DNA of 64,000 nucleotides from Eubacterium sulci ATCC 35585 (GTDB lineage: Bacteria; Bacillota; Clostridia; Peptostreptococcales; Anaerovoracaceae): assembly GCA_001189495.1 (NCBI GenBank), contig CP012068.1:1488001-1552000 (forward strand). The letters run 5' to 3'. Every line of letters starts with the position of its first letter. Position 1 is the stretch's first letter. The translations under genes were made by a program, and so were the position numbers. Shown one piece after another: positions 1-64,000 of this stretch. A model generated the notes under the pieces. It saw only the letters and a list, made by a program, of their open reading frames with translations. It made no database searches and had not been told where the DNA came from.

Positions 1-808
1 CCACCTCTAGGCATTCCATTATTTCCGTGTATTTCCCACGAAAATTCTTAAGATAAACAACTACTGCTGCCCAACTGACGTAAATCGCACAGTCTTCAGA
101 TTTTATCCAGTTTTTTGGTTCATCATTATTTTCAACTTCAAAATTATACGGATCAAAATTTTGGTCCTTTTCTTCTAGTTCTAACATAGCCATTGTATCT
201 TCCTTGTGGGCAATGCTAGGTTGAAGCATTATATGGAGATTTTTCTTGTCTGTTTCCATCAATATTCCATAGTCTTTTCTTTTATTGTCTTTGCTCAAAA
301 TGTAACTTACTGTCATTACATATGACAGGCCATTGCTTTCCCAAGTCTCGCTTGCTGATGGTCTAATATGTATTTTTTTAGAGCATCCCATTGTTCTCAA
401 TTCAGATATAATAGTTTTTATCTGATCTGAAATTTCTCCATGCTTGAATTCCAATATTTCTTTATGAGCCTGTTTCCTGTAATCGCAATATCCAACAGCG
501 TATTTATTGTCTATCTGATATAAATTATCTTCAAACACAAATACCCCTATTCCATATGAAAAAATGTAAAGTTTCAATGCAGTAGAAATCTCAACTTTTA
601 AAATAGCATCCGTCGAAATACAGCCTAAAAGACCTGGAATCTCAAGCAATTTAAAATCCGATTCCTCAAGGTATGTCTTGATTTTATGTTTGTATTCCTC
701 ATCTATACTACACCCCAAGTCAAAAGGAATATACCTTTGTGGGATTATTACATCTTTGTCGCCATCTAAAATGATATCTCTTTTATCAGCATCTATAATT
801 TGGTTCAT
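1..808 (-). CDS. hypothetical protein, C-terminus cut by window edge
   Basis: An open frame runs from an ATG at 808 off the left edge, giving at least 269 codons without a stop. The protein starts MNQIIDADKRDIILDGDKD, is mixed alpha/beta-like and acidic, and has no clear signal peptide; one hydrophobic stretch (VSWAAVVVYL) lies near the visible end. I do not recognise a family. It starts 14 bp after the stop of the isochorismatase-like gene, so the two are probably cotranscribed. The coding character is convincing (long frame, even codon use), but the function is unknown. Confidence 0.7.
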   Translation of the reverse strand, partial: MNQIIDADKRDIILDGDKDVIIPQRYIPFDLGCSIDEEYKHKIKTYLEESDFKLLEIPGLLGCISTDAILKVEISTALKLYIFSYGIGVFVFEDNLYQIDNKYAVGYCDYRKQAHKEILEFKHGEISDQIKTIISELRTMGCSKKIHIRPSASETWESNGLSYVMTVSYILSKDNKRKDYGILMETDKKNLHIMLQPSIAHKEDTMAMLELEEKDQNFDPYNFEVENNDEPKNWIKSEDCAIYVSWAAVVVYLKNFRGKYTEIMECLEV

Positions 809-822
809 TAGCGCCCTCTATT

Positions 823-1365
823 CTATATAATATCTAAATCTTCCCTTGAAGCTGGGTCAACATCAACCAACTGGTTTTTACCTATTAGCCTCTTCAGAAC
901 TAGTAATCCAGCTTTATGGGATTCCGAGCCACCATTTGAATCAACGTACTTAGTTAGTACTATAGGTCTTATATTATTTTCAAACAAAGCAGTTGCTATT
1001 GTTAAAACGCAGCAATCAGTATCTGCTCCTATAATAAAAACCTTTTTAGGATATTCCCCATCATTTAACTGGCACAGCCTCTGAATAAAGCTTGGGGTCA
1101 CACAATTGTAAATATATTTATCTACATAACAATCAACATATTCCTCTATTCCTGAAATGATCTGTCTTTCATCTTCGGCTTTCAACCTATACCAGCCAAA
1201 CATTTTCTCGAACATACTTTTGTCATTATTGAGAAATCGAGTTGCTATTACTGAGTCAAACAAATCTCTTTTTAAAAGAACTTTAATGCGTTCGGAAAGT
1301 TTGACCATCTGTTCGGTCCTTGCAAAACCATTCTGCATATCAATAATGATAAGAATATTTTTCAT
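823..1365 (-). CDS. isochorismatase-like cysteine hydrolase
   Basis: This 180-aa protein has the layout of the isochorismatase-like hydrolase superfamily (nicotinamidase, N-carbamoylsarcosine amidase and relatives). The triad is visible: Asp9 in IIIDMQNGF, Lys83 in VDKYIY and the nucleophile Cys119 in GADTDCCV. Length is typical. These enzymes cleave C-N or ether bonds on small cytosolic metabolites; the substrate cannot be told. Nicotinamidase would be attractive because nadABC is in the same window, but the metal-binding DxHxxH of that group is not visible. It is upstream of, and probably cotranscribed with, the edge gene. Confidence 0.85.
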   Translation of the reverse strand: MKNILIIIDMQNGFARTEQMVKLSERIKVLLKRDLFDSVIATRFLNNDKSMFEKMFGWYRLKAEDERQIISGIEEYVDCYVDKYIYNCVTPSFIQRLCQLNDGEYPKKVFIIGADTDCCVLTIATALFENNIRPIVLTKYVDSNGGSESHKAGLLVLKRLIGKNQLVDVDPASREDLDII

Positions 1366-1443
1366 GATTTACTCATACTCCTTTATATGTTTTATTTCTT
1401 CAAACTGGATTTGTATTTAATAAATTCTATCAATCGGTAAACT

Positions 1444-2364
1444 TTATATCGAAGATGAATAACCTGCTTTCATTAGCTCTTGAATCCTTGCAATCCTATC
1501 GTTCTTATCAGGATGGCTGCTTACTAAGTTTGCAAAAAGTCCATTTGCATTAGTGCCACTAAACGACTCCAAAAGGGCACATAATTCATTTCCATAACCA
1601 AGCCTAAATGAAAACTCATCTGCCTCATATTCATTTGCACGGCTGGATTTCATAACAAGCAGAACGCCAATCTTTGTCCAAATCCATGTTAACCCTATTA
1701 CAACTATAGTCATCATTAAATGATAAATAGTATTCATCAAAGCTGCAAATGCCCCTTTCGCTCCACCAGTAAAAATTGAAAAAAAGGCAAATGATAGATG
1801 GAAAAACTCTAAGGCAATTCTAAATCCTAGGATGAACGCACTCACAATAAGGTTTCCGACAGCTACAACTAGAATTAAATCAGTATCCTTGTGTGCCAAA
1901 TGACCAAATTCATGTCCGAGTGTCGCCTTAATCTGATCAACCGGCATATATAGCATCCCCTCCGTAACGCATATGGTCTTTCTTCCTGTTGCAAATGCAT
2001 TCGGTTCTTCATCATGATTCATGTACAGCTTAACCTTATCTGAAATCGATGGATCAAGCTTCTTCGCTTTATCATAGACCTCTCTAAAAATTGGTTCTAT
2101 AAAGTCTCTATGCTCATCGCTTTTGATTTTCTTACAGCCCGTCTGTAATCTTAAGATCCACTCTCCGACTGGTGATAATGCGATTAGTAAGGAAACTAGA
2201 TATAACACAATTCCTATTAACAGGGCCTTCCAAAACGGTATAGTTCCATTTTCTAAGACAATGCTTAGTATTACTGCGATAACAAGAATATTTAGTACCA
2301 AGTATATAAATACTGGAATATTTGATTTCCTCACCGTACGTTTAAAAAAATCTATAATATACAT
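1444..2364 (-). CDS. M48 family membrane zinc metalloprotease (HtpX-like)
   Basis: The 306-aa protein has two N-terminal membrane segments (about 16-37 and 46-64), the zinc motif HEFGH at 151-155, a further hydrophobic hairpin (about 163-235) and the third ligand Glu in NEYEADEF near residue 245. That is the domain order of HtpX-type M48B proteases, which cut misfolded membrane proteins with the active site in the cytoplasm. The neighbours are small orphan genes, so no operon partner is evident. It is transcribed alone: about 110 bp separates its start from the next gene upstream. Confidence 0.88.
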   Translation of the reverse strand: MYIIDFFKRTVRKSNIPVFIYLVLNILVIAVILSIVLENGTIPFWKALLIGIVLYLVSLLIALSPVGEWILRLQTGCKKIKSDEHRDFIEPIFREVYDKAKKLDPSISDKVKLYMNHDEEPNAFATGRKTICVTEGMLYMPVDQIKATLGHEFGHLAHKDTDLILVVAVGNLIVSAFILGFRIALEFFHLSFAFFSIFTGGAKGAFAALMNTIYHLMMTIVVIGLTWIWTKIGVLLVMKSSRANEYEADEFSFRLGYGNELCALLESFSGTNANGLFANLVSSHPDKNDRIARIQELMKAGYSSSI

Positions 2365-2473
2365 GAAATAAATCCCCCCTACATCAAGATGGTTATTTTT
2401 GCTTTGATGTTGCGATTAAACTCATTATATAATTTTTTTGTGTGTATGATACAAGAATTTATAAATCTATAAT

Positions 2474-2905
2474 TTACTTCTCGACGCGGTACACCATATC
2501 GCCGCTATTCCAAATATACATAATTGCTGACACTGGTGGTTTACCCTCTTCCCAAAGCCAGCCTGTATATGTTGTTGTGTTGCCAAAATAGCCTTCTGTG
2601 ATTATTTCAAACTCCGAGCCTTCGTACTCATTTACAAATTGCTGTAATTCGATAGCCTTTCCATAAAAACGACCTTCACCCAAAGTTTTATTAAATATCA
2701 AAACATCGCACATGTCGATGTCACATTTTTTAAAACATATTTCACCTGGGTACGATCTTTCTTCGCCTTCCACAAATTCATATATTTTATTAACTTTTAA
2801 TGTCAAAGTTTTGTTGTGATATTTGATTTTTTTCACCCTACTATCATGAAGGCTGAAAAGTATATTGCTTGTTCTATCGTGTATAAAATCCATATTATTC
2901 CTCAT
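2474..2905 (-). CDS. hypothetical small protein (possible orphan immunity protein)
   Basis: A 143-aa soluble protein, rich in aromatic and acidic residues, ending NSGDMVYRVEK, with no membrane segment or recognised motif. It is 24 bp downstream of another small orphan gene in a run of unrelated single genes, a setting common for polymorphic-toxin immunity genes that have lost their toxin. No family match is claimed. Confidence 0.6.
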   Translation of the reverse strand: MRNNMDFIHDRTSNILFSLHDSRVKKIKYHNKTLTLKVNKIYEFVEGEERSYPGEICFKKCDIDMCDVLIFNKTLGEGRFYGKAIELQQFVNEYEGSEFEIITEGYFGNTTTYTGWLWEEGKPPVSAIMYIWNSGDMVYRVEK

Positions 2906-2929
2906 AATTTCAAATTAATAAACTAGAAT

Positions 2930-3220
2930 TTATCGCAAATCAAGGTTGCTATTCTCTCTATTTCCCCAAATGTATTTGTGCGGACCACACCACCCGCATA
3001 TACAATCTAGCAGATCTGCAATCCACTCTTTAGACAAGCCATCCTCTAAACTGTTGTGATACTTTAAAAGTAGCTTGAATGCCTGCTCTTGCTCAATACC
3101 TAAATCTTTTATTTTAATCAAAATATCATATCCCTGCTCGTGGTATGCACAATAATTTTCCTCTGTAATATTAGTAGAAAGTTGCTTTATTTGATTAAAT
3201 AATTTATCATATAAACTCAT
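2930..3220 (-). CDS. hypothetical small protein
   Basis: A 96-aa, mostly helical protein, starting MSLYDKLFNQIKQL and ending in a Cys/Trp-rich tail (CICGWCGPHKYIWG). A good ribosome site (AAGGTGAAATA) precedes the ATG. The tail resembles those of small orphan immunity-like proteins, but this is only an impression. It is first of a likely two-gene unit with 2474-2905. Confidence 0.6.
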   Translation of the reverse strand: MSLYDKLFNQIKQLSTNITEENYCAYHEQGYDILIKIKDLGIEQEQAFKLLLKYHNSLEDGLSKEWIADLLDCICGWCGPHKYIWGNRENSNLDLR

Positions 3221-3237
3221 TATTTCACCTTCAAAAC

Positions 3238-3458
3238 CTAATTATTTAGCTTTTTTACATAAAAGGTTGCTCTTCCTTTGCCATGCCTTTCAATGTACCC
3301 TTCCACAGTCAACTTCCTAAGCATATTTTCGATTGTCGCCTTTCCTAAAAATCAGTATAAGCAGCTAATATGGTTCTAAGAATATATTTTATAAATGGCA
3401 CAGGATCTTCTTTGTTTTCATGCCAACCTAACCAGCTTACTTTTTGCTGGGTTTTCAT
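3238..3458 (-). pseudogene. Fic family protein relic (C-terminal part, internal deletion)
   Basis: Two fragments of the C-terminal region of a Fic protein can be read on the minus strand. The first (ATG at 3458) is MKTQQKVSWLGWHENKED, continuing through PFIKYILRTILAAYTDF to a stop. The second, in another frame, is GKATIENMLRKLTVEGYIE followed by RHGKGRATFYVKKLNN and a stop at 3238. In intact family members GWHENKxD..PFIxYxL..ILAAY comes before a winged helix like the second fragment, with a few dozen residues between; here that spacer is deleted and the frame lost. The HPFxDGNGR catalytic core is absent. Confidence 0.75.
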
Positions 3459-3473
3459 AGTTAAAAAATCTCA

Positions 3474-3543
3474 TTCGCCTACCTCATTTTTATTTCGCCT
3501 AATTATAGCAAACTTATAGGCGATTATTAAGAGTTTAGGTGAT
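3474..3543. repeat. four TAGGCGA motifs in mirrored pairs upstream of the Fic relic
   Basis: TAGGCGA-type motifs occur twice in minus orientation (about 3474-3481 and 3494-3501) and twice in plus orientation (3517 TAGGCGATTATT and 3537 TAGGTGATTATT). Within each pair the spacing is 20 bp. The cluster sits directly upstream of the remaining Fic reading frame and looks like an operator array. The rest of the 3459-3624 gap shows no gene. Confidence 0.6.
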
Positions 3544-3624
3544 TATTTACTGTATCCTATTCAACCTTCAGCTGTACTGTGTATGCGCTAGCATATCTCC
3601 TAGATGTCTCTTATCTAGCAATCA

Positions 3625-4896
3625 TTACGGCCTTAAAGCCGTAATAGGTATAACATAAACACCATCATTTCTTTTATAAGCAAAAGGTGCTTTTGCACAC
3701 AACACCATCATAAATGACGGTTTGGACATATTTTTTGTATCTATTTTAGATGCTAAATCTTTTAAAGTTTCAGCACCTTCTTCAATTAATTTATCGCCAC
3801 CAAGTTTAATTTCGATAAGTCCATAAGCTCCATTTCTTAAATGAATCACTGCATCACATTCTAATCCGTACCTATCTCTATAATGATAAACTGTTCCATC
3901 TAAATAGTCTGCATAAATTCTTAAGTCACGAACACATAAGTTTTCAAATAAAAAACCCATAGTGTTTAAATCATCTAGAAGATCGTTAGGGCCTATACCT
4001 AATGCTGCAGTTGCAATAGATGGATCCGAAAAGTATCTTGTATCTGTTGTTCGTATGGATGTTTTCGACCTTAAATTTGGGTTCCATGCCGGAGAATCTT
4101 CTATAACAAATATTTTTCTTAAGGCATCTAAGTAAGAATAAAGTGTTACCTGATTAAATGTATCTGACTGATTCGCTAACAGATCTTGCCTAATAGTTTC
4201 TAGAGAACTTTGCGTACCGACATGTCTTGCATAGGATTTAAGTAATCTCTTAGCTCTTTCTTTATCCCTTTTTATAGAATCCACTCTACTAATATCAGTA
4301 GACACAACAGAATCAAAATAATCTATAGCTTGAAATAAAGCTGGCTTTTCATCTAAACCGATTGCTTTTGGCCATCCACCTCTACAAATAAAAAAAGCGA
4401 TTTCTTCAAGACTTGTTTCATTAATAGCTGAGATGGTTTTGCCTTCGAATAAATCTTTGATAGAAATATCACCGTTCGAATCTTTTGATTCATATAAACT
4501 CAAAGGTCTCATCAAAAGCCTAGATATCCTTCCTGTACCTGTATGCATAGAATCATCAAATTCATTAGGTACAGCTGAACCTGTTAAAATAAATTGACCA
4601 AATTCATCCCTATTATCAACCTCATAACGCACAGCATTCCATAAATTTGGTGCTATTTGCCACTCATCAATTAGTCTTGGTGTTTCTCCCTCAAGTAAAG
4701 TATTGGGAGAAAGCTCTGCCATTTGCTGATATTGTTTTGACATATCAGGACGATCCATAGATATAAAGCTTTTAGCCATTTGTTTCGCTGTTGTTGTCTT
4801 TCCACACCATTTAGGACCTTCAATTAAAACTGCACCCTTTGCGTATAATCGTTCTTCTAACAATTTATCTGCGATCCTAGGTAAATACTCCTTCAT
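3625..4896 (-). CDS. AAA+ ATPase with C-terminal DUF4143 domain
   Basis: The 423-aa protein has an N-terminal P-loop ATPase: Walker A GPKWCGKTT (27-35) and Walker B RLIDEWQ (74-80), followed by LTGSA sensor-like residues. The C-terminal half is a DUF4143 domain with a PD-(D/E)xK-nuclease-like end (GLECDAVIHL.., YGLIEIKLGG). Such two-domain proteins are widespread in anaerobes and their role is not established; toxin-like or DNA-linked functions have been proposed. The start has a clear ribosome site (GGGAGGAATTC). A hairpin overlaps the stop codon (3624-3645). The upstream region is a striking iterated array. Confidence 0.88.
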   Translation of the reverse strand: MKEYLPRIADKLLEERLYAKGAVLIEGPKWCGKTTTAKQMAKSFISMDRPDMSKQYQQMAELSPNTLLEGETPRLIDEWQIAPNLWNAVRYEVDNRDEFGQFILTGSAVPNEFDDSMHTGTGRISRLLMRPLSLYESKDSNGDISIKDLFEGKTISAINETSLEEIAFFICRGGWPKAIGLDEKPALFQAIDYFDSVVSTDISRVDSIKRDKERAKRLLKSYARHVGTQSSLETIRQDLLANQSDTFNQVTLYSYLDALRKIFVIEDSPAWNPNLRSKTSIRTTDTRYFSDPSIATAALGIGPNDLLDDLNTMGFLFENLCVRDLRIYADYLDGTVYHYRDRYGLECDAVIHLRNGAYGLIEIKLGGDKLIEEGAETLKDLASKIDTKNMSKPSFMMVLCAKAPFAYKRNDGVYVIPITALRP

Positions 4897-4940
4897 GAAT
4901 TCCTCCCATACCCATTATTTGTATATATTTTACCGCTTAT

Positions 4941-5039
4941 TAAAGTATTTGTCCAATTTTTGTTAAAGTATTTATCTAATTTTTACTAAAGTATTTGTCT
5001 AATTTTTATTAAAGTATTTGTCTAATTTTTATTAAAGTA
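4941..5039. repeat. 23-bp direct-repeat array upstream of the DUF4143 ATPase gene
   Basis: TAAAGTATTTGTCTAATTTT-type units begin at 4941, 4964, 4987, 5010 and 5033: four full copies and one partial, with an exact 23-bp period (about two helical turns). The array lies 44 bp upstream of the ATPase start and the last partial copy overlaps the stop codon of the next gene (5032). The position and phasing suggest a multi-site operator. Confidence 0.85.
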
Positions 5040-5418
5040 ATTCCACTTTTATGTTTGCTACATCAAAAACATCCTTCACCTTGTCAAAATTGCTGCTCAT
5101 AAGAGTTGCTTCCTTTAGGTTTGGAAATTGCTGTAGCTCTGTTAAGGTTATTTCATTTAGATCAAAGCTTTCATCTTCTCCGTCCCATTGCGGAATAATA
5201 TTCATATACACATCATTACCGCCGTCCATATAGATTGTTTCTACGTAATGTGCAAGCCTCTTTGGAACTTGTAAATTCTCAAAGAAATTCATTGCAGGTT
5301 CAATTATGGTGTAACTCTCTGTATCAATCTCTTCTTCTCTGTAACTGTCGGCAAAATCATAAATATCAAATCCCCGTTTACGTAAAGCGTAATATGCCTT
5401 AAATCCCCATTTAAGCAT
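5032..5418 (-). CDS. hypothetical protein starting MLKWGFKAYYAL
   Basis: A 128-aa soluble acidic protein with an N-terminal helix and a C-terminal part in which L-x-x-L-like repeats (LTELQQFPNLKEATL) suggest a short repeat fold. The family is not recognised. The 5' leader plus the first codons are repeated as broken copies at about 19791-19860 and 31940-32018, so this gene belongs to a family that has spread and decayed in this genome. An orphan immunity role is possible but unsupported. Confidence 0.6.
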   Translation of the reverse strand: MLKWGFKAYYALRKRGFDIYDFADSYREEEIDTESYTIIEPAMNFFENLQVPKRLAHYVETIYMDGGNDVYMNIIPQWDGEDESFDLNEITLTELQQFPNLKEATLMSSNFDKVKDVFDVANIKVELL

Positions 5419-5490
5419 TTTGAATTTTGCTCAAATCCCTATTCGACAGTCGTGCTTTTGTGACATCTGCCATCACAAACGAAAGATTGA

Positions 5491-6075
5491 TTAAATCACT
5501 CCTGCTTTTTCAAAATGTTTTTTGAGTATCCTTGTTGCAACATATGCTCCTATGCAAGCAAGAACAAAAGTTATCAAGCCAAATCCTGCTGCCCAGGAAA
5601 CTTTGAAATAAGATAATGCTTCATTTATTTGTGCTTCGCTCATTTTCCATTTTGATGCTCTTTCCACAAAAGAAGCTGTCCCGAATAAAATTACAGGAAT
5701 TACTGTTCCTAAAAAATCTGCTAATGCAAATGTCCCATACCCAATAATCATTCGTCCCTTGCTCTCATAATTTCCTATAATCAAATCACATATAATTCCA
5801 CCGATTACAGCAAAGACTGCATGAGGTAAATGTCCTCCCGACAACGCAATTAAACCAAGAAGCGTTCCTGATATTGTAAATACACCCTTCTTTTTAACTT
5901 TTACAGCCATAAGAATATAAACAGTAGCAGCCACCATAAAGCTAACTCCTGAAGCAATAAATCCTCCAATAACTGTTGTTGCCATAGCAAATGCTACTGC
6001 CATGTATATGACAATTCCAATTGCATTAAAGATTCCGATTGTAATAAAATCACGACCATTCAATTTGTTTTTCAT
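5491..6075 (-). CDS. ECF transporter substrate-binding (S) component, MptD-like
   Basis: A 194-aa integral membrane protein with about five to six hydrophobic segments and the small glycine-rich pattern of ECF S components; the sequence resembles the group called MptD-like. It would bind a vitamin-like or other small substrate in the membrane and hand it to the A/T module encoded just upstream (T ends 10 bp before this start). The substrate is unknown. It is the last gene of the TetR-ABC-ABC-A-T-S operon. Confidence 0.85.
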   Translation of the reverse strand: MKNKLNGRDFITIGIFNAIGIVIYMAVAFAMATTVIGGFIASGVSFMVAATVYILMAVKVKKKGVFTISGTLLGLIALSGGHLPHAVFAVIGGIICDLIIGNYESKGRMIIGYGTFALADFLGTVIPVILFGTASFVERASKWKMSEAQINEALSYFKVSWAAGFGLITFVLACIGAYVATRILKKHFEKAGVI

Positions 6076-6085
6076 AAAAATCCTC

Positions 6086-6790
6086 CTAATAAATTTTCTG
6101 TATTACTATCACAAGAGCAATCATCAAAGCTCCTAATAGTCCAATCATTAAGTCTGTTTTCCTAAACCGCAATTCTGTTAATGTTACCCTCTTCTCATCA
6201 CTATCAAGTCCTCTAATGAGTGCTGAAGCTGACAGTTCATCTGAAATCTTAATCATTCTCATTAAAAGTGGAACAAGCGTATATTCAATATATTTAATTG
6301 GATGTAGCAACGGGAAAAATCTGCTTGTTACGATTCCTCGAATCTTCATATTTTCTTTTAATGCCTTGAGTTCTATTTTTATAGTTGGTACAAACCTAAG
6401 CAAAACACTAAAAGGTATACCAATGCTTCTTGGTACTTTCATTCTATTTAACGCTTCCAGCATTTCACTTACACTTGTAGTCTTTGTTATATATCCACCA
6501 AACATAGCGATTAAGGTCATTCTTGATGCAAAGTAAATAAACATATATATTGCAAATACAATACTTGCTTCACAAAATTTTCCAAGCCCTAACTCTATGC
6601 AGTATAAAAGCACAAAAAACAAGATAAAGCGTAACGCTCTTTTCCACATCCCGCTATATAAATATAGAAAAAAGGCAAAAACAATTAGTACAAAAAGTAG
6701 AATTGTATCGCTTATAAAAAAGCTCGTAAAGGAGGCAATTGGAAGTAGAGTAAGTTTTATTCTCGGATCTACAGTTTTTCTATCTGACAA
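6086..6790 (-). CDS. ECF transporter transmembrane (T) component
   Basis: A 234-aa CbiQ/EcfT-type protein with four to five membrane segments (about 17-50, 63-90 and near the C-terminus) and the coupling-helix signatures of the family: RSIGIPFSVLLRF and SASALIRGL, equivalent to the A-R-G motifs that contact the ATPases. The start overlaps the end of the ATPase gene by 11 bp, indicating translational coupling. Confidence 0.88.
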   Translation of the reverse strand: MSDRKTVDPRIKLTLLPIASFTSFFISDTILLFVLIVFAFFLYLYSGMWKRALRFILFFVLLYCIELGLGKFCEASIVFAIYMFIYFASRMTLIAMFGGYITKTTSVSEMLEALNRMKVPRSIGIPFSVLLRFVPTIKIELKALKENMKIRGIVTSRFFPLLHPIKYIEYTLVPLLMRMIKISDELSASALIRGLDSDEKRVTLTELRFRKTDLMIGLLGALMIALVIVIQKIY

Positions 6791-8297
6791 GCTCTCTACC
6801 TCCTCTCATTTTGTCTAATATGAGAAATTTATTACTTTCACTCATATCTAAAACAGTTTCTATTTTTCCATCTCCCATTACCCATAGCTTGCTCACTGTG
6901 TTTGCTAAAAACTCAAAATCATGACTTATTACCAAAACTGTTGTCCCAATTTTCAATTGTTCTTCAATCAGTTTTGCGACGGAAAGCATTGAGTCTTTAT
7001 CACAACCTGATGTTGGTTCATCATAGATGAAAATCTTTGCCTGTTTCATCATTCCACAAGCTATTGTCAATCTTTGTTTTTCTCCTCTTGATAAAGCAAA
7101 CGGATGCTTATCAATGTATTTGTCTAAGCCAAGTACACTCAAAATAGACTTTGCCTTTTGAGTATTTTCTTTTTTATCTTTACTTGAAATACCAAGTAGC
7201 ATTTCATCAAGTACACTTTCCGAAAACAACTGATAGTCTGAATCTTGAAAGACAAAATATGACATATCCATTAAATCTTTATGATTAAGCGACTTATCTT
7301 CCCTCGCCCATATTGTTCCCTCTTTTACCTTCTCAAGTCCTGAAATCACTCTTGCAAAGGTAGTTTTCCCGGTACCATTTAAGCCGATAAGACCAATGGC
7401 TTTTCCGCACTCCATATTGAAATCAAGATGATTTAAGATGTACTGTTTTTGCTTATTTCCAACCTTAGTTGCACTTGGGTAACAAAATTTTAAGCCTTTT
7501 CCACTAATACTTTCATCATTTAAGTGATAAGAATCTTTCTTCTCACTTACCCTATATTCTTCTAATTCAAGAGTTCTTAGTCCATTTGCATCCCAAAACT
7601 CCCCTTCAAGATGGATAACTTCTTCTCGACTCAAGTCTTTCGTAATTTCTCCATCTTTCATCAAAAGAAAACGGTCAAATAAAGACTTTACATAGTACAA
7701 ACGATGTTCAATTAGAACAACCGTTGTTCCTTTTTTCTTTAATTTCTCCAAAATTAAAAACAGGTCAAATGTTGCTTTCATATCCAAATTTGCTGAAGGT
7801 TCATCTAAAATTAAAACTTTCGGATTCATCGCATAGATGCTTGCAATAGCTATCTTTTGTTTCTGTCCGCTTGATAATTCAAAAACAGATTTTCCTTTCA
7901 GTTCCTCAATATCCAGCTCTACATATACTTCTTCTACTCTCTGTTTGATTTCATCTCTTGATTTGCAGATAGTTTGAAGACCAAAAGCTATCTCTTCATC
8001 TGTAGTTGTCGTGAAAAACTGACTTCTTGGATCTTGAAATACAGTTCCTACAATATGCCCTATTTCATGAAGTAATAATTTGCTTATATCTTTTCCTGAC
8101 GCAAAGGCTTCTCCTTTCATTTTGCCTTTGTAATAATGTGGGATAAGACCATTCATTACACTTCCAAGAGTGCTTTTACCACTTCCACTTTTCCCTGAAA
8201 TTAAAACAAATTCACCTTTTTTAATTTCAAGATTGATATTTTTTAAAGCCGTTCGTCCATCTTCCCATTCATAAGAAACATCTTTTAACAAAATCAT
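6780..8297 (-). CDS. ECF transporter fused double ATPase (A component)
   Basis: The protein carries two ABC ATPase domains in tandem. The first has Walker A SGKSGSGKST, signature LSSGQKQK and Walker B VLILDEPSAN. The second has Walker A GLNGTGKTT, signature LSRGEKQR and Walker B IFIYDEPTSG. I place the start at the ATG at 8297 (MILLKDVSYEWEDG, preceded by GAGGTATAATC), giving 505 aa and starting 2 bp after the upstream stop; an earlier ATG at 8324 would lie inside the previous gene. It powers the T and S components encoded downstream. Confidence 0.9.
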   Translation of the reverse strand: MILLKDVSYEWEDGRTALKNINLEIKKGEFVLISGKSGSGKSTLGSVMNGLIPHYYKGKMKGEAFASGKDISKLLLHEIGHIVGTVFQDPRSQFFTTTTDEEIAFGLQTICKSRDEIKQRVEEVYVELDIEELKGKSVFELSSGQKQKIAIASIYAMNPKVLILDEPSANLDMKATFDLFLILEKLKKKGTTVVLIEHRLYYVKSLFDRFLLMKDGEITKDLSREEVIHLEGEFWDANGLRTLELEEYRVSEKKDSYHLNDESISGKGLKFCYPSATKVGNKQKQYILNHLDFNMECGKAIGLIGLNGTGKTTFARVISGLEKVKEGTIWAREDKSLNHKDLMDMSYFVFQDSDYQLFSESVLDEMLLGISSKDKKENTQKAKSILSVLGLDKYIDKHPFALSRGEKQRLTIACGMMKQAKIFIYDEPTSGCDKDSMLSVAKLIEEQLKIGTTVLVISHDFEFLANTVSKLWVMGDGKIETVLDMSESNKFLILDKMRGGRELVR

Positions 8298-8299
8298 GA

Positions 8300-9034
8300 T
8301 TATACCTCGTACTGAGCTTTCCATAATTTTGTGTAGTAACCATCTTTCTCAAGAAGTTCCCCATGCTTTCCTTTTTCAAGTAAATTTCCTTTTTTAAATA
8401 CGAGAATTTGGTCAGCTTTTTGAATGGTTTTTAAATGATGAGCCACCACAAGTACAGTTCTATTCTTTGCAAGTTCTGTAATGGCATCTTGTATCAAAGA
8501 TTCATTTACAGGATCAACATTACTTGTCATTTCATCAAGAATTAAAATAGGTGCATCCTTTAGAAAAGCTCTTGCAATAGATATTCTTTGTCTTTGTCCA
8601 CCTGATAAAATCCCACCATTTTCTCCAATATCAGTTTCATAATCTTTTGGTAAACTCATAATGAAATCATGTATCCTTGCTTTCTTTGCAGCGAGGGTGA
8701 TTTCTTCTTTCGTTGCTCCTTTTTTACCTACCCTAATGTTTTCTTCAATCGTGTTATCAAACAGTTGAACATTTTGCATGACAATACTAATACGATCTAA
8801 AAGCTCATCATAAGGAATATCCCTTATATCAGTTCCTCCGAGTGTAATTTTTCCTTTATGCACATCATAAAATCTTAAAAGCAAGTTGGTTATAGTAGTC
8901 TTTCCACTACCTGATTCTCCAACTAAGGCTGTCACCCGTTTTTCAGCAATAGAAAAGCTCAATTTTTCCATTTTAAATTCATCTTTTTCATATGAAAAAT
9001 CTATGTTTTCAAAAGCTATATCATTATCTTTCGG
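8300..9034 (-). pseudogene. 3' half of a split ABC exporter gene (ATPase domain)
   Basis: The frame is open from about 9030 (FPKDNDIAFENIDFSYEKDE) through an ATPase domain with Walker A GESGSGKTT, signature LSGGQRQR and Walker B ILILDEMTS, ending at 8300. It lacks the membrane domain. That domain is the fragment at 15110-16108, in the same orientation on the other side of the mobile element. An internal ATG at 8971 could still give a 223-aa ATPase-only product, but without most of the domain's N-terminal beta sheet. Confidence 0.85.
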
Positions 9035-9094
9035 AAAGGATTAACCTTTTAGGGACAGAGAAAATAACAAAAACTTGGAAAGGAGGTAATTCTC

Positions 9095-10765
9095 ATGTCA
9101 AATACGAAAAGAACAGGACAAACAGCTCTTTATGAGCGTTTAAGTCGAGATGATGAAATGCAAGGAGAAAGCAATTCCATCACCAATCAAAAGCAACTAC
9201 TTGAAAGCTATGCCAAAAGAAACGGCTTTGTAAATATCTATCACTATACCGATGATGGAGTAAGCGGAACAACCTTTGATAGAGAGGGATTTCAAAAAAT
9301 GATAAAAGCAGTAGAAGAAAACAAAGTATCTACTGTGATAGTAAAAGATATGAGTAGGTTTGGCAGAGACTACCTCAAAGTAGGTTTTTACACCGAAATA
9401 CTTTTCAAAGAAAAGGGAGTAAGGTTTATCGCCATCAATAACGGAATAGACAGTGAAAAACAAGCAGAAAGCGACTTTACCCCATTTCTAAATATCATGA
9501 ACGAATGGTATGCAAGAGATACATCAAGAAAAATACAATCTATCTTCAGGGCAAGAATGGAAGAGGGGAAAAGAGTATCTCCAAGCGTACCATACGGCTA
9601 TTACAGAAACCCAAAGAACAAACAGGAGCTACTTGTCGATAAAGAGAGTGCAAAGGTCGTAAAACGCATTTACAGGCTTGTAATAGAGGGATATGGAGTA
9701 ACACAGATAGCAGATATACTAACCAAAGACAAAGTCCTTATCCCATCAGCCTATGCAGAAACCCATTATCCCGAAAATAACCATAGCTCAAAGAAAAGAG
9801 GAATAGAAGACCCATATTTTTGGACACCGACCACAGTAGGTTATATCTTAGAAAAAAGAGAATATATGGGGCATACTGTATTAGGAAAGACAATTAGTTT
9901 AGACTATAAAACCAAAAAAAGAAGAAAGGCAAAAGAAAATGAACTCATTATCTTCAAAAATACCCACGAAGCCATCATTGACGAAGAAACATGGAATAAC
10001 GCCCAAAGGTTAAGAAAAACAGTGAGAAGAAGTCCAAAGTATGGTACAACCTCACACCCATTCACAGGGCTTTTAATCTGTTCCGACTGTGGAGGAAAGC
10101 TAAGCTATAGAGAGCCGGCAGAACATAAAGAAAAGAAGTACGATTGCGATTATTGTTTTGTATGTCAACATTACAGACACAGAAAAGGCTCTTGCAGTAT
10201 GCACTACATCAAAGTAAAAACAGTAAATGAAATTCTCCTAAAATCAATCAAAGAAATCACAGACTTTGCAAAAGAAGAAAAGCAAGAGTTTCTAAAAGTG
10301 ATGAACAAGTTATCCGACGAAAAAAGAGAAGAAAAGTATCAAGAGGATAAAGAAAAGTTAGAAAAACTGTCATCAAGAAATGCAGAGCTAACAACACTCA
10401 TTACAAAGCTGTATGAAGACCACGCACTTGGTAAAATTCCTGTAAAACATTTTGACAGATTATTTAATACCTATGATATGGAGCAACAAGACTTAGAAAA
10501 GCAAATACAGTATTTTGAACAAGAAATAGAAAGCTATCATCAGAGAAAAGTTGATACCGATAAATTCTTAAAGATGATAGAAAAATATACAGATATTGAA
10601 AAACTTACAGTACCAATGATAAATGAGTATATAGAAAAAGTTGTAGTCTACGAAGCGACAGGAGGAAGACAAGGCAAATATAGAAAACAACAAGTTGATG
10701 TGTACTTTAACTTTATAGGTAACTGTCAAGTGCCACAGAAAGTAGATATAGAAAAAATGGCTTAA
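9095..10765 (+). CDS. large serine recombinase (TnpX-like)
   Basis: A 556-aa recombinase that would excise and integrate the element. The N-terminal resolvase domain has the catalytic Ser17 in ALYERLSRDD and the Arg cluster DMSRFGRDYLK. It is followed by the recombinase domain (FRARMEEGKRVSPSVPYGYYR), a zinc ribbon (CSDCGGKL..CDYCFVC..C), a long coiled coil (about 400-500) and a DUF4368-like C-terminus. The gene is at the left end of the element, reading inward, with AGGAGG before its ATG. Confidence 0.93.
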   Translation: MSNTKRTGQTALYERLSRDDEMQGESNSITNQKQLLESYAKRNGFVNIYHYTDDGVSGTTFDREGFQKMIKAVEENKVSTVIVKDMSRFGRDYLKVGFYTEILFKEKGVRFIAINNGIDSEKQAESDFTPFLNIMNEWYARDTSRKIQSIFRARMEEGKRVSPSVPYGYYRNPKNKQELLVDKESAKVVKRIYRLVIEGYGVTQIADILTKDKVLIPSAYAETHYPENNHSSKKRGIEDPYFWTPTTVGYILEKREYMGHTVLGKTISLDYKTKKRRKAKENELIIFKNTHEAIIDEETWNNAQRLRKTVRRSPKYGTTSHPFTGLLICSDCGGKLSYREPAEHKEKKYDCDYCFVCQHYRHRKGSCSMHYIKVKTVNEILLKSIKEITDFAKEEKQEFLKVMNKLSDEKREEKYQEDKEKLEKLSSRNAELTTLITKLYEDHALGKIPVKHFDRLFNTYDMEQQDLEKQIQYFEQEIESYHQRKVDTDKFLKMIEKYTDIEKLTVPMINEYIEKVVVYEATGGRQGKYRKQQVDVYFNFIGNCQVPQKVDIEKMA

Positions 10766-10825
10766 AAGTGGTATAATATTATAAATATTGAGTGAAGTAA
10801 ATTAGAATTTGACGAGGAGATAGCC

Positions 10826-10909
10826 ATGTTAAATATATGTTCTAAAAGGTTTAGAAAAATATGGTATATTATTTTTCATTACAGAGGAAGCCTTTCAATT
10901 ATTCACTAA
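10826..10909 (+). CDS. possible 27-aa small ORF before the DJ-1 gene
   Basis: ATG at 10826 follows GAGGAGATAGCC at good spacing and encodes MLNICSKRFRKIWYIIFHYR plus seven residues. A TATAAT box (10771-10776) lies upstream. It may be a leader peptide or the remnant of a deleted cargo gene. Evidence is limited to the ribosome site. Confidence 0.3.
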   Translation: MLNICSKRFRKIWYIIFHYRGSLSIIH

Positions 10910-10937
10910 AAATAATTTTAAAGGAGACAAGTAAGAA

Positions 10938-11555
10938 ATGAAGAAAATATATATGTATTTACTAGATACGATGGCAGACTGGGAGAATGGCTACTTTTTA
11001 CAAGGATTTACACTACAAAAAATGTTGCCAAAACAAGAATATGAATTATGTACCGTAGCTACTTCTAGGAAGCCTATAAAAACTGCTGGTGGTATGACTT
11101 TGATTCCCGATATTACATTAGATGAATTAGACGAAAATCAAGCAGCGGCATTGTTGCTGATTGGTGCAGATACTTGGGGCAGTACAGAACAGACAGCTAT
11201 TCTTGAAGTAGCCAAAAGCTTAATAGAAAAAGGGGTATTGGTTGCAGCGATTTGCGGAGCAACTTTGGGACTTGCAAATGTGGGAATATTAGACACACAA
11301 TACCATACAAGTAATGCTTTGTTTTTCTTAACAGGTATGTCATCGAATTATAATGGAGAGCAATATTATAAAGATGTCGCTGCTGTAGCTGATGATAATT
11401 TAATAACAGCAAGTTCCGCTGGTTCGTTGCTTTGGGCAAAATATATCTTTGAAAAGTTAGAAATATATTCTTCTGAAACCATAGAAGCATGGTACAACTA
11501 CTTTTCAACAGGAAAGGCAAGTTATTTCGGAGAACTAATGAATACATTTTCCTAA
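10938..11555 (+). CDS. DJ-1/PfpI family protein (element cargo)
   Basis: A 205-aa type-1 glutamine-amidotransferase-like protein of the DJ-1/PfpI superfamily. The nucleophile elbow is AAICGATLGLA, near residue 100, with a Glu-containing N-terminal segment (MADWENGYF) that usually holds the catalytic acid. Members act as deglycases, chaperones or proteases in stress responses; this one's activity is unknown. It sits between recombinase and mobilization genes and has its own promoter region, so it is probably passenger cargo. Confidence 0.85.
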   Translation: MKKIYMYLLDTMADWENGYFLQGFTLQKMLPKQEYELCTVATSRKPIKTAGGMTLIPDITLDELDENQAAALLLIGADTWGSTEQTAILEVAKSLIEKGVLVAAICGATLGLANVGILDTQYHTSNALFFLTGMSSNYNGEQYYKDVAAVADDNLITASSAGSLLWAKYIFEKLEIYSSETIEAWYNYFSTGKASYFGELMNTFS

Positions 11556-11620
11556 TAATCAAATTCCAGTTTGTCGAAATGAAATAATTAAATAGAAACA
11601 ATAGTATAGCAGCTTACGAA

Positions 11621-11650
11621 ACAGTAAATCAAATCGGTTTACTGTTTTTT
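11621..11650 (+). terminator. rho-independent terminator after the DJ-1 gene
   Basis: ACAGTAAATC and GGTTTACTGT form a 10-bp stem (one G-T pair) followed by a T-run. Nearly the same hairpin, with the same CTTTGC continuation, recurs at 14866-14896 after the other cargo genes. Confidence 0.8.
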
Positions 11651-11684
11651 CTTTGCTCAAAACATAAAGAAAGGAAAACAGAAG

Positions 11685-12005
11685 ATGAAAAACATAGATG
11701 AAAAAATCTTAATTACAGAAGAAGAAATCAAGCAGTTACAAAACAAAAGAAAAAAGCTCATCAGTCAGCAGAAACAGGAAGAACGAAAGAAAAGAGATAG
11801 ACGGCTTTATGAAAAAGGAGCAGTCTTTGAAAGTATCTTTACCGAGAGTAAGGATTTTACCAAAGATGAATTTTATCAACTCATTACATTTCCGAATATC
11901 AAAGAAGTAATCAATCAAAAAATCAAGAAAATCATGGCAATGCGAGAAGAAAGTGGAAATCAAAATACAGAAATGAAAGAGGAAGAAACGGACATAGAGG
12001 AATAG
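11685..12005 (+). CDS. DUF3847-like mobilization-associated protein
   Basis: A 106-aa, highly charged, largely coiled-coil protein (EEEIKQLQNKRKKLISQQ) followed by a small helical part (FYQLITFPNIKEVINQKI). Proteins of this type (DUF3847) are regularly encoded just before MobA/MobL relaxases in Firmicutes elements, and are thought to act as relaxosome accessory or small MobC-like factors. Here it directly precedes the oriT-like region. Confidence 0.75.
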   Translation: MKNIDEKILITEEEIKQLQNKRKKLISQQKQEERKKRDRRLYEKGAVFESIFTESKDFTKDEFYQLITFPNIKEVINQKIKKIMAMREESGNQNTEMKEEETDIEE

Positions 12006-12120
12006 TCCCTTGTTTACAAGGGCGCACTTATACACCCTAAAGGGTGTGTGCGTTCTCCGAAGGCTCTTAGCAGAGGGCATATCAGCTAACGCTGATACAG
12101 GGGAGCTACACTCCCCTACG
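12005..12120. other. oriT-like region with MOBQ-type nic sequence and four hairpins
   Basis: On the minus strand 12019-12030 reads TAAGTGCGCCCT, matching the nic core of the R1162/pTF1 (MOBQ) family as I know it. Four inverted repeats follow one another: CCCTTGT/ACAAGGG (12007-12022), CGCAC..ACACCCT/AGGGTGT GTGCG (12023-12052), TATCAGC/GCTGATA (12080-12097) and AGGGGAG/CTCCCCT (12099-12117). The position between DUF3847 and a MobA/MobL relaxase fits an origin of transfer. Confidence 0.8.
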
Positions 12121-12157
12121 GAAATAAATTTCCTACCCCTTGTGTACTTCCCAAAAG

Positions 12158-12186
12158 AAATCGGATAAAAGCTATCCGATTTTTTT
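12158..12186 (+). terminator. rho-independent terminator upstream of the relaxase gene
   Basis: AAATCGGATA and TATCCGATTT form a perfect 10-bp stem with a 5-nt loop, followed by a T-run. It would insulate the relaxase from upstream transcription, or act as an attenuator. Confidence 0.8.
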
Positions 12187-12245
12187 AGGAAGTCTTATCC
12201 ATCGCCACCATATCCATATTAGAAAAAGAGAGGAGGTTTTCCCTT

Positions 12246-13706
12246 ATGGCAATATATCATCTTAGTATAAAGATTGTCTCAAGAGGAAAAGGAAAAAGTG
12301 CAGTTGCAGCTTCTGCCTATCGAAGTGGCGAAAAGATAAAAAATGAATATGACGGAGTAGTTCACGACTTTACAAGAAAAGGAGGGATAGCACATACAGA
12401 AATTCTCTTACCACAAAATGCACCACAGGAATTTTTAGATAGAGGAACATTATGGAACAGTGTAGAGAAAATAGAAAAAAGTAAAAACTCACAGCTTGCA
12501 AGAGAAATAGAAATTGCATTACCTAAAGAATTAGACAGGGAAAAACAGATAGAGCTTGTACGAGAGTATGTAAAAGAAAATTTTGTAAAGATCGGTATGT
12601 GTGCCGATATTGCTCTACACGATAAAGATGACGGAAACCCACACGCACATATCCTATTAACTATGCGACCGCTAAACGAAGATAAAACATGGGGAGCAAA
12701 ATCAAAAAAGGAATATATCCTTGATGAAAACGGAGAGAAAGTAAAACTTAAAAATGGCAACTACAAAACAAGAAAAATCAATACAGTGGATTGGAACGAA
12801 CAAGACAAAGCGGAACATTGGCGAAAGGCATGGGCAGACATTACAAATAAATATTTGGAAGAAAATAACATACAGGACAAAGTAGACCATCGTTCCTATC
12901 AAAGACAGGGCATAGAACAAATACCGACCATTCATTTAGGCGTATCAGCCACCCAAATGGAAAAGAAAGGCATAACTACCGACAGGGGAAATATCAACCG
13001 AGAAATCAAACATCAGAATAAGATATTAAAAGAGATTGCAAGAAGAATAAAAGCCTTACTAAATTGGATAAGAGGAATAGGAAAAGAAGAAAAGGCAGAA
13101 ACTGATAATCTCAAATCTACCCTCCCATTCAAAGAAAATTTGCTATCCGTTTTTGAAAATCTTATCCGTAAAAATGCAGATAACCATAATACAGATTTAG
13201 AACAATACATCGGAAGCTATCAATTCTTAAAAGAGAAAAATATCATTTCCGTATCTGAACTGAAAGAAAACATAGTTACTTTAAGAGATAAGAACTACAA
13301 GACCACAAGAGCTATTAAAGATACCGAAAAGCGGATTGACAATAAAGTACAACTTATCGACCACGCCGAAAAATATTTGAAGCATAAAGATACCTATACA
13401 GCTTATACCAAGCTAAAGAAAAACAAACAAGATACTTTCTACAATGAGCATACCGCAGAGATTATTTTGTTTGAAAGTGCCAAGAAATATCTGAAAGAAC
13501 ATTTAGGAGAAAGCAAGACCTTAAATATATCCAAATGGAAATCGGAAGCTGCCAATATGAAGAAAGAGAAAAATAGCCTATACAATCAAATATTAGAGAT
13601 ACGAGAGGAAGTAGAACAGGCTGAAAAAGTTAAGACTTGTATTGAACAGTTACAGGAACATTCAAAGCAACTAACACAGGTAAAACGGAACGAGTTAGAC
13701 CTATAA
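12246..13706 (+). CDS. MobA/MobL family relaxase
   Basis: The 486-aa protein has an N-terminal MobA/MobL relaxase domain (about 1-230) with the catalytic-Tyr region VAASAYRSGEKI and the metal-binding HxH in DDGNPHAHILLTMRP. A long lysine-rich coiled coil follows (about 300-480). It would nick the oriT just upstream and lead the strand during conjugation using a helper system, since no coupling protein or T4SS is in the element. AGGAGG precedes the ATG. Length fits the MOBQ relaxases of small Firmicutes elements. Confidence 0.92.
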   Translation: MAIYHLSIKIVSRGKGKSAVAASAYRSGEKIKNEYDGVVHDFTRKGGIAHTEILLPQNAPQEFLDRGTLWNSVEKIEKSKNSQLAREIEIALPKELDREKQIELVREYVKENFVKIGMCADIALHDKDDGNPHAHILLTMRPLNEDKTWGAKSKKEYILDENGEKVKLKNGNYKTRKINTVDWNEQDKAEHWRKAWADITNKYLEENNIQDKVDHRSYQRQGIEQIPTIHLGVSATQMEKKGITTDRGNINREIKHQNKILKEIARRIKALLNWIRGIGKEEKAETDNLKSTLPFKENLLSVFENLIRKNADNHNTDLEQYIGSYQFLKEKNIISVSELKENIVTLRDKNYKTTRAIKDTEKRIDNKVQLIDHAEKYLKHKDTYTAYTKLKKNKQDTFYNEHTAEIILFESAKKYLKEHLGESKTLNISKWKSEAANMKKEKNSLYNQILEIREEVEQAEKVKTCIEQLQEHSKQLTQVKRNELDL

Positions 13707-13767
13707 AATCAAGCGAAAAAATGGTATAATATTAGACAAGTATTTGATTTTGGAGGTGCTTAAATTC

Positions 13768-14187
13768 ATGGATGAAAGAGAGAAAATCATTCGTTTATGG
13801 TTTGATATGTGGCTTACACAACAAGACTTAGGAATAGATGATATTTTTTTGGATGATGTGATTTATATTGAGAGTTGGTGTCCTAAGTATGAAAATCGGC
13901 AAACAGTAAAGCACTGGTTTAATGAGTGGAATACAAGAGGAAAAGTTCTTGCGTGGGATATAAAGCAATTTTTTCATAAGGATAATCAAACTATTGTAGA
14001 ATGGCACTTCAAAAATAAAATGAATGAGGGGAAAGTTGAAGAATTTGACGGTATCTCTTTGATTGTTTGGACAGCCGATAATAAGATAAAAGCGTTGAAA
14101 GAGTTTGGTTGTAATTGTAACAACTACAATCCTTACAAAGAGAGTGAAACACCATTATTTAGAGATGAAAAAGTAAATTGGTTTTGA
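13768..14187 (+). CDS. nuclear-transport-factor-2/SnoaL-like protein (element cargo)
   Basis: A 139-aa single-domain protein with the SnoaL/NTF2-like pattern: an N-terminal amphipathic helix, a DDVIYIESW strand, a W-rich region (VKHWFNEWNT) and a final strand pair (VEEFDGISLIVWT). I choose the ATG at 13768, which follows GGAGGTG, over an upstream TTG at 13744 that overlaps the ribosome site. A TATAAT box (13729-13734) lies just upstream, so it has its own promoter. Function unknown; cargo. Confidence 0.75.
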   Translation: MDEREKIIRLWFDMWLTQQDLGIDDIFLDDVIYIESWCPKYENRQTVKHWFNEWNTRGKVLAWDIKQFFHKDNQTIVEWHFKNKMNEGKVEEFDGISLIVWTADNKIKALKEFGCNCNNYNPYKESETPLFRDEKVNWF

Positions 14188-14202
14188 GGAGATAAAATAT
14201 TG

Positions 14203-14817
14203 ATGGAAAGTAGACCTGAGTTTGACAAAATTACATCGTTTGATGAATTTACTAAATACTATTGGTATCGTGAAGAACTTTCACAGATATGCAAGTCATT
14301 AGGATTAGAATACAGAGGCACAAAACAGGAACTCAATTATATTATTGAGCAATACTTTAAGGGCAATTTGATTAAAAAATCATCAATAAAAAATGAAAAG
14401 AAGCAAGTGGAAAATATTACTTTAGATACACCATTACTTGAATGTGGTTTTTCTTTTAATGCAAAGTTCAGAGAATATTTCGCTGTTTTAACAGGTATCT
14501 CACCATTTAAATTTACTGCTGATATGGCAACAGTTTGGAGAAAAGTAAAAAGAGAAAATGATTTGAGTTTTACAATTCAAGATATGCTAAAAGTTTATTA
14601 TGGGAAATCAGATTATGCAAAGTATGATAATTCGGTTTGTCAATGGAATCAATTTTTAAAGGATTTCTGTGCAGACGAAAATAGTTGCAACTACTCAAAA
14701 AAATTAAAAGTAGCTTCTATTCTTTGGAAAGAAGTCAGAAATTCAAGAAATGAAAAAATTTATTCAAAGAATCTTTTGACTGAATATGCCGATAAAATAA
14801 AAGAGTATTGCAAGTAG
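14203..14817 (+). CDS. SAP-domain-like protein (element cargo), paralog of 31107-31724
   Basis: A 204-aa protein with an N-terminal SAP-like helix-extended-helix (SQICKSLGLEYRGTKQELNYI, broken here at one residue) and a conserved C-terminal domain (CQWNQFLKDFC, ILWKEVR). SAP motifs bind DNA or RNA. It is roughly three-quarters identical by eye to the gene at 31107-31724 in the island. The ATG at 14203 follows GAGGAG; a TTG one codon earlier is an alternative. Starts 15 bp after the SnoaL-like gene. Confidence 0.7.
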   Translation: MESRPEFDKITSFDEFTKYYWYREELSQICKSLGLEYRGTKQELNYIIEQYFKGNLIKKSSIKNEKKQVENITLDTPLLECGFSFNAKFREYFAVLTGISPFKFTADMATVWRKVKRENDLSFTIQDMLKVYYGKSDYAKYDNSVCQWNQFLKDFCADENSCNYSKKLKVASILWKEVRNSRNEKIYSKNLLTEYADKIKEYCK

Positions 14818-14865
14818 GATATTTTTAGCTTGCTAAACTAACAATTCAATAAAAGCTAACACGAA

Positions 14866-14896
14866 AGCAGTAAATCAAAAAGGTTTGCTGTTTTTT
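14866..14896 (+). terminator. rho-independent terminator after cargo genes
   Basis: AGCAGTAAATC pairs with GGTTTGCTG (two G-T pairs) and is followed by a T-run. It is nearly identical in sequence and context to the hairpin at 11621-11650. Confidence 0.75.
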
Positions 14897-14924
14897 CTTT
14901 GCTTAAAAACGGAAAGGAGGACAC

Positions 14925-15089
14925 ATGGAAGAAGAAAAAAGAGTAATAAAAGAACCACAACATAAACAGTTAATAATGGATATTGGAAAAACAAAATACA
15001 CCGTAAACCTACATTTCAAGCAAGGTACAGGGGAAACATACAAGGATAAAATACTAAAGCTAATCAAGAGAGAAACAGAGAAGATATAA
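14925..15089 (+). CDS. TnpW-like transposon-encoded protein
   Basis: A 54-aa protein starting at ATG 14925 after GGAAAGGAGG. The core IGKTKYTVNLHFKQGTGET followed by DKILKLI matches the short TnpW proteins carried at one end of Tn4451-type elements. Its role is unknown. Its position next to the right end supports the element boundary near 15131. Confidence 0.75.
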   Translation: MEEEKRVIKEPQHKQLIMDIGKTKYTVNLHFKQGTGETYKDKILKLIKRETEKI

Positions 15090-15109
15090 ATTTATCAAAA
15101 AAATTTTGT

Positions 15110-16108
15110 TTATGTCCTTGACAAATCTTCCCAAACGATTCCATTCACTTTATCCGAGATTACATCTGCATATAAAATTCTTGAGAGTCTTTCGTAACTA
15201 TCTACCGCCGAAACATAGTACATATAGTGTTGTTCCATAGAAGCGAATGGCTTATAAAACTCTTTTGAAATTACTGCAAAGATAATAAAATTAAGTACAT
15301 CAAGATTTCTCTTTACAACAAATATTGTTCCTGCAATTAAAAGAACCAAATATCCAATATCCAGTAAAAACCCAAATATAGATAACTGTTTTGCCTTGAA
15401 TCTTGAAGCTGCTTTACTTGTTTCTCCAAACTTTTTTGTCTTATTCATAAGCTCATTATCCAAGCTCTTATTGTTTGAAAAACTCTTTAGTACAGGTATT
15501 CCTCTAACATATTCAACAAATAAGCTAACCATATCAAGAAGTGCTGAGTTGTTTTGATTTTCAATTCTTTCAGATTGCTTGATTGTTAGATATAGAAAGA
15601 TAAGTGCAATCGGAACAGATACAGCCATCATAATGGCAAGTTTAAAATCAATACTTGCAAGACCAACAAATACGACTGCACCTACCAAAAAATCACCAAA
15701 CATTCTTGACCACATGTGTCCTACAACAAGGGACATATTATCAACATCTTTGTGTAAAATTGTATTGATTTCTCCCAATCTTTCATTTGTATAAAAACCT
15801 AAACTAAATTTCTTTAATTTGATAATCATGCGTTCTCTGATTTGCTGAACAATATCAAAACCGGCACTATGCTTTTTCATATCCGCAACCATGTTACAAA
15901 TACCTTTGAAGACTACAAGTAATCCAATCGCAATAAAATATTTATATAGGCTTGCTAAGCTCGTTCCATCAAAGATTTGGAACAGTGTAGAAAATACGAT
16001 AACAATCATGGCTATGGAGCTTAGCCCATAAAGGGCAAAGAATACACTTGATATAATCAAATCTCTCTTGCCGGTTTTTGTAAGTAGTTTTAACATTTCT
16101 CTAAACAT
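15110..16108 (-). pseudogene. 5' half of a split ABC exporter gene (membrane domain)
   Basis: The 332-codon frame encodes a full ABC exporter membrane domain (six hydrophobic segments, EVGE-like loop FYTNERLGEINT) up to SYERLSRILYADVISDKVNG. It then reads into element DNA (IVWEDLSRT, stop). The matching ATPase half is at 8300-9034. The start overlaps the stop of the first exporter gene by 8 bp, so the two were a heterodimeric exporter. The protein can no longer be functional alone. Confidence 0.88.
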
Positions 16109-17888
16109 TTTCTGTTACCACCTCCGTACACTCGCAATTCGCTTTGCTGCTTGCTCGTGAAAGACTTTCATCTTTTAAATTCCATCTGTCAACCTTGTTC
16201 TGTGCTTCTACCATATCACGATAAAAATCACATCTTTTCATCAGCTCTTCTTGGCTTCCTGTATCAAGAACAAGTCCTTTGTCCATAACAATAATTTGAT
16301 CTGAATTTCTAATTGTATTTAAGTGATGAGCGATTGTAATAACCGTTTTGTCCTTGCTTAAATCATCAATTGCTTCACTAATGAGTTTTTCATTCTCACT
16401 ATCAACAGCTGCCATTGCTTCATCTAATATCAAAATCGGTGCATTTTTAAGTATCATTCTTGCTATGGAGATTCTTTGTTTTTCTCCACCAGATAACTTA
16501 ACTCCCATTTCACCTACTCGAGTTTCATATCCATTTGGCAAAGCAGAAATAAAATCATGACATCTTGCTTTTTTAGCTGCCTCTATAACTTCTTCTTTTG
16601 TTGCATTTAGTTTTCCGATTGATATATTTTCAAAAATACTTAAATCGAAAAGGATAACTTCTTGCCCGACACTACCAATCAGCATTGATATATTTTCTTG
16701 ACTATATTCTTTTATGTCTTTCCCATTTATCAGTATTTGTCCTTTGTCTGCATCCCAAAAACCCATAAGCAAATTGGATACCGTACTTTTCCCACAACCA
16801 CTTGCTCCAACAAAAGCATTTAAGCTGTTTTTCTTAAAAGTCAAATTGATATTTTTAAGCTCAAAGCCATCTTTTCCGTATGCAAAATTCACATCTTTAA
16901 ATTCTATGTTTCCAAATTCTAAATCTTGTTCTGTCTTTTTATTTGGAAGTGGAACTGTTAAAACTTTTCCAATCGCATTTAATGCCTCCCTAAACACAAT
17001 AGAAAAATGTTGCAATGTAGCTGTCTTACTTATAGATGCAGTAAACGCAGATGATAAAATAATTGCAAGGATAAAATTAGGCGTTGTTATTTCTCCATAA
17101 TAAAGAAATATACTTCCCAAAATCATGACAATAACTACTCCAATTTCCATAAATATGTCAATGAGTCCCATTGGAATTGTAATTGCTCCCATGCTCTTTT
17201 TAACCCAGTAAATATATTCTCTTGCCGTTTTTAATGTTCTTTCACTAATTTCCTCTTCTTTAGCAAAAGCCTTAATAACAGAAATATTTTTTACATATTC
17301 CATTAGCTCTTCTCTCATCTTGTTTTCATGGTTAAAGTAAATAGCAAAGTTTTTATCCATTGTTTTCTGTGAAAGAACTTTTACCAAATACATGAGTGGA
17401 ACTCCGACAATCATACCAAGTGCAAGACGCCAATCCACAAAAATCATGACTATGAAAATAATGGTAGGCAAAAGCGTAACTGACATTATTTCAGGAAGTC
17501 CATGGGCAAGGTATACTTCCACTTGCTCTACATCATGTTGAACGATATTGGTAAGCTCTCCTGTATTATGTTCTTTAAAAAATCCTAAACTTAGTTTTTT
17601 TAAATGACCGATAATGTCTAACCTAAGTTCTGTCAATTTTTCATAAGCTTTTTCATGGGCAACCTTTGTTGCAAAATAATAAAACACACCTTTTAATGTA
17701 AATGATATAAAGATTCCTAAGAAAATATATTTCAAATTATTTTCGCTAATATTGTTTGTAATTAAAGAACTAATCAAATATACAAGTAAGATTTGTGGTA
17801 TCAAATCACATACTATTTTTAAAGCAAGAAGTAAATTGGATAAGCCATTTTTTCCAATCACTTTTTTTCTTAATTCTTTTTCTGGCAT
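16101..17888 (-). CDS. ABC exporter, membrane and ATPase fused (first subunit)
   Basis: A 595-aa half-transporter. The membrane domain (about 20-300, six segments) has the loop FFKEHNTGELTNIV. The ATPase domain has Walker A GASGCGKST, signature KLSGGEKQR and Walker B ILILDEAMA. The ATG at 17888 has AAAGGAGTG upstream; an in-frame earlier ATG at 17906 overlaps that site. Such pairs next to ECF genes recur in Firmicutes, with unknown substrates. Its partner gene is broken, so it may be inactive or homodimeric. A TetR operator lies just upstream. Confidence 0.9.
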   Translation of the reverse strand: MPEKELRKKVIGKNGLSNLLLALKIVCDLIPQILLVYLISSLITNNISENNLKYIFLGIFISFTLKGVFYYFATKVAHEKAYEKLTELRLDIIGHLKKLSLGFFKEHNTGELTNIVQHDVEQVEVYLAHGLPEIMSVTLLPTIIFIVMIFVDWRLALGMIVGVPLMYLVKVLSQKTMDKNFAIYFNHENKMREELMEYVKNISVIKAFAKEEEISERTLKTAREYIYWVKKSMGAITIPMGLIDIFMEIGVVIVMILGSIFLYYGEITTPNFILAIILSSAFTASISKTATLQHFSIVFREALNAIGKVLTVPLPNKKTEQDLEFGNIEFKDVNFAYGKDGFELKNINLTFKKNSLNAFVGASGCGKSTVSNLLMGFWDADKGQILINGKDIKEYSQENISMLIGSVGQEVILFDLSIFENISIGKLNATKEEVIEAAKKARCHDFISALPNGYETRVGEMGVKLSGGEKQRISIARMILKNAPILILDEAMAAVDSENEKLISEAIDDLSKDKTVITIAHHLNTIRNSDQIIVMDKGLVLDTGSQEELMKRCDFYRDMVEAQNKVDRWNLKDESLSRASSKANCECTEVVTENV

Positions 17889-17914
17889 GAACAACACTCC
17901 TTTCAAAATTGAAT

Positions 17915-17938
17915 AATATTGAATTTTAATTCAATATT
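17915..17938. promoter_or_regulatory. probable TetR operator
   Basis: AATATTGAATT-TT-AATTCAATATT is a perfect inverted repeat with 11-bp arms, placed between the TetR gene and the first exporter gene. The half-site AATTCAATATT occurs again at about 18615-18626 upstream of the TetR gene itself, as expected for autoregulation. Confidence 0.7.
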
Positions 17939-17951
17939 AAGGTTTAAAGTA

Positions 17952-17976
17952 AGACTTTGCTGATTACGCAAAGTCT
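17952..17976. terminator. hairpin between TetR and exporter genes
   Basis: AGACTTTGC and GCAAAGTCT form a perfect 9-bp stem with a 7-nt loop, 16 bp after the TetR stop. The T-run lies on the plus-strand side, so as a minus-strand terminator it is imperfect; it may reduce read-through or stabilise mRNA. Confidence 0.5.
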
Positions 17977-17991
17977 ATTTTTTAGTGCTAA

Positions 17992-18564
17992 TTATAGGGA
18001 TTCCACTCCCTTGTAGTAGCACCTTGCAATAAGTTTTAACATGTCTTTTGCCCACTTTTCACTTTGATAGTGCCTTGCTATTTCGAGAAGCCCCTCTGTA
18101 AAGTTACTAGCTAAAATATGAGCAAGCATTGGATCATATTCCTCTTTTGATTGCCTTTTTAAACTTACTTCAATATGAACCTGCATTTGTGATATAAGTT
18201 TGTGTTTGGCTTCTGTATGCTTCGTGCCTGAGCTTTTATCCATTAAAATAATTAACTTCTTACGCTCTTTTAAAAGTTCATGAATATAGTTTTCTCCAAC
18301 TTCATCAAATCTTTCAGAAGCAGAACCTTTTTCCAAAGACTCCTCCTCATCAAAAGCTGACTCGAAATTTATATAAACAGAACTTACTACTGCATCAAAC
18401 AAAACTTCTTTATTCTTGAAATAGGTATAAATTAGTGCCACAGGGATATCTGCTTCTTTTGCAATCTCTGTTAATTTGGCACCTCTATAATCCTTTTTAT
18501 AAAATACTTTTTCTGCTGCCTCGAGTATTCTATTTCTAACTTCTTCTTTTAATACTTGTGCCAT
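17992..18564 (-). CDS. TetR/AcrR family transcriptional regulator
   Basis: The 190-aa protein has an N-terminal helix-turn-helix typical of TetR (RNRILEAAEKVFYKKDYRGA, then IPVALIYTYFKNKEVLF) and an all-helical ligand domain. It is divergence-free: it heads the ABC-ECF operon and two copies of its likely half-site flank it. It probably represses the exporter/ECF genes until a transported or toxic ligand binds. Confidence 0.9.
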   Translation of the reverse strand: MAQVLKEEVRNRILEAAEKVFYKKDYRGAKLTEIAKEADIPVALIYTYFKNKEVLFDAVVSSVYINFESAFDEEESLEKGSASERFDEVGENYIHELLKERKKLIILMDKSSGTKHTEAKHKLISQMQVHIEVSLKRQSKEEYDPMLAHILASNFTEGLLEIARHYQSEKWAKDMLKLIARCYYKGVESL

Positions 18565-18656
18565 AGCACACCTCTTTCTATCCCAATACTGAATATATAT
18601 TTAATAATAAATTGCAATTCAATATTTGTCAAGTTGCCTATAGAAAAACATATAGA

Positions 18657-18694
18657 CACAAAAAATGAGGGTTGGATTCTATCCAAATCCCTCA
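18657..18694 (-). terminator. rho-independent terminator of the GIY-YIG gene
   Basis: On the minus strand TGAGGGATTTGGAT pairs with ATCCAACCCTCA (one unpaired base) and is followed by a run of T. It lies 9 bp past the stop of the GIY-YIG gene. Confidence 0.85.
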
Positions 18695-18702
18695 CATAAT
18701 TG

Positions 18703-19563
18703 TTAATCGACTTGTTTACCTTCAAGTTCTTTCAAGGTTCTTCCACCTTTAGTTTTCCAGGTTCTAGGTCCACTCACACTATATCCTAGAATAAAATCAG
18801 CTGCTGCCGATGAACTTGAAAAAAGAATATCCTCCGTTGTCACCAAGTTATTTACTTTTGATGAGTCAAACAACTTCTGCCTTTGTTTCTGCATACCAAC
18901 ACTTAATGACTTCACAGACATTTTCTCATTTAGTGTTGCTCCGGCAAATACCACAAACCCCTCCGCAGTCACTTTGCCAGTCGCATTCACTGATCCCGAT
19001 GTGATATAAAGCAATTTATCATCTACCGTATCATTTGATGGGTCAGCCTGAGCAAAAGGCTCAAGTACCTTGTAGCCAAGTGCATTAATAAGTACCTTTA
19101 CATTATCTACAAATTCCTCCATTACAGCTATCTGCGATTCTTTCATAACTGTATTTCGATAGGTATTCTTTGTAAGCACAAGATATCTTTTACTGGCTCT
19201 AGCAATCTCTACAAAACGATTTTCAAGATATCTAATCAAAGCTTTATTGAGATCTCTGCCAATAAAGACAACAGCAGTACTCCAGTAATACTTTTCCTTT
19301 TCAGACTGATAATCTCTCAAATGCTGAACAAGTCTATCCTTAACATTTTCTGCTTCTCCAATATATACTGAGTCAGAGCCGTCATCTTCTTTACAAAACA
19401 AGAAGTATACACCTGCCTGGGGAATATCATCACGATTACAAGAAGAGACCTCAATACGAGGTATTTTTATTGCCTTTCCATTCCAGTTTGATAACTCTGC
19501 AATAATCAAACTATCAGCCGTTCCATTTACAAGAAACAACTCTATCGATTTTCCGTACGCCAT
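18703..19563 (-). CDS. GIY-YIG nuclease-like protein with DUF4357 domain
   Basis: The 286-aa protein has a GIY-YIG-type segment (AGVYFLFCKEDD, then SVYIGEAENVKDRL; about 50-150) and a C-terminal DUF4357-like domain (ILFSSSSAAADFILGYSVSG..TWKTKGGRTL). Such proteins are single genes in bacterial accessory regions; a nuclease role in DNA processing or defence is likely but untested. The start at 19563 (MAYGKS) follows GGTAGGTG; the upstream codons are an extension. Confidence 0.85.
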   Translation of the reverse strand: MAYGKSIELFLVNGTADSLIIAELSNWNGKAIKIPRIEVSSCNRDDIPQAGVYFLFCKEDDGSDSVYIGEAENVKDRLVQHLRDYQSEKEKYYWSTAVVFIGRDLNKALIRYLENRFVEIARASKRYLVLTKNTYRNTVMKESQIAVMEEFVDNVKVLINALGYKVLEPFAQADPSNDTVDDKLLYITSGSVNATGKVTAEGFVVFAGATLNEKMSVKSLSVGMQKQRQKLFDSSKVNNLVTTEDILFSSSSAAADFILGYSVSGPRTWKTKGGRTLKELEGKQVD

Positions 19564-19730
19564 TTGAATCACCTACCATTCAATATTTTTGTCTGCCCAA
19601 CCTATTCTCAATACTATCATCACCCAACTATAAAAATTGAATAGATTTACCGTGGGGGCACTGCTTTTTCTGGACTTGTTTTTTGTAATCATAATATCAA
19701 AAAACTTATTTTTCAAGTATTTTCACACTA

Positions 19731-19793
19731 TCACTTATGTACTTTAGTCAACAGAACCACGCACTCCGTATGAAACGAGCGAACACTAAGTAT
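19731..19793 (-). pseudogene. displaced 3' end of an rlmD-like gene (attachment-site relic)
   Basis: The minus strand reads HTECVVLLTKVHK then a stop (19731-19772), the expected C-terminus of RlmD, whose intact copy at 35990 ends HTECVTLLVRATK. The bases just upstream (to 19793) match 35268-35294, another island junction. It is best read as an att site left by integration at the rlmD 3' end. Confidence 0.7.
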
Positions 19794-19860
19794 GCCTTAA
19801 ATCCCCATTTAAATATTCATGAATTTTCCTCAAATCCCCATTTAATAGTCTTACTTTTGT
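19791..19860 (-). pseudogene. relic of the 5032-5418 gene family (leader and first codons)
   Basis: AAATGGGGATTTGAGGAAAATTCA followed by a broken version of KWGFKAY corresponds to the leader and start of the gene at 5418. The rest is missing. The remainder of the 19573-20032 gap has no gene; a 24-codon plus-strand frame ending at about 19990 (ELFDEFLDQVYSVIKVHVA) may be another coding scrap. Confidence 0.55.
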
Positions 19861-20032
19861 AACATCTGCCTTTATAAAAATACATTAAAATGATTTGCCC
19901 AGGAGGCAGCTCTGCTATTCAACGCCGACGGAACTCTTTGATGAGTTCTTGGATCAGGTGTATTCAGTTATCAAAGTGCATGTAGCTTAATTTATTACTT
20001 CAAGTGTTCAACTCGAAATTATAATTTGCGTT

Positions 20033-20926
20033 TTAATTTTGTAACATTTTCAAATATATATCTAATCTTTCATTGATATACTTGGCAAATAAAGACTCCA
20101 TTGCTTTTAAATTATGTTTCACATGATATTCATCAAAAGCATTATAATAGGCAATCCTATCTGTAAATTTTATATCGATAGGCGGATACCCTGCTTTCAT
20201 TAACTCAAGATTGACAAGAAGTCTTCCCGTTCTTCCGTTTCCATCAATAAATGGATGGATTCCTTCAAACTCTATATGAAATCTAGCCAGCTTTGTAACA
20301 ATATGTTCCTCACTAGCTAAATAATTCCTTAAAAGTTCTTCCATTTTAGGAACAATCAAATAAGGTTGCACGGGCTCGTGTGCAGCACCCATGATGCGAA
20401 CAGGCAATCTTCGGTAGACACCTCTATCATCTTTCTTATCAGCAAGAACTAAATAATGGATTTGTTTAATCACTCTTTCATTAATTTCACATTTTTCCTT
20501 TACAAGTTCAGTTACGAAATCAAATGCCTCCTTATGTCCAACTGCCTCCATATGATCTTTTAACGGCTTTTGATCTATAGTAAGACCTCTTAACACTAAA
20601 TCGGTTTCTCTTAATGTTAATGTATTTCCCTCAATAGCGTTTGAATTATAAGTATATTCAACAGTAAATTCTTCATTCAGTCTTGCCAACTCTCCCTCTG
20701 TGAGAGGTCTCTTTCCATCAAGTTCCTTTTTTTTACGATCTATTTGAGATAAAAGACTTTCTTTTGTTTTATAGCGTCCATCTGCAGGTTTGATGGCATC
20801 AATTGGTATTTTCCAAGCCCTTCCTTCTTGATATGCCCCAGGTATTTTACCTTCAGCACATAAAATTCTTACTCTTCTATCAGAAATACCCCATTTCTCT
20901 GAGGCTTGTTTTACAGTCATAAACAT
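20033..20926 (-). CDS. Fic family protein with N-terminal DNA-binding helix
   Basis: A 297-aa protein. Residues 4-45 form a MerR/excisionase-type winged helix (VKQASEKWGISDRRVRILC..GAYQEGRAWKIP). A Fic domain follows with the catalytic HPFIDGNGRTGR (His224) and an N-terminal inhibitory helix SNAIEG (95-100), the class II arrangement. Fic enzymes usually transfer AMP to target proteins. Ribosome site GGAGGGATAATTT precedes the ATG. The upstream 57-bp repeated CGGAAT array is a likely binding site for its own DNA-binding domain, an inference. Confidence 0.9.
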   Translation of the reverse strand: MFMTVKQASEKWGISDRRVRILCAEGKIPGAYQEGRAWKIPIDAIKPADGRYKTKESLLSQIDRKKKELDGKRPLTEGELARLNEEFTVEYTYNSNAIEGNTLTLRETDLVLRGLTIDQKPLKDHMEAVGHKEAFDFVTELVKEKCEINERVIKQIHYLVLADKKDDRGVYRRLPVRIMGAAHEPVQPYLIVPKMEELLRNYLASEEHIVTKLARFHIEFEGIHPFIDGNGRTGRLLVNLELMKAGYPPIDIKFTDRIAYYNAFDEYHVKHNLKAMESLFAKYINERLDIYLKMLQN

Positions 20927-20960
20927 AAATTATCCCTCCAATTATCTTATTGTACCATTT

Positions 20961-21075
20961 TATCGGAATAATAACAATGACATCGGAATAATATCATGCG
21001 TTTTATCGGAACGATATATACGGAATAACCTTAATTATAACGGAATATTATACAGGCACTTTTCGGAATGATATC
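20961..21075. repeat. six CGGAAT motifs in a duplicated 57-bp unit upstream of fic
   Basis: CGGAA(T/C)-type motifs start at 20964, 20984, 21007, 21021, 21041 and 21064. Spacings are 20, 23, 14, 20 and 23, so a 57-bp block with three motifs is present twice. Most are followed by (A/G)ATA. The array ends right at the terminase relic and about 35 bp upstream of the fic start. Confidence 0.85.
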
Positions 21076-21207
21076 CTACATATTCCACCTTAGAACCGGA
21101 TGTCCACCATGAGCTATTTTTTGCTCTAGTGTCAACTTCATAAGTTCCTTGGTTGGTGGACTCATATCCTTAAATCCCTGTCCAAAAGGAACTACGGTAA
21201 ATCCCAT
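21076..21207 (-). pseudogene. phage terminase large subunit fragment
   Basis: A 43-codon frame reads MGFTVVPFGQGFKDMSPPT then KELMKLTLEQKIAHGGHPVL and RWNM. GQGFKDMSPPTKELEKL..GGHPVLRW is characteristic of the nuclease domain of TerL in Firmicutes siphophages. It is severed at both ends; it indicates a decayed prophage. Confidence 0.75.
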
Positions 21208-21212
21208 ATTTT

Positions 21213-21473
21213 CTAAGTACAGATTTCTTTAAGTACTTTTTTAAAATCTTCTCCTTTGTTTGAGGAGAATGCCCCTGGGACATTTTCCCATAGCGTGTAT
21301 CTTGGTTTTGTTCCATTCGTCTTCTCCCTCATTTCTTTAATAATTCTTATTGCCTCATAAAATAAATTAGAGCGAGAACTGTTAAGTCCCGCTCTTTTCC
21401 CTGCTATTGACATATCCTGACAGGGACTTCCAAAAGTTATAATATCCACCGGCTCAATTTCTGATGCCCATAG
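21213..21473 (-). pseudogene. phage-type DNA cytosine methyltransferase fragment
   Basis: The frame reads LWASEIEPVDIITFGSPCQD and on to MSIAGKRAGLNSSRSNLF..YTLWENVPGAFSSNKGEDF, ending KEICT. It contains motif IV PCQD with its catalytic Cys and motif VI (ENV). The N-terminal SAM motif and the target-recognition half are missing. LWASEIEP normally lies well before EPVDIITFGSPCQD; here they are fused, suggesting a deletion between two short EIEP-coding repeats. An overlapping frame with CxxC-like cysteines (GIFSHRCKFCYGHQKL) covers about 21430-21550. Confidence 0.8.
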
Positions 21474-21570
21474 CAGAATTTACATCTATGTGAAAAAATA
21501 CCTTGTCCTTCACAAAAGAACCCCTCATAGCAATTTATCCAATTTGCTAAAAGAAGTTCTAAGTTTGTAA

Positions 21571-22395
21571 CTAAATTATATCCATATTTTTCAAACTAAT
21601 ATCCAGGGCCTTTACCGAATGAGTCAAGGCACCACAAGATATAATATCTATGCCTAGTCCCCTATAGTCACCTATATTTTCTGGACTTATATTTCCAGAT
21701 ACCTCAATAAGGGCCCTGCCAGCTATAATGTCTACAGCTTCTCTAATCTGGTCTATAGACATGTTGTCCAACATTATTATGTCACAACCTACATTAAGGG
21801 CTTCCTTAACCTGGTCCAAGCTTTCCACTTCCAATTCTATCTTTTTTGAGAAGGATATCTTGGCTCTTGTCTTTTCAACTGCCTGCCTGATGCCACCTGC
21901 AACACCTATGTGGTTGTCTTTTAACATGACCATATCAGATAGGTTGTACCTGTGGTTTTTTCCACCCCCAACTTCTACGGAATACTTGTCAAATACCCTG
22001 AGTCCTGGGGCAGTCTTCCTGGTGTCAGCCAGACTAACGGATTCATCTCCCAGGGCATCCACCATATACCTGGTCATACTAGCTATACCGCTCATCCTCT
22101 GAAGGAAGTTTAGCCCAGTCCTCTCAGCCAAGAGCATGGCCTGAGCCTTAGATTCAACTATGGCTATCTTATCGCCCTTGCATACCCTATCTCCATCCTT
22201 GTAGGAACAAGTAAATCTTACGCCTTCATCCAAGATTTTAAAGGTCTGGTAAAATACCTCTAGTCCACAAATTATACCGTCTTCCTTGGCTATCAAGTCT
22301 GCCCTGGCCATCCTATCCTCATCTATTATGGCATCGGCACTAATATCCTTGTAGTTGATATCCTCCATAAGGCTCTCTTTAATCTTATCAAGCAT
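21571..22395 (-). CDS. nadC: nicotinate-nucleotide pyrophosphorylase (carboxylating)
   Basis: NadC converts quinolinate and PRPP to nicotinate mononucleotide, the third step of de novo NAD synthesis. The protein (274 aa from the ATG at 22395) has the N-terminal LMEDINYKDISADAI, the quinolinate site TRKTAPGLR and KDNHI, and the barrel end IEVSGNIS, all family hallmarks. I choose 22395, just past the nadB stop, because homologs start there; an ATG at 22428 lies inside nadB. Last gene of nadABC. Confidence 0.93.
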   Translation of the reverse strand: MLDKIKESLMEDINYKDISADAIIDEDRMARADLIAKEDGIICGLEVFYQTFKILDEGVRFTCSYKDGDRVCKGDKIAIVESKAQAMLLAERTGLNFLQRMSGIASMTRYMVDALGDESVSLADTRKTAPGLRVFDKYSVEVGGGKNHRYNLSDMVMLKDNHIGVAGGIRQAVEKTRAKISFSKKIELEVESLDQVKEALNVGCDIIMLDNMSIDQIREAVDIIAGRALIEVSGNISPENIGDYRGLGIDIISCGALTHSVKALDISLKNMDII

Positions 22396-22396
22396 C

Positions 22397-23698
22397 CTAA
22401 TTTTTAAGCCAGTATTCATAAAAATCATGGTTCCTTTCCTTTATTGTATCTACCAAAATCTTATGGTAGCCATCAACTATATCCTCTATCTTTCTAGTTT
22501 CTGTGTTTTCTTCCATATGGGCCCTAAAGTCTGGTAATAAAGTATTCAGGGTTTCACCACACTTCATACCACAGAAGCAGGCCTCTAAAAGTGAGTTTGA
22601 TGCCAGCCTATTTCTACCATGTAGACCTGTGCAAGATGTCTCACCTATAGCATATAGGCCTGTTAGGCTAGTCCTACCATCTATCTTGGCCTTGATGCCA
22701 CCCATATGGTAGTGCTGGCCCGGGCATACAGGTATCATATCCTTCCTAATATCTATACCCTTGTCCATACAGTCCTGGAAAACTGTCGGAAACCGTTTAT
22801 CAATCCTTTCCCTATCCCTTATATTCTCAAGAGATAGGTAAACATGGTCACTGTGGTCCTCCTCCATCTTTTGTCTTATGGCCTTGCTGACTACATCCCT
22901 GGGAAGCAATTCATCGATAAACCTGTCTCCATTAATGCCAAGCAGGATGCCTCCCTCTCCCCTCAAGGCTTCAGTTATCAAGCTATGTCTACCCATGGAT
23001 TCATCATATAGGACTGTTGGATGTATCTGGATATATTCCAAATTTGATATCTCTAGCCCATGCTCCATAGCTATAGCCAGGGCATCACCAGATACCGACT
23101 TATAGTTGGTAGATGAATTAAATATACCCCCTATGCCACCTGTTGCCAGGACTACTGCCCGGGCATATATATTCCTATATTGGCCACCAACAAAGACCCT
23201 TATGCCTACAGCTTTATTATCTTCAATTATCAGGTCGTAAAAAGTCGTATTTTCACAAATATCTATATTAGGCCTGCCCTTCACCCTTTCTGCCATAACC
23301 TCACACATAGACCTGCCAGTAAAGTCTCCAGCATGGTAGATTCTGGCCAGCCTATGTCCACCTTCCTTATGGAGACTATAGGTATCCTGGTCAATCTTGT
23401 CAAAGTTGACACCATAACCTATTAATTCTTCTACCACATCCAGAGATTTATCTAAAATATTCCTAACGACATCCACATCATTCTCATAGTGGCCTGCCTT
23501 TAAGGTATCCTCTATATAGTCATCTAGATTTTCATCTGCTAGCCTAGCCGATATACCTCCTTGAGCTAGGTATGAATTAGCCTCATCCATACTCTTTTTA
23601 GATATTAAACATACTTGGTAAATAGGGTCTAATTTTAAGGCACAAGAAAGACCTGCCGCACCACTACCAACTATTACAATATCATAAAAATCTCTCAT
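22397..23698 (-). CDS. nadB: L-aspartate oxidase
   Basis: NadB oxidises L-aspartate to iminoaspartate using FAD. The 433-aa protein begins with the Rossmann motif IVGSGAAGLSCAL and has the family motifs SYLAQGGISA, EGGHRLARIYHAGDFTG (active-site region), GGEGGILLGI-type loop and the HYHMGGI/GLHGRNRLASNSLLE FAD-binding end. In anaerobes the acceptor is fumarate rather than oxygen. Its start directly abuts the nadA stop, so the two are translationally coupled. Confidence 0.95.
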   Translation of the reverse strand: MRDFYDIVIVGSGAAGLSCALKLDPIYQVCLISKKSMDEANSYLAQGGISARLADENLDDYIEDTLKAGHYENDVDVVRNILDKSLDVVEELIGYGVNFDKIDQDTYSLHKEGGHRLARIYHAGDFTGRSMCEVMAERVKGRPNIDICENTTFYDLIIEDNKAVGIRVFVGGQYRNIYARAVVLATGGIGGIFNSSTNYKSVSGDALAIAMEHGLEISNLEYIQIHPTVLYDESMGRHSLITEALRGEGGILLGINGDRFIDELLPRDVVSKAIRQKMEEDHSDHVYLSLENIRDRERIDKRFPTVFQDCMDKGIDIRKDMIPVCPGQHYHMGGIKAKIDGRTSLTGLYAIGETSCTGLHGRNRLASNSLLEACFCGMKCGETLNTLLPDFRAHMEENTETRKIEDIVDGYHKILVDTIKERNHDFYEYWLKN

Positions 23699-24613
23699 TT
23701 AACTCATCTCCATCATCTTTTTGAGAGGTAGGCTGGCCCTCTCCATTAAGGCCTCGTCAAGTATAATTTCTGGTCCTTCATCTACCAATACCCTGTATAG
23801 ATTTTCCAAGGTATTCTTTTTCATATCCTCACAAGGCTTCATAGATGAAGGTATAATAAATTCACTATCCGGTGATAGCTTATTCATCTGGTATAAAATG
23901 CCCTCTTCTGTACAGACAATATATCCCTTCTTCTTAGTCCTTCCAACATAGTCTAAGAGTGCCTTAGTAGATCCTACGCAGTCTCCAAGCTCAACTACTC
24001 GACTTGTACATTCTGGATGTACAAGGACATCGTAGCCATACCTATTCTTTAAGTCCTCAACCTCCTCATATTCCACAAAGTTATGGTACTTGCAGTAGCC
24101 CTCATGGAATATAAAGTTTTTGTCCTCTATCTGGTTTGCTATATAGGATCCCAAATTTTTATCTGGCAAGAAATATATATTCTTGTTCGGTATGGCCGAT
24201 ACTATCTTCATAGCATTTGAAGAAGTAACACAGACATCACTCCTAGACTTTACATCTGCTGTTGTATTGATGTAAGCGACTATAGCTACATCATCATACC
24301 TTTCCTTGATGCCGTCTAAATCATCTAGGTTTACCATGTCTGCCATAGGACAGCCTGCCCCTATGTCTGGAATCAATATTTTTTTATCGGGATTCAAGAG
24401 CTTAGCACTCTCACCCATAAAATTGACACCACAAAAGCAAATAATCTTATTTTTTGCATTCTGGGCATCCTTAGCTAGCTGGAAGGAATCTCCAACCTTG
24501 TCAGCTATGTCCTGAACCTCACTATTAGCATAAAAATGAGCTAGGATCAAGACGTCCTTCTCCTCTTTCAAGCGTAAAATTTTCTCTTTTAAAATTTCGA
24601 TTTCTCTTTCCAT
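23699..24613 (-). CDS. nadA: quinolinate synthase
   Basis: NadA condenses iminoaspartate with dihydroxyacetone phosphate to quinolinate using an oxygen-sensitive 4Fe-4S cluster. The 304-aa protein has LAHFYANSEVQDIAD, the three cluster cysteines in FCGVNFMGESA, HPECTSRVV and KPCEDMKK, and TSSNAMKIV. Length is normal for the short NadA form. First gene of nadABC, with a palindromic site upstream. Confidence 0.95.
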   Translation of the reverse strand: MEREIEILKEKILRLKEEKDVLILAHFYANSEVQDIADKVGDSFQLAKDAQNAKNKIICFCGVNFMGESAKLLNPDKKILIPDIGAGCPMADMVNLDDLDGIKERYDDVAIVAYINTTADVKSRSDVCVTSSNAMKIVSAIPNKNIYFLPDKNLGSYIANQIEDKNFIFHEGYCKYHNFVEYEEVEDLKNRYGYDVLVHPECTSRVVELGDCVGSTKALLDYVGRTKKKGYIVCTEEGILYQMNKLSPDSEFIIPSSMKPCEDMKKNTLENLYRVLVDEGPEIILDEALMERASLPLKKMMEMS

Positions 24614-24659
24614 ATATTCTCCTCAACATATAAGACTTGTTTGGTTTGTAGATATATAT

Positions 24660-24671
24660 GTGTATATACAC
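24660..24671. promoter_or_regulatory. palindrome upstream of nadABC, candidate NAD-regulator operator
   Basis: GTGTATATACAC is a perfect 12-bp palindrome 47 bp upstream of nadA, in an AT-rich promoter-like stretch (24640-24700). Such a position fits a repressor of NAD synthesis; I cannot assign NiaR or NrtR from the sequence. Confidence 0.4.
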
Positions 24672-24761
24672 CAACATATGTATAATACTATACATAACTC
24701 AAAATGTGAATAGAAAAGGGTGAAGAATCTTCCGAGTCCCCAAATCACATACGAAAAAGGA

Positions 24762-25042
24762 GGCTATAGGACAAAAAGTGTGCGTGACTAATCCCAGTAA
24801 ACTGGATAGTTGCTTGAATGATGTAGCTCGCTCAAAAAATGCTTATGCTTTACAATCCTCCAAGAACACTAATTCCAAGGAAGATATACCACGTTTTAAC
24901 GTTGAAATTTGAATGTGTTTAGAAGTTTTTATCAACACTTTTTGTCAACCCTTAATCTTCTTTCAAAAAAGATTAAATCGCCATACACATTGAAAGTTCA
25001 ATGTATATAGCGATTTTTATCAACACTTTTTGTCCTATAGCC
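24762..25042. mobile_element. 281-bp MITE-like element with perfect 20-bp inverted ends
   Basis: GGCTATAGGACAAAAAGTGT at 24762-24781 is matched by its exact complement at 25023-25042. TTTTTATCAACACTTTTTGTC (split here: TTTTTATCAACA, CTTTTTGTC) occurs twice inside, and an AAAAAAGATTAA/TTAATCTTCTTT hairpin lies between. No transposase is encoded; the left 100 bp may be the tail of a degraded one. No target duplication is evident. It has inserted into an rlmD-like 3' end. Confidence 0.75.
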
Positions 25043-25095
25043 CACGATTTCACTCTTTGTATCAACGCTATGCACTCCACATGGCTCAGTTCTCC
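25043..25095 (-). pseudogene. second displaced rlmD-like 3' end, stop lost to the MITE
   Basis: The minus strand reads GELSHVECIALIQRVKS and then TGG where the copy at 29999-30034 has TGA; the MITE begins exactly at that codon. The 36 bp 25043-25078 are identical to 29999-30034. The rest of the gap to 25285 has no recognisable gene. Confidence 0.65.
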
Positions 25096-25285
25096 AATGA
25101 ACAACCTATTCAACACCTACTGTACAAGGGAATGGTGGAACACCAATTTTCGCCTTAAAATGGGTATGTCAAACCGATACGAGTGTTGAATTGCCCTATT
25201 GCTCGTATAGGCAAATAGGGTAAATGCCTATTACCTAAATTTCAATTTTCAGTGCAATCCAACTGACGGATTAAATTGGCATTTA

Positions 25286-25681
25286 TCAATTTGTAAATCT
25301 TAATAAATATCCATTGGGATCTTGTATTAAGAACTCAATTTGTGTTTCTTCTGCACCATTAACTTTATATTGATTTATTGTTAGTTCTCTATATATTTCA
25401 AGATTTAGAGTTTTTACTAATTTATAAATTCCTTCAACATCTTCGACTGCTATTGAAAAATTTATACCTCTTCCCAAGGGATAACTTAATTCGCCTGTGT
25501 TCCACCCATCATCATGAATTTGTTCAAACATAAACTGACTACCTTGAAAAGACATGAAAACAAACCTTTCATCATTTCGTTCGTATTCTATTTTGAATCC
25601 TAATCTGCTATAGAATTTTTTTGTTTTATCAATATCAAAAACCGATAATTCCGGAATCATCTTATTAAAATCCATCTTCAC
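25286..25681 (-). CDS. VOC family protein, bleomycin-resistance-like
   Basis: A 131-aa vicinal-oxygen-chelate fold protein: IPELSVFDIDKTKKFYSRLGF at the start (split motif: SVFDIDKT, FYSRLGF), and the ending IQDPNGYLLRF typical of the bleomycin-binding subgroup. These bind or modify small molecules; the substrate is unknown. It is in a run with TfoX-like and a second VOC gene, 22 bp downstream of the former. Confidence 0.85.
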   Translation of the reverse strand: MKMDFNKMIPELSVFDIDKTKKFYSRLGFKIEYERNDERFVFMSFQGSQFMFEQIHDDGWNTGELSYPLGRGINFSIAVEDVEGIYKLVKTLNLEIYRELTINQYKVNGAEETQIEFLIQDPNGYLLRFTN

Positions 25682-25703
25682 TCCCCCTCAAATTCAAATT
25701 CGA

Positions 25704-26024
25704 TTATTTCTTTTTCTTTGGTTTGGGTGCAGGTAATTCATCATACATTGAATTGAATAAGCCAGTTAAAAAATCTTTGTTGTCAACATCATCTACCAAC
25801 AGCATTTCCTTTGCTCCATCATATGGTACCTCGTACTTTGCATTTGGCATGTATGCTATTGCAGATTTAACAGGCTTCACTAAAAATCTATCATCATAAA
25901 TTCCACCTATAATTTTTCCGCGATAATAAACAATATATTCGCCCATCATTGATCTATATGTTATTTCTTCCAAATCGGATAGTTGTTCTGAAATGAAATT
26001 TAAATATTCTTTACTTGAAGCCAT
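25704..26024 (-). CDS. TfoX N-terminal-domain protein, copy 1
   Basis: A 106-aa protein with only the TfoX N-terminal domain (YRSMMGEYIVYYRGKIIGGIYDDRFLVK) and a KPKKKK tail. In Haemophilus TfoX/Sxy activates competence, but stand-alone N-domains in Firmicutes have no known role. Nearly 90 percent identical by eye to 33786-34106. Between two VOC genes, probably one transcript. Confidence 0.85.
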   Translation of the reverse strand: MASSKEYLNFISEQLSDLEEITYRSMMGEYIVYYRGKIIGGIYDDRFLVKPVKSAIAYMPNAKYEVPYDGAKEMLLVDDVDNKDFLTGLFNSMYDELPAPKPKKKK

Positions 26025-26045
26025 TTTTTCTATCTCTCTTAATTA

Positions 26046-26474
26046 CTAAAATTTCAATAGTCCGTTTTCGTCAAACTTAAAATTTGGACCCCATGAAACT
26101 TCCCAATAGTATCCATCTAAATCCGAAAAATATGCGTGATATCCACCCCAAAAAACTTCCTGTGGCTCTTTTACAATTTTTCCACCTGCTTTTCTTACTA
26201 ATGCAATTACAGCATCAACATCTTCTTTATGTTCAACATTGTACGCTAATGTAATTCCTGAAAATCCATTTCCTTTTGGTGGATTATTTTCATCAATATC
26301 TTTTGCTAATTGTTCCAAAGGAAATAGTTCAAACTTTGTTCCCGGAGTATCAAAAAAGCATACCGGCGGATTATTTTCTATGCAATCAGTCTTATAGCCT
26401 AAGCCATCTCTATAAAACTTGATTGACCTTTCCATATCTTTAACGCCTAAACAAATACAAGTAATCTTGTTCAT
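26046..26474 (-). CDS. VOC family protein (glyoxalase-like)
   Basis: A 142-aa VOC-fold protein: CICLGVKDMERSIKFYRDGLG at the start (LGVKDMERS, KFYRDGLG), FDTPGTKFELF and the final SDLDGYYWEVSWGP with its metal-ligand Glu. Glyoxalase-like function on an unknown small molecule. First of the three-gene VOC-TfoX-VOC unit, with AGGAGG before the ATG. Confidence 0.87.
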   Translation of the reverse strand: MNKITCICLGVKDMERSIKFYRDGLGYKTDCIENNPPVCFFDTPGTKFELFPLEQLAKDIDENNPPKGNGFSGITLAYNVEHKEDVDAVIALVRKAGGKIVKEPQEVFWGGYHAYFSDLDGYYWEVSWGPNFKFDENGLLKF

Positions 26475-26563
26475 CGTTACCTCCTTTCCTCATATAGCTT
26501 AAAAGCTACTCGAAATGTATGTAAAAAATCTACATCCGTTCACAACATTGCCTTGCCAAAATT

Positions 26564-27337
26564 TTACAATTGTTTTTTGTTCATACATAGAACGCTCATC
26601 CAAATAGCTAACATTCCCAACAATAATGATAAAATAATAACAGCTATATAATCTACAGGCTTCGCATTTCCGACAAGAAGCTCTGCTGTATCAGTTAATT
26701 TGAGCATTGAGTACTTTTTGATATCAGGCATAAGCTTAATCACATAGCCAATAACCACACATAAACCCAATTCTATTAGAATAAAACCGCTATTATTCTG
26801 AATTACCGAAAACAAAACAAACAAACAATTAATTAATAAGCCGAACAAATACCATATTACCGCCGCAAAAAAAAGATTATTTGCAATGCTATTGTCCCAA
26901 AAATAGGCATTATAACCATAAGTAATTCCAAAACATAGCCAATATCCTATGCTCCACAAAAGCATAATAAATAAGCTCTTAGCTAATACAACAACGCTTC
27001 TGGGTAACCCCTTGGTCAAAACTAATATAAGTGTCCCGGACTGATATTCCTTAACAAATGTGTTGCTCATTACCAGTAAAAATGCAATAAGAGCCATCGG
27101 AATATTTTTAAAAAACTGTGTCCAAGAAGTCATTGCATCAACCGTCATGTTAGATACAGTCATTCCTAGCTGTTCAAAAGAGTCACTCATTGTTTCTATC
27201 ATCCAAGGAATAATTTTTGCGGTTACTGGATTAAGAAACCCCATAAACACAAATATTATAGTAAGGATAATCACTTTGCCGCTTCTTAAACCCTCGCTCC
27301 ATTCCTTTTTCATAAAAATAAATAAACTTCTCATCAT
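26564..27337 (-). CDS. ABC-2 type permease (YxlG-like)
   Basis: A 257-aa protein with six hydrophobic segments and the ABC-2 subfamily start (FIFMKKEWSEGLRSGKVI). It overlaps the ATPase stop by 4 bp. Together with the ATPase and the PLDc_N protein it matches the arrangement of Bacillus yxlEFG in the sigY operon, an exporter of unknown substrate tied to antimicrobial-peptide tolerance. Confidence 0.88.
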   Translation of the reverse strand: MMRSLFIFMKKEWSEGLRSGKVIILTIIFVFMGFLNPVTAKIIPWMIETMSDSFEQLGMTVSNMTVDAMTSWTQFFKNIPMALIAFLLVMSNTFVKEYQSGTLILVLTKGLPRSVVVLAKSLFIMLLWSIGYWLCFGITYGYNAYFWDNSIANNLFFAAVIWYLFGLLINCLFVLFSVIQNNSGFILIELGLCVVIGYVIKLMPDIKKYSMLKLTDTAELLVGNAKPVDYIAVIILSLLLGMLAIWMSVLCMNKKQL

Positions 27338-28230
27338 CTAATCACTTTCATAAATACGCTTTCCAACGAAGGGGTTTCACGCTCTATTTTCTGAAAAAAC
27401 ATCTCATTTTCAATCATATACTTTAATATCTCTGTAAACTTTCCGTTATTTTCTCTAAGGATAAGAGTATTTCGATTCACAAACTCAAGTTCAGAGAATT
27501 TTTGAGCAAGCAAATCAGCATCGCTGTCAAAATTCATTTCAAACACGTATTCATTTCCCGAAAATTTTTCTCTCACAGTAGATATTTCTCCCTGCAAAGC
27601 AATAACACCATCATTCATAAATGCCACATTCGTACAAATACGTTCGACATCTGACAATATATGAGTAGAAAAAACAATAGTTGTTTCTTCTTTAGCAGCA
27701 TATAAAACGTCCAGTATTTCCTTACGTCCAATAGGATCAAGAGCTGATGTTGGTTCATCACATATGAGGAGTTTCGGTGAATTCATCAATGCTTGCGCTA
27801 TTCCAAGTCGCTGTTTCATTCCTCTCGAAAAGCCACCTATCCTATGAGTAGAATCGTTCATTCCGACCAACCTTAGCAATCTACTGCTTCTTTCTTTTAT
27901 ACTTCTCTCATCCAATCCGCTCAATCTTCCACAAAACTGAAGATATTCTAATGACGTCATGAAAGAATAAAATTCTGGTACATCTGGTAAATACCCGATA
28001 AATTTATTTGTTTCTGTCTGCCCGAACGATACTTTTCTACCGCAAACATACACTTCTCCTTCATCTGGCATGAGCAGCCCAAGTACTGCTTTCATAACTG
28101 TAGTTTTTCCAGCACCATTCTTGCCAACCAGTCCGAACACGCTGTTCTCAGGCACAGTTAAATCTAATCCTTTCAACACCTCTTTATTGCCATATCTCTT
28201 TTTAAGGTTTTTGACTGAAAGAATATTCAT
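27334..28230 (-). CDS. ABC transporter ATPase (YxlF-like)
   Basis: A 298-aa ATPase with Walker A GKNGAGKTT, signature FSRGMKQRLG, Walker B LLICDEPTS, the switch His in FSTHILSD and a C-terminal extension as in drug/bacteriocin exporters of the CcmA/NatA group. Its partner permease follows with a 4-bp overlap and the small membrane protein precedes by 1 bp. Confidence 0.92.
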   Translation of the reverse strand: MNILSVKNLKKRYGNKEVLKGLDLTVPENSVFGLVGKNGAGKTTVMKAVLGLLMPDEGEVYVCGRKVSFGQTETNKFIGYLPDVPEFYSFMTSLEYLQFCGRLSGLDERSIKERSSRLLRLVGMNDSTHRIGGFSRGMKQRLGIAQALMNSPKLLICDEPTSALDPIGRKEILDVLYAAKEETTIVFSTHILSDVERICTNVAFMNDGVIALQGEISTVREKFSGNEYVFEMNFDSDADLLAQKFSELEFVNRNTLILRENNGKFTEILKYMIENEMFFQKIERETPSLESVFMKVIR

Positions 28231-28231
28231 T

Positions 28232-28435
28232 CTATGATTCCTCTTTTCCTAAAGCAAGATATAGAATTGGTCCAATAAAATTCATTCCAACAATCACAAT
28301 AATCATCCACATAAGTCGATTTCCATGTTTATAATTTTTATGCGTAAGAATATGACGAATAACATATACCAATAGTATCAATTCAATTATAACAAGAGGT
28401 ATTAAAAAAGGTAAAAATTCTTTAAAAATTTCCAT
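28232..28435 (-). CDS. PLDc_N-type small membrane protein (YxlE-like)
   Basis: A 67-aa protein with two membrane helices (about 8-28 and 43-62) and the signature GNRLMWMIIVIVGMNFIGP (N-x-I-GP), as in the phospholipase-D N-terminal membrane domain and in YxlE. In sigY-type operons such proteins act as negative regulators of the sigma factor; here no sigma gene is visible nearby. Confidence 0.82.
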   Translation of the reverse strand: MEIFKEFLPFLIPLVIIELILLVYVIRHILTHKNYKHGNRLMWMIIVIVGMNFIGPILYLALGKEES

Positions 28436-28588
28436 CTCATTCTCGTATGATTATTACGAATAAAATCACACTTCTCCTTTCTTCATTCTTTAAGCTATAC
28501 CGTACAAAGACCGTCTAAAGATTTTACACCGAATCCGCTTTCATATTTTCCAATTTTTTGTGTTTTTTGACTCAACCCTCTCCATAAT

Positions 28589-28735
28589 TTATGAGACATC
28601 ACAGTCTAAACAATTACACATCCTTAACAACACATCTGTTGTGACATTTTCACCATTCTTAATCTTATAAAACGTACTTCGGCTAATATTGATATCGTCT
28701 ATGTTATACCATATAAACGCGTCTTTGTCATCACA
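28589..28735 (-). pseudogene. Cro/C1-type HTH regulator fragment
   Basis: The frame reads INISRSTFYKIKNGENVTTD and VLLRMCNCLDCDVS then a stop, the second half of a standard helix-turn-helix repressor. The N-terminal helices are replaced by unrelated codons and there is no start. The rest of 28436-28876 holds no other gene; the promoter of the next gene is probably at about 28800-28860. Confidence 0.7.
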
Positions 28736-28876
28736 CTTTTCTGTTTTTTCAAACTTATAAATATCAAGTGCAAATTAGAATTTTTTCATTATAAATTTTA
28801 ATTATTGTCTTATCACACCTACATATTACTATAAACAGAAATTAGATTCTTTTAGAAAAGGCGGTGTATTAAATTC

Positions 28877-29281
28877 ATGGATTTTGGAATGATTTTAAAA
28901 AATTTAAGAAAAGAAAAGGGCTTAACCCAGGCCCAACTTGGTGCTAAAATAGGCGTCACTGAGAAAACTATAAACAACTATGAAACTAAAGGTAAAAGAC
29001 CTAGGAATATTGATGTATACTATAAGTTATCAGAGGTATTTAATGTAGGTATGTCAGACCTTGTAGGCGAAGAAGAAGCTTTCTACTACAATGCTCAAAA
29101 ACAATACGGATATAACGGTAAGAAGCAAGCCAGAGAACTTGCAAAAAATCTATCTGGTATGTTTGCAGGTGGTGAACTTCCTGAAGAAGATGCCGATGTA
29201 GTTTTTAAGATGATTCAAGAAGCTTATTGGAAGATGAAATTAGAAAACAAAGCGAAATACTCAAACAAAACAGGTGACTAA
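28877..29281 (+). CDS. XRE family regulator (ImmR-like)
   Basis: A 134-aa protein with an N-terminal Cro/C1 helix-turn-helix (LRKEKGLTQAQLGAKIGVTE, then KTINNYETKGKRP) and a helical C-terminal half. It is followed 2 bp later by a broken ImmA/IrrE-type metalloprotease gene. In ICEBs1-like elements this pair forms the repressor/anti-repressor switch, so it is a leftover of an integrated element or phage. Confidence 0.87.
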   Translation: MDFGMILKNLRKEKGLTQAQLGAKIGVTEKTINNYETKGKRPRNIDVYYKLSEVFNVGMSDLVGEEEAFYYNAQKQYGYNGKKQARELAKNLSGMFAGGELPEEDADVVFKMIQEAYWKMKLENKAKYSNKTGD

Positions 29282-29283
29282 AT

Positions 29284-29650
29284 ATGAATGTTGAAGAAAT
29301 TCGTAAAAAGGTAAAAGGCTTAAGAGTAAATATAAAACTAATGATCCATACCAACTACTAGATTACCTAAATATTCGATTACATTACTTTCCTTCTCCTA
29401 CCACTTCACTGCTAGGAATGTATACTAAGGTGCTTAATGGAAGGTTTATCTACATATCAAGTGAATTAGACTATAAAGAACGTTCTGTAATAGCACATGA
29501 ACTTGGTCACGATCAGCTTCACAGATTTCTTATGAAGAAAAAAGGACTAGGGAGTTTTAATTTCATCTCAAATATGAGTAACAGATACGAGGATGAAGCT
29601 AATCACTTTGCTGCTGAACTTCTTATAAGTGATGCATCAATAGTCGATAT
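29284..29650 (+). pseudogene. ImmA/IrrE-type metalloprotease, frameshifted and truncated
   Basis: The start (MNVEEIRKKVKGLRV) is in one frame and the rest (KTNDPYQLLDYLNIRLHYF on to IAHELGHDQLH with its zinc HExxH, and EDEANHFAAELLISDAS) in another. Restoring one A in the run near 29331-29336 would rejoin them (RVKYKTNDPYQ). After about 29650 the homology stops at a junction with foreign DNA on the opposite strand. The XRE regulator therefore has lost its antirepressor. Confidence 0.85.
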
Positions 29651-29839
29651 GGTTTGTTGTGAGATTCCGATGGTAACTTCTTTTTGTAAAAAAGATGCTA
29701 TTGCTCCAAATATGCAAAACATCATCAGCAAATATAGCAATGCCGTTCCTATGCCGAGCAGTAATGTTAGAAATGCAGTGATGATACTAAGCAGCAAGCT
29801 GATTGGAAACAGTATTATTTTCGTTATCCACCTAATCAT
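29603..29839 (-). CDS. small membrane protein of conjugative-element type (possibly truncated)
   Basis: A 78-aa protein starting MIRWITKIILFPISLLLSII, with three hydrophobic helices to about residue 60. It resembles small CD1845-like membrane proteins of clostridial conjugative transposons. The end runs into the ImmA relic, so the last 15-20 residues are probably not native. It starts 3 bp after the preceding 62-codon gene, with that gene's end supplying the ribosome site (GGGAAGTGATG). Confidence 0.55.
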   Translation of the reverse strand: MIRWITKIILFPISLLLSIITAFLTLLLGIGTALLYLLMMFCIFGAIASFLQKEVTIGISQQTISTIDASLIRSSAAK

Positions 29840-29842
29840 TTT

Positions 29843-30031
29843 TTATTCATCACTTCCCAATTCATACTTTGTATCTCCACACACCATATCAATGCAAACA
29901 TTCACATCTATATAATTTTTTAGGACTTTTTTTCGTCCACCTTCGCCATCTTCTACAAATACATAATGCTTGTAAAACTGCTTAAAATGCAGGATTTTCA
30001 CGATTTCACTCTTTGTATCAACGCTATGCAC
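29843..30031 (-). CDS. small hypothetical protein of a conjugative-element remnant
   Basis: A 62-codon frame (..VKILHFKQFYKHYVFVEDGE..). The first 11 codons overlap an rlmD-type 3' end (see 29999-30060), so a GTG start near 29998 (after AAAGAGTG) is more likely, giving about 51 aa. Cotranscribed with the membrane protein downstream. No family recognised; it looks like the first gene inside an attachment site. Confidence 0.45.
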   Translation of the reverse strand: MHSVDTKSEIVKILHFKQFYKHYVFVEDGEGGRKKVLKNYIDVNVCIDMVCGDTKYELGSDE

Positions 30032-30060
30032 TCCGTATGTCCCGTATGTGGGAACATATC
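29999..30060 (-). pseudogene. rlmD 3' end duplicate (attachment-site copy)
   Basis: The minus strand reads DMFPHTGHTECIALIQRVKS and a stop. Positions 30029-30060 match rlmD (36020-36051) with one difference, after which this copy has an alternative tail ECIALIQRVKS, as expected when an element inserted at the codons for HTEC supplies or displaces the gene end. Confidence 0.75.
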
Positions 30061-30128
30061 TATAAACCTTTTAACGATAGCTTAAGGTTATCGTTAAAAG
30101 GTATTAGCTCGACAAACTGGGATTTAAA
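30061..30128 (-). repeat. conserved palindromic tail, copy A (after CPBP gene)
   Basis: CCTTTTAACGATA and TATCGTTAAAAGG form perfect 13-bp arms (30067-30101). Between palindrome and stop codon lies CCCAGTTTGTCGAGCTAATA, shared with copies B, C and D. It may also work as a terminator. Confidence 0.85.
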
Positions 30129-30971
30129 TTATCGATGTTTTCTCTTAATCCACGTAAAAACCAAAAGTGCAAAGAAGGCATAAGCGATAATTGCAAAAAC
30201 AGATGCTTCTACGCCAAAATCGCCACCTGTAATCAGTCTATTACCTGAAGATAATACAAAATTATAAATAGAATCACCATCACTTTTTGTTCCGAAATGA
30301 AAAACAGTGCCAACAAACACCATATTCCAAACACCGTGAACAATTGTACTATTCCAAATGCTATTGGACTCTATTGTAACTAGTGAGAATAGTATCCCTA
30401 CCAACGTACCGGCAAATATCAACTGTATTGTACTAATTAGACTTAAATTATTACCTATTATATGCAAAATTCCAAATAATATTGATGGTATAAATATTGC
30501 TATCGCTCGATTCCATTTTTTTTCAAGCAAGCCTAAAATTACTCCTCTAAAGACACTTTCCTCAACAATTCCCGTAGCCACACCGTAGAATAACAACGAG
30601 GAGGTTACTATTACCAATTTATGCCCCTCGTTTCCCGCTGTTAAATTTCCTCCAGATAGTATTAAACAGATCATAACAAAGCCAGTCATAGTAAGTGCAA
30701 CTATGAAATATTTAAAATTCATTCTAACTGGTGTTATCCTGAAAGTTGATAAATTTCCTCTTAATACTTTTTTTGTAAGTATCTTAATCCCTAGAAGGCT
30801 GACTGATATATAGATAACCGCTGACACAATATTTGCGGCCCATGCTGGAATACCATTTTTTGCAATAGTTGATCCTATCCCTAATGCCATCCCCTGTGAT
30901 ATTGCTAAGCAACAAATCGACAAAAAAATTCCTAGTACAACTTTTCGAGTTGAAATTTTATTTTCTTCCAT
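30129..30971 (-). CDS. CPBP family intramembrane metalloprotease
   Basis: A 280-aa protein with seven or eight membrane helices and the three CPBP/Abi motifs: EESVFRG (Glu-Glu and Arg), FGILH and a final N-x-x-H-like HGVWNMVF. Relatives process prenylated or bacteriocin-linked substrates. I choose the ATG at 30971, 5-6 bases after AGGGGGA; the longer frame enters the preceding repeat. Cassette-like module: PLD-type leader upstream, palindromic tail A downstream. Confidence 0.87.
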   Translation of the reverse strand: MEENKISTRKVVLGIFLSICCLAISQGMALGIGSTIAKNGIPAWAANIVSAVIYISVSLLGIKILTKKVLRGNLSTFRITPVRMNFKYFIVALTMTGFVMICLILSGGNLTAGNEGHKLVIVTSSLLFYGVATGIVEESVFRGVILGLLEKKWNRAIAIFIPSILFGILHIIGNNLSLISTIQLIFAGTLVGILFSLVTIESNSIWNSTIVHGVWNMVFVGTVFHFGTKSDGDSIYNFVLSSGNRLITGGDFGVEASVFAIIAYAFFALLVFTWIKRKHR

Positions 30972-30979
30972 AAATCCCC

Positions 30980-31047
30980 CTAACAAATTCTAATTTGTCT
31001 TCGTATAAAATAATTCCCATTATATAAATCCATAAGCTCTTAGCAAA
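30980..31047 (-). pseudogene. PLD-like gene tail, leader copy 1
   Basis: The frame reads LMDLYNGNYFIRRQIRIC with a stop whose TAG is part of the next gene's ribosome site. Bases 30983-31046 match 35657-35726 apart from a few changes. It is directly joined to palindrome B. Confidence 0.7.
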
Positions 31048-31106
31048 CTTTTAACGATAATATAAGGTTATCGTTAAAAGATATTACCTCGATATACTGG
31101 ATTTGT
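31048..31106 (-). repeat. conserved palindromic tail, copy B (after SAP-like gene)
   Basis: CTTTTAACGATA and TATCGTTAAAAG arms (31048-31080), then CCAGTATATCGAGGTAATAT up to the stop of the SAP-like gene. Here the tail is followed at once by the leader of the CPBP module. Confidence 0.85.
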
Positions 31107-31724
31107 TTATTTTTGACACTCCTCTATTTTGTATCTATACTCATCCAAAAGTTGTCTTGAATAGATTTTTTCGTTTGTTGAATCTCTGACTTCTTTCCAT
31201 AGAATAGCAGCAACTTTTAACTTATTAGAATAAAAGTCGCTAAATTCGTCTGAGCAAAAGTCCTTTAGGAATTGATTCCATTGACAAACTGAGTGGTCAT
31301 ACTTAGCATAGTCTGATTCGCCATAGTATACTTTCAGCATATCTTGAATTGTAAAGTTTAAGTCATTCCCAGCTTTCACTTTTCGCCAAGCTGTAGCCAT
31401 GTCAGCATTAAATTTGAATGGTTCAACACCTGTTGCAACCGAAAAATACTCTCGAAATTTTTGATTAAAGGAAAAGCCACATTCAAGCAATGGCGTATTT
31501 AATGTTATCGCTTCAGCTTGTTTTTTCTTTACTTTCCTTACAGACTTTTCTATTCTATTTCCCTTGAAATATTGTTCTATAATATAATTTAGCTCCTGTT
31601 TTGTACTTCTGTATTCTAATCCAAGAGACTTACAAATTTGCGAAAGCTCTTCTCGATACCAATAGTATCTGTTAAATTCCTCAAATGATTTTATATTGTT
31701 AAAATCTGGTCGATTTTCTTTCAA
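31107..31724 (-). CDS. SAP-domain-like protein, paralog of element cargo
   Basis: A 205-aa protein collinear with the mobile-element cargo at 14203-14817: SAP-like region LSQICKSLGLEYRSTKQEL and conserved CQWNQFLKDFC, KLKVAAILWKEVRDS. The start is a TTG at 31724 after GAGGTAAG. In this copy the gene sits between a broken PLD-like gene and palindrome B. A nucleic-acid-binding role is inferred from the SAP motif only. Confidence 0.7.
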   Translation of the reverse strand: MKENRPDFNNIKSFEEFNRYYWYREELSQICKSLGLEYRSTKQELNYIIEQYFKGNRIEKSVRKVKKKQAEAITLNTPLLECGFSFNQKFREYFSVATGVEPFKFNADMATAWRKVKAGNDLNFTIQDMLKVYYGESDYAKYDHSVCQWNQFLKDFCSDEFSDFYSNKLKVAAILWKEVRDSTNEKIYSRQLLDEYRYKIEECQK

Positions 31725-31741
31725 CTACTTACCTCAAACTT

Positions 31742-31909
31742 CTAATTTTCTTTTAGTTTTGAAATCATATTTGTATTTGAGTCTTCCTGTGAAACTATTA
31801 TTCTTATATTTAATCCTTGCTTCTTTTTCGCTAATAACCCTTGATAGATAGCTTCATCGGAAAACCATGCAGCTACTGCCCAAATTATAAATTTTGCATT
31901 TCTAATTCC
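31742..31909 (-). pseudogene. PLD-like domain protein, N-terminal fragment
   Basis: The frame reads GIRNAKFIIWAAVAWFSDEA, IYQGLLAKKKQGLNIRIIVS and QEDSNTNMISKLKEN then stop. This is the first part of a phospholipase-D-like (PLDc_2) domain; the HKD core is missing. The C-terminal parts of the same family are at 30980-31047 and 35654-35821. Confidence 0.65.
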
Positions 31910-31939
31910 CTAAATCACTTCACTATAATGATTTTACCC

Positions 31940-32018
31940 CAAATCCCCATTTACATAAAGCGCAATATGCCTTGAATCCCCATTTTAACATTTTTGAATT
32001 TTCCTCAAATCCCTATTC
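31940..32018 (-). pseudogene. second relic of the 5032-5418 gene family
   Basis: The leader GGATTTGAGGAAAATTCAAA and then MLKWGFKAYCALCKWGFG reproduce the start of the gene at 5418. The leader is cut at about 32018 by the IS200 element. Confidence 0.65.
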
Positions 32019-32640
32019 GTCAAGGGCTATTTATTTTTCTTTCCTGTGAACGGATCTATATACTCTTTCAAGCTTATCTGGTCCTCTGCTATATCTTCTT
32101 GAAGTTGTGTACGTATGTATTCCTCTATTCTTTTCTTATTCTTCCCTACTGTATCCACAAAATAGCCTCGACACCAGAAATGTCTATTTCCATATTTATA
32201 TTTTAAATTTGCATGTTTATCGAAAATCATCAATGAGCTTTTCCCTTTGAGATAACCAACAATTTGGGACACACTGTATTTTGGTGGTATCTCTACAAGC
32301 ATATGTATATGATCAGGACAACATTCTGCTTCGATTATTTGTATTCCTTTCCTTTCACACAGAAGCCTTAATATTTTCCCTATCTCTACTCTTATCTTTC
32401 CGTAAATGACTTTTCTTCTGTACTTTTGTGCAAGCACTATGTGATACTTACAATTCCACGATGTATGTGATAAACTATTCTTATCCATTTTGGATTACCT
32501 CCTTGTTTTGATATACGGTTGGTGACCACATTTATCTTAACATAGGAGGTATCTTTTCGCTAAAGCCCTTTAACCTCACCGGCATAGCCGGTGCTTTATT
32601 ATTCATCTCACATTCGTTCGATGAATCACTGCTAAAGCAA
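32019..32640 (-). mobile_element. IS200-type insertion sequence
   Basis: A tnpA gene plus subterminal hairpins on its 5' side: CACCGGC-ATA-GCCGGTG (32577-32593) and ATTCATC/GATGAAT (32601-32626). The low-coordinate end is where similarity to the 5419-5450 leader stops (about 32018). The outer end near 32640 is an estimate. No TnpB is present. Confidence 0.75.
32027..32488 (-). CDS. tnpA: IS200 family Y1 transposase
   Basis: A 153-aa single-domain HUH transposase of normal length: the HUH motif in CPDHIHMLVEIPP and the nucleophilic Tyr in RIEEYIRTQL. It transposes single-stranded DNA using terminal hairpins. Looks intact. A ribosome site (AAGGAGG) is 7 bp before the ATG, probably masked by the hairpin as in IS200. 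Confidence 0.93.
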   Translation of the reverse strand: MDKNSLSHTSWNCKYHIVLAQKYRRKVIYGKIRVEIGKILRLLCERKGIQIIEAECCPDHIHMLVEIPPKYSVSQIVGYLKGKSSLMIFDKHANLKYKYGNRHFWCRGYFVDTVGKNKKRIEEYIRTQLQEDIAEDQISLKEYIDPFTGKKNK

Positions 32641-32704
32641 TACAAAGAAAAAAGCACCTACAAATTTTAGATGCTGGTTTAACTTACATTAACTTTGAAT
32701 ACTA

Positions 32705-33178
32705 CTATTTATTTTGTACTGATATTAAATAATCTAGAAATTGTTTAATCTCATCTCGATCTAATGTTACTGTAAGAAAATTTGCAGTAACACCTTGATG
32801 GTAAAAAAACACTCTCCACTCAAGTGAAATATCTATCATTTCATGTCCTGGTTTAACATAAATGACATCAGGGTTATCTCTTAAATCACTTACTGGGTAT
32901 AATATGAATTCAAAATCTGGTTCCAAAAAAGAAATTTCACAAATATTTGTTATCTTGTTATCTAGCAGCTGAGTCAACCCTTCTACTAAATCATCAATTT
33001 CAAAAGATAGTAGCATTGGATCATTCTTTTTATTAAAATTCAACCATTCCCCAGAAGTGAAACTGTAATCTAATTCACACCATGAATCATATTTATCATC
33101 ATCATTTTTAGGTGACTTGTAGTCTCGTATTTGTAATTCTATTTTAATTCCATCAATATCTATTTCAAAGTCCATCAT
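32705..33178 (-). CDS. WapI-like orphan immunity protein (tentative)
   Basis: A 157-aa acidic, beta-rich protein (IDIDGIKIELQIRDYKSPKN, then CELDYSFTSGEW). It resembles small proteins annotated as WapI-family immunity proteins, by overall pattern only. No toxin gene lies next to it. It is flanked by IS200 and a phage relic. Confidence 0.55.
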   Translation of the reverse strand: MMDFEIDIDGIKIELQIRDYKSPKNDDDKYDSWCELDYSFTSGEWLNFNKKNDPMLLSFEIDDLVEGLTQLLDNKITNICEISFLEPDFEFILYPVSDLRDNPDVIYVKPGHEMIDISLEWRVFFYHQGVTANFLTVTLDRDEIKQFLDYLISVQNK

Positions 33179-33234
33179 GTCTCACTCACAGTCAATTTAC
33201 TATATTTTTATTTTCTATATTATACCCAATAATA

Positions 33235-33447
33235 TTAGAACCTATCAAACTCCGCCTGTCCAGCCGCCTTGCTATATTTAACACCATCATTTGATTTTTC
33301 AGTCCAGATATCCAGTACCATACCGATTGTAAGTAAATCAAGTTCAGAAATGTTTATCCCTATTTCCACGCATCTTAATAAAAATAGGGCTGTTGTCATT
33401 TCCCTGCTACTTTTTGGAAGTTTTTTTAGACTGAACTTCCGTCTCAA
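33235..33447 (-). pseudogene. phage tail assembly chaperone, second frame
   Basis: The frame gives SREMTTALFLLRCVEIGINI, SELDLLTIGMVLDIWTEK and a DGVKYSKAAGQAEFDRF end, which fits the second part of tail-chaperone pairs in Firmicutes siphophages. It overlaps the first frame at 33407-33447 around a seven-A run, where such phages use programmed frameshifting. Confidence 0.65.
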
Positions 33448-33690
33448 GGTTTACTCCCCTAAGTTCAAGTATTTCAGGTAGAATCTCATAAATGGAAAAC
33501 ATCTCAAACTGATCAAGCCAATCATCAATATTTCCAGCAATACTTCTATCTGCATGGTAAGCCATGATGTAGGCTACATTTTCAAATATCTCAAGGTCAT
33601 CTATTTCAAATGAACCCTCACTTGCTTTGAAGGTTTTTTCTAGCTTTGATATGTCCTTGAATATATCTCTTTTAACACTAGGTATGTCAA
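33407..33690 (-). pseudogene. phage tail assembly chaperone, first frame, 5' truncated
   Basis: The frame reads FDIPSVKRDIFKDISKLEKT, FKASEGSFEIDDLEIFENVA, YIMAYHADRSIAGNIDDWLD and ends VNLETEVQSKKTSKK. No start codon remains: the 5' end is fused to an rlmD-type junction at about 33700. Relic of a prophage tail region. Confidence 0.65.
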
Positions 33691-33699
33691 ATAGTTGCG

Positions 33700-33785
33700 T
33701 TCGTATGTGTGAACATATCTATAACCTTTTAACGATAGATTGTGGTTATCGTTAAAAAGTATTACCTGGACAAACTTGGATTTTA
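33700..33785 (-). repeat. conserved palindromic tail, copy C (after TfoX copy 2)
   Basis: TTAACGATA/TATCGTTAA arms (33729-33755) with CCAAGTTTGTCCAGGTAATA on the gene side and, on the far side, ATATGTTCACACATACGAAC (33703-33722), a variant of the rlmD-end sequence. Confidence 0.8.
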
Positions 33786-34106
33786 TTATTTCTTTTTCTT
33801 TGGTTTTGGTGCAGGTAACTCATCAAACATTGAATTAAATAAGCCGGTTAAATATTCTTTATTGTCAACATCATCTACCAATAGCATTTCCTTTGCCCCT
33901 TCATACGGCAATTCGTATTCTGCATTCGGCATATATTCTATTGCAGATTTAACAGGCTTCACTAACAATCTATCATCATAAATTCCACCTACGATTTTTC
34001 CATGATAATAAATGATATATTCGCCCATCATTGTACGATAAGTAATATCTTCCAATTCTGATAACTGCTCTAAAATGAAATTTAAATATTCCTTACTTGA
34101 TGCCAT
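33786..34106 (-). CDS. TfoX N-terminal-domain protein, copy 2
   Basis: A 106-aa paralog of the protein at 25704-26024, differing at about a dozen positions; both end PAPKPKKKK. Only this copy has the palindromic tail. Probably cotranscribed with the small gene upstream (29 bp gap). Role unknown. Confidence 0.85.
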   Translation of the reverse strand: MASSKEYLNFILEQLSELEDITYRTMMGEYIIYYHGKIVGGIYDDRLLVKPVKSAIEYMPNAEYELPYEGAKEMLLVDDVDNKEYLTGLFNSMFDELPAPKPKKKK

Positions 34107-34135
34107 ACTCTTTTCCTATTTATCCTCTTGAATTG

Positions 34136-34330
34136 TCAAGTCAAGTTTTTTAAATATGACATTGCATATTTTAAAATGATTTCATCTGAATAATTGCCAC
34201 CAGTAGAATACGAAATATTCATTATAGTCAACGTTAATTCATTGAGGTCTATTTTATCATTTACTAGTTTTGATAAGATTTTTTTACATCTTTCAAAATC
34301 TTCTTTGGTTGCTCCAAATGGCAATTTCAC
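34136..34330 (-). CDS. small hypothetical protein
   Basis: A 64-aa helical protein (KLPFGATKEDFERCKKILSK..). I choose the GTG at 34330, 8 bp after AAGGAG, instead of the GTG at 34339 that overlaps it. Its leader at 34364-34385 (ACCCTATAAATTCTAATTTG) matches the leader of the 35374 and CPBP modules. No family recognised. Confidence 0.5.
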   Translation of the reverse strand: MKLPFGATKEDFERCKKILSKLVNDKIDLNELTLTIMNISYSTGGNYSDEIILKYAMSYLKNLT

Positions 34331-34404
34331 AGCATTCACTCCTTATGCAATTCTAAATTAAACTACCCTATAAATTCTAATTTGGTTCTATACTATATAT
34401 TTAA

Positions 34405-35029
34405 CTAACGCATGAGTTCAAGCCACTTTTTTGCGTTTTCACAAGTACTATCAATAGGTGTTGTATGATTGTTTGTAAACACTTCCCACTGCCAATCCTC
34501 TCCTCCAATACAGCCTAATTTCGTGTATTCTTCAAGAAATTCTGCAAAAGAATTTGCCATTACATAACCATGTAAGTCGCTTCCGTCGTGACTTAAGTAG
34601 ACTACTTTCCCATAAGACTCTTTTTCTAAATCTATAGCTAATAAATCACCATTGTCAAGCTCCTGAAATACCAGCTTATTGTGAAAAATCTTGTCATACG
34701 GATTATCATAATTAGGATAGCAAATATCTACCAAACCTTTTCTACTTTCTTCAAAAATGGGAATTAAATCTATTCCAAAATGCAAATTACCCGCAGAAAA
34801 TTCCACCAACTCACTCGGTAATGGTAGTATTTCTTTGCCTTCAATATAAATATCCCAAAAAAACTCTAGATGTGATGAAATTTCTTTCAATGCCTGTCTA
34901 AATTCTATTGGTAGACTGTAACCTAATTCTTCTTCAAGCTTTAGAATATCTTCTTCTTTTGCAACTTCTTTGCAAACAATTTCTTCTGTAAATCCACCTA
35001 ATTCTTTTACTCTGTTTCTAAAGAAGTTT
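34405..35029 (-). pseudogene. SMI1/KNR4-like immunity protein, start codon lost
   Basis: The frame runs from a TAG at 35032 through INFFRNRVKELGGFTEEIVC, KEEDILKLEEELGYSLPIEF and on to YLSHDGSDLHGYVMANSFAE and GGEDWQWE. This is the pattern of SMI1/KNR4 (SUKH) immunity proteins. No ATG, GTG or well-placed TTG is at the expected N-terminus; a TTG at 34890 lacks a ribosome site and would drop the first helices. Upstream is a junction with an rlmD-type repeat. Confidence 0.7.
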
Positions 35030-35096
35030 ATCTAGCCAAGTTTCAGTAGACTATTTCACACCACTCTCTGATTGTAGGAAATTTTTACAAGAGAGG

Positions 35097-35142
35097 TTAC
35101 ATCTACTACGCTACTTCGTTGCTCGTACAAGCAGTGTTACGC
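35097..35142 (-). repeat. duplicate of the rlmD 3' end (last 11 codons plus flank)
   Basis: It encodes ECVTLLVRATK with two or three base differences from rlmD (35978-36023). It marks the other side of an insertion of about 0.88 kb (35143-36022). Confidence 0.75.
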
Positions 35143-35261
35143 ATTCCCCGGTTCGCTGTTTCCAATCGCCATGTCGCTTTGCTCCTAGCTCTTGGACAGC
35201 TGTCGCGTGGGCAGTACCATCTTTTAGTTTGCGTCAGTACCTGACTTAACTAAAAGGGTAA

Positions 35262-35335
35262 CTGCCTCAGTATGGAACGAGTGAACACCAAGTATGTCAA
35301 GTAGTTGCGTTCGTATGTGGGAACATATACACTAA
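35262..35335 (-). repeat. compound junction repeat
   Basis: 35268-35294 matches 19769-19793 (TATG-AACGAG-GAACAC-AAGTATG pattern), and 35308-35331 matches the rlmD codons for MFPHT (ATATGTTCCCACATACGAAC). It joins two junction types in tandem, suggesting nested insertions. No gene is seen in 35030-35373. Confidence 0.6.
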
Positions 35336-35395
35336 ACTATTTAACGATAGCATAAGGTTATCGTTAAAAGGTATTACCTCGACAAACTGGAATTT
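35336..35395 (-). repeat. conserved palindromic tail, copy D
   Basis: TTAACGATA/TATCGTTAA arms (35341-35367), then CCAGTTTGTCGAGGTAATAC. Here the repeat contains the stop and last codons of the associated gene (35374), so the repeat boundary does not respect the reading frame. Confidence 0.8.
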
Positions 35396-35643
35396 AAATT
35401 GTCGTAAAATAGCTGAGGTTTAATTCCATTCTTCTTGCACAGAAGCAATACTTTTTCTGCGATTTGAATTTTTTCTTTACTGTTTAAGCTTATATCTGAA
35501 TCCATATGTTTTATACTGTCAACATATATAGCATAATCATATTCATCTCCCATACATAATTCCGAATCCACAAAATATTTTATTCCTTGTTCATCGTGAT
35601 ATTCGAGACCAGCTCTACCTAAAAGTACGATACAATCTCGCAT
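35374..35643 (-). CDS. small hypothetical protein
   Basis: An 89-aa protein from the ATG at 35643 (MRDCIVLLGRAGLEYHDEQG), which follows GGGAGAG at good spacing; upstream in-frame codons belong to the PLD-type leader. The sequence is mixed, with a C-terminal helix region (KEKIQIAEKVLLLCKKNGIK). The last codons come from the tail repeat. No family recognised. Confidence 0.6.
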   Translation of the reverse strand: MRDCIVLLGRAGLEYHDEQGIKYFVDSELCMGDEYDYAIYVDSIKHMDSDISLNSKEKIQIAEKVLLLCKKNGIKPQLFYDNLNSSLSR

Positions 35644-35653
35644 AGTTCTCTCC

Positions 35654-35821
35654 CTATAAATTGAAATTTGTCTTCGTATAAAAATAATTCCCATTGTATA
35701 AATCCATAAGCTCTTTAGCAAACTTTGCTACAAGTTCATGATTAAGTGCAGCTGCTAAGGGTTCTTCATTATTATTAGCTCTTGGTGTCCAATTATATGA
35801 TCCGTGCATTACATAGTCCAT
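35654..35821 (-). pseudogene. PLD-like domain protein, C-terminal fragment (leader copy 2)
   Basis: The frame reads MDYVMHGSYNWTPRANNNEE, PLAAALNHELVAKFAKELMD and LYNGNYFYTKTNFNL then stop. GSYNWT..A..NEE is the end of the second half of a PLD-like active site. Its last 70 bp are the leader found again upstream of the CPBP gene. The 35822-35989 gap has no gene. Confidence 0.7.
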
Positions 35822-35989
35822 CTCTATGATACATAAGCCTTTATTTCATATACTTTATTTACTTAGTGGGTGTAATCCTTATGAGTAGTGTTAGGACTTC
35901 AATTTGCAGTAGCACGTAGCCAATCAAACTTCGCCTTGCTCGTTTTCTTGGGCGTGCCTTGCATAGGACGTACATCTGCTTCTACTACG

Positions 35990-37357
35990 CTACTTTGTAG
36001 CTCGTACAAGCAGTGTTACGCATTCCGTATGTCCCGTATGTGGGAACATATCCACTGGGGTTCCTTTTACATACTCATAGCCGTTTTCGCTTAGATATTT
36101 AATATCTCTGCTCAGTGTTGCTGGATCACACGATACATAAACGATTCTGTCTGCTTCGGTTTCTACTACTGCTTTTAGCAGGGCTTCATCGCAGCCTTTT
36201 CTTGGTGGATCAAGGATTACGACATCCGCCTTTTCGATCTCGCCTTCTTCTCTTAGTCTTGGCAGCTCTTCTTCAGCCTTACCTGTGTAGTAGATGGCAT
36301 TTACAATTCCGTTTATAACCGCGTTTCTGTTTGCATTTAGCACTGCTTCTTTGACTAGCTCGATTCCAACTACCTTGCCTGCTCCTGCCTTTGCCATAAA
36401 GAGTCCTAGGGTTCCAACTCCGCAGTAAAGGTCTAGGACTGTTTCTCCACCCTTTATTCCTGCGTATTCGACTGCCTTTTCGTAGAGGCGCTCTGCTTGC
36501 ACCGGATTTACTTGATAGAAGGAGTATGGCGAGATTTCAAATCTAAGACCTAACATCTCGTCTTCTATCACATGCCTTCCGGCAATGATTTCTGCACGGT
36601 TTTTGTGCTGCTTTGATGGCTTGTTATCGGATATGTCTAGGGCCACCGACGAAAGATAGTATTCAAATCCGTCATCAAAGCTAGGTATCCTGTCTATGCT
36701 TTCTTCTGCCAAATAGATAAACTCCTCTAGATCAACATCCTTTTCCTCGACTGTCGGCACAAGCATAACTTCGCCACTTGTGAACGAGGTTTTTACGACC
36801 AGATTTTTTATCTTTTTCGCATCCTCGCACCCATCAAAGCTAGCTCTAAGCGCATCTGCTACCGCCACTACTGGTTCGCTTTGGAGCCTGCACTCACGGC
36901 AGTCAACAACCTTATGGCTGAGACGCTCTAAAAAGCCTACTGATTGTGTTTTAGGGTGTATCGCTAGCGTTGCCTTATTTCTATAGTTATATGGCTCAGA
37001 CATCGAAATTATCAGTTCTAGCTCAGGAGCTTCCACGCCACCTATACGCTCAAGGACGTCGCGGACATGTCTTTCCTTGAGCTCAAGCTGCTTCTCGTAT
37101 TTCAGCTTTCCAAAGGCACATCCTCCGCATTCATCTATGTATGGACAGACATCCTCAAGTCTGTGCTCTGAAGGTTCAAGGATTTCCTCAACATTAGCGA
37201 GTGCATAGCGCTTTTTTACCTTTGTCACTCTTGCACTGACTTTATCTCCAAGAACGCAGCCGTCGGCAAAAACGATGAGGCCATCGTAACTTCCGATGCC
37301 TCTACCGTCCTTGCTTTGATCTTTGATTGTAAGTTCAATTAATTGATTCTTTTCCAT
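35990..37357 (-). CDS. rlmD: 23S rRNA (uracil-5-)-methyltransferase, RlmD/RumA-like
   Basis: The 455-aa protein has an N-terminal TRAM RNA-binding domain (about 1-60), the cluster cysteines CPYIDECGGCAFG, SAM motif VLDLYCGVGTLGLF and the catalytic Cys in VYVSCDPATLSRD. It would methylate a uridine in 23S rRNA to m5U. The last codons (DMFPHTGHTECVTLLVRATK) are repeated several times downstream: this 3' end has been used as an integration site. It starts 3 bp after the nitroreductase stop. Confidence 0.9.
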   Translation of the reverse strand: MEKNQLIELTIKDQSKDGRGIGSYDGLIVFADGCVLGDKVSARVTKVKKRYALANVEEILEPSEHRLEDVCPYIDECGGCAFGKLKYEKQLELKERHVRDVLERIGGVEAPELELIISMSEPYNYRNKATLAIHPKTQSVGFLERLSHKVVDCRECRLQSEPVVAVADALRASFDGCEDAKKIKNLVVKTSFTSGEVMLVPTVEEKDVDLEEFIYLAEESIDRIPSFDDGFEYYLSSVALDISDNKPSKQHKNRAEIIAGRHVIEDEMLGLRFEISPYSFYQVNPVQAERLYEKAVEYAGIKGGETVLDLYCGVGTLGLFMAKAGAGKVVGIELVKEAVLNANRNAVINGIVNAIYYTGKAEEELPRLREEGEIEKADVVILDPPRKGCDEALLKAVVETEADRIVYVSCDPATLSRDIKYLSENGYEYVKGTPVDMFPHTGHTECVTLLVRATK

Positions 37358-37360
37358 TTG

Positions 37361-37906
37361 TTATTCCACGAAATTCACAAGTTCATCGACGGAAAGCCTA
37401 GCTGGTGCAGGGTTATTTGTTTCGTGATATCCCATTGCGATTATAGCTACAACCTCCTGGTCCTCAGGAAGGCCAATAAGCTCTTTAATCATATCGTAGT
37501 CAGCATATCCTAGGATTACTGTTCCAACACCGTATGTGTGCGCAGCTAGGCAGAAGGCCTCTGCAGATACACCTGCATCAAACATCTCCCAGCCATCATT
37601 TTTGGGCGTTGAATAGCTGCCATCTGGCTCAAAGCCGCTCTTTCCCTTTACAATTGACTGCACTGCAATTGCAGGAGCGCGCTTGATTGTCTTCTCATTA
37701 AAAGTGAAGCCAAGAACTGCCTCTTCAGCAATCTTCGCTTTGATTTCCTCATTTTCTACAATTGTGTATCTTGTAATCTGAGTGTTCTTCCATGATGGAG
37801 CATATGCTGCAGACTCGATAATCTTTTCGATAGTCTCCTTTGATATCTTCTCATCCTTGTACTTACGAACACTTCTTCTTGATTTTATGCATTCTAAAGC
37901 TTCCAT
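37361..37906 (-). CDS. nitroreductase family protein
   Basis: A 181-aa FMN-dependent oxidoreductase of the nitroreductase fold: IKSRRSVRKYKDEKIS (FMN phosphate contacts), AAYAPSWKNTQ and GVGTVILGYAD. I use the ATG at 37906, preceded by AAGGAGATAG, instead of the longer frame. It is followed by rlmD after 3 bp and probably cotranscribed with it. The substrate is unknown. Confidence 0.88.
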   Translation of the reverse strand: MEALECIKSRRSVRKYKDEKISKETIEKIIESAAYAPSWKNTQITRYTIVENEEIKAKIAEEAVLGFTFNEKTIKRAPAIAVQSIVKGKSGFEPDGSYSTPKNDGWEMFDAGVSAEAFCLAAHTYGVGTVILGYADYDMIKELIGLPEDQEVVAIIAMGYHETNNPAPARLSVDELVNFVE

Positions 37907-38033
37907 ATATCTATCTCCTTTGTAAAAATTCCTTATTTTATCGTCCCAAATATTATACATTTTATTTACTGAAATAGCAAAAGGAGATAGCCTAAGCTAT
38001 CTCCTAGTTTTTAAATTTTCTACACCTATGGTA

Positions 38034-38693
38034 CTACTTTCTTTCGCTGTAGCGGTGTGCATCCTCAAGAACCATGTCCTTAACCTTGATAAGCCTGATC
38101 GTGTTGTCTCTTGCAGTCTCCTCAAGCTTCATCGAAATATATTTGATATTCTTCTGAGCTTCAGGGATGATTACATGCTCAAGAGCATTTACACGTCTTC
38201 TAGTCTTCTCAATCTCAGCAGCCATGAGCTTGCAGGCCTTTTCCTTTTCGGCGAGCAAAATCATGTCGTCCCTGATATCGGCAAGCGATTTAATCGCTCC
38301 GTCTAAATCCGAAGAAGTAAAGGCATATCCATATGAATAGATATCCGTCTCACTTGCGGTCTTCGTCCTTACATCAAAGACAGGAATGTTAACACTCATG
38401 ACGTTCTTTGTGCTGACGCCAAGCGTCACCTTTTGCTTAGCAGCCATCAAAGCGGTATTAAGAGTTTCGGCATCCATGCCAGCTTTGGCAACAATGAAGT
38501 TGATATTAGCCTGACGGATACCCTCTTCGACATGCTTTCTGAGCTCCATGTTCTCACGAACCATGATGAGGAATTGACGCATCAGCTCGTCTCTCTTATC
38601 TTTGAGAAGCTTGTGACCCTTGCGGGCAACGGCCAGCTTATCTTTGATCCTAGAGAGCTCCATACGAGTAGGAATTATTTGACTTGATGCCAT
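38034..38693 (-). CDS. atpD: V-type ATP synthase subunit D
   Basis: The central-stalk rotor subunit: 219 aa, long N- and C-terminal coiled coils, family start IPTRMELSRIKDKLAVARKG and end RRVNALEHVIIPEAQKNIKY. It links the A3B3 head to the c-ring. Last gene of the operon. The stop is followed by an AGATAGC..GCTATCT hairpin (37984-38003). Confidence 0.93.
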   Translation of the reverse strand: MASSQIIPTRMELSRIKDKLAVARKGHKLLKDKRDELMRQFLIMVRENMELRKHVEEGIRQANINFIVAKAGMDAETLNTALMAAKQKVTLGVSTKNVMSVNIPVFDVRTKTASETDIYSYGYAFTSSDLDGAIKSLADIRDDMILLAEKEKACKLMAAEIEKTRRRVNALEHVIIPEAQKNIKYISMKLEETARDNTIRLIKVKDMVLEDAHRYSERK

Positions 38694-38710
38694 ATCACGC
38701 CTCCTTATCC

Positions 38711-40084
38711 TTACTTCGCCTCATAATACATATCGAGCCACTTGTCATTAATTCTCTTGAGTTCACTTCTTGGAAGGATTCTCAAAAGCTCCCAGCCGAT
38801 ATCTAGAGTCTCCTCAATAGTTCTATCAGTGTTATAACCCTGGTTTACATACTTGTCTTCAAACTCGTCTGCAAACTTAGCATACTTAAGATCGATTTCT
38901 GTCAAAGCAGCTTCACCAAGGATGGTCATAAGCTCCTTAGCGTCCTTACCTCTAGCATAAGCGGCAAATAGCTGGTTCATTGTATTAGCGTGGTCGCCTC
39001 TTGTCTTGCCTTCGCCTATACCCTTATCCTTAAGTCTTGATAGTGATGGAAGAACGTTGATAGGTGGCTTAACACCCTTACGGTAAAGGTCTCTGGAAAG
39101 AATAATCTGTCCCTCTGTGATATATCCAGTAAGGTCAGGAATTGGGTGAGTCTTGTCATCCTCAGGCATTGAAAGAATTGGAATCATAGTGATTGAACCG
39201 TTCTTGCCATACTGTCTTCCTGCTCTCTCATATATCGTAGCAAAGTCAGTGTACATATATCCAGGATATCCTCTTCTTGCTGCAACTTCCTTACGCGCAG
39301 CAGATACCTCTCTCAAAGCATCCGCATAGTTTGTGATATCTGTCAAAATTACTAGAACGTGCATATCGCAGTCAAATGCTAGATATTCAGCTGCTGTAAG
39401 CGCCATTCTTGGTGTCGAAATTCTTTCAACCGCAGGGTCGTTTGCAAGATTTACAAACATTACGGTTCTATCTATCGCACCAGTTTCTTTGAAGGATTCA
39501 ACAAAGAAGTTTGATTCCTCAAATGTGATACCCATAGCCGCAAATACTACCGCAAACTTTTCATCAGTTCCACGAACCTTAGCCTGCTTTGCAATCTGAG
39601 CTGCAAGATTTGCGTGTGGAAGACCTGAAGCTGAGAAAATAGGTAGCTTCTGTCCTCTAACTAGAGTATTAAGACCGTCGATAGCAGATACACCAGTCTG
39701 GATGAACTCAGCAGGGTAGATACGCGCTGCAGGGTTCATTGGAAGTCCATTGATATCTCTTCTCTCTACAGGAAGAATTTCCGGGCCTCCGTCCTTTGGT
39801 CTTCCCATTCCGTCAAAGACTCTGCCTAGCATATCCTCAGATACGCCAAGCTCGAGGCTCTTTCCTAAAAATCTAACCTTGCTGTCGCTAAGGTTTATAC
39901 CTGCGGAGTTCTCAAAGAGCTGAACTACCGCTGTATCGTCGTTGATTTCGAGAACCTTACAGCGACGCTTTTCGCCGTCTGCAAGCTCGATTTCACCTAG
40001 TTCGTCGTACTTTACATTCTCAACGCCGCGGACCATCATCAAAGGACCTGCGACCTCTTGAATAGTTCTATATTCCTTTGGCAT
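38711..40084 (-). CDS. atpB: V-type ATP synthase subunit B
   Basis: The non-catalytic nucleotide-binding subunit of the head, 457 aa. It shows [16 protein letters not shown] in place of a P-loop, [15 protein letters not shown] and [11 protein letters not shown]. 3 bp upstream lies the A-subunit stop. Length is typical. Confidence 0.95.
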
Positions 40085-40087
40085 TAC

Positions 40088-41854
40088 TTAGTCCTCCTTA
40101 TTCAGTGCTTCAGCAACTTCTCCGTCGAGCAAGTCGATGATTCTTGTAAATTCATCTTCTATCTTATCTTCAGGTGTGTATTTAAATCTTCCGATAGGCT
40201 CTCTTGAAGGCATTGCGATAAGATCCTCTACATTTGCACCCTTTTCAAGTGCAGCCTTAGCCTTTTCGTAGAAGCTCATAACCAGTCTCATCATGAGATA
40301 CTGCTTGCGAAGTGATGAATATGTATCAACCTCATCAAAGCTGTTCTGGTTTAGGAAGTCTTCTCTGATAGACTTAGCAGCTTCCATCTTGAGTCTGTCA
40401 GCAGGTGAAAGCGCATCCATACCTACCATCTGAACGATTTCATTAAGCTTTGATTCGTCCTGAAGAAGTGACATCATTTCCTGACGAGCACTCATCCAAC
40501 CTGGCTCAACCTCTTCGTTAAACCATTTCTCCATGCTGTCTAGGTATAGTGAGTAACTTGTCAGCCAGTTGATTGCAGGGAAGTGTCTCTGGTATGCAAG
40601 GTTTGAATCAAGACCCCAGAACACCTTTACAATTCTAAGCGTTGCCTGTGATACTGGCTCAGAGATATCTCCGCCCTGTGGTGAAACCGCACCGATTACT
40701 GAAAGAGCACCATCTCTTCCATCCTTACCTAGTGCGATAACGTGACCAGCTCTCTCATAGAACTGAGCAAGACGGCTTCCTAGGTATGCAGGGTAACCTT
40801 CTTCACCAGGCATTTCCTCAAGTCTTCCAGACATCTCACGAAGAGCCTCTGCCCATCTTGATGTTGAGTCAGCCATCAAAGCTACTGAGTATCCCATATC
40901 TCTGAAGTACTCAGCGATAGTAATACCTGTATAAATTGACGCCTCACGCGCAGCAACCGGCATATCCGATGTGTTTGCAATGAGAACCGTTCTTTCCATC
41001 AAAGAACGACCTGTCTTTGGATCGACGAGGGCTGGGAACTCGTTAAGTACGTCTGTCATCTCGTTTCCACGCTCTCCGCATCCGATATATACGACGATGT
41101 CAGCCTCAGCCCACTTTGCTAGCTGATGCTGGATAACCGTCTTACCTGAACCGAAAGGTCCAGGAACTGCTGCTGTACCACCCTTTGCGATAGGGAAGAA
41201 AGCATCAACAACACGCTGTCCTGTAATAAGTGGTTTGTCTGGTCTCAGCTTCTCAGTATAAGGCCTGCTCTTTCTAACTGGCCATCTCTGCATGAGCTGG
41301 ATTTCTCTATCGCCCTTTTCTGTTTCGATTACAGCAATTGTCTCTGTAACTGTGAACTCACCTGACTTAAGCTCTTTAACCTTACCCTTTACATCAGGTG
41401 GAACCATGATTTTCTGTTCAACAACTTCAGTCTCCTGAACTGTTCCAAGAACATCTCCGCCGCTTACCTCTTCACCGATTTCAGCTGTAGGAACAAAGTT
41501 CCACTTCTTCTCTCTATCAAGTGAATCAACGTGGATTCCTCTCTTTAGGTTGTTACCACAGACCTTCATAATAGCGTCTAGAGGTCTTTGAATACCGTCG
41601 TAGATACTTGTTATGAGTCCAGGTCCAAGTTCAACCGACATAGGTACACCAGTCGAAACTACTGGTTCTCCTGGTCCAAGACCTGAAGTCTCCTCGTATA
41701 CCTGAATTGATGCCTCGTCACCGTGCATCTCTATAATTTCACCCGTTAGCATCTGGTCGCTAACATGCACAACGTCAAACATGTTTGCATCGCGCATGCC
41801 TGTAGCTATTACTAAGGGGCCTGCTACTTTTTTAATCGTACCTTTACTATTCAT
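40088..41854 (-). CDS. atpA: V-type ATP synthase catalytic subunit A
   Basis: The catalytic subunit, 588 aa. P-loop GPFGSGKTV, the catalytic Glu region [29 protein letters not shown], and the A-specific non-homologous insert near residues 110-200 ([12 protein letters not shown]). It hydrolyses or makes ATP at the A/B interface. Confidence 0.96.
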
Positions 41855-41875
41855 GTACTATACTGCCTCCTGATA

Positions 41876-42199
41876 TCAGTTATCGTGTGAAAACAAAATA
41901 TCCGATCCTACCGCTCTTTCAACGGATTTTTTAACTTCGGCTATTCCTGCTCCAGTGTTTCCGTGTGTGCCTGGTATCTCAATGATGGCCGGCACAATCT
42001 TGTCCTGATATTTTGCAATTTCATCTCTTAAATCTGCCGCCAAGAATTCCGTAATATAGATTATTCCATATCCCTGCTCGGCAAGCTCTGACAGCTTATG
42101 TTTTGCCTCAGCAGGCTCTGTTACCGGTATGGTATCAAAGCCCAAAGCAGCAAAGCCGTAAATGCTGTCATAATCTCCTATTACAGCAATATCACGCAT
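41876..42199 (-). CDS. atpF: V-type ATP synthase subunit F
   Basis: A 107-aa Rossmann-like subunit of the central stalk (IGDYDSIYGFAALGFDTIPV, then IIYITEFLAADL and VPAIIEIPGTHG). The start overlaps the end of subunit C by 8 bp. Confidence 0.92.
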   Translation of the reverse strand: MRDIAVIGDYDSIYGFAALGFDTIPVTEPAEAKHKLSELAEQGYGIIYITEFLAADLRDEIAKYQDKIVPAIIEIPGTHGNTGAGIAEVKKSVERAVGSDILFSHDN

Positions 42200-43157
42200 A
42201 CATTTCCCTTACTCTTTCTCTAATCGCCTCTTCGGAAAGGTCATTTTGCTTTCCTGTGAGTACAATTCTAACTGTCTTTATTTCGTTTAGTCTTGCAATT
42301 ACATAGGCAAATATTGGACCTACTGTAAACGCATTGTACTTTTGCGGTTTTATCGCTCTTATTATGCGGTTATCACACCAGCACTCAAATATGGATTGCG
42401 AGCTTTTCAGTGCATCAACGCCATCTCTATACGGTGTTGTTGCAAGATATGCAGCTATTTCATCCTTGCCTGCTATCGCAGCCTTTATGAGTGCATCTGT
42501 GTTTATCGAATCACAGCTTGACATCGCCCTCTTCATGAAGTCGGCACTTTTACTTGTCAGCTGAGCTCTTACAGCAATCTTGATGTTCGCTACTGCGACG
42601 ATAGACTCTGTGTAATCTTTGATGATATCAACCTTTGATCTGTGTCCTGCAAGGTATATCGCTTCCATGCAGGCTCTATCGATTACGATATCGCAAAGCT
42701 GTCCGTCGCCTGTGTGAACAAGACTTTCGTAGGCTTCCTTTGCGGCATCCTGCATATCCTCAGGAAGTAGCTTGTAGTTGCCCTCCTGGATTGCAGCTCT
42801 CATCTCTTCGCCACTTGGATTCGTGTCGTAGTAGATGCTTATGCCCTTTGGTCTACTTACAGCTGCCTTTATCGCAGCCTTTAGATTGTGATAGAGCTTC
42901 GGAATGCTCAAAACAGCGAAGTGTTTCATATCGATTTTAAACTCTTTGATTAGAGCCCAAATCTTATCTTCTTCTGCTGCGAGGATTCTCTCGCCGTCAC
43001 CCTTTGAGTCCGAGTTTCCCCAGGACTTTTCCTCAAGAAATTGAATGCACTGCTCATAAGTGCCGAGTGAGATAAGCTGCTCGATATCTGTATCCTTCAG
43101 GAGGGATGTCTCTAGCGCACGAATTCTCGCGACCTCGTAAACATAATTTTCTCCCAT
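42192..43157 (-). CDS. atpC: V-type ATP synthase subunit C
   Basis: A 321-aa helical subunit (AC39/d-like) that connects rotor shaft and membrane ring: YVYEVARIRALETSLLKDTD at the start and GPIFAYVIARLNEIKTVRIV near the end are family hallmarks. Confidence 0.93.
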   Translation of the reverse strand: MGENYVYEVARIRALETSLLKDTDIEQLISLGTYEQCIQFLEEKSWGNSDSKGDGERILAAEEDKIWALIKEFKIDMKHFAVLSIPKLYHNLKAAIKAAVSRPKGISIYYDTNPSGEEMRAAIQEGNYKLLPEDMQDAAKEAYESLVHTGDGQLCDIVIDRACMEAIYLAGHRSKVDIIKDYTESIVAVANIKIAVRAQLTSKSADFMKRAMSSCDSINTDALIKAAIAGKDEIAAYLATTPYRDGVDALKSSQSIFECWCDNRIIRAIKPQKYNAFTVGPIFAYVIARLNEIKTVRIVLTGKQNDLSEEAIRERVREMYA

Positions 43158-43182
43158 ATTTTCTCCTTATAGCCTATTCTCA

Positions 43183-43773
43183 CTAAAATAGTAATTTCTG
43201 AACAAGGTCGGAAAGCTCTTCCTTTTTGTCTGCGAAGATAGCTTCGAGTGTGCAGTTCTCTTCGATGCCACCGTATGATAGAACAAATCCGTCTTCTACA
43301 TCTATGGCATCTTTTGATACACTCATATTAGCCTGTCTGCCTTCTGCGATTGCCTTAATCTTATCCTCAAAGTCCTTAGGCATTCTAGCTAGGTCTTTTG
43401 ATGATAGTGAGATAACTCCCTCGCCCTCATGTATAGCCTTATCTGCTATTTTGAGAAGCAGTGCAAAGTATTCCTCATCTGGCAATTCTCTAATCTGCGC
43501 CTTCGCGTTATCTATTACCTCAGCAATCAAAGCTTGCTTAGTCTCGAGTATCTTGCGACTACGCTCTAGCTCCATAGATGACTTTGCTCTTTCTTTGATC
43601 TGTACAAGCTGAGCTTCAGTTTTTTGAGAGATTTCCGCACATTTCTTTTCGGCGTCCGCCTTATTTTGTTCTTCGATTTGACTTGCCTTAGCCTTTGCTT
43701 CATCCATGGATGCTTTCGCAGCTTCGGCAGCTTCATCGAGAATGTTCTGTTTAATTTTATCTAATCCGGTCAT
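43183..43773 (-). CDS. atpE: V-type ATP synthase subunit E
   Basis: A 196-aa peripheral-stalk subunit: long N-terminal coiled coil (about 1-95) and a C-terminal globular part (DVEDGFVLSYGGIEENCTLE). Pairs with the H/G-like subunit encoded at 46478. Confidence 0.9.
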   Translation of the reverse strand: MTGLDKIKQNILDEAAEAAKASMDEAKAKASQIEEQNKADAEKKCAEISQKTEAQLVQIKERAKSSMELERSRKILETKQALIAEVIDNAKAQIRELPDEEYFALLLKIADKAIHEGEGVISLSSKDLARMPKDFEDKIKAIAEGRQANMSVSKDAIDVEDGFVLSYGGIEENCTLEAIFADKKEELSDLVQKLLF

Positions 43774-43806
43774 TTTCTCTCTCCTTAACCTATGCTAACA
43801 AATATA

Positions 43807-44301
<495 letters not shown>

Positions 44302-44307
44302 CTAGAA

Positions 44308-46320
44308 TTATTTTATCTCTATATACTTACTTTCTGTTGTTAACGGTTCAAATGGCTTTCCGCCGCCCTCGTAGAACTTGCCGAAGAATTCGACAAACTG
44401 AAGTCTGTTCGTGTGAACATATGCTCCGAGCACATTGATTGCCATATTCATTGTATGTCCAAATATGAACACTATTGTAAAGATGATTGCTCCAAGGACT
44501 CCGCCTCCGACCATGCTTCCCATCATATTGATAACGCTGGCGATTACACCAGTTGCAAGTCCTAACGCAAGAAGTCTTGAATACGATAGCACATCGCTGA
44601 GCCATCCTGTAACTCCGTAGATATCGTAGGCACCTAGTGCAATTCTCAGAGCTACATTCTTGTGACCTCTTCCTGACATCAATAGAATTCCTAGCATTCC
44701 TGCGATAGTGAGTACCTTTGATAACATCACTACTGATGCAGGGAACTTGATTGTCATCTGCGAGATTGATGCGAAAATATCTGTTGGTAGTAGCAAGAGG
44801 ATAAGTCCAATTAGGAACATATACCAGAATACTACGTCGCAGATACAGTCGATGACCTTGCCCTCCTTGAGCTCTTGGAAGCCTTTGATTGCTAGTCCTG
44901 CGAAGAGGTGAATTACACCAAATAGCATACACCAGATCAAAAGTCTCATCGGATTATCAAGCGGTGCAAACCACAGTGGCTTGATTGCGAACTCCTTGCC
45001 AAAGAAGGTCTTTGCTATGACTGTTGGTGCGTCTCCGAAATATCCTCCGAACATCACGCCCCAGAAGAGTGTTGAGAGTCCGCAGAAGCCAAATAGCTTG
45101 AGCATCTTCTTCATTCCTTCTTCCATCTTTGGGAACTTCTTCAGTACTATGAAGCAACCGATTGACATCAAAAGTCCGTAGGCTGCATCTGAGAGCATCA
45201 TTCCAAAGAAGAACACGTAGAAGTAGGACATCACCTTTGTTGGATCTATATCTCTAAGCTTTGGAAGTCCGTAGGATTCTAGTACGCCCTCGGCACTTGA
45301 TGAGAAGGAATTGTTCTTTAGCACCGTTGGCGCCTCGTCCTCATCTGTCACATCTGCAAGCTCGATTACACAATCAAAACTTCCTTCTAACAGTTCCTTA
45401 ACTCTTGAAGCCTTATCCTTAGGTATGAAGCCTGTCATTACGAAGGTTCTCTCAGATTGCCTTAGCTCTCCGGTAACTTCAACGTTTTTTAGCCTCATTC
45501 TGAAGTAGTCGCAAGCCTCTCTGAGTTTATCTCTGCTTTCTGCTGCCTCTGTAATCTTCTTCTCAAGCTCCTCGCTTGTCTGATTTATCGATTCTATATC
45601 AGCTTCAAGCTTTTCGATTTGCTCCCTTGGCGTCTTGTCATAGCCTAGCGAGCTCTTTGCAAAACCTCCGCTTCTTAGCGCATCTTCTACCTTACCTGAA
45701 ACATCCTTCTTAGCGATTACCACAATGTATGCAGCATCGGAGTCCATACAGACGACTTCTAAATCGATGTCTACTTCTTCATCACACTTCTTCTGTACTA
45801 ACTCGTGTATTTTCGCCTCGTCCATATCAGGCGGCATGGTTCCTATCAAAACCTTAGTTTTCTTCGTCTCTGTTAAATCAAATGGTATATCTAGCTCCTG
45901 CCAAGGTTTTAGTCCTTCAATTTTCTCGTTAATCTTTGCTACGAGAGCTTTGTTTTCGCTATATTCCTTAGACCAGCTAATCACCTGATCTGCAAGCTCT
46001 TTAATGGTTTTAGCATTCTGCATTTCCTGCGTCAGCTTTTCCTTATCTATCAAAGGCTTGCCTTCAAGTGAGCTGAACATCCCCTTTGTCTCCGGAGAGA
46101 AAGTATCCATCACCTCAAGTGCCTGCTCAGTAAGGCTTAGCTTCTTGCTAAATTCTCTGCTGACTTCCTTCGTATCTGTCGTTACAAAGCCATCAAGCTC
46201 TTTAAGGGACTTGTCATCGCTCAGTTCTATGGTTCCGAGCGTCTGGATTTTTTCTAGGATTTCTTGCCTATCTTTTTTCAATGCGCAGATACCGATTTTT
46301 TGCATCTGCAATACTGCCAT
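44308..46320 (-). CDS. atpI: V-type ATP synthase subunit I (a)
   Basis: A 670-aa subunit with a cytoplasmic N-terminal coiled-coil half (about 1-330) and a C-terminal half with seven or eight membrane helices, carrying the ion half-channels next to the c-ring (GMMLSDAAYGLLMS, DVLSYSRLLALGLATGVIA). I choose the ATG at 46320 (MAVLQMQKIGICALKKD) with GAAGGGAG upstream; the frame is open another 51 codons, but that extension is unlike the family. Confidence 0.94.
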   Translation of the reverse strand: MAVLQMQKIGICALKKDRQEILEKIQTLGTIELSDDKSLKELDGFVTTDTKEVSREFSKKLSLTEQALEVMDTFSPETKGMFSSLEGKPLIDKEKLTQEMQNAKTIKELADQVISWSKEYSENKALVAKINEKIEGLKPWQELDIPFDLTETKKTKVLIGTMPPDMDEAKIHELVQKKCDEEVDIDLEVVCMDSDAAYIVVIAKKDVSGKVEDALRSGGFAKSSLGYDKTPREQIEKLEADIESINQTSEELEKKITEAAESRDKLREACDYFRMRLKNVEVTGELRQSERTFVMTGFIPKDKASRVKELLEGSFDCVIELADVTDEDEAPTVLKNNSFSSSAEGVLESYGLPKLRDIDPTKVMSYFYVFFFGMMLSDAAYGLLMSIGCFIVLKKFPKMEEGMKKMLKLFGFCGLSTLFWGVMFGGYFGDAPTVIAKTFFGKEFAIKPLWFAPLDNPMRLLIWCMLFGVIHLFAGLAIKGFQELKEGKVIDCICDVVFWYMFLIGLILLLLPTDIFASISQMTIKFPASVVMLSKVLTIAGMLGILLMSGRGHKNVALRIALGAYDIYGVTGWLSDVLSYSRLLALGLATGVIASVINMMGSMVGGGVLGAIIFTIVFIFGHTMNMAINVLGAYVHTNRLQFVEFFGKFYEGGGKPFEPLTTESKYIEIK

Positions 46321-46477
46321 ACTACATTCTCCCTTCTGAAAACATATTTTCAAATAAATATAATCGACCGTACAAAGCCAAATTAAGTGCTTACAATGAA
46401 ACGAGTTTCTGGGTTCCGCGGACTTACCATTACTGCCAAACTCTTTGCGGCCACATCCTCGATTCACATGCACTTAT

Positions 46478-46789
46478 TTAACTTACTACTGCGTCGATTA
46501 TCTTTTGAATTGCATCTTTTTCTTTGCGCTTAGCATCTTCTCTGAGCTCTTCGAGTTCAGACTCTAGTCCCTTAAGCGCCTCCTGTCTGTGTTCCTCAGC
46601 CTCCTGTTGAGCGGCTTTAATCCTCTCATCGGCCTCGGATTTTGCTCGCGAAATCTCCTGCTCACACTGCAAGCTGCTTTCGCTCTTCGTTCTTTCAATC
46701 AGTTCTAACTCGGAAGCTTTTCCATCAGCAATGATTTTATCAGCCTCCAGTTCGACTTCATGGATTGCTTTGATTGTCTCGCTAACCAT
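46478..46789 (-). CDS. V-type ATPase stalk coiled-coil subunit (H/G-like)
   Basis: A 103-aa protein, almost wholly heptad coiled coil, with a KAIHEVELEADKIIADGKAS start as in AhaH/NtpF. Dimerises with subunit E in the peripheral stalk. First gene of the operon: order H, I, K, E, C, F, A, B, D. The 158-bp gap to subunit I (I start 46320) has a weak hairpin only. Confidence 0.88.
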   Translation of the reverse strand: MVSETIKAIHEVELEADKIIADGKASELELIERTKSESSLQCEQEISRAKSEADERIKAAQQEAEEHRQEALKGLESELEELREDAKRKEKDAIQKIIDAVVS

Positions 46790-46824
46790 TTCTTGTCCTC
46801 CTAAATTAACTGAATCATACCCAA

Positions 46825-46853
46825 ATTATATCGTACATGCATACAATTATCAA
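46825..46853 (-). promoter_or_regulatory. sigma-A-type promoter of the V-ATPase operon
   Basis: On the minus strand TTGATA (46853-46848), a 17-bp spacer and TATAAT (46830-46825) form a near-consensus promoter about 36 bp upstream of the first start codon. Confidence 0.85.
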
Positions 46854-46960
46854 ATAAATATGAATAATTATTACTTTGACTCTTGAATACTTTTTATCAT
46901 TTGGATAAGATAATATCATTATACCCCTTTAAAACAATTTTACACAATCTTTCGGACACA

Positions 46961-46991
46961 AAAATGCCACTGCTTCAAACAGTGGCATTTT
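46961..46991. terminator. strong terminator between lipoprotein gene and V-ATPase operon
   Basis: AAAATGCCACTG and CAGTGGCATTTT form a perfect 12-bp stem with a 7-nt loop; the flanking A/T tracts make it work in both directions. It ends the transcript of 47050-47649. Confidence 0.9.
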
Positions 46992-47049
46992 GATTATGTA
47001 TGCAAAAAAATACATAAATTTTAGATTTTTGTATGAAAATTAATACAAG

Positions 47050-47649
47050 CTATTTCCACTTAAACGAATCTACTATGCTCTGAGATGCTTTGTCAGGCTC
47101 TTCGCTACCTGAGTAGTTGCTCTCATAAACAAAGATATGTCCGTGATCGGAGGCTATGTAATACTGCACAATCCTATCGCCATCCACTGTGAATTCATAT
47201 TTCAAAACTGGATAGCCCTGCTTTGATGTGAATCCTGATGCAAGTATTTGACTAGCTTCATGTCCAGAGATCTGCTGATTTAATTGTAAAAGTATGGCAT
47301 GTGAGAAGCTATCAATATCATCCTTAGAATATGGATTTGTTCCATACTGAACCGAGATATTGTCTAGCTTTCCTTCGCCACTATGGCTTACTGGAACAAC
47401 AAATGGTTTTTCATCTGTTGAATCACCTTCGTGAAGCTTCCATCCCTCAGGAATCACAAAACTACCTTGCTTTAAATTAAATGTTTCTCCTGCCTTTGTT
47501 CCCTGCTTTTTGTCAATTGCTGTATTTGACCTTGCTTTATTATCGCTTTGAGTATCGTAATTTTTTCGTTCTCCACAAGCTGCAAGTAATGTCATAACTA
47601 GTATCGCTATAAAAGCAATGGTTACTGCTTTCCACGTATTTCTTTTCAT
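47050..47649 (-). CDS. lipoprotein of unknown function
   Basis: A 199-aa protein from the ATG at 47649 (ribosome site CAGGAGAAG; the longer frame starts inside the whiA region). A signal peptide ends in the lipobox LLAACG (Cys near 27), followed by a polar linker and a beta-rich domain (GSFVIPEGWKLHEG..KYEFTVDGDRIVQYYIASDHG). It would be anchored on the outer face of the membrane. 29 bp downstream of whiA. No family recognised. Confidence 0.8.
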   Translation of the reverse strand: MKRNTWKAVTIAFIAILVMTLLAACGERKNYDTQSDNKARSNTAIDKKQGTKAGETFNLKQGSFVIPEGWKLHEGDSTDEKPFVVPVSHSGEGKLDNISVQYGTNPYSKDDIDSFSHAILLQLNQQISGHEASQILASGFTSKQGYPVLKYEFTVDGDRIVQYYIASDHGHIFVYESNYSGSEEPDKASQSIVDSFKWK

Positions 47650-47678
47650 GGCCTTCTCCTGAACTATTTCAAGTAGAT

Positions 47679-48641
47679 CTAGTTTTCTTTTTCTATGCAC
47701 CCGTGCTCTTCCGCGAAAGAAAGTATCTTCTGAAGTCTGCTATTGATTCCTGCTTTCTTGAGCGGCGGCGCACACAGCTCTCCGAGCTGTGTGAGGCTGG
47801 CGTCGGGGTTTTCCGCGCGGAGCCTTGCGGTTTCGCGCAGCCTCGGCGGCAGCTTGTCGAAGAGCCCGCGGGATTCGATGGCGCGGATGGCAGAAAGCTG
47901 CCGCTGCGCCGCGTCAAGAGCCCTATCCATGTTCGCATTATCGCAATTTGTAATGCGCACAGTGCGGTTCCTCATCTGCTTCTTAATTACCGTGTTGTCA
48001 AAGCTCAAAACGTGGCTGTGCGCCCCGATTATTGCGAGCATATCCCTTATGTTTGAAAGGCTCTTGACATACACAATGTATTTCCCTCGCCTCTCCATCG
48101 TCTTTGCCGTCATGTCGACAAAACCATTGATTAACTTCTTTAGGTCAAGAGCAAACCTCTCGCTGTTGCAGACGAATTCGAGGTGGTAGGTTTTGTCAGG
48201 ATTGTTTACAGAACCACAAGCGAGGAAAACTCCTCTGATATATGATTTACGACAGCACTTTGTTCTTACAACATCGTCGTAAATACCATCGGAAATAAAG
48301 TTATTTCCCTCTCTTACAAGCAGTATTCCTGTTTCACGCAGAATCTGCTCAGACCTTTCCTCAGGTCCTATGGTAAGAAGATAGCTCCTCTGCTTATTAA
48401 AGCCTGAGCCTTCTCCGATTTCTAACTTTGCATCAACCTTAAAATACTCTTTGATCAGGCGCTTATAATGTCGTGCTACCGCTGGTATTTCAGTGGTGAC
48501 AACTATCTTAAACTTTCCCGCACCAGCAAGACGAAGACTTCCAGAAACACGTAAAAAACCTGCCAGCTCGGCAAGCTGGCAGCACTTTTTTTCTATTTCT
48601 GTTCTAGCAAGTTCATTCTTTACTTCCGTTGAGAAGCTCAT
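47679..48641 (-). CDS. whiA: DNA-binding protein WhiA
   Basis: A 320-aa WhiA: N-terminal LAGLIDADG-like domain (SFSTEVKNELAR, GVFLACGSVNNPDKTYHLEF) and a C-terminal helix-turn-helix (LRLRAENPDASLTQLGELC, here as RLRAENPDASLTQLGELC). In Firmicutes it affects cell division. It usually sits with rapZ and yvcK; here rapZ is 6 kb upstream and yvcK is not in the window. The last ~250 bp are clearly more GC-rich than the rest. Confidence 0.94.
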   Translation of the reverse strand: MSFSTEVKNELARTEIEKKCCQLAELAGFLRVSGSLRLAGAGKFKIVVTTEIPAVARHYKRLIKEYFKVDAKLEIGEGSGFNKQRSYLLTIGPEERSEQILRETGILLVREGNNFISDGIYDDVVRTKCCRKSYIRGVFLACGSVNNPDKTYHLEFVCNSERFALDLKKLINGFVDMTAKTMERRGKYIVYVKSLSNIRDMLAIIGAHSHVLSFDNTVIKKQMRNRTVRITNCDNANMDRALDAAQRQLSAIRAIESRGLFDKLPPRLRETARLRAENPDASLTQLGELCAPPLKKAGINSRLQKILSFAEEHGCIEKEN

Positions 48642-48738
48642 AGACCTTACCCCCTGCTGTCAATTTTATTAGCACGACTCTTGCGCCAATATCTTATGCT
48701 CAGTCCTTCTTATCCGCAAGAATTTCACAACTAAGAAA

Positions 48739-49326
48739 TTATTCCTTGATATTGCCCTCTGCAATATGTTTATCGATTATATCTTTGATGATTGCAAAGA
48801 GATCCTCAGAACCATGTCTCGTCTTCTCTTGCCTACGCATGATTTGCTCCTTGGTGACTCCGTGTTCCTTCCAGTCGCCACCGCCATTTGCTTCGTGGAG
48901 AAGTACAGGCTGAAGATTGTCCATAGCCTTTGCAAACCTTGCCTCTGCAGTTTCCTGGGCTTCAAACTCGTCAAACAGAGCCTCTAGCTTCTGCCCCTGG
49001 TCGCTAGGTAGCATTCCGAAGATATGCTTCTTTGCAATTTCCTCACGCTCCCTTTGGGACTTCTTTGCCTCCTCATCATAGGCATAGGTATCGCCTGCCT
49101 CGATTTCAACGACATCGTGAATCAGGCACATGAGAATTACCTTTGATATATCTATATCCTCGTTTGCATACTCTCTAAAAAGATAGGCCATAACAGCCAT
49201 ATGCCATGCGTGCTCAGCATCATTTTCCTTGCGAGAATTATCTGCAAGGTGGTTTTGCCTGAAGATATTCTTTTGCTTGTCCATAAGCAGTGCAAATTCA
49301 ATCTGCTTACGCATTCTATCGTCCAT
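48739..49326 (-). CDS. HD-domain hydrolase (YfbR/5'-deoxynucleotidase-like)
   Basis: A 195-aa HD-superfamily phosphohydrolase: metal ligands in AEHAWHMAV and CLIHDVVEIEAGD, plus the later D in ARFAKAMDNLQP. The pattern fits the YfbR-like group acting on nucleotides. It begins directly after the stop of the ABC ATPase gene, so it may be read on the uptake operon's transcript. Confidence 0.87.
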   Translation of the reverse strand: MDDRMRKQIEFALLMDKQKNIFRQNHLADNSRKENDAEHAWHMAVMAYLFREYANEDIDISKVILMCLIHDVVEIEAGDTYAYDEEAKKSQREREEIAKKHIFGMLPSDQGQKLEALFDEFEAQETAEARFAKAMDNLQPVLLHEANGGGDWKEHGVTKEQIMRRQEKTRHGSEDLFAIIKDIIDKHIAEGNIKE

Positions 49327-50427
49327 CTAGGCCCTCTCAAGTTTACCCTGCGCTTGCGCCTCCTCTATAAGAGTTGCAACGCGTTTATTCGATAAACCTA
49401 TTTTATCATTAGCAAGGATTACGCGTCTACATTTTTTGATGGCTTCAAGTGCCTTCTCTAGGCTCTCTTCGCTTATTTCTTCAAAAGCTGGCACCGATAT
49501 TAAGTCGCTCGCTAGGTTCTTTGCTACATAAAAATCCACATCATTTTCGTGTAATATGCCTGTACAGAACGGAATTCCAAGCCTTGTCATCTCCCTAAAA
49601 ACAGGAATGCCCTTGCCATTTCCCGCAATTACAAACACCTCTGGCTCTCCCACTGGCTTAGGAAGCTCGACGCTACCAAATGTAATGTTGTAGGAACCCT
49701 TCTCTATGCTGTAAAGTTCTCTAATGATTTCATCAGTAAATATATCATTAGGTCTTCCGAAGTGCTCAATAGAGTCGCCGTGAACGCATATAACCTTGTC
49801 CGAGATTTTTTGGGCAAGATCTATTTCGTGAAGCGACATCAAAACAGCAATATTCGCCTTCTTTGCCATGGTGTGAAGGATGTTCAAAAGCTCAAGCTTA
49901 TGCTTTACATCAAGAAAGGATGTCGGTTCGTCCAAAACTATAATCTTTGGCTCCTGGCAAATCGCCCTTGCAAGCAAGACTCTCTGCCTCTGTCCATCAC
50001 TTATAGCGCTGAAATCCCTACCAGCAAGTTCTTCCACATGAGCCTTTTTCATCGCCTCAGAAACCTTGACTCTATCCTTTTCATCAAGAACTCCAAGCGA
50101 GTTTGTATACGGATATCTTCCCGTTGCAACAACATCAAAGCATGTTAGGAGCTCTCCCTTAATCTTCTCTGTCAAAACCACAGACATCTGCTGAGCGAGC
50201 GCCTTAAAACTTAGGTTTGCAAGCGAAGCATCTGCGATAAAAACCTCTCCACCAACCATTTCAAGATGCTTGGTTATGCTCTTAAGTATGGTCGACTTTC
50301 CTGCACCGTTTGGTCCTATCATGGTCACGATTTCGCCAAAGTCTACGTCTATATTTATATCCTTAATCAGCGGTTTTTTATTGTATCCGACCGTTAAGTC
50401 CGATGTTCTAAAATAAATGTTTTCCAT
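49327..50427 (-). CDS. FecE/BtuD-type ABC ATPase with a C-terminal extension
   Basis: A 366-aa protein. Residues 1-250 form an ABC ATPase: Walker A GPNGAGKST, signature ISDGQRQRV, Walker B IIVLDEPTS, switch LMSLHEID. Residues about 260-366 are an extra domain (PEVFVIAGNGKGIPVFREMT, GILHENDVDFYVAKNLA) not found in BtuD. It powers the FecCD permease upstream. The riboswitch at the head of the operon points to a corrinoid substrate. Confidence 0.88.
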   Translation of the reverse strand: MENIYFRTSDLTVGYNKKPLIKDINIDVDFGEIVTMIGPNGAGKSTILKSITKHLEMVGGEVFIADASLANLSFKALAQQMSVVLTEKIKGELLTCFDVVATGRYPYTNSLGVLDEKDRVKVSEAMKKAHVEELAGRDFSAISDGQRQRVLLARAICQEPKIIVLDEPTSFLDVKHKLELLNILHTMAKKANIAVLMSLHEIDLAQKISDKVICVHGDSIEHFGRPNDIFTDEIIRELYSIEKGSYNITFGSVELPKPVGEPEVFVIAGNGKGIPVFREMTRLGIPFCTGILHENDVDFYVAKNLASDLISVPAFEEISEESLEKALEAIKKCRRVILANDKIGLSNKRVATLIEEAQAQGKLERA

Positions 50428-50436
50428 TTGATCTCT

Positions 50437-51474
50437 CTAGTACTTAGTACCGTGTCTCTTAACGAGCATTCCAATAACTATAGGTGCACCAAACATTGCT
50501 GTTACAGTGCTTATCGAAAGTTCCACTGGCGCAAATGCCGTTCTTGCAACATAGTCGCAGAACATACAGAATACGCTTCCTGCCATGAATGAGCATGGAA
50601 TTACAAGAATTGGCTTTGCCGTCTTAAGCCCTATTTTTACAACATGAGGAACTGCGATTCCAACAAAGGAAATCGGTCCAACAAAGGCAGTTACGCATCC
50701 AGCCAGAAGGCTTGACATCATGATTAGATACACCCTAAAGCGCTTTACGTTTACGCCCATGCTCTGTGCGTATGATTCGCCCATCTGATACGCTCCAATA
50801 GGCTTTGACATTGCAAATACTATAGCAAAGCAAACTAGCACAATTTTGCTAGAAAGACTAACGTCGCTCCAGCTTACTCCTGAAAAGCTTCCTTGCGACC
50901 AGTTGTGCAAGTTAACTATATCTGAGTCCTGAGCAAAGGTAATCAAAAACTCCGTTATTGCAGAACAAATATAGCTTATCATGATTCCCGCAACGAGAAG
51001 CATAGACATCTGCTTTATCGCTCTTGCCGCAAGAAGTACAAAGCCCATTGCTATCAAAGCACCCACGAAAGCAGCCATGACTATCATCCATGAATTGGTG
51101 TGATGAACGTACTTTAATGCTACAATCATCGCAACTGCAACAAAGAGCTTTGATCCTGAAGATATACCTAAAACATAAGGCCCTGCGATAGGGTTGTTGA
51201 AAAAGGTTTGCATCAGAAATCCCGAAACCGCAAGACCTCCACCGAGTATCGCAGCTGTTATGATTCTAGGCAGTCTAATCTGCCATATGATATTTACATT
51301 TGTTTGATCGCCCTTTTTAGTGAATATTATCTTCATGATTTCCGTAAAGGAAATATCCACAGCGCCTGAATTGATATTCCATACAATCAAAACGAAAAAG
51401 GCAATTATGAGACAGATGAAGACCGCAAGGTATCTCCATCTGTCGCTGATTTTATGATTTTGCTGAAGTGTCAT
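50437..51474 (-). CDS. FecCD/BtuC-type permease
   Basis: A 345-aa permease with about ten membrane helices and family motifs RLPRIITAAILGGGLAVSG (start) and GPISFVGIAVPHVVK. It takes up iron chelates, heme or cobalamin; context favours corrinoids. 10 bp before the ATPase start. Confidence 0.92.
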   Translation of the reverse strand: MTLQQNHKISDRWRYLAVFICLIIAFFVLIVWNINSGAVDISFTEIMKIIFTKKGDQTNVNIIWQIRLPRIITAAILGGGLAVSGFLMQTFFNNPIAGPYVLGISSGSKLFVAVAMIVALKYVHHTNSWMIVMAAFVGALIAMGFVLLAARAIKQMSMLLVAGIMISYICSAITEFLITFAQDSDIVNLHNWSQGSFSGVSWSDVSLSSKIVLVCFAIVFAMSKPIGAYQMGESYAQSMGVNVKRFRVYLIMMSSLLAGCVTAFVGPISFVGIAVPHVVKIGLKTAKPILVIPCSFMAGSVFCMFCDYVARTAFAPVELSISTVTAMFGAPIVIGMLVKRHGTKY

Positions 51475-51485
51475 ATTCTTCCTCT

Positions 51486-52658
51486 TTATTTAAGCTTAAA
51501 CAGGTACTCCATCTTCTTCTGAGCTTCCTTATCACCTGAGAATATTGCGTTCATCTCCTGTATGATGCTTCCCATTTTGTTGGTCTGCTGAAACATGCTT
51601 CTGCTTGTGCACCAAGCATTTCCCTCTTTGACTGCCTTAAAATCCTTGAGAACAGGGCTCTTATCGAGAAGCTCATCTAGCGTATAAATCTGTTCAACGA
51701 TACTGCAGTTATATATTAGGATATCTGCATCCTTTGCTGTTTTGTAAAACTCTTCCATGCTCATGTTTATCGTGCTAAGTTTGCTGTCTTCACCTGTCCC
51801 TAAGTCAGAGAAAGCATATTCGCCCCCTGCAATCTTTATCATCTCTGGGACATATCCATTTGACTTATATGTTACGACATTTCCTCTAGTGTTCACATAA
51901 AAGAATATTACCTTCTTGCCAGTTGATTTTGTATCCTTGAGTTTTTCTATTTTTTCTGCCTGCTCATCAAAGATCTTGTTAGCAAGCTCCTCCTTGTCCA
52001 AAAGCACGCCAAAGAACTTAATCCACTCCGTTCTTCCAAGCGGATGCGACTCATAGCTTGACTTTTCTATCATGGTCTTGATTCCGAGCTCAATAAGTTT
52101 TTCTTTTACCTCAGGATTATGAAGAATCATAGTGTTTTGGATAGCAAGCTCACACTTTCCATTAATCAAAGTCTCATAGTCAGGCGCATTATACTTACCT
52201 GCATTAATCCACTTCTTCTCTTCAATTGCCTTTCTAGCGTTTTCTATGTACCAGTGGTCGGTACCTACGAACTTAATGTTATCTAGTGAATCGAGCGAAT
52301 CAAATAGCGCCATAACCGCAGTAGAAACAAGATATATATTCTTAAGTGGCTGTTTTACAACTATGATGTCCTTATCTAGATTCTTTGGAGCTTCTTTGCC
52401 CTTAGGCACAACGAGAAGCTTATCCCCATCGACAATCTCAAGATAGGCATAACCACCTTCGTACTTATATATAGAAAATTGGTTAGCGTATTTAAGTTTA
52501 ACCTTTTCCTTAAACTTTAGTCCTTCAAAAGCAGGCGCGCCGCTTTCATTTGATCCACTAGAACCTAGGTCTGCAAATATCAGAACCATAAAGCCTATTG
52601 CTATCGCAATAGCTAGTCCAACCACGCCTATTAAAATAGCTTTGTTTTTCTTTGCCAT
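51486..52658 (-). CDS. membrane-anchored substrate-binding protein (BtuF/FhuD fold)
   Basis: A 390-aa periplasmic-binding-fold protein of the PF01497 type (VKQPLKNIYLVSTAVMALFD; GKKVIFFYVNTRG; ADILIYNC). It is tethered by an N-terminal helix (about 8-29) rather than a lipobox. Feeds the FecCD permease. 1 bp downstream of the surface-protein gene. Confidence 0.88.
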   Translation of the reverse strand: MAKKNKAILIGVVGLAIAIAIGFMVLIFADLGSSGSNESGAPAFEGLKFKEKVKLKYANQFSIYKYEGGYAYLEIVDGDKLLVVPKGKEAPKNLDKDIIVVKQPLKNIYLVSTAVMALFDSLDSLDNIKFVGTDHWYIENARKAIEEKKWINAGKYNAPDYETLINGKCELAIQNTMILHNPEVKEKLIELGIKTMIEKSSYESHPLGRTEWIKFFGVLLDKEELANKIFDEQAEKIEKLKDTKSTGKKVIFFYVNTRGNVVTYKSNGYVPEMIKIAGGEYAFSDLGTGEDSKLSTINMSMEEFYKTAKDADILIYNCSIVEQIYTLDELLDKSPVLKDFKAVKEGNAWCTSRSMFQQTNKMGSIIQEMNAIFSGDKEAQKKMEYLFKLK

Positions 52659-52659
52659 A

Positions 52660-53418
52660 TTATTTTTTCTTTCCTATCTTAAGTATCATTAATATACCTA
52701 CTCCTGCTACTCCTAGTGAAACAACGAGGCCTCCGATGTATAAAGGTAGCTTACTATTCTTTGGCTCCGAAGCCTTTGCAGAAGTCTGTTTCTTATCATC
52801 AGCTTTCTTTGCTGCTTTCTTATCAGCCTTCTTTGACTTATCGCTTGCTTTGGAGTTCTTATCGTCCTTAGAATCTTCCTTAGCCTTATCATCCTTCTTA
52901 TCGTCATTCTTCTCGGATGCCTTTGCATCTCCACTAGCACTATTTGATGCTGCACTATTATCACCAGTGCTTCCTCCACCTACCGTTGGAATTGCAGAGT
53001 CATCAAAGTATAATGTATAGTTTAGAGTATGTGGGGTTGACATTGCCGTTGTTTCCATTGTTACATTGACACTTCCGAGGCTTGGAAGTGGTGCACTGTT
53101 AAATATCTGTGCATGTGCCCCATATTGCTGAGGATAAACCGTTCCAGCCGTTGTTGTAAAGTATGAGTACTGGGGAATCCCGTCATCTGAAACTCTTTTA
53201 AACACTATTGTTGCATAAATCTGACCCCCAGATATTGTCACAGAACACGGCGAAACTATAGCATTATGTGACATTCTTCCTTCGCTCAAACTTACTGGAA
53301 CGCTGTATGTTCCATCCTGATATGTCGCCGCAAGCGACGGAATCGCGCTAGCCATTACGAAAACAGCTAATACCGCTGTAACGGCTAGTCTTCTAAATAC
53401 CTTTTTAAAATCTCTCAC
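52660..53418 (-). CDS. NEAT-like surface protein with C-terminal anchor
   Basis: A 252-aa protein: signal peptide (ending about SLAA, residue 31), one beta-rich domain (about 32-150; YQDGTYSVPVSLSEGRMSHN, then FTTTAGTVYPQQYG) resembling NEAT heme-binding domains, a Lys/Asp/Ser-rich linker (about 160-220) and a terminal membrane helix with a GKKK tail. No LPxTG is seen, only KLPLY. It is the first gene after a cobalamin riboswitch, which suggests it captures corrinoids rather than, or as well as, heme. Confidence 0.75.
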   Translation of the reverse strand: MRDFKKVFRRLAVTAVLAVFVMASAIPSLAATYQDGTYSVPVSLSEGRMSHNAIVSPCSVTISGGQIYATIVFKRVSDDGIPQYSYFTTTAGTVYPQQYGAHAQIFNSAPLPSLGSVNVTMETTAMSTPHTLNYTLYFDDSAIPTVGGGSTGDNSAASNSASGDAKASEKNDDKKDDKAKEDSKDDKNSKASDKSKKADKKAAKKADDKKQTSAKASEPKNSKLPLYIGGLVVSLGVAGVGILMILKIGKKK

Positions 53419-53473
53419 CTATTTTCTCCTTTTCTTAAATCGAGCATCGCATATATTATTGCCCTAAATTAAA

Positions 53474-53495
53474 ATAACGGTGCTTCGACCGTTAT
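53474..53495 (-). terminator. terminator hairpin of the cobalamin riboswitch
   Basis: ATAACGGT-CGAAGC-ACCGTTAT on the minus strand, followed by TTTTAATTT. GTCGAAGC (53489-53482) in this hairpin can instead pair with GCUUCGAC (minus strand, 53565-53558), an 8-bp antiterminator. Confidence 0.75.
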
Positions 53496-53580
53496 CTGAT
53501 AAGTGTTTCTTCTCAATTGCATCCAAATATCATGTGGCGCAATATCAAAACCTTACTGTCGAAGCTTTGAATATCTAAAT

Positions 53581-53747
53581 GCAAAACATCTGGTATCCTG
53601 ACTAAGGTTCGTCCTCAAATGCGCCTTCCCATCTAATCATCCTACCTATCAGCAAGCCTTAAATAGTGGCATCTTGCATTCTCGTCCCCCATACAGTAGC
53701 GCAGACTGCTACGGATTCTCACCGTATTCCCAGAAGTTCTGTTTTGC
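53581..53747 (-). ncRNA. cobalamin riboswitch aptamer
   Basis: On the minus strand: P1 arms GCAAAACA (53747-53740) and TGTTTTGC (53588-53581), then GGGAATACGGTGAGAATCC, GCGCTACTGTA (in place of GCCACTG) and near the 3' side AGTCAGGATACC. These are the conserved blocks of the adenosylcobalamin/B12-box class. It heads the NEAT-like/SBP/permease/ATPase operon. Confidence 0.9.
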
Positions 53748-53811
53748 TGCACATATTCACAAATATATTATACTTGGAGCACAAAATTTACGCAAGAGAA
53801 ATCCTAAAGCA

Positions 53812-53849
53812 AAAGTGGTGCTCGGAAAATCCCCAAGCACCACTTTTTT
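53812..53849. terminator. bidirectional terminator between kce and the riboswitch
   Basis: AAAGTGGTGCTCGG and CCCCAAGCACCACTTT form a strong, slightly imperfect stem flanked by A and T runs. It ends the kce transcript, 26 bp past its stop. Confidence 0.88.
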
Positions 53850-53874
53850 ATCCACATGTATTTAAGTTTATATA

Positions 53875-54708
53875 TTACCAAGTTCTCTTAGGAAGACCAA
53901 GAATTTCTCTTGCTTCGTCTGGTGTAGCAATCTCTCTTCCGAGTAGCTTTGCTAGTTTAACAGCCTTCTCTACCATCTCACCATTGCTCTTTGCTAGAAC
54001 ACCCTTCTCTAGGTATAGGTTGTCCTCAAAGCCTACTCTTACGTGTCCACCCATTGAGATTGTAGCTGCTGCGATGTGCCATGCATTCTTACCAAGACCT
54101 GTAGCTGTCCATGTTGAACCTGCAGGAATTGATGTTGCCATGTATACTAGGTCTCTAACTGATGCCTCCATCTGAACACCTAAAACGAAGTCCCAGTGAA
54201 GCGGATGAACGAGAAGTCCCTTACGATCAGCAACTCTTAGAGCTAGGTCGATCATACCCTTATCGAATACCTCAAGCTCAGGCTTGATTCCTCTCTCCTT
54301 AAGGATCTTAGCGAAGTTCTCGATTGTTGTGTTTGTATTTGTGAAAACCTCATCTCCACCGAAGTTAACAGTACCACAGTCTAGTGTAGCCATCTCTGGT
54401 GTAGGAACGATCTCTGTTGACTGAAGTCTCTCAAGGTCTGTCATTCCAACTGCACCACCTGTTGAAGGCTGAATGATTGCATCTGGACACTCCTTACGGA
54501 TAGCGTCTACACATACCTGGAATCTCTCCTTGCTCTGTGTAGGTGTACCATCATCTTCTCTAACGTGAAGGTGAATTAAAGCAGCTCCTGCATCGTAAGC
54601 TGACTTAGCCTCTCTAACGATTTCCTCTACAGTGTAAGGAACCGCTGGATTCTGTTCTTTAGTAACCTCTGCACCGCAGATACAAGCGCTGATAATTAGT
54701 TTTTCCAT
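53875..54708 (-). CDS. kce: 3-keto-5-aminohexanoate cleavage enzyme family protein (BKACE)
   Basis: A 277-aa TIM-barrel enzyme of normal length: metal ligands HLH in AALIHLHVRED, catalytic Glu in NFGGDEVF, and substrate region STGGAVGM. Kce splits 3-keto-5-aminohexanoate with acetyl-CoA in lysine fermentation; the wider BKACE family acts on other beta-keto acids. The kdd/kal/kamDE genes are not adjacent, so the exact substrate is open. Monocistronic, with a strong terminator. Confidence 0.87.
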   Translation of the reverse strand: MEKLIISACICGAEVTKEQNPAVPYTVEEIVREAKSAYDAGAALIHLHVREDDGTPTQSKERFQVCVDAIRKECPDAIIQPSTGGAVGMTDLERLQSTEIVPTPEMATLDCGTVNFGGDEVFTNTNTTIENFAKILKERGIKPELEVFDKGMIDLALRVADRKGLLVHPLHWDFVLGVQMEASVRDLVYMATSIPAGSTWTATGLGKNAWHIAAATISMGGHVRVGFEDNLYLEKGVLAKSNGEMVEKAVKLAKLLGREIATPDEAREILGLPKRTW

Positions 54709-54797
54709 TTCTCTCTCCTTAAATCTACCGAATTAAACCTGATATCATAAAAGTGATTCGATTTTGGTTCACTTGTTTTTATAGATTCATTATAACA

Positions 54798-55658
54798 TCA
54801 AATGTCTCTATGTTCAAGAGTTACTCTATAACCTTTTGCCCTTAGTTCCTTTGCAACCTCATCTGCTGTAGCCACAGATCTATGTTGTCCTCCAGTGCAT
54901 CCAAAGGCTATATTTAGGTGGTATTTACCCTCTTTGATGTATGCTGGAATAAGCATTTCTAACATCTCTAGTTCAGCCTTAATAAAGTCCTGAGTAATCT
55001 TCTGTCTGAGAACATATGAGGATACCTTCTTATTGTTACCCGTGAGTCTCTTTAGACTCGGTAGATAATAGGGGTTAGGAATAAATCTCATATCTAGCAC
55101 TAGGTCAGCTTCGATAGGAATACCCCTCTTATATCCGAATGATTTTATATTTATCAAAAATGACGACTTGCCGCTTCCCTCTTCAAAGATTTTGCTAATC
55201 TCCTGCTTAAGTTCAGCAACCTTTAGGTTTGTAGTATCTATGATGTAGTCTGAAAGGTCTCTGATCTCTTTGAGCTCTTCTCTTTCTGCTGCGATGACCT
55301 CCTTTGTTGTACTTCCCGTTGCTAGAGGGTGGGCCCTTCTTGTCTCATTAAAGCGCTTTATCAAAGTTCTCTCCGACGCCTCGATAAATAGGATTCTGCA
55401 GTCGATATTCTCATCGGACTTTAGGAGATTTATATACTCCTTCATGTCAGAAAAATAAGCACCGCCACGCGCATCGAAAACAAAAGCCGCTTTTTCAATC
55501 TGTTTCTTAGACGACTTCGTAAGCTCGATAAAGTTCGCAATCAAAGCAGGAGGCATATTGTCAACACAATAGAATCCCCTGTCTTCAAACCAGTCCATAG
55601 CATTGGTCTTTCCTGCTCCAGAAAGGCCAGTTACAACTACAACCTTCATTTTTTCCAT
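54798..55658 (-). CDS. rapZ: RapZ (YvcJ) nucleotide-binding adaptor
   Basis: A 286-aa protein: P-loop VTGLSGAGKTNAMD (8-21), the D-N-MPPALI region and the C-terminal HLNIAFGCTGGQHRSVATAD signature. RapZ binds RNA/nucleotides and links to cell-wall precursor control; in Firmicutes it is also needed for competence. 12 bp downstream of the PHP gene. Confidence 0.95.
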   Translation of the reverse strand: MEKMKVVVVTGLSGAGKTNAMDWFEDRGFYCVDNMPPALIANFIELTKSSKKQIEKAAFVFDARGGAYFSDMKEYINLLKSDENIDCRILFIEASERTLIKRFNETRRAHPLATGSTTKEVIAAEREELKEIRDLSDYIIDTTNLKVAELKQEISKIFEEGSGKSSFLINIKSFGYKRGIPIEADLVLDMRFIPNPYYLPSLKRLTGNNKKVSSYVLRQKITQDFIKAELEMLEMLIPAYIKEGKYHLNIAFGCTGGQHRSVATADEVAKELRAKGYRVTLEHRDI

Positions 55659-55670
55659 TTAAACAACCTC

Positions 55671-56435
55671 TTAAATATGCTCTATATTTACAATTCTATC
55701 AAAATCAAGTCCAGCGATATAGGCTCTGCCAAGCCCGCCCTCATATAGCCCCACATTCTCAGGTCTATGAGCGTCGCTGCTGATAACGAAGCTTACATCG
55801 TACTTTGATGCTGTCTTAATTCCCTCGTAGTCTAGGAAGGGGTGCTTCATATTTATCTCAAGCCATGTTCCCTTGTCCTCACATGCCCTTGCAATCTCGG
55901 CAATGTCGAACCTTCCCTTGTCTCCAGGATGTGTGAATATCTTCAGGTCGTTTTCATATATGCACTTAACACACATATCCGTGTTCTTTACAAGCATCTT
56001 CTTACCCCAGCTTTCTGGGTAAGCATGCCTAAAATCTAGCCAGTTTCCAACGCAGTAGCCATGTAAAACACCGTAGTGATAGCCTGCGTGCAGAAAGTCG
56101 AGGTACTTTAGATCCTCAGCATTTACATCTACATGATTTCCACAGTTTAAAACATTTGCCTCCACACTAAGGTAGAGGTCAATCTCAGGATATACTTCCT
56201 TGAGTCTATCTATCTCAGCCCTCATCACAGGGATTGCAGACCTCTTCACTCCGTAGGTCAGATGTCCTGGCCCGTGGTCGGAAATCGCAAGTGCCTTTAA
56301 CCCCTTTGATATTGCAACCTTGACATTGTCCTCAATGGAGCCCTTTCCGTGCGAGAATGTCGTGTGCGTATGATAATCAAAGGTCATGCGATACTGCGAT
56401 ACCTTATTTTCTAAATCACTTAAACTATAAGCCAA
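55671..56435 (-). CDS. PHP-domain phosphoesterase
   Basis: A 254-aa PHP protein with metal ligands FDYHTHTTFSHG, ISDHGPGH, EANVLNC and SSDAHRP. Between murB and rapZ in Clostridia such a gene is regular. The substrate (YcdX-like or histidinol-phosphate-like) is unknown. The start overlaps murB's end by 11 bp. Confidence 0.88.
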   Translation of the reverse strand: MAYSLSDLENKVSQYRMTFDYHTHTTFSHGKGSIEDNVKVAISKGLKALAISDHGPGHLTYGVKRSAIPVMRAEIDRLKEVYPEIDLYLSVEANVLNCGNHVDVNAEDLKYLDFLHAGYHYGVLHGYCVGNWLDFRHAYPESWGKKMLVKNTDMCVKCIYENDLKIFTHPGDKGRFDIAEIARACEDKGTWLEINMKHPFLDYEGIKTASKYDVSFVISSDAHRPENVGLYEGGLGRAYIAGLDFDRIVNIEHI

Positions 56436-57312
56436 TTATCCTCACCTCCGGTTCGAGTTTTACACCGAACTTATCAAAGACAGTATTTTGAACTAGGTGC
56501 ATTAGATCTACTATATCATCTGCCCTTGCTCCACCTGTGTTAATCATAAATCCGCAGTGCTTGCTTGAAATCTGAGCGCCACCTACACTTACGCCCTTAA
56601 GGCCAGCATCCTCTATCAGCTTTGCCGCAAAGTAGCCATCAGGCCTTTTGAAGAAGCTTCCAGCACTTGGAAATTCTAGCGGTTGTTTGGAGGTTCTCTT
56701 CTTTGTTAGCTCAGCTAGCTTTTCCTCAATCTCAGCCTTATCGCCTCTTGGAAGTTTTAGGGTTGCCGAAACGACAAGTTCCTTTGTTTCCTGAAGCCTG
56801 CTGTGTCTATATGTTAGCTCTAATTCCTCTGCAGGTACAGTCTTTAGCTCCCATTTGCCCTCAGAGTTAGGGGAAAGAAGTTCTACGGATTCAAGCACAT
56901 CTACGATTTCTCCGCCATAGGCTCCAGCATTCATGAAAACTGCACCGCCTATACTTCCTGGGATCCCTGATGCAAATTCAAAACCAGCAAGGCTCTCTGC
57001 GAGCGCCTTCTTGGCAATCTTTGATAAAAGACTTGCCGCCATGCACTTTAGACGAGGCCCATCCTCCTCTTCGATGAGTTCTACATCATCAAAGCCCTTT
57101 CCAAGAGTAACCACAGTGCCATCGTACCCACTATCTAAAAACAGAGTGTTGCTTCCGTTTCCAAGAAAGAGATAGTTTTCCTTTGATTCTGTAATCTCAT
57201 TCATAATATCTTTGAGTTCAGAAACCGTCTCACAGATTACAAGTCTCTTTGCACTGCCACCACATCTGAAGCTTGTATACTTTGACATAGGCGCGTTGTT
57301 CAATATTTCCAT
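56425..57312 (-). CDS. murB: UDP-N-acetylenolpyruvoylglucosamine reductase
   Basis: A 295-aa FAD enzyme making UDP-MurNAc: YTSFRCGGSAKRLV, LGNGSNTLFLD, GFEFASGIPGSIGGAVFMNAG (as GIPGSIGGAVFMNAG), and the type II catalytic Ser and Glu in SAGSFFKRP and EPEVRII. Start overlaps the permease stop (TAATG). Confidence 0.95.
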   Translation of the reverse strand: MEILNNAPMSKYTSFRCGGSAKRLVICETVSELKDIMNEITESKENYLFLGNGSNTLFLDSGYDGTVVTLGKGFDDVELIEEEDGPRLKCMAASLLSKIAKKALAESLAGFEFASGIPGSIGGAVFMNAGAYGGEIVDVLESVELLSPNSEGKWELKTVPAEELELTYRHSRLQETKELVVSATLKLPRGDKAEIEEKLAELTKKRTSKQPLEFPSAGSFFKRPDGYFAAKLIEDAGLKGVSVGGAQISSKHCGFMINTGGARADDIVDLMHLVQNTVFDKFGVKLEPEVRIIGL

Positions 57313-58571
57313 TAACGGAGTTCCTCCTTGTCGATTTTATATTTATTGAGATCCTCATAGCTATCAGTTCTAAATTCAAGTCCCTTTGCTTCAAGTCTCT
57401 TGTTTATGCTGCGCGAGAAATAGTAGTAGATAATTGCAAACACTGGAACTCCAAGAACCATACCAATGAATCCAAAGAGTCCGCCACCGATTACGATGGA
57501 GAAAAGCACCCAAAAGCTTGCAATGCCTGTAGTGTTTCCTAGTATTGCAGGTCCTATGATATTTCCGTCAACCTGCTGAAGAACGAAGATTAAAACCAGG
57601 AAGTACAGCGCATGGATAGGGCTCACGAGCAGAATTATTATTGCCGCCGGAATCGCTCCGATAAAAGGTCCAAAGAAAGGAATTACATTAGTTATTCCTA
57701 TAATGGCACTTATTAAAATCGGATATGGGAAGCCAAAGATTTTCATAAGTATAAAGCAAATGATTCCGATGATTATAGAATCGATTATCTTACCGTTGAT
57801 AAATCCACCAAAGGTCCTGTTTGTAAACTTCGCAAAATCAAATACAGCCTCTGCCTTTTCCTTAGGAAGCGTTGCTAGAATTACCTTTTTGAACTGTCCT
57901 TGGAAGCGTTCCTTGCTATTTAACATATACACACATGCCATGACTCCAATCATAACATTCATCATTGTTTTCAGAGTCAAAATCACCTGTGTAGAGACCT
58001 GACCAACAAGCGTGCCCATGCCAGGAAGTAGCTTGGTCTGAGCAAGCTCTATCAAATTAGTCTGGACCTGAGCATAGATTTCGCTCATCTTCATAGCTAG
58101 CCTTTTGTTATCCATCTTGCTTGTGATGTCATTAAACAAAGCGCTTAGCTGTGTCAATCTCTGAGGAAGGCTCTTCAAAATACCCGTAAGACTCTCTATA
58201 ACTTGCGGAACTATCAAAGCAATCAGCCCTGCAACAGCGCCAATTAGGCAAACCACAGCAACAACTGAAGCTACTAACTTGCAGAAAGAAAAGAGCCTCT
58301 GCTTATTCTTAAAATATTTTCCAAGTAGCTTATATAGCCCCCTAACCGTCGCATTATATATCGGACTAAGTAGATATGCCATTACAAAACCATAGATAAA
58401 TGGTGAGATTATGGTCTTTATCGTGCCAACACCCTCGCTAAAGGACTCGTAGTTTCCCACGATTTGATTGAAAATAATCAAAAGCGCCCCGACGATAAAA
58501 ATCATAAACATCAGCCTTGCATGTTTGTTTTCGAGTAGTCTTTTCACCCTAAACTCCTTCTTCTTAATCAA
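57312..58571 (-). CDS. AI-2E family transporter
   Basis: A 419-aa permease with about eight membrane helices and the family end (GVPVFAIIYYYFSRSINKRLEAKGL, here VPVFAIIYYYFSRSI) plus PFFGPFIGAIPA. The family exports autoinducer-2-like or other small molecules or works as Na+/H+ antiporters. Coupled to murB. Confidence 0.88.
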   Translation of the reverse strand: MIKKKEFRVKRLLENKHARLMFMIFIVGALLIIFNQIVGNYESFSEGVGTIKTIISPFIYGFVMAYLLSPIYNATVRGLYKLLGKYFKNKQRLFSFCKLVASVVAVVCLIGAVAGLIALIVPQVIESLTGILKSLPQRLTQLSALFNDITSKMDNKRLAMKMSEIYAQVQTNLIELAQTKLLPGMGTLVGQVSTQVILTLKTMMNVMIGVMACVYMLNSKERFQGQFKKVILATLPKEKAEAVFDFAKFTNRTFGGFINGKIIDSIIIGIICFILMKIFGFPYPILISAIIGITNVIPFFGPFIGAIPAAIIILLVSPIHALYFLVLIFVLQQVDGNIIGPAILGNTTGIASFWVLFSIVIGGGLFGFIGMVLGVPVFAIIYYYFSRSINKRLEAKGLEFRTDSYEDLNKYKIDKEELR

Positions 58572-58629
58572 TTAATCACTTATATCCATCAAATCAAATA
58601 GCCACAAAATCAAGCTAAGCATCAAGTTC

Positions 58630-59181
58630 TTAAAATCCGTCGCTATAGTTAAGCATATCCCTAAGCTTGCCGCTTTTTTTCGCCTCGCTCCTCGCCCCGC
58701 AAACAGTTCCGTAAAGAACAATATTCGCATAGAGCTTATCACCCTCTGTCGTAATCACAGCGCAGGAATTTTCACTTCCGCCCCTAGGCTCACTTAGGCT
58801 ACCAGGATTTACAATCAAAACACCATCGTGCTCCATGCACAGCGGCTTATGCGTATGCCCAAAACAAATAGCACTGCAATCGTAGTCCTTCGCCGCTTCG
58901 ACTATGTCGCTAAGCCCATAGTTCACTCCATAGTCATGGCCGTGGGTCACAAAAATATCCCCAGCCTCGGTTTCAACAATCGTAAAGTCCACGCCCATAT
59001 GCATGTCGCAATTGCCGCTTACTGCTACGACCTCAATATCAGAAAATCTATCTGCTAGTTTTTCTGCATCCCTCTTATTGTCTCCGCAGTGAATTATCAT
59101 GTCTATCCCCTTGATACTATTCACCAGATTGATAGCCCTTTTGATATCGCCATGTGTATCGCTAATAACAAGTATTTTCAT
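58630..59181 (-). CDS. YfcE/MJ0936-type metallophosphoesterase
   Basis: A 183-aa calcineurin-like phosphodiesterase: SDTHGD, IHCGDNKRD, SGNCD, THGHDYG and GHTHKP, then NPGSLSEPR. Hydrolyses small phosphodiesters with two metals. Follows dsdA by 4 bp. Confidence 0.93.
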   Translation of the reverse strand: MKILVISDTHGDIKRAINLVNSIKGIDMIIHCGDNKRDAEKLADRFSDIEVVAVSGNCDMHMGVDFTIVETEAGDIFVTHGHDYGVNYGLSDIVEAAKDYDCSAICFGHTHKPLCMEHDGVLIVNPGSLSEPRGGSENSCAVITTEGDKLYANIVLYGTVCGARSEAKKSGKLRDMLNYSDGF

Positions 59182-59185
59182 AAAT

Positions 59186-60490
59186 CTATTTGCCCTGATT
59201 GTAGTAGCTTCTCATCTCAGCTTCTGGAACCATGCTTCCGCCTGTAGCCCAAAGGATGTGAGTTGCGTTCTTCATCTTTGATTTCAGATTCTTATCGCTA
59301 AGTCTTTCTAGATTCTCAGTCACGTGCATAGGGCCTGTGAAGGAAGCGCATGCAGAAGGCTCGATAAATATGCCCTCAGAGTCAGCAAGCTTTGTTAGGA
59401 ATGGATAAAGCTTATCATCTTCTATTGTAAAGCACGCTTCTAGCAAGGTTGACATTATATCTCCAACTAGTCTAGATGCTCTACCTACAGCAAGTCCATC
59501 GGCAGCCGTTTTTCCATCCAAGCCTATATCTGAGCAAGCTATGCCATCGTTCAGTCCCGTAGCAAGACCTAGAGTCATACAAGGTGCATGAGTAGGCTCT
59601 GCAAAGAGAACATGCATGTTCTTTCCATAGATTTCCTTAAGTCCAAAGGTAACTCCGCCAGGTGCACCACCAACTCCGCAAGGTATGTAAACAAAGACTG
59701 GATGCTCATCATCACAAACTATTCCTGCATCCTCAAACTGCTTTACGATTCTCTTTGCTGCAACAGAATATCCCATGAATAGATCAAGCGAGCCCTCATC
59801 GTCAACGAAGTGGCACTTGTCGTCACCTGCTGCAATCTTACGACCCTCTGCAACAGCCTTCTGGTAGTCATCCTCATATTCAACAACCGTAACTCCCTTA
59901 GACCTTAAAAGAGCCTTCTTCCACTCTCTCGCATCAGCTGACATATGAACAGTCACCTTAAAACCAAGCTTAGCGCTGATTATTCCTATCGAAAGCCCTA
60001 AGTTACCAGTTGAACCCACTGCAACGCTGTAATCAGAAAATAGCTTCATGCACTCATCGCTCATAAGCTTTGAGTAGTCATCATCTTCCTTTAGGAGTCC
60101 GTGCTCCATAGCTACCTTCTCGGCGAACTTTAGAACCTCGTATATGCCTCCTCTGGCTTTGATAGAGCCAGAAACAGGTAGGTGCGAGTCCATCTTGAGG
60201 AATAGTCTTCCCTCAAAATCACAGCCTGTCATCTTCTCGAGTTCCTTCTTCATCTCAGGTATCTCTCTGAGTGGTGACTCGATTATTCCCTTTGATTTTT
60301 CGGTCTCTGGAAAAGCGGCCTGTATGTACGCAGCAAAGCGAGCTAATCTCGCCTCTGCATCTTCGATATCGCTCATTCCAAACTCGAGCTTTCTATCCTC
60401 GTCAGCTCTCTCATTTAACCAGAAAACTTCCTTAGCATCTGCCATATCTGCAACTACCGGATACAATACCTTTAGCTTTGTAATATCCAT
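59186..60490 (-). CDS. dsdA: D-serine ammonia-lyase
   Basis: A 434-aa PLP enzyme that turns D-serine into pyruvate and ammonia. The PLP lysine is in SGSIKARGGIYEVL, the phosphate loop in GSTGNLGLSIG, and IPCGVGGAPGGVTFGLK is typical. I take the ATG at 60490 after GAGGTGGAAAT, which matches the family length; the in-frame 12-codon extension is unlikely. Confidence 0.92.
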   Translation of the reverse strand: MDITKLKVLYPVVADMADAKEVFWLNERADEDRKLEFGMSDIEDAEARLARFAAYIQAAFPETEKSKGIIESPLREIPEMKKELEKMTGCDFEGRLFLKMDSHLPVSGSIKARGGIYEVLKFAEKVAMEHGLLKEDDDYSKLMSDECMKLFSDYSVAVGSTGNLGLSIGIISAKLGFKVTVHMSADAREWKKALLRSKGVTVVEYEDDYQKAVAEGRKIAAGDDKCHFVDDEGSLDLFMGYSVAAKRIVKQFEDAGIVCDDEHPVFVYIPCGVGGAPGGVTFGLKEIYGKNMHVLFAEPTHAPCMTLGLATGLNDGIACSDIGLDGKTAADGLAVGRASRLVGDIMSTLLEACFTIEDDKLYPFLTKLADSEGIFIEPSACASFTGPMHVTENLERLSDKNLKSKMKNATHILWATGGSMVPEAEMRSYYNQGK

Positions 60491-60612
60491 ATTTCCACCT
60501 CGAAAAATTTTATAAAAAAGTTCCATTAATTATCGTGCATTACTACGCTTTGATTATACCATTTATTATATTCTTTTGATACACAGTTTCTGTTTAATTA
60601 ACATATAATATG

Positions 60613-60656
60613 TGATATACTTTAGTAATGTTATAGCCAGTGAAAAATACGGAGGA
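60613..60656 (+). promoter_or_regulatory. candidate promoter and ribosome site of fhs
   Basis: TGATATACT (60613-60621) looks like an extended -10 element in an AT-rich stretch; TATAAT at 60604-60609 is an alternative. CGGAGG lies 5-6 bp before the fhs ATG (60662). No riboswitch was seen here. Confidence 0.45.
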
Positions 60657-60661
60657 TTTAG

Positions 60662-62335
60662 ATGACTTTCAAATCTGATATTGAGATTGCTCAAGCATGT
60701 GAAATGCAGAAGATAACCGAGATAGCAAAGCTTGCCGGAATCAACGAGGAATATCTAGAGCTATATGGTAATTACAAAGCAAAGATAAACTATAAATTGC
60801 TCAAGGACGCTGACCAAAAACAGGGTAAGCTAGTTCTTGTTACAGCTATAAATCCTACACCAGCGGGTGAAGGAAAAACCACAACTACAGTCGGTCTTGC
60901 AGACGCTCTTCGCAAGCTAGGCAAGAACTCAATGATGGCTATCAGAGAGCCTTCCCTAGGACCTGTTTTCGGAGTCAAGGGTGGTGCCGCAGGTGGCGGA
61001 TATGCTCAGATAGTACCTATGGAGGACATCAACCTACATTTTACTGGTGATTTCCACGCTATTGGTGCAGCTAATAACCTGCTTGCAGCTATGCTTGATA
61101 ACCACATCCAGCAGGGCAACGAGCTAAACATAGATCCACGCCGTATCACATGGCGCAGAGCCGTAGACATGAACGATCGTCAGCTCAGAAACATCGTAAT
61201 TGGACTAGGTGGCAAGGCTAACGGAACACCTAGAGAAGATGGCTTTGATATAACAGTTGCAAGTGAGATAATGGCAGTTCTTTGCCTATCAAGCGATATC
61301 GAAGACCTAAAGAATAGACTCGCAAGAATAATCGTTGGATATTCATACGACAACAAGCCAGTAACTGCAGGCGACCTCAATGCTCAGGGCGCAATGTCTG
61401 CACTCCTAAAGGATGCACTCAAGCCTAACCTTGTTCAATCACTCGAGGGCACACCAGCCTTTGTTCACTGCGGACCATTTGCTAACATTGCTCACGGCTG
61501 CAACTCTATCACAGCTACTCGCATGGCGCTTGCTCTCAGCGATTACACAGTTACCGAGGCAGGCTTTGGTGCAGACCTAGGTGCAGAGAAGTTCCTAGAT
61601 ATCAAATGCCGTATAGCAGGCCTAAAGCCAGATGCAGTTGTAATCGTAGCTACCGTAAGAGCGCTTAAGTTCAACGGTGGAGTTCCAAAGAATCAGCTTA
61701 ACAACGAGAACCTAGAAGCTCTAGAGAAAGGACTTCCTAACCTTCTACAGCACGTATCAAACATCACTGGCGTTTACAAGCTTCCTGCAGTAGTTGCAAT
61801 AAATGCTTTCCCTACAGACACAGAAGCTGAGCTAAACCTCATCAGAACAAAGTGTGAAGAGCTAGGCGTAAACGTTGCCCTTAGCGAAGTTTGGGCAAAG
61901 GGTGGCGCTGGCGGAAGAGAGCTAGCTGAAGAAGTAATCAAGCTCTGTGAAAAGCCAAACGAATTCCAATTTGCTTACGATGACTCACTCTCAATCAAAG
62001 AAAAGATCGAAGCAATAGCTAAGAAGATATATCACGCTGATTCAGTGAACTTTGTCGAGAAGGCACCTAAGCAGCTTGAGGAACTTGAGGCTCTTGGCTT
62101 CGGAAATCTTCCTGTCTGCATGGCAAAGACACAGTATTCCTTCTCAGATAATCCAGATTTGCTCGGAGCACCTAAGAACTTCAGTATCTCTGTCAGAAAT
62201 CTCAAGGTTTCTGCCGGCGCAGGATTTATCGTTGCCCTTACAGGAGATATCATGACCATGCCGGGACTTCCAAAGAGACCAGCAGCTGAGAGAATCGATA
62301 TCGATAACGATGGCAAGATCACTGGACTATTCTAG
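60662..62335 (+). CDS. fhs: formate-tetrahydrofolate ligase
   Basis: A 557-aa enzyme making 10-formyl-THF from formate and ATP: P-loop [49 protein letters not shown] and the monovalent-cation/folate end [15 protein letters not shown]. First of three one-carbon genes, divergent from dsdA. Confidence 0.97.
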
Positions 62336-62420
62336 TTTTCAGAGATGATTTTCAAAGCTTAGCAGTTTCAGTATATGCTATCTGAAGAAGCTCTGCCTTC
62401 TCAGATTTAGGGGTATAATA

Positions 62421-63032
62421 ATGACAAAATCACATAACATAGAAGAATTTCTAGAAGTTTTATCTTCATCAAGTCCGACTCCAGGTGGCGGGGGTGCCAG
62501 CGCTCTAGTAGGCGCAATTGGTGTTTCACTAGGTCACATGGTTGGAGCCCTAACCAGTGGTAAGAAAAAATACGAACATGTTCAAGGCGAGATAGACCTC
62601 TTGCTTAAGCATGCAGATGATTTAAGTAAAAGTCTTACGGACTGCATCCAAAAGGACGCTGATGCCTTTGCTCCACTAGCAAGGTGCTATTCATTGCCAA
62701 AAGAGACACCTGGTAGAGATCAGATTATGGAGGGCTGCCTTCAGCAAGCTGCATCAGTTCCATTACGCATCATGCAATTAGCAGCTCAGGCTATAGAGAT
62801 TCAGAGAGAGTTCGCAATTGTCGGAAGCCCACTTGTCATCTCAGATGCTGCAACAGGCGTCGCACTTTGCCGCGCCTCACTTATGGGTGCACTGGTTAAT
62901 GTGAAGGTAAACACCAAGCTCATGAAGGATAGATGCTATGCAGATATGATTAATGCGGAGGCAGATGCCCTTGCTGAACAGTACTGCAAGCTTTCAGAGG
63001 AGATTTTCTATAACATATTGGAGAGATTTTAA
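62421..63032 (+). CDS. fchA: methenyltetrahydrofolate cyclohydrolase (FchA, FTCD_C type)
   Basis: A 203-aa helical protein with SSSPTPGGGGASALVGAIGVSL (as PTPGGGGASALVGAIG) and QRDADAF-like QKDADAFAPLA. Interconverts 10-formyl- and methenyl-THF. Follows fhs by 85 bp and abuts folD (stop TAA then ATG). A cyclohydrolase here together with FolD suggests FolD may supply mainly the dehydrogenase step. Confidence 0.92.
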   Translation: MTKSHNIEEFLEVLSSSSPTPGGGGASALVGAIGVSLGHMVGALTSGKKKYEHVQGEIDLLLKHADDLSKSLTDCIQKDADAFAPLARCYSLPKETPGRDQIMEGCLQQAASVPLRIMQLAAQAIEIQREFAIVGSPLVISDAATGVALCRASLMGALVNVKVNTKLMKDRCYADMINAEADALAEQYCKLSEEIFYNILERF

Positions 63033-63893
63033 ATGACAGATATATTAAAGGGAGCACCCCTCGTTGATAAGCTCTGTTCTGAGCTAATCGCTAAGGTTAA
63101 GGAGCTATCAAAGCAAAACATCAAGCCTTGCCTTGCCATAGTTAGAGTTGGTGCAAAGCCTAATGACATAAGCTATGAAAACACAATTCTTAAGCGCTGT
63201 GAAAAGATTGGCGTAGTAGCAAAACAGGTAGTGCTTGCAGAGGACATCCCTGCAGAGGATTTTTACGCTGAACTAGAGAATTTAAACGCTGACTGCAATG
63301 TCCATGGCATACTGATGTTTAGACCTCTTCCATCACATATAGATGGTGAGAAGGCTCGCAATTTGATTGCGGCATCAAAGGATGTAGACGGATCAACCGA
63401 TGCTTCTCTTGCAGGCATCTTCACTGATAGCGATGTAGGATTTCCGCCTTGCACCGCTTCTGCAGCAATGGAAATACTAGATTTCTATGGAGTTGAGCTA
63501 AGTGGCAGGAATGCAGTTGTACTAGGCCGCTCTCTAGTTATCGGAAAGCCTGTTGCAATGATGCTTCTCAGAAAGAATGCCAGCGTAACAATCTGCCACA
63601 GCAGAACCAAGAATATAGAGGAGCTTTCACGCTCAGCGGATATCCTTATCGCATGCACAGGCCAGCCAGAGAGTGTAGGACCTGAGTATGTTAATCCAAA
63701 TCAGTGTATAATAGACGTAGGCGTCAGCTATAGTGAAGCTAAGCAAAAGCTTTGCGGAGATGTAGATTTTGATGCAGTCTCAGATAAGGTCGCTTCCATA
63801 ACCCCAGTACCTGGTGGTGTTGGTGGCGTCACATCAACCATACTAGTTAAGCATGTTGTTGAAGCCGCAGCTAAACAAGCGTGCACTAGATAG
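63033..63893 (+). CDS. folD: methylenetetrahydrofolate dehydrogenase/cyclohydrolase
   Basis: A 286-aa FolD: SYENTILKRCEKIGV in place of the usual SxxYVxxK-type active site (Tyr54 and Lys58-like residues), GILMFRPLP, DVDGSTDASLAGIF, VVLGRSLVIGKPVAMML and ITPVPGGVGGVTSTIL. Reads NAD(P). The substrate motifs VQLPLP and CTPxG are altered (FRPLPSH and FPPCTASA), as is common in this clade. Confidence 0.93.
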   Translation: MTDILKGAPLVDKLCSELIAKVKELSKQNIKPCLAIVRVGAKPNDISYENTILKRCEKIGVVAKQVVLAEDIPAEDFYAELENLNADCNVHGILMFRPLPSHIDGEKARNLIAASKDVDGSTDASLAGIFTDSDVGFPPCTASAAMEILDFYGVELSGRNAVVLGRSLVIGKPVAMMLLRKNASVTICHSRTKNIEELSRSADILIACTGQPESVGPEYVNPNQCIIDVGVSYSEAKQKLCGDVDFDAVSDKVASITPVPGGVGGVTSTILVKHVVEAAAKQACTR

Positions 63894-63924
63894 AACAATA
63901 ATTTGTACTAGTTTAATAAGTTTA

Positions 63925-64000
63925 ATGTCAGAGTAGGATTTGGCGCGTTAAGTGTCGCAGGATGGGAGTTGTCTGCGAACGAAAGGAATTTATTCCTGCG
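63925..64000 (+). ncRNA. tetrahydrofolate (THF) riboswitch, truncated by window end
   Basis: The sequence has CAGAGTAGGATTTGGCGCG, then GCGTTAAGTGT, GGATGGGAGTTGTC and GAACGAAAGG, closely following the conserved blocks of the class-I THF riboswitch (GGAGAGTAGATGATTCGCG / TTAAGTGT / GAATGGGATGTCG / ACGAAG). The 3' P1 arm and the regulated gene lie beyond 64000; a folate transporter or folate biosynthesis gene is expected. Confidence 0.85.

Follow-up and report, generated by a model that had tools for sequence, protein, structure and literature searches.

A cobalamin riboswitch-controlled NEAT-like surface protein and import operon in Eubacterium sulci, with a possible role in tetrapyrrole precursor salvage

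A riboswitch-controlled import operon

The stretch of DNA analysed here (the window) comprises 64,000 nucleotides of the Eubacterium sulci ATCC 35585 genome and carries, on its minus strand, an operon headed by a cobalamin riboswitch aptamer (RF00174; 53571-53782). The aptamer matches the model over its full length (positions 1-189) with 71.2 bits and E 1.4e-15, above the gathering threshold of 31.5 bits, and thus bears out an earlier sequence-only reading that had placed a cobalamin riboswitch ahead of a NEAT-like gene; the region marked in that reading ended at 53747, inside the aptamer. A cobalamin riboswitch is likewise present at the E. infirmum orthologue. Between the aptamer and the start codon is a hairpin at 53474-53495 (-), AUAACGGU-CGAAGC-ACCGUUAU, then UUUUAAUUU, with 9 bp, a U-rich tail and a fold z of -2.7. 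It is possible that this hairpin is the terminator of the expression platform; it is absent from the list produced by a strict terminator scan, so transcription attenuation is something that we infer. A second aptamer, of the THF riboswitch, lies at 63927-64000 (+) with 50.5 bits and is cut by the window end.

The first gene of the operon (52660-53418, minus strand) is an open reading frame with a GTG start, and its 252-aa product was assigned as a NEAT-like surface protein from its domain family and fold. The protein begins with a signal peptide, followed by a beta domain of about 118 aa (approximately residues 31-148) and a K/D-rich stretch of some 75 residues that links the domain to a C-terminal transmembrane anchor. 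Three genes on the same strand encode a substrate-binding protein (SBP) of the Peripla_BP_2 family with an N-terminal transmembrane anchor (51486-52658; Pfam E 2e-32), a FecCD/BtuC-type permease (50437-51474; Pfam E 2e-80) and an ABC transporter ATPase with a C-terminal extension (49327-50427; Pfam ABC_tran). The solved sequence closest to the SBP is Lmo2184 (E 7e-5), and its resemblance to IsdE is weak. The top NCBIfam matches of the permease and ATPase were BtuC and the corrinoid ABC ATPase PRK09536, both below the curated equivalog cut-offs (213 versus 334 bits and 205 versus 537 bits, respectively), and the transporter therefore falls short of BtuFCD membership by these scores.

All four components that the sequence-only reading had listed, namely a surface NEAT-like protein, a membrane-anchored SBP, a FecCD permease and an ATPase, were found in the operon. 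This is the gene set of Isd-type systems, and the operon is organised like a relay from the cell surface to an ABC importer. The window protein departs from Isd-type sortase anchoring, as it has no LPxTG motif and its anchor is the C-terminal transmembrane helix. Where Isd-type systems are marked by iron/Fur control, the operon has a cobalamin riboswitch.

The NEAT-like domain family and its conserved B12 control

As a single sequence, the window protein had no NEAT match in Pfam, and searches of Pfam, NCBIfam and the PDB returned matches to its low-complexity linker only. Iterative searching gathered one domain family with two subtypes. The window domain (52975-53328, minus strand), aligned with 34 relatives, belongs to type 2 (NL2), which ends in AM[S]xPHxxxY (AMSxPHxxxY in the window domain), and type 1 (NL1) ends in KWYDRxxxF; the two types are related to each other (hhalign 98.4%, E 8e-15). 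No relatives were found in the viral collection. In PDB profile searches, the significant matches of the family were to NEAT structures only, with NL1 matching IsdX2-NEAT5 at E 1e-5 and NL2 matching IsdX1 at E 8e-4. Individual members matched Pfam NEAT at E<=0.1 in 18 of 30 cases for type 1 and 9 of 34 for type 2, and a Roseburia type 2 domain exceeded the Pfam NEAT cut-off (33.6 versus 32.8).

The structure prediction for which the sequence-only reading had called points the same way. An AlphaFold model of the window domain, built from an input of two sequences, was of modest confidence (pLDDT 60, pTM 0.52), and in a VIA fold comparison with this model rows 1-42 were all NEAT structures (Z 6.7-4.2), ahead of the first unrelated structure at 3.7. 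Foldseek with the same model ranked the IsdA NEAT first at a non-significant E of 0.2. In an alignment with IsdX2-NEAT5 that lies in the twilight zone, and in which Tyr elsewhere in the strand is retained, every aligned member of both types has another residue in place of the first heme-ligand Tyr of YxxxY, namely T, E, Q and others in type 2 and K, R and others in type 1. As judged from the alignments and the modelled fold, then, the window domain is NEAT-like but is not predicted to be a canonical heme NEAT. The His of AMSxPH is kept in 31 of the 34 type 2 domains; the E. infirmum orthologue has Tyr at this position, and others have Leu or Val.

The proposed B12 regulation was open to the objection that homologues of the domain elsewhere might lack B12 riboswitches, but this is not what was found. 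Within the family of E. sulci, 29 of 36 domain homologues are preceded, within 8 kb and on the same strand, by a cobalamin riboswitch, and the same holds for 31 of 37 domain matches in an independent, class-wide sample in which the domain occurs in 27 of 393 genomes. In the 15 class genomes that contain just one cobalamin riboswitch, it is without exception positioned 0.1-2 kb upstream of the gene for this domain. The domains that are not preceded by a riboswitch include those at contig edges, those of a second locus type (see below) and three distant matches (G222, G326 and G531). The evidence is strong that the association of riboswitch and domain is not due to chance and that B12 control is conserved across several families of the Clostridia.

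CbiK partners and the tetrapyrrole genes of carrier genomes

The substrate of the cobaltochelatase CbiK is sirohydrochlorin. In several families, CbiK is encoded with the NEAT-like domains in one of two gene orders, RS-CbiK-NL1-NL2-SBP-FecCD-ATPase-(CbiA/CbiP/CbiC/CbiD/CbiF...) or RS-NL2-SBP-FecCD-ATPase-CbiK-NL1-CbiC-CbiD, in which RS is the cobalamin riboswitch. The domains also occur fused, as CbiK-NL1, as NL2-SBP and, in Roseburia sp. 831b, as CbiK-NL1-NL2, the last of these with a 100-bit riboswitch ahead of it and the SBP, permease and ATPase genes after it. Most of the CbiK proteins of these operons have a signal peptide or lipobox, and nearly all of the exported copies have the GHG and GDHA motifs with both catalytic histidines, the equivalents of His145 and His207 of CbiK (PMC7689651). 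The exported CbiK of Roseburia is WP_143524766.1. E. sulci has the system in two loci: the window contains the import half, and a riboswitch-controlled locus at 14-23 kb of the genome has the order RS-CbiK lipoprotein-NL1-CbiD..., in which the CbiK lipoprotein and the NEAT-like gene are at 21-23 kb, with CbiK itself at 21.8-22.7 kb. Two further features were observed beside such genes. On the Roseburia sp. 831b plasmid, a TwoAYGGAY RNA (L126:7049-7218, minus strand; 123.5 bits) occupies part of the interval that separates the cobalamin riboswitch from the CbiK-NEAT-NEAT gene and is encoded on the other strand. In another genome (L060, G102:C5:6483-11270), a cobalamin riboswitch precedes the gene for a 1595-aa secreted protein in which the CbiK domain occurs twice, along with a DUF4430-like segment spotted by eye.

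Genomes that carry the domain are, with few exceptions, genomes that encode the corrin-ring enzyme CbiD. Among 149 genomes of the family, CbiD was found in 28 of 30 carriers and 19 of 119 non-carriers (p 1e-15), and among genomes of at least 90% completeness HemC was missing from 15 of 25 CbiD-containing carriers and 2 of 16 CbiD-containing non-carriers (p 0.003), though the surveyed genomes are related, so the counts are not independent and the p-values overstate independence. The two carriers without CbiD are incomplete assemblies. The survey of early genes covered HemB and HemC, and HemB was found in 15 of the 44 carriers tested. The genome of E. sulci, a closed single contig of 1.74 Mb, has CbiD, HemC, CobA-HemD and SirC and gave no match for HemB. 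E. sulci thus has the gene content of a tetrapyrrole precursor salvager, that is, corrin-ring genes are kept (CbiD) and an early gene is missing (HemB), with HemC present. A mutual exclusion of CbiM and the NEAT-like proteins, considered under a cobalt-import hypothesis, was ruled out by the occurrence of CbiM in many carriers.

A second locus type, in at least seven genomes of several families, places a NEAT-like gene beside genes for an ABC-2 transporter; most of these loci also encode CbiL, a cytosolic CbiK, SirC, HemC or CobA-HemD. In E. sulci this locus (C1:85624-92558) encodes CbiK, an ABC-2 permease and ATPase, a 235-aa NEAT-like protein, CbiL, CobA-HemD, HemC and SirC, and it is conserved in other genomes. 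The content of the second locus ties the NEAT-like proteins once again to sirohydrochlorin metabolism, and it is possible that the ABC-2 pair is a tetrapyrrole exporter. E. sulci also has a riboswitch-free cluster of NEAT surface proteins, SBP, FecCD and ATPase (C1:1142737-1149899), which is likely a heme-type paralogue of the window operon. An alignment of the heme-type NEATs of E. sulci was too gappy for use.

Precursor salvage, alternative ligands and related systems

What, then, does the window operon import? The reading to which we give slightly more credence than doubt, and which is drawn from gene content and sequence, is that the operon and its relatives capture and import a sirohydrochlorin-level precursor that CbiK would load with cobalt outside the cell. 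We favour this reading because CbiK and early cbi genes are constant partners of the system, and because the carriers make the B12 ring while many are unable to make the tetrapyrrole. The window would be the import half of a B12-repressed salvage system for tetrapyrroles at the cell surface. When cobalamin is scarce, the riboswitch would permit transcription of the operon, and the membrane-anchored NEAT-like protein, with its long charged linker, may accept a tetrapyrrole, whether taken directly from the medium or supplied by a partner protein at the cell surface, and pass it to the anchored SBP for import through the FecCD permease and ATPase. The cargo would most likely be sirohydrochlorin with cobalt already inserted by an exported CbiK, which carries or adjoins a second NEAT-like domain and which in E. 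sulci would be the lipoprotein encoded at 21-23 kb. Inside the cell, the corrin-ring enzymes, CbiL and CbiD among them, would complete B12.

Support for precursor salvage at the level of sequence comes from the riboswitch, the operon, the domain family and its NEAT-like fold (in a model of modest confidence), the linkage and fusions with CbiK and cbi genes, the catalytic histidines of CbiK and the missing HemB or HemC. Several findings count against it. The window operon itself is without CbiK, which is encoded at another locus; some carriers have both hemB and hemC (e.g., G083 and G136); and E. sulci, having HemC, CobA-HemD and SirC, could need porphobilinogen only. In addition, BtuC and the corrinoid ATPase are the best-named matches of the transporter, albeit below cut-off, and CbiK-like lipoproteins annotated as heme-binding exist, such as FetB.

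An alternative that we consider rather unlikely, yet worth weighing, is that the NEAT-like domain binds cobinamide or cobamides and hands them over to a BtuF-like protein and a BtuCD-like importer. This is close to the corrinoid-capturing relay of the sequence-only reading, of which the relay-like organisation and the B12 control hold up. The riboswitch and the names of the best transporter matches are consistent with such a role, and the His of AMSxPH could ligate cobalt, although this His is replaced by Tyr in E. infirmum and by Leu or Val elsewhere. Finished corrinoids as the ligand fit less well with the other evidence. The genes to which the domain is linked and fused are those of CbiK and of early cbi steps, not salvage genes; the domain is nearly confined to genomes that contain CbiD, and an exported chelatase would be left unexplained. 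The CbiK and early cbi partners instead favour a precursor.

An extension of the precursor reading, which we put forward as an improbable proposal, is that sirohydrochlorin serves as an extracellular currency. In this scheme, sirohydrochlorin would leave producer cells through the ABC-2 transporter whose genes accompany those of SirC, HemC, CbiK, CbiL and a NEAT-like protein, surface CbiK would load it with cobalt outside the cell, and NEAT-like proteins would return it to the same or neighbouring cells. Sirohydrochlorin would then act in two ways, as a 'cobaltophore' of tetrapyrrole type and as a precursor of B12 shared by cross-feeding. The second locus is present in some genomes that lack HemC (G113, G117 and G046), which weakens the simplest version, in which cells export their own.

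A third possibility, and one that we find quite doubtful, is that the operon is a true NEAT/Isd-like relay for heme that is incidentally under B12 control, in which the surface CbiK would be a lipoprotein that binds or de-chelates heme in the manner of IhtB/FetB. The NEAT-like fold and the resemblance of the SBP to Lmo2184 and, weakly, IsdE agree with heme, and the HmuS de-chelatase is a precedent (PMC12583661). The exported CbiK is close to the heme-annotated FetB, and heme therefore stays a rival. Against it are the absent first Tyr of YxxxY, the cobalamin riboswitch in nearly every lineage, the linkage to cbi genes and the separate riboswitch-free NEAT-SBP-FecCD-ATPase cluster of E. sulci. 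It is very improbable that surface CbiK and NEAT-like proteins collect Co(II) for import as cobalt or a small cobalt chelate, since, although a search of four genomes of the same genus yielded no CbiM, many other carriers have it, and FecCD/Peripla_BP_2 systems and NEAT folds typically bear large chelates and not bare metal.

Several known systems come close to this one. The Isd/Hbp heme relays (IsdX1, IsdX2-NEAT5 and Listeria Hbp2) share the beta fold, the surface location and the SBP, FecCD permease and ATPase, whereas the window family has a cobalamin riboswitch and CbiK/cbi partners, lacks the first heme-ligand Tyr and, in the window protein, is anchored by a membrane helix. In Desulfovibrio, cbiK-cbiL and btuCDF are controlled by B12 elements according to PMC545781, and CbiK is found there beside a BtuCDF-like transporter and cbiL, with structures of a related CbiK available (PDB 2xvx-2xvz). 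Desulfovibrio is Gram-negative, and the consulted passages of that paper make no mention of NEAT-like relay proteins, which are present in window-type systems. FetB/IhtB of Bacteroidota (9b86) is likewise a CbiK-fold lipoprotein that handles a tetrapyrrole, but it is named as heme-binding and has no NEAT-like domain in the alignment. Tetrapyrrole precursor salvagers, a class described by Shelton et al. (PMC6461909), likewise keep corrin-ring genes and lack early tetrapyrrole steps; in the portion of that paper available, dependence on ALA is shown for three species, ALA salvage alone is tested and no dedicated tetrapyrrole importer is named.

In the open-access literature we found no paper that links NEAT domains to cobalamin, CbiK or riboswitches, in keeping with the earlier impression that a NEAT-like domain for B12-regulated capture is undescribed; in the papers searched, heme is the only ligand described for NEAT domains. 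A B12-controlled NEAT-like family that acts with an exported cobaltochelatase would show that the NEAT fold has been put to a new use with a tetrapyrrole other than heme. Such a family would also be a candidate means of uptake in bacteria that have the corrin pathway but not the early steps towards tetrapyrroles, which were defined as a class in 2018, and could explain how B12-precursor-dependent bacteria feed. Cross-feeding of B12 precursors within gut and oral communities could thereby be tested directly.

Other cobalamin riboswitches of the E. sulci genome are located at C1 positions 103079+, 1394128-, 1315236-, 255605+ and 465340+, with weak ones at 346390+ and 376441+. Many of the cobalamin riboswitches in this genome precede genes for large secreted surface proteins of 646-1794 aa, one of which has a DUF4430 domain and GLUG repeats, an arrangement that we term a B12-repressed surface proteome. 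At C1 75478- and 100087-, cobalamin riboswitches are followed by oligopeptide/nickel-type ABC importers (L046 and L047), which may possibly take up cobalt or a metallophore.
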